Shown here piece by piece: positions 1-7,072 of a stretch of DNA of 7,072 bases (its first letter is position 1; each line of letters opens with the position of its first letter). The notes below the pieces were generated by a model. That model did no database searches and had not been told where the DNA came from. It worked only from the letters and a program-made list of their open reading frames with translations. A program made the translations under genes and the position numbers. The stretch lies in assembly GCA_027619675.1 (NCBI GenBank), contig JAQCHG010000082.1, forward strand, positions 1 through 7,072. The letters are read 5' to 3'. The DNA comes from Cyanobacteriota bacterium (GTDB taxonomy: Bacteria > Cyanobacteriota > Cyanobacteriia > Phormidesmidales > Phormidesmidaceae).

Positions 1-264
1 TGCCGCCATCAGTGCCTCTGATGTATGGGCCGAGAGACTCGCAATGGAAAATCCATTGTCTAAGGGACTGTAATCTAGCCCGAGGGTAAAAGGTAAAAAG
101 TGGGAATAAATGCTGCGATCGCGCCAAAGTTGCTCCCCTAGACGGAGGGCGTAATCGCCGACACCATCGGTATGGGGGGGCAAACGCGGCACAATTTGCA
201 AAATATCTACCGCCTGGGTGGGGGCTGATAGCTGGGAGGGAAGCAGTAAGTTTTTAGAGGTCAT
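1..264 (-). CDS. Glycosyltransferase, GT4-like, N-terminal fragment (runs off left edge)
   Basis: The first 88 codons of a gene are open from an ATG at 264-262 to the window edge with no stop. Residues 21-46 read ILQIVPRLPPHTDGVGDYAL and then RLGEQL. This is the first beta strand and nucleotide-sugar fold entrance typical of GT-B (GT4-like) glycosyltransferases, where a PPxxDGVGDYA loop follows the opening strand. Residues 77-86 (LSAHTSEALM) also resemble the next segment of cyanobacterial members. Such enzymes move a sugar from an activated donor onto a glycan, lipid or small-molecule acceptor, usually at the cytoplasmic face of the membrane. The catalytic C-terminal half is outside the window, so donor and acceptor cannot be judged. 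The frame is open upstream of the ATG for 12 codons, including one TTG, but the ATG places the family motif at a normal distance. No clear Shine-Dalgarno precedes it. It is codirectional with the NRPS operon, 90 bases after it; membership in that operon is unproven. Confidence 0.72.
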   Translation of the reverse strand, partial: MTSKNLLLPSQLSAPTQAVDILQIVPRLPPHTDGVGDYALRLGEQLWRDRSIYSHFLPFTLGLDYSPLDNGFSIASLSAHTSEALMAA

Positions 265-354
265 GGGGCAGATGCAAAACGACAATTCACAGGAAACAAA
301 AACTCAACAATACTATCGCCGTCAGCAGGCTTGAATACGCCTAGCCACCCGATA
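265..354. other. Intergenic gap between acyltransferase and glycosyltransferase
   Basis: These ninety bases separate the acyltransferase stop from the glycosyltransferase start. Read on the minus strand they hold only a weak inverted repeat (GCC, seven-base loop, GGC) about 15 bases before a TTTTT run, which is too weak to call a terminator. A TAGTAT box could be a -10 element, but no well-spaced -35 is convincing. I see no clear promoter, terminator or repeat, so it is undecided whether the glycosyltransferase is transcribed separately. Confidence 0.5.
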
Positions 355-1491
355 TCAGGAGAGCGAGCTTGAGGGTTTTGGCATTTTGGGACTCCAGCTT
401 GCTTGTCTAAGCCAAGTTCTACACGGAGCTTCAATAACGTGATAGGCCAAGGCAGCAAGTCCGATGACTATCAACAAATACAGCATTAAAAATGACACCA
501 TAGCGGCCATCGACCAGTCTGTACCTAAGGGTGTGGCAAAATATGGCCTCAGTAGGGCAGTGGTAAATACCTGAATGGGCCAGTGAACCATATAAATCCC
601 ATAGGAGAGGGTGCCGAGATAAAGCCCTAGCCGACTATGCAGTGGGGGCGCAATTCCTTGGGTGGTGCGTAGACGAGCGGCAGCAACTATGAGTAGGCTA
701 AAGCAGGGAATCGCCATTAAATCATAGGCACGGGTGTGCATTATGATAGCGGCCCCTATCACAGCTAAGATCATGACAAGGGTAGCTATACGCTGGCTGA
801 AAGCCTGACCATAGGCTTGGTAATATCGATACATTAAGATGCCCAAGGTAGCTTCCGCTAAGCAGCGAATCATACCAGGAATACCCAGGCAATTGAGATC
901 TCCTGAACTGATTAGAGTGACACTAATTAGGGCTAGGTAGGCCGCGATCGCGGTGGCGATCGCCCCACTCCGCTTCAGCCGTAAACCATTCAGTAATACC
1001 CAGGGAAATACCAAATACATCAGCCATTCCACACTAATGGCCCAGGCTGACTCATTCCAATAAGTCCAGCCGTTAAAAAAAGGAGGATGCTGCCAATCAA
1101 AACCTTGCAACATGAAAATGTTGCTGAACAACCCCATAAGACTTTGGTTACCTGTAAAGGGGGTAGAACTGAGTAGTAACTCCAACAGCACTAAGCCCCC
1201 TAGAATAACAATGTGAAGGGGGTATAAGCGGGCAAAGCGCGCAAAGATAAATTCTCGATACCCCCAGCCCGAAACGGTTTCGGCAAAGCGCTTGCCATAC
1301 ACGTGGGCTAACACAAAGCCACTGAGAATAAAGAAAAAGTCAACCCAAAGATAACTCTGTTCAAAAAAATGGCTGTGCTGGGCGATCGCTGCTCCTAGGG
1401 GGGTGAGAAAATAGCCCAGTGCATGGTGCAGCACAATCATGAGTGCTGCTATCCCCCGCAAGGTGGTTAAAGGTTTCAGGTGCTGCACCAT
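355..1491 (-). CDS. Acyltransferase family 3 (OafA/YrhL-like) integral-membrane O-acyltransferase
   Basis: This is a 378-residue polytopic membrane protein of the acyltransferase-3 family (PF01757). Members transfer acetyl or other acyl groups onto sugar or alcohol hydroxyls of polysaccharides, lipids, antibiotics and lipopeptides. Visible hallmarks are LRGIAALMIVLHH at 11-23 with the conserved Arg12 and the His22/23 pair, and DFFFILSGFVL at 51-61. Others are FARFARLYP at 83-91 (the RxxRxxP loop), NESAWAISVEW at 146-156, LGTLSYGIYMVHWPI at 292-306 and HVIEAPCR at 351-358. About ten hydrophobic segments are present, and the length is normal for the family. The start ATG lies 6 bases after the stop of the NRPS gene with no Shine-Dalgarno, which suggests translational coupling. 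GC is roughly 47-48% in three sampled 60-base stretches, below the NRPS genes. The operon position suggests O-acylation of the peptide product. A role in surface glycan modification, with the glycosyltransferase next door, is the alternative. Confidence 0.88.
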   Translation of the reverse strand: MVQHLKPLTTLRGIAALMIVLHHALGYFLTPLGAAIAQHSHFFEQSYLWVDFFFILSGFVLAHVYGKRFAETVSGWGYREFIFARFARLYPLHIVILGGLVLLELLLSSTPFTGNQSLMGLFSNIFMLQGFDWQHPPFFNGWTYWNESAWAISVEWLMYLVFPWVLLNGLRLKRSGAIATAIAAYLALISVTLISSGDLNCLGIPGMIRCLAEATLGILMYRYYQAYGQAFSQRIATLVMILAVIGAAIIMHTRAYDLMAIPCFSLLIVAAARLRTTQGIAPPLHSRLGLYLGTLSYGIYMVHWPIQVFTTALLRPYFATPLGTDWSMAAMVSFLMLYLLIVIGLAALAYHVIEAPCRTWLRQASWSPKMPKPSSSLS

Positions 1492-1497
1492 GACTGA

Positions 1498-4400
1498 TCA
1501 GAGTAGGGTTTTGAGCACATTGACCAAGGGGGGCAAGGACTGTTGGTTGAAAAGATTGCCCGTAAGGCCGGGGATGGTTTCAATCTGAACCGGGCCTGTC
1601 AGCACGGATGCCCACCCTTGCAAATAGCCATAACGCCACCGTTCTAAAAGGTGGCTGGGCTGGATCACCACAACGGGATCTGGATAGGGCTGGGGAATAT
1701 GGGTGTAGCGGGCCTTGCGACAGGCAGCTTCCGCGAAGGCATATCGCACCGCATAGGGCAAGGTTGCTGTTGGGGTAGCGGCGGGAGCACTGACCTGGGT
1801 ACTTGGGGAAGTGGGTGCTGGGGCCTGCACCTGCTGTTTCTGGCGATTAAAGGCGGCTTTTTGGCCTGCCCGTTGCCAGACCCCGCCCCACTGCCGCAGG
1901 AACGGTTGCCACCCTTGGCTGGGGCCATAGTAGTAGGCGGTTTTTTGCAGCCAAAAGCGTCCCCGATCCAGCCGTTGATAGATGCGGTAGAGCCAGTTAG
2001 GCACTGGCGGTTGGGGAGCGATGGCCGTTGGGGCGTAGGCATCGACGAGAGCCAACAACGCCACCGTTTCCCCCGCAGCCCGCAACTGTTGGGCGACAGC
2101 CAGCATCACCATGCCACCAAAGCAGTGGCCCGCCAGATAGTAAGGGCCGTGGGGCTGCACGGTGCGAATGTCGGCTACAGCCAAGGCTGCTAGTGTTTCA
2201 ACAGAGTCATCCTCCAAGGGCGATCCATTGAGGTCAGGCCGCTCTAAGGCGTAGAAAGGCTGGTCTGCTCCTAATTGGCGGGCAACGTTGGCCCAGGTGA
2301 GGGCATCGGCAGCGCCCCCATGGAAAAACAGGGGCGGACGGGTGCCCTGGGTTTGTATCGGCACCATACTCGTCCAGGTGGGAATCCAGTCCTCTTGGCG
2401 CAAGACCTGAGCTAGGGCCTCAACGGTGGGCGCTTGGAATAGCAGGTTGGGGGGGAGGTCTTGGTCAAAGCGACTTTGAATGTCGGCAAACAAGCGGATG
2501 GCGAGTAGGGAATAGCCCCCCAACTCAAAGAAGTTGTCGCGGATGCCGATGGGGTGGATCCCTAGGGTGGCTTCCCACAGTTCGACCAGTTGTTGTTCCA
2601 AGCCATCGCGGGGGGCGACAGGAGACGATCGCTGCGGTTGTTCGGCTCCACGGTCAACATCGAGGATCAGGGTGCCGCTGGCATGGCGGCGGCCAGTTTG
2701 TCCGGTGGGGTAGAGGGTGATCGCGTTCTGATCGGGGCTGAGTTGCAGGTTAATCGGCGATTCCGAAGTGACTGACAGTATCCCCTGAGATCGCCCCTGC
2801 TCCGTTAAATACACCTGGCCTGGAATGCCAGTAGGTAGCAGTTGGTGGTGGGAATCGAGCACCACTGCTTCTGGCCAGTCTGCCACCATTTGCTGCTGGG
2901 TGGCGGGGGACATCAGGGGTAGGCAATCAATGGGGGCATCTGGCTCCGCCACAATGCCTTCCAGCAGTGCCTGAAACTGATCAATTAAGTGCTGAATCGT
3001 GATCTGGTCGAATAGGTGGGTGTTGTAGACAAAGACTAGCCTTAGCCCTTGGTCGGTCTCCCGCATGGTGAGGGACAGATCGTAGCTGGTGGTGCCGATG
3101 TACACATAGCCAAAGAGGGAACCCAGGGTAACGCCGGGTAGATCGCATTGGGAGGTGATGCCCTGATTTCCCTTCCAAGGGGGGTTGAGGGCAAAAGCAG
3201 TTTGGAACAAAGGAGCCCCCCCCCGCACCCCATCCGGGCGCAGGTCTTCCACCAAACGCTCGAAGGGCAAATCCTGATGTTGGTAGGCGGCAAGGGAAAC
3301 CTGGCGCACCCGCTCTAGGATGTCGCGGAAACTGGGCACGACTTCAGGGTGGCTACCTGTTAAGGACGTGCGCAGAATCAAGGTATTACGGAGGTAGCCC
3401 AGCATGGTGTCTACCCCCGACTGTTGGCGATTGGCGATCGCCGCATTCACCACCAGATCGGTTTGACCAGTGTAGCGATAGAGCAACACTTTGAAAGCCG
3501 CTAGCAGAGTCATAAACAAGGTTGTACCTGCTCCCTGGCTGACTTCGTTGAGCCCGTCATTTAATGCCTTGGGCAACAGACGGGCACAGCGATCGCCTTG
3601 ATTAGAGGGTTGCAGGGGGCGGGGGCGATCGGTGGGTAGGGGCAACACAGGCAGCTTTTGGCTCTGCCCCTGCCAATAGTCCAGCAACCGTTCTAGGGTT
3701 TCCCCCTGGAGCTGCTGGCGCTGCCAATGGGCAAAGTCAGCATATTGAATGGTTAAGGGCGGCAACGGGTCTGGTTGCCCCTGGGCAAAGGCGGTGTAGA
3801 GGGCCACAAACTCTTGAAAGAAGCGATCTAGAGATGTGCCGTCGCAGATAATGCTGTGGAAATTCCACAGAATAATGTGGTTGTCAGTTTCCAGCGCTAG
3901 CAGGTGAAACCGCACCAACGGACCTTGGGCAAGGTCGAAGGGTAACTTGGCCAATTGGTTGGCGCGATCCTGAGCAACGGCTTCCCGATCCTCCGGGGGG
4001 ACATGGGTGAGGTCGATCCATTCCAAGGGCAGCGGCAGGCTCTCAGCGATCCGTTGGCACACTTGCCCCCCTTCCATAGCGAACGTGGTGCGCAGAATCT
4101 CATGGCGTTGCAGAATACGGGCCAAGCTCTGCTCCAATACCCCCCGATCCAACTGGCCTGTAAACCAATAGGCCATGGGCATGTTGAAGCCGGGGCTCTG
4201 GGGATTGAGCTGGGCTAGGGACCAAAACCGCTCTTGGGCAAAGGAGAGGGGTAGGGGATGCTGACGATCGACCGGGGTGAGGGTGGGAGCCGGGTCGGTG
4301 TCGGCGGCGACGGTTTTGAGAAAGGTGATGATAGCGGCTTTGCGATCGCGCAGTTCCCCCATTAGGTCTGGGGTTAGGGCTCCCTTAGGGGCTTTATAGC

Positions 4401-4518
4401 GGAGGCGATCGCCATCCATCCACACCTGTACCCCAGCCTGCCGCAGATCCGTTAACAGGTCAGTCAGGGGGCGCGAGGACGCTGCCGTCACGGCGGTTTC
4501 CAAGTTCAGGGTGTTCAC
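1498..4518 (-). CDS. Terminal NRPS protein, docking-C-(relic A)-T-TE, with substituted catalytic residues
   Basis: A 1006-residue protein in one intact frame. Order: TubC-type docking domain (about 16-70), condensation domain (86-545), remnant of an adenylation domain (550-628), carrier domain (636-707; Ser670 in LGGYSLL), thioesterase-like domain (718-1006). An ordinary terminal module condenses, activates, carries and releases. Here no complete A domain exists, so it cannot select and load its own amino acid. The C3 motif is HSIICDG (221-227), with Ser222 where the catalytic second His of HHxxxDG should be. The TE has GHCFGG (797-802, nucleophile Cys799) and Asp826, but reads PGLTGNLF (983-990) where PGxH with the triad His is expected. 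The GTG start overlaps the upstream stop (GTGA) and has a strong AGGAGG seven bases before it, so it is co-translated with the upstream NRPS. It could be a degenerate module, a release or recruitment platform, or one loaded in trans. Domain identity is near certain; activity is doubtful. Confidence 0.93.
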   Translation of the reverse strand: MNTLNLETAVTAASSRPLTDLLTDLRQAGVQVWMDGDRLRYKAPKGALTPDLMGELRDRKAAIITFLKTVAADTDPAPTLTPVDRQHPLPLSFAQERFWSLAQLNPQSPGFNMPMAYWFTGQLDRGVLEQSLARILQRHEILRTTFAMEGGQVCQRIAESLPLPLEWIDLTHVPPEDREAVAQDRANQLAKLPFDLAQGPLVRFHLLALETDNHIILWNFHSIICDGTSLDRFFQEFVALYTAFAQGQPDPLPPLTIQYADFAHWQRQQLQGETLERLLDYWQGQSQKLPVLPLPTDRPRPLQPSNQGDRCARLLPKALNDGLNEVSQGAGTTLFMTLLAAFKVLLYRYTGQTDLVVNAAIANRQQSGVDTMLGYLRNTLILRTSLTGSHPEVVPSFRDILERVRQVSLAAYQHQDLPFERLVEDLRPDGVRGGAPLFQTAFALNPPWKGNQGITSQCDLPGVTLGSLFGYVYIGTTSYDLSLTMRETDQGLRLVFVYNTHLFDQITIQHLIDQFQALLEGIVAEPDAPIDCLPLMSPATQQQMVADWPEAVVLDSHHQLLPTGIPGQVYLTEQGRSQGILSVTSESPINLQLSPDQNAITLYPTGQTGRRHASGTLILDVDRGAEQPQRSSPVAPRDGLEQQLVELWEATLGIHPIGIRDNFFELGGYSLLAIRLFADIQSRFDQDLPPNLLFQAPTVEALAQVLRQEDWIPTWTSMVPIQTQGTRPPLFFHGGAADALTWANVARQLGADQPFYALERPDLNGSPLEDDSVETLAALAVADIRTVQPHGPYYLAGHCFGGMVMLAVAQQLRAAGETVALLALVDAYAPTAIAPQPPVPNWLYRIYQRLDRGRFWLQKTAYYYGPSQGWQPFLRQWGGVWQRAGQKAAFNRQKQQVQAPAPTSPSTQVSAPAATPTATLPYAVRYAFAEAACRKARYTHIPQPYPDPVVVIQPSHLLERWRYGYLQGWASVLTGPVQIETIPGLTGNLFNQQSLPPLVNVLKTLL
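1501..2367 (-). other. Thioesterase-like domain with Cys nucleophile and no triad His
   Basis: Residues 718-1006 form an alpha/beta-hydrolase of the type I thioesterase family, which normally releases the finished chain by hydrolysis or cyclisation. Visible are PPLFFHGG (728-735) at the oxyanion strand, the nucleophile elbow AGHCFGG (796-802) with Cys799, and LLALVDA (821-827) with the likely triad Asp826. At the C-terminus, PGLTGNLF (983-990) takes the place of PGxHxxML, with Thr986 in the His position, and there is no His after residue 956. A Pro/Ala/Thr/Ser-rich stretch at about 898-920 interrupts the lid or late core region. Cys nucleophiles are known in some NRPS thioesterases, but loss of the His suggests slow, altered or absent activity. 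Confidence 0.85.
2398..2613 (-). other. Carrier (PCP/T) domain of the terminal protein
   Basis: Residues 636-707 run from LEQQLVELWEATLG to PTVEALAQVL. The phosphopantetheine attachment motif is DNFFELGGYSLLA, with Ser670 at bases 2509-2511. The residue before it is Tyr rather than the common His or Asp, which is within family variation. All features needed for a working carrier are visible, in contrast to the domains on both sides. Since its own A domain is lost, any amino-acid load would have to come from a trans A domain. Confidence 0.9.
2635..2871 (-). pseudogene. In-frame relic of an adenylation domain between C and carrier domains
   Basis: Residues 550-628 lie where an A domain of about 500 residues should be. 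They begin AVVLDSHHQLLPTGIPGQVY, which parallels the segment leading into core A6 (YVLDxxxxPxPxGVPGELY). They continue to LYPTGQTGRRHASGTLIL, which parallels core A7 and beyond (LYRTGDLGRxxxDGTLEFLGR). The spacing between the two is close to that in a normal A domain, so this is a collinear fragment. Cores A1-A5 (including the TSGSTGKPK loop) and the end of A8 through A10 (including the catalytic Lys) are absent. The Asp of the A7 TGD motif is Gln608. It cannot bind ATP or activate an amino acid. It is not a separate gene: the frame runs straight through into the carrier domain. Confidence 0.75.
2884..4263 (-). other. Condensation domain with HSxxxDG in place of HHxxxDG
   Basis: Residues 86-545 follow the C-domain motif series well. 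They include LSFAQERFW (91-99), RHEILRTTF (138-146), IQYADFAHWQR (257-267), GYLRNTLILR (374-383), HQDLPFERLVEDL (414-426) and YNTHLF (498-503). The exception is the active site, HSIICDG at 221-227 (bases 3838-3858). The second His of HHxxxDG, which is important for catalysis in most C domains, is Ser222 (codon AGC). The Asp226 and Gly227 are kept. The rest of the fold seems under constraint, so the domain may be structural, may use an altered mechanism, or may be newly inactivated. Confidence 0.85.
4309..4473 (-). other. TubC-type N-terminal docking domain of the terminal NRPS protein
   Basis: Residues 16-70 contain LLTDLRQAGVQVWMDGDRLR, then YKAPKGALTPDLMGEL and RDRKAAIITFL. This is the helix, beta-hairpin (GVxVWxxGDxLRYxAPKG) and two-helix pattern of the TubC N-terminal docking domain family. 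Such domains sit at the start of NRPS proteins and bind a short, usually acidic, C-terminal tail of the preceding protein. The hairpin carries Arg38, Arg40, Lys42 and Lys45, giving a basic face. The preceding protein ends in DDDFEEGEL, which fits as the partner. Confidence 0.88.
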
Positions 4519-7072
4519 AGTTCGCCCTCCTCAAAATCATCATCAGCGGCCATGGCAGGGGGAGCCGCTGCCCAACGGATGGTCTCAATGTGGGTGGCAA
4601 GCGTCGCCACAGTGGGATGTTCAAACAGGGCAGGCATCCGCAGGTTAATGGCAAATACCTGCTGCAACTGCACCACAATCTGCACCGCCAGCAGGGAGTG
4701 CCCCCCCAGATCAAAGAAGTTGTCGTGGCGGCCTACCGCGTTGACACCCAATACATCACACCAAATGGCGGCAACTTGCTGTTCTGTCTCGGTTTCCGGC
4801 ACCGCGAAACGGGTCTGGGCATTGGCATCCTTTTCTGGGCGAGGCAGTTGTTTCCGATCTACCTTGCCGTTCGGCGTCAGGGGTAAAGTTTCTAAGGTCA
4901 CCACTGCGGACGGCATCATGTATTCGGGCAGGCTTGCCTTCAAAAAGGCGCGGAGGTCACTGAGGGGCAACCCAGCATTATCGTCAGTCACAACGTAGGC
5001 GACTAAACGCTGATCCCCTGGACTGTCTTCCCGAGCAATGACAACGGACTGTTGAACCCCTGGATATTGATTGATAGCGGCTTCGACTTCCCCAGGTTCA
5101 ATGCGAAATCCTCTGAGGTTGATTTGGTGATCACACCGCCCCAGAAATTCCAGGTTTCCATCCATTAACCATCGCACTCGATCACCGGTGCGATAGAGCT
5201 TTTCGGAGGATCCAGCAAGGGGATGATTGACAAATCTTTCCGCACTCAATTCAGGTCTGTGATGGTATCCAGCAGCAACACCAGGGCCGCCAATAAAGAG
5301 TTCTCCTGGCACCCCAATAGGACAACATGCCTGCACAGCATCTAACACATAGAGCTGAACATTTTGAATTGGCTTGCCAATAGGTACCACCGGGTGATTT
5401 TGAGGAATGTCCTCTAAGCTTGCAATGGCGTAGCTTGAGCAGGCAATCACGGTTTCCGTTGGTCCATATTGGTTAAAGAAGCTGGCCTGCGGCAACAGCG
5501 TTTGCTTCCAGATGAGGACAAGATCGGTTCTAAGTTGCTCGCCTCCCATTACAACTAAGTGCGGAATCTGACTAATTTCATGTTGCCCGACTAACCCCAG
5601 AATGGTTTCTGCGTGAGCTGGGGTAATTTTGAAAACCCAGGGTTGAGTTTCGGTGCGGAGAGCTTGAATGAGGGTGTCTATCTCATGCTGTCCTGCTGGT
5701 AGCAGGGATGTCGTTTTTCCTGCGTACAGTGGCCCCAGCAATGTCGTCAAGGTTCCGTCAAAGGCCAATGATGAGCTGACAATTCCGCCTAGGGTTTGGG
5801 TGTAATAACGTTGGCTGGCATAGGCTAAATAGTTAGCTAAACCTCGATGGGTAATGTTGGCGGCTTTAGGCTTCCCTGTCGAGCCGGAGGTGTACATGAC
5901 GTAGGCCAAAGGATTGGCTGTCATGTCTGTTCCTAAGTTATGCGTGGGATACGATGACAACTCAGTCCAGTCAGGGTCGAGTTCCAATCGACGTAGGGAA
6001 GAATTGAGACTATTGTCTTGCCCATGGGCGGGTACTAAAAGCAGATCAACCCCGGCATCCGTCAGCATGTATTGCTGACGTTCAGGCGGATAGTCTGGGT
6101 CGATGGGGACATAGGCTGCACCCGCTTTGAGAATGCCTAAAATGCCCATCACCATCTGGGGGGAGCGCGGTATGCAGATGCCCACGAGACTGCCGATACC
6201 AATGCCCAAAGATTGCAAATGGTGGGCAAGTTGATTAGACCGGGCATTCACCTCGCCATAGGTCCAGGTTTGGCCTTCCCCAACCATGGCTAGGGCTGTC
6301 GGCGTTTGACTAGCCCATTGCTCAAACTTTTGATGAATCGGCAGATCTATCGCCTTGGGGTCACCTTGCTGATGCCACTGATTGAGTAAGGTTTGCTCTG
6401 ACTCAGGGAGTAACGGTAGCTGGGCGATCTCCCGTTGCGGGTTCTGAACCATGCCCCGCAATAGGGTTTCCAGTTCTGCCAGACGGCGCTGAATCGTGTC
6501 CCGCTGGAACAGGTTGCTGTTGTACTGGCACTCTAGGGTGACTTGGCCCTGGGCTTCTGTGGCGTTGATGAAAAGCTCAAAATTTTCAAAGGTGCGAGGG
6601 TTGGAGGCCAGAGTAGCGTCGAGTCTCTCAAACCGCAATTGCTGGGGATCCAGCGCTTGATCCAGGTTGAAGGTAACGGATACCAAGGGAATGCGACTGG
6701 CATCCCGAGGCAGCGCCAAGCGCCGCACCAAACTGCCAAAGGTGAACTGTTGGCGATCGTAGGCATCCAACAGGGCTGACCGCCGCCGTTGCAGGTAGGT
6801 TTGAACAGGCTGCTGGGGATCAATCTGGCTACGGATCGGCAGCAAGTTTACGCAGTGGCCCACCAGATGGTAGAGCCCTTGCGCCGCTTGCCCTGCGGCG
6901 GAAATACCCACCGTCAGATCCGCCTGCCCAGTCAGGCGATAGAGAAAAACCTCAAACCCTGCCAGCAGCGTGGTCATGAAGCTACAGCCATTGGCTTTGC
7001 CCAACTGCTTCAGTTGGCTAACCAGTTCCCCATCTAATTTCCAATCTTCGCGGGCGGAGTCGAAGGTGCGCA
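4515..7072 (-). CDS. NRPS, partial: C (C-terminal half)-A-T with acidic docking tail
   Basis: 851 codons are visible, and the frame is still open at the right edge. Numbering from the first whole codon: second half of a condensation domain (1 to about 207), adenylation domain (245-742), carrier domain (760-830, Ser792 in LGGHSLL), acidic tail DDDFEEGEL (843-851). It activates one amino acid as its adenylate, loads it on the carrier and condenses it with the incoming chain. A-domain cores are intact: WTYGEVN, LKAGAAYVPID, YTSGSTGKPK (393-402), NQYGPTE (533-539), YRTGD (626-630), GRCDHQINLRGFRIEPGEVE and NGKVDRKQL with the catalytic Lys736. Residues mapped by eye to the GrsA pocket read D-G-T-K-V-G-Q-I-A-K, close to published Asp/Asn-type codes. 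No epimerase is present. GC is about 50% in the A core against about 58% in the C domain. The protein must begin beyond the window; a TTG at 7004 is internal to the C domain. Confidence 0.95.
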   Translation of the reverse strand, partial: RTFDSAREDWKLDGELVSQLKQLGKANGCSFMTTLLAGFEVFLYRLTGQADLTVGISAAGQAAQGLYHLVGHCVNLLPIRSQIDPQQPVQTYLQRRRSALLDAYDRQQFTFGSLVRRLALPRDASRIPLVSVTFNLDQALDPQQLRFERLDATLASNPRTFENFELFINATEAQGQVTLECQYNSNLFQRDTIQRRLAELETLLRGMVQNPQREIAQLPLLPESEQTLLNQWHQQGDPKAIDLPIHQKFEQWASQTPTALAMVGEGQTWTYGEVNARSNQLAHHLQSLGIGIGSLVGICIPRSPQMVMGILGILKAGAAYVPIDPDYPPERQQYMLTDAGVDLLLVPAHGQDNSLNSSLRRLELDPDWTELSSYPTHNLGTDMTANPLAYVMYTSGSTGKPKAANITHRGLANYLAYASQRYYTQTLGGIVSSSLAFDGTLTTLLGPLYAGKTTSLLPAGQHEIDTLIQALRTETQPWVFKITPAHAETILGLVGQHEISQIPHLVVMGGEQLRTDLVLIWKQTLLPQASFFNQYGPTETVIACSSYAIASLEDIPQNHPVVPIGKPIQNVQLYVLDAVQACCPIGVPGELFIGGPGVAAGYHHRPELSAERFVNHPLAGSSEKLYRTGDRVRWLMDGNLEFLGRCDHQINLRGFRIEPGEVEAAINQYPGVQQSVVIAREDSPGDQRLVAYVVTDDNAGLPLSDLRAFLKASLPEYMMPSAVVTLETLPLTPNGKVDRKQLPRPEKDANAQTRFAVPETETEQQVAAIWCDVLGVNAVGRHDNFFDLGGHSLLAVQIVVQLQQVFAINLRMPALFEHPTVATLATHIETIRWAAAPPAMAADDDFEEGEL
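4518..4544 (-). other. Acidic C-terminal docking tail of the upstream NRPS
   Basis: The last nine residues are DDDFEEGEL, with six acidic residues out of nine, after an Ala/Pro-rich linker. Short acidic C-terminal motifs are the known binding partners of TubC-type docking domains, which form a basic beta-hairpin groove. The next protein begins with exactly that domain, so the two proteins are very probably consecutive in the assembly line. The pairing itself is inferred. Confidence 0.75.
4526..4531 (-). promoter_or_regulatory. Shine-Dalgarno deciding the GTG start at 4518
   Basis: On the minus strand AGGAGG lies seven bases before GTG at 4518-4516. The GTG overlaps the upstream TGA in the sequence GTGA. 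The site lies inside the last codons of the upstream NRPS (the acidic tail), so those bases serve both as coding and as ribosome-binding sequence. This supports the GTG over internal ATG codons and implies coupled translation of the two NRPS subunits in balanced amounts. Confidence 0.85.
4581..4793 (-). other. Carrier (PCP/T) domain of the upstream NRPS
   Basis: ETETEQQVAAIWCDVLGV leads to DNFFDLGGHSLLAVQ, whose Ser (bases 4695-4697) is the phosphopantetheine attachment site. The domain closes with LFEHPTVATLATHI. It is canonical in every visible position and is followed by only about 20 residues of linker and acidic tail. Confidence 0.93.
4845..6338 (-). other. Adenylation domain, Asp/Asn-like pocket
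   Basis: This is a full-length A domain with all ten cores recognisable. The specificity region lies at 5442-5759. SLAFDGTLTTLL supplies Asp, Gly and Thr (GrsA 235, 236, 239), VFKITPAH supplies Lys (278), LVVMGGEQL supplies Val and Gly (299, 301), FNQYGPTETVIA supplies Gln, Ile and Ala (322, 330, 331), and the A10 Lys is 517. Shared positions with the surfactin-type Asp code (D-L-T-K-V-G-H-I-G-K) are seven of ten. The three differences (Gly236, Gln322, Ala331) leave Asp, Asn or a modified relative open. Confidence 0.85.
6450..7072 (-). other. C-terminal half of a condensation domain, possibly of the hybrid (PKS-fed) type
   Basis: Visible residues 1 to about 207 hold ISAAGQAAQGLYHLVGHCVN with LLPIR (the C5 region). 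Then come DRQQFTFGSLVRRL where ordinary C domains have HQxLPFExLV, LPRDASRIPLVSVTFNLDQ, and YNSNLFQRDTIQRRL (C7). The HHxxxDG active site is outside the window. The AAGQ...LVGHCVNLLPxR and xQxFTFGSLV wording is a variant I associate from memory with C domains that follow polyketide modules or other unusual donors. That subtype call is inference. Confidence 0.7.

Follow-up and report, generated by a model that had tools for sequence, protein, structure and literature searches.

The last module of the cyanobacterial NRPS discussed here has lost most of its A domain without a break in the reading frame. What is left is a short stub between the condensation (C) and carrier (T) domains, and this stub is under purifying selection. 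The module also carries an N-terminal docking domain, a C domain with an altered active-site motif (called C* here), T and a thioesterase (TE). Judged from its sequence and that of its relatives, this terminal docking-C-T-TE subunit may well be a release station that adds no residue to the chain. The window, that is, the whole stretch of DNA that was analyzed (7,072 bases), is one entire contig from a genome bin of 608 contigs that is 61.65% complete. The genes on its minus strand are, in order, a C-A-T gene cut at its 5' end (7070-4515), the terminal module's 1006-aa gene, an acyltransferase-3 gene and the start of another gene (Table 1). The start of the 1006-aa gene overlaps the stop of the C-A-T gene by four bases, GTGA, as read in the sequence. 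The Pfam match to the thioesterase begins at residue 731. Relatives of the acyltransferase-3 protein (39% identity) sit in the clusters of Nostoc sp. T09 and of a related genome, G379. The partial gene at 1..285 has no family in Pfam or NCBIfam; by its motif it may be glycosyltransferase-like.

Table 1. Features of the window, with the evidence on which each is based
Feature	Position	Strand	Basis
Terminal NRPS gene, 1006 aa, GTG start, TubC_N - C* - A6/A7 stub - T - TE	1498..4518	-	Pfam and open reading frame
TubC_N docking domain, residues 20-68	4315..4461	-	Pfam PF18563, E 1.4e-19
Condensation domain C*, residues 86-545	2884..4263	-	PF00668, E 3.9e-103; altered-motif clade 100/100
C* active-site motif HSIICDG, residues 221-227, Ser for second His of HHxxxDG	3838..3858	-	Alignments, motif table
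A-domain remnant, residues 550-628, from before A6 to after A7, without A1-A5 and A8-A10	2635..2871	-	TIGR01733, hhalign, dN/dS
Stub conserved block 1, A6-like, residues 560-582	2773..2841	-	92.9% mean pairwise identity
Stub conserved block 2, A7-like YPTGQ, residues 600-620, Gln for A7 Asp	2659..2721	-	86.9% mean pairwise identity
Carrier (T) domain, residues 642-705, FFELGGYS, Ser670 at 2509-2511	2404..2595	-	PF00550, E 5.7e-13
Thioesterase domain, residues 716-1006, GHCFGG, Cys799 at 2122-2124, Asp826, PGLTGN at canonical His position	1501..2373	-	PF00975, E 8e-19; alignment
Upstream C-A-T gene, 851 aa, 5' end cut by contig edge, A domain intact, tail DDDFEEGEL	4515..7070	-	Pfam; TIGR01733, 406.5 bits
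Acyltransferase-3 gene, 378 aa	355..1491	-	PF01757, E 9.1e-28
Start of a gene with a DGVGDY stretch, common to neighbours of the same TE type	1..285	-	Sequence comparison

An earlier note on this DNA had read the stretch between C and T as the part of an A domain from just before core A6 to just after A7. Its coordinates are exact: counted in the GTG frame of 1006 aa, the first base of residue 550 is 2871 and the last base of residue 628 is 2635. The check that it had suggested, a PF00501 search, came out negative: the Pfam listing for the 1006-aa protein at E<=5 contains no AMP-binding match, because the model is too insensitive for a piece so short. Pfam AMP-binding was therefore replaced as proof by the NCBIfam A-domain model TIGR01733 and a profile comparison. 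TIGR01733 aligns residues 550-617 with profile positions 303-372 of 409 (E=0.0015 for a 127-aa piece, 0.041 for the whole protein). The score of 17.4 bits against a cut-off of 317.4 places the 1006-aa protein outside the full A domains, which span A1-A10. Against a profile built from 60 sampled A domains, the 10-row stub alignment gave an hhalign score of 41.1 (probability 91, E 1.1e-7 for a single comparison), while the maximum in 100 column shuffles was 11.9. The window's stub by itself scored 21.5 bits, with a letter-shuffle maximum of 5.5 (2000 shuffles, 1022 reported). The similarity of residues 550-628 to the A6-A7 region is thus significant in profile comparison.

The match opens just before A6, where LPTGIPGQVYL corresponds to xPxGVPGELYI. 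At A7, YPTGQTGR corresponds to YKTGDLAR, and the usual Asp is Gln in all ten rows. The match ends before A8 at GTLIL, the counterpart of GNIEFL, and alignment picks up again after A10. The in-frame loss of most of an A domain is supported by these comparisons. Cores A1-A5 and A8-A10 are absent. Two deletions in the window's lineage would be the simplest reading; no close full-length relative was found. An AlphaFold2 model from an 18-row alignment (mean pLDDT 70.6, pTM 0.51) has fair confidence for most of C, T and TE. For residues 541-631 the pLDDT is about 25-38, a value that fits disorder or poor data alike.

A search for homologues with the C-(short)-T-TE layout found nine, with identities of 73-95%. 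Eight of them are 1002-1007 aa long and the ninth (P0009) is an 818-aa fragment. One is from an isolate, Leptolyngbya sp. PCC 6406, and lies on a 5.47-Mb contig. None of the 79 stub columns contains a gap in any row, as counted for nine rows and judged by eye for P0009. The A6 and A7 blocks have mean pairwise identities of 92.9% and 86.9%, against 61.7% for the stretch that separates them and 80.1% for C; at 96.2% (residues 637-708), T is the most conserved part of the protein. For the stub, the three DNA pairs available among the window, PCC 6406 and SIOISBB gave NG86 dN/dS values of 0.24, 0.22 and 0.27, with bootstrap limits of 0.12-0.50, 0.10-0.40 and 0.12-0.55. Compared with PCC 6406, dN/dS is 0.155 for C, 0.000 for T (dN 0) and 0.134 for TE (716-890). 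These values support the proposal, made earlier, that C, T and TE have been kept by purifying selection after the loss of A, and they indicate that the stub is under purifying selection as well. The term relic is correct in that the stub is an A6-A7 remnant, but it is incomplete because the two blocks are 93% and 87% identical, with no gap cells, and the stub is itself constrained.

The C domain of this module had previously been treated as a plain C domain, and HSIICDG as a feature of a clade had been missed. In place of the canonical HHxxxDG motif all ten homologues have Ser for the second His (HSIICDG, HSIVCDG or HSMVCDG), and the first His, the Asp and the Gly are retained. HH is found in 677 of 721 redundant C-domain hits, which came from 236 proteins and, for the window and 114 loci, from long open frames. 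In a 70-row tree all 19 of the HS, HC or HR rows long enough to use fall on one side of a branch with support of 100/100, and the grouping was repeated with 17 of 17 modules. The altered group of the tree covers Ser, Cys and Arg only; two HQ C domains, P0194 and P0149, were left out of it, and both carry intact A domains. A DNA-pattern search for the altered motif matched at least 10 of the 388 genomes searched from the class, 7 of them among the 333 good ones, and the reversed pattern had no match in the same 388. The ten genomes are a lower bound because the pattern misses variants such as that of G041. C* shows higher conservation than A in the relatives compared. Some C domains can do without the second His, whose role is open, according to the parts of PMC11546977 that deal with it, so that the change from His to Ser is no proof of a dead C domain.

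The state of the A domain varies among the 17 modules that have C*. It is intact in three (G106, G144 and G191, of one genus), full-length but damaged in ten (G379, G217, G041, G057, P0046, P0064, P0066, P0090, P0121 and L013) and trimmed in four (the window, PCC 6406, P0008 and Nostoc sp. T09 L007). This table omits the near-copies P0001-P0007 and P0009 (P0005 was kept as PCC 6406), SIOISBB, where the gene is split, and G300, where the frames are fragmentary; L082 and L083 were replaced by longer stretches from the same genomes (G041 and G057). The lesions differ from one module to the next. A3 reads YETDLRKSTKG in P0064 and YDSGTTDKLKP in P0046 and carries a deletion in P0121, and the A10 Lys is gone in eight of the ten damaged domains, the exceptions being P0046 and G057. 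The damage in G057 is mild: its A3 reads TSSSIGEPIG, but the domain scores 430 bits to TIGR01733, which is over the cut-off. In the first set of modules the altered C motif was always paired with a dead A domain, a rule refuted by the three intact domains of G106, G144 and G191.

Parsimony on the C tree requires two separate trims, which kept different pieces: A6-A7 in Leptolyngbya and, in Nostoc sp. T09, A8-A10, recognized by Pfam as AMP-binding_C. A single large in-frame gap of 428 codons separates Nostoc sp. T09 from its sister G379, and docking, C, T and TE are present in both (identity 89% for C, 77% for T, 54% for TE). In a quick tree the A domains of the C* modules form two groups and not one clade; therefore at least one A domain has been swapped. 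It may be that a single ancestral inactivation of the A domain lies behind the series. The carrier Ser is kept in all 17 modules, and TubC_N was found in all 17 by Pfam or blastp. The earlier note had missed this series of damage and trimming in related terminal modules, which extends down to docking-TE alone. In open literature titles and abstract openings no description of such a series or of this module type was found.

In PCC 6406 the terminal gene belongs to a cluster that consists of A-T-KS-AT-ACP-aminotransferase (2275 aa), a TIGR04325 methyltransferase (280 aa), C-A-T (1110 aa) and the terminal gene. The same order, with other small genes, is seen in SIOISBB, G041, G057, G106, G144, G379, Nostoc sp. 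T09 and Prochloron. Some of the compared stretches are cut by an edge, and SIOISBB and G379 have their first gene in two frames. The TIGR04325 methyltransferase occurs in the clusters of PCC 6406, G041 and Prochloron, and a Cupin_8-like protein in those of SIOISBB and G057. A uniform cluster around the terminal gene is ruled out by G191 and G217. The stretches fetched from these two genomes have no C-A-T gene on the upstream side of the terminal gene, so that the partner subunit is not always adjacent. The upstream subunit ends in EGEL in nine of the eleven cases examined, and the other two, both from Prochloron, end in EEGEV and EEGMF. TubC_N here and the EGEL tail on the partner would make up a TubC-type docking pair. 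In a second cluster of Prochloron L013 the terminal gene (14409-15434, minus strand) encodes TubC_N and TE alone (P0237, 341 aa). This TE has Ser, Asp and His in place, and one further relative was found in the protein database (P0238, 330 aa).

Only two A domains in PCC 6406, a genome that is 99% complete, score over the TIGR01733 cut-off, and both belong to the upstream modules of the cluster. The six other matches reach 167 bits at most, and no stand-alone A(-T) partner over the cut-off was found in this genome, a census that a divergent A domain under the cut-off would escape. The census applies to PCC 6406, since the window's own bin is too incomplete (61.65%) to decide. Specificity codes were also read, and no amino acid is assigned on their basis. 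The cluster has parts in common with that of microginin. The microginin synthetase (mic) starts with FAAL and a separate ACP and has a KS-AT-ACP-aminotransferase module followed by C-A-T modules and TE (PMC12250027, in the sections covering mic). The KS-AT-ACP-aminotransferase module, the C-A-T modules after it and the TE are alike in the two systems. Assignment to microginin was rejected, as there is no FAAL and module 1 of PCC 6406 opens with an amino-acid-type A domain (TIGR01733 447 bits).

The TE matches the type I profile (PF00975), but by alignment it lacks a Ser-Asp-His triad: the nucleophile is Cys and the canonical His, for which another residue may substitute, is missing. Both features had been missed earlier. 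GHCxGG together with PGLTGN or PGFxGN at the His position is found in the window, PCC 6406, P0012 and the T-TE ends of G025, G029, G033 and G018; the SIOISBB TE has the same GHCFGG and PGLTGNLF. A gene with the DGVGDY stretch lies 3' of the TE gene in seven readable loci (the window, PCC 6406, SIOISBB, G025, G029, G033 and G018), directly after it or, in the window, past the acyltransferase gene. With blastp no such gene was found in the fetched stretches, of differing lengths, of nine loci with other TE types. Two TE types with a Cys nucleophile were compared by eye, GHC (Leptolyngbya) and GNC/GWC (G057, G106, G144 and G191). In P0012 a similar docking end and TE are joined to an intact C-A; therefore the GHC type of TE also serves elongating modules. 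The TE of the window may hydrolyse the chain, transfer it to another acceptor or need a partner.

What does a module of this kind do? It is predicted not to adenylate an amino acid because the catalytic cores and those that bind ATP and the amino acid are gone. Skipping of the module, loading in trans and use only for chain handling and release had been put forward as alternatives; these are well framed, and the sequence does not choose among them. The reading preferred here is that the subunit would accept the completed chain from the C-A-T subunit before it and hand this chain to its own TE. The chain would be brought by docking, through TubC_N on this subunit and the EGEL tail on the partner. 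It could then reach T or TE with no new amino acid by one of two routes: a thiol-to-thiol transfer by C*, with its His to Ser change, or action of the TE on the upstream carrier. The stub may space C* from T or provide contacts between them. Elongation by the module looks dispensable among the relatives, as 14 of the 17 have a damaged or trimmed A domain. Further points that favor release are the two separate trims that kept different pieces of A, the single 428-codon gap between Nostoc sp. T09 and G379 with the other domains kept, the Prochloron subunit with docking and TE alone, the lack of a spare A domain over the cut-off in PCC 6406 and the retention of docking throughout (TubC_N in 17 of 17, EGEL in nine of 11).

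Several observations argue against release with no added residue. The conserved carrier Ser (17 of 17) and the position of T as the most conserved domain are as expected if T is still loaded. C* may still condense because it keeps the first His, the Asp and the Gly and stands with an intact A domain in G106, G144 and G191. Release by the window's TE is not assured because the canonical His is missing, and the TE type of P0012 accompanies an elongating module. G191 and G217 have no adjacent C-A-T gene, and an A domain below the cut-off in PCC 6406 would be missed. In addition, published modules with no A domain or a dead one are described as being loaded in trans (PMC8949500 and PMC12400406, both in extract), which by analogy may apply here.

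It is possible that an A domain from module 1 or 2 of the same line loads the terminal carrier in trans and that C*, with Ser for His, condenses, so that a residue is added. The invariant carrier Ser, the T dN of 0 against PCC 6406 and the otherwise intact C* motif, coupled to an intact A domain in three genomes, are consistent with this, as is the dispensability of the second His in some C domains (PMC11546977, the parts that deal with it). There are also precedents. Module 9 of SyrE is C-T-Te and is completed in trans by SyrB1 (A-T) and SyrC (excerpts of PMC8949500). Like the window's module it is terminal and has C, T and TE but no A domain. They differ in that no spare A domain of PCC 6406 passes the family cut-off, the window's module keeps an A6-A7 stub, its C domain has HS for HH and its TE has Cys and no canonical His. 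In albicidin and cystobactamid synthesis an inactive A domain is complemented by a stand-alone A-T, which for albicidin is a proposal (excerpts of PMC8949500). The eroded in-line A domain and kept carrier of these systems are matched in P0046, P0064, P0066, P0090, P0121, G041, G217, G379 and L013. However, no stand-alone A-T was found in PCC 6406, and the A domain of the window's module has been physically shortened. CmnI of capreomycin biosynthesis, an A-less module with T and C, was shown to be loaded by CmnA-A1 (PMC12400406, in extract). The window's module is likewise an A-less module with T and C, but its loading is only hypothetical. CmnI is not known to carry a TE. Loading in trans would, however, need A1 or A2 to be used again in many separate lineages, with no spare A domain over the TIGR01733 cut-off in PCC 6406, and the relatives include the Prochloron docking-TE protein, a release subunit with no C, A or T.

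It is unlikely that C* and the stub form a recruitment platform that brings a tailoring enzyme to the carrier-bound chain, as the X domain does in glycopeptide synthetases. X domains are C-type domains with an altered HHxxxDG motif near the terminal TE (excerpts of PMC8949500), and the module resembles them in these respects. The greater conservation of C* than of A, and the TIGR04325 methyltransferase or Cupin_8-like protein in the clusters, would fit such a role. In contrast to X domains, C* keeps the first His, Asp and Gly, precedes its own T and is joined to an intact A domain in three relatives. The tailoring genes differ between clusters, and the interaction is putative. Even less probable is a decaying pseudogene whose frame happens to be still open. 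The homologue in SIOISBB is split by a frameshift and the TE lacks its canonical His, but the frame is open in the window as well as in nine predicted homologues (eight full-length and the fragment P0009), and dN/dS is well below 1 in every domain including the stub. The PKS gene of SIOISBB is split too, so that this assembly may hold indel errors. That the stub arose by collapse in assembly or as a chimera of two genes can be rejected with near certainty: the window is an entire contig of a fragmented and incomplete bin, but the layout recurs in nine homologues, eight of them of almost the same length and one in an isolate, on a contig of 5.47 Mb.

With C, T and TE present, and an A domain predicted to be non-functional from its missing cores, the module can be placed with the A-less C-T-TE modules. 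These are already known, and the window's module is a variant with a conserved A6-A7 stub. KS0 modules of trans-AT PKSs are non-elongating; their condensing domain is altered at the catalytic His and their carrier is kept. By analogy there might be a class of non-elongating terminal modules, C0-A0-T-TE, that is the peptide counterpart of KS0. In such a class C0, with Ser or Cys for His, would pass the chain from thiol to thiol, from the preceding carrier to that of its own module and with no amino acid added, and the freed A domain would be eroded repeatedly, to a domain of full length but wrecked, to a stub of A8-A10 or of A6-A7 and in the end to docking and TE alone. This wider proposal is tentative and rather doubtful; the present system is an NRPS and not a PKS, and passage through C* is only proposed.

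The modules described here provide natural before-and-after pairs of in-frame A-domain removal, and Nostoc sp. T09 and G379, which differ by 428 codons, are closely comparable. Such pairs show where an A domain can be cut with no break in the frame, and this is relevant to NRPS engineering. If no residue is added, the module would represent a defined non-elongating terminal NRPS module, and its C domains with Ser or Cys for His would bear on the debate over the second His of HHxxxDG.

Between the window gene and its counterpart in PCC 6406, dS is 0.2 in the condensation (C) domain versus 1.7 in the thioesterase (TE), which points to recombination at the TE end. The terminal genes of genomes G144 and G191 have C domains that are 97% identical but TEs that are only 35% identical, a TE replacement within a conserved terminal gene. 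Protein P0012 shares 81% identity with the window gene at the docking end and 56-57% in the TE, but its C domain has the canonical HH and its A domain is intact. This is a domain swap at the same terminal position.

The window TE belongs to a GHCxGG-type subfamily. A gene carrying a DGVGDY stretch comes after a TE of this type in seven loci whose neighbouring genes could be read. The TE is preceded by C-T, with the A domain absent from the same protein, in genome G025 (Pfam) and in G033 and G018 (blastp); the G029 sequence is cut before the C domain. P0237 from Prochloron is missing C, A and T altogether, and P0238 is one relative.

Features and their coordinates
Feature	Location	Strand	Remarks
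Window terminal gene	window 4518-1498	(-)	
TE subfamily, GHCxGG, without canonical His	window 1501-2373	(-)	also L119, L123, L124, L125
PCC 6406 terminal gene	L110:15115-18132		
G144 terminal gene	L140:2309-6655	(-)	
G191 terminal gene	L141:13181-17542		
G217 terminal gene	L142:332-4507		
Docking domain and TE only, P0237	L013:14409-15434	(-)	end of Prochloron second cluster
A-T-KS, likely cluster start	G000:C332 (L126:1646-3766)		window's own bin
G041 first module	L116:6490-14124	(-)	
G057 first module	L117:3122-10762		

The window's own bin holds an A-T-KS stretch whose KS piece is 96% identical to PCC 6406, and this stretch probably carries the beginning of the window's cluster. The first modules of G041 and G057 open with a condensation domain represented by its C-terminal part alone, followed by the A domain. 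In SIOISBB (L112-L114), frameshifts split the terminal gene into pieces of 496 and 522 aa and the PKS gene into pieces of 580 and 1749 aa; these frameshifts may be either real or assembly errors.

In the fetched stretches of G191 and G217, no C-A-T gene was found upstream of the terminal C*-A-T-TE gene, in which C* has an altered second His of HHxxxDG. The A domain of this gene is intact in G191 and badly damaged in G217. The C*-type module is not always terminal, because P0121 has a C*-A*-T module with damage at an internal position (residues 1-1100), ahead of an intact C-A-T-TE.
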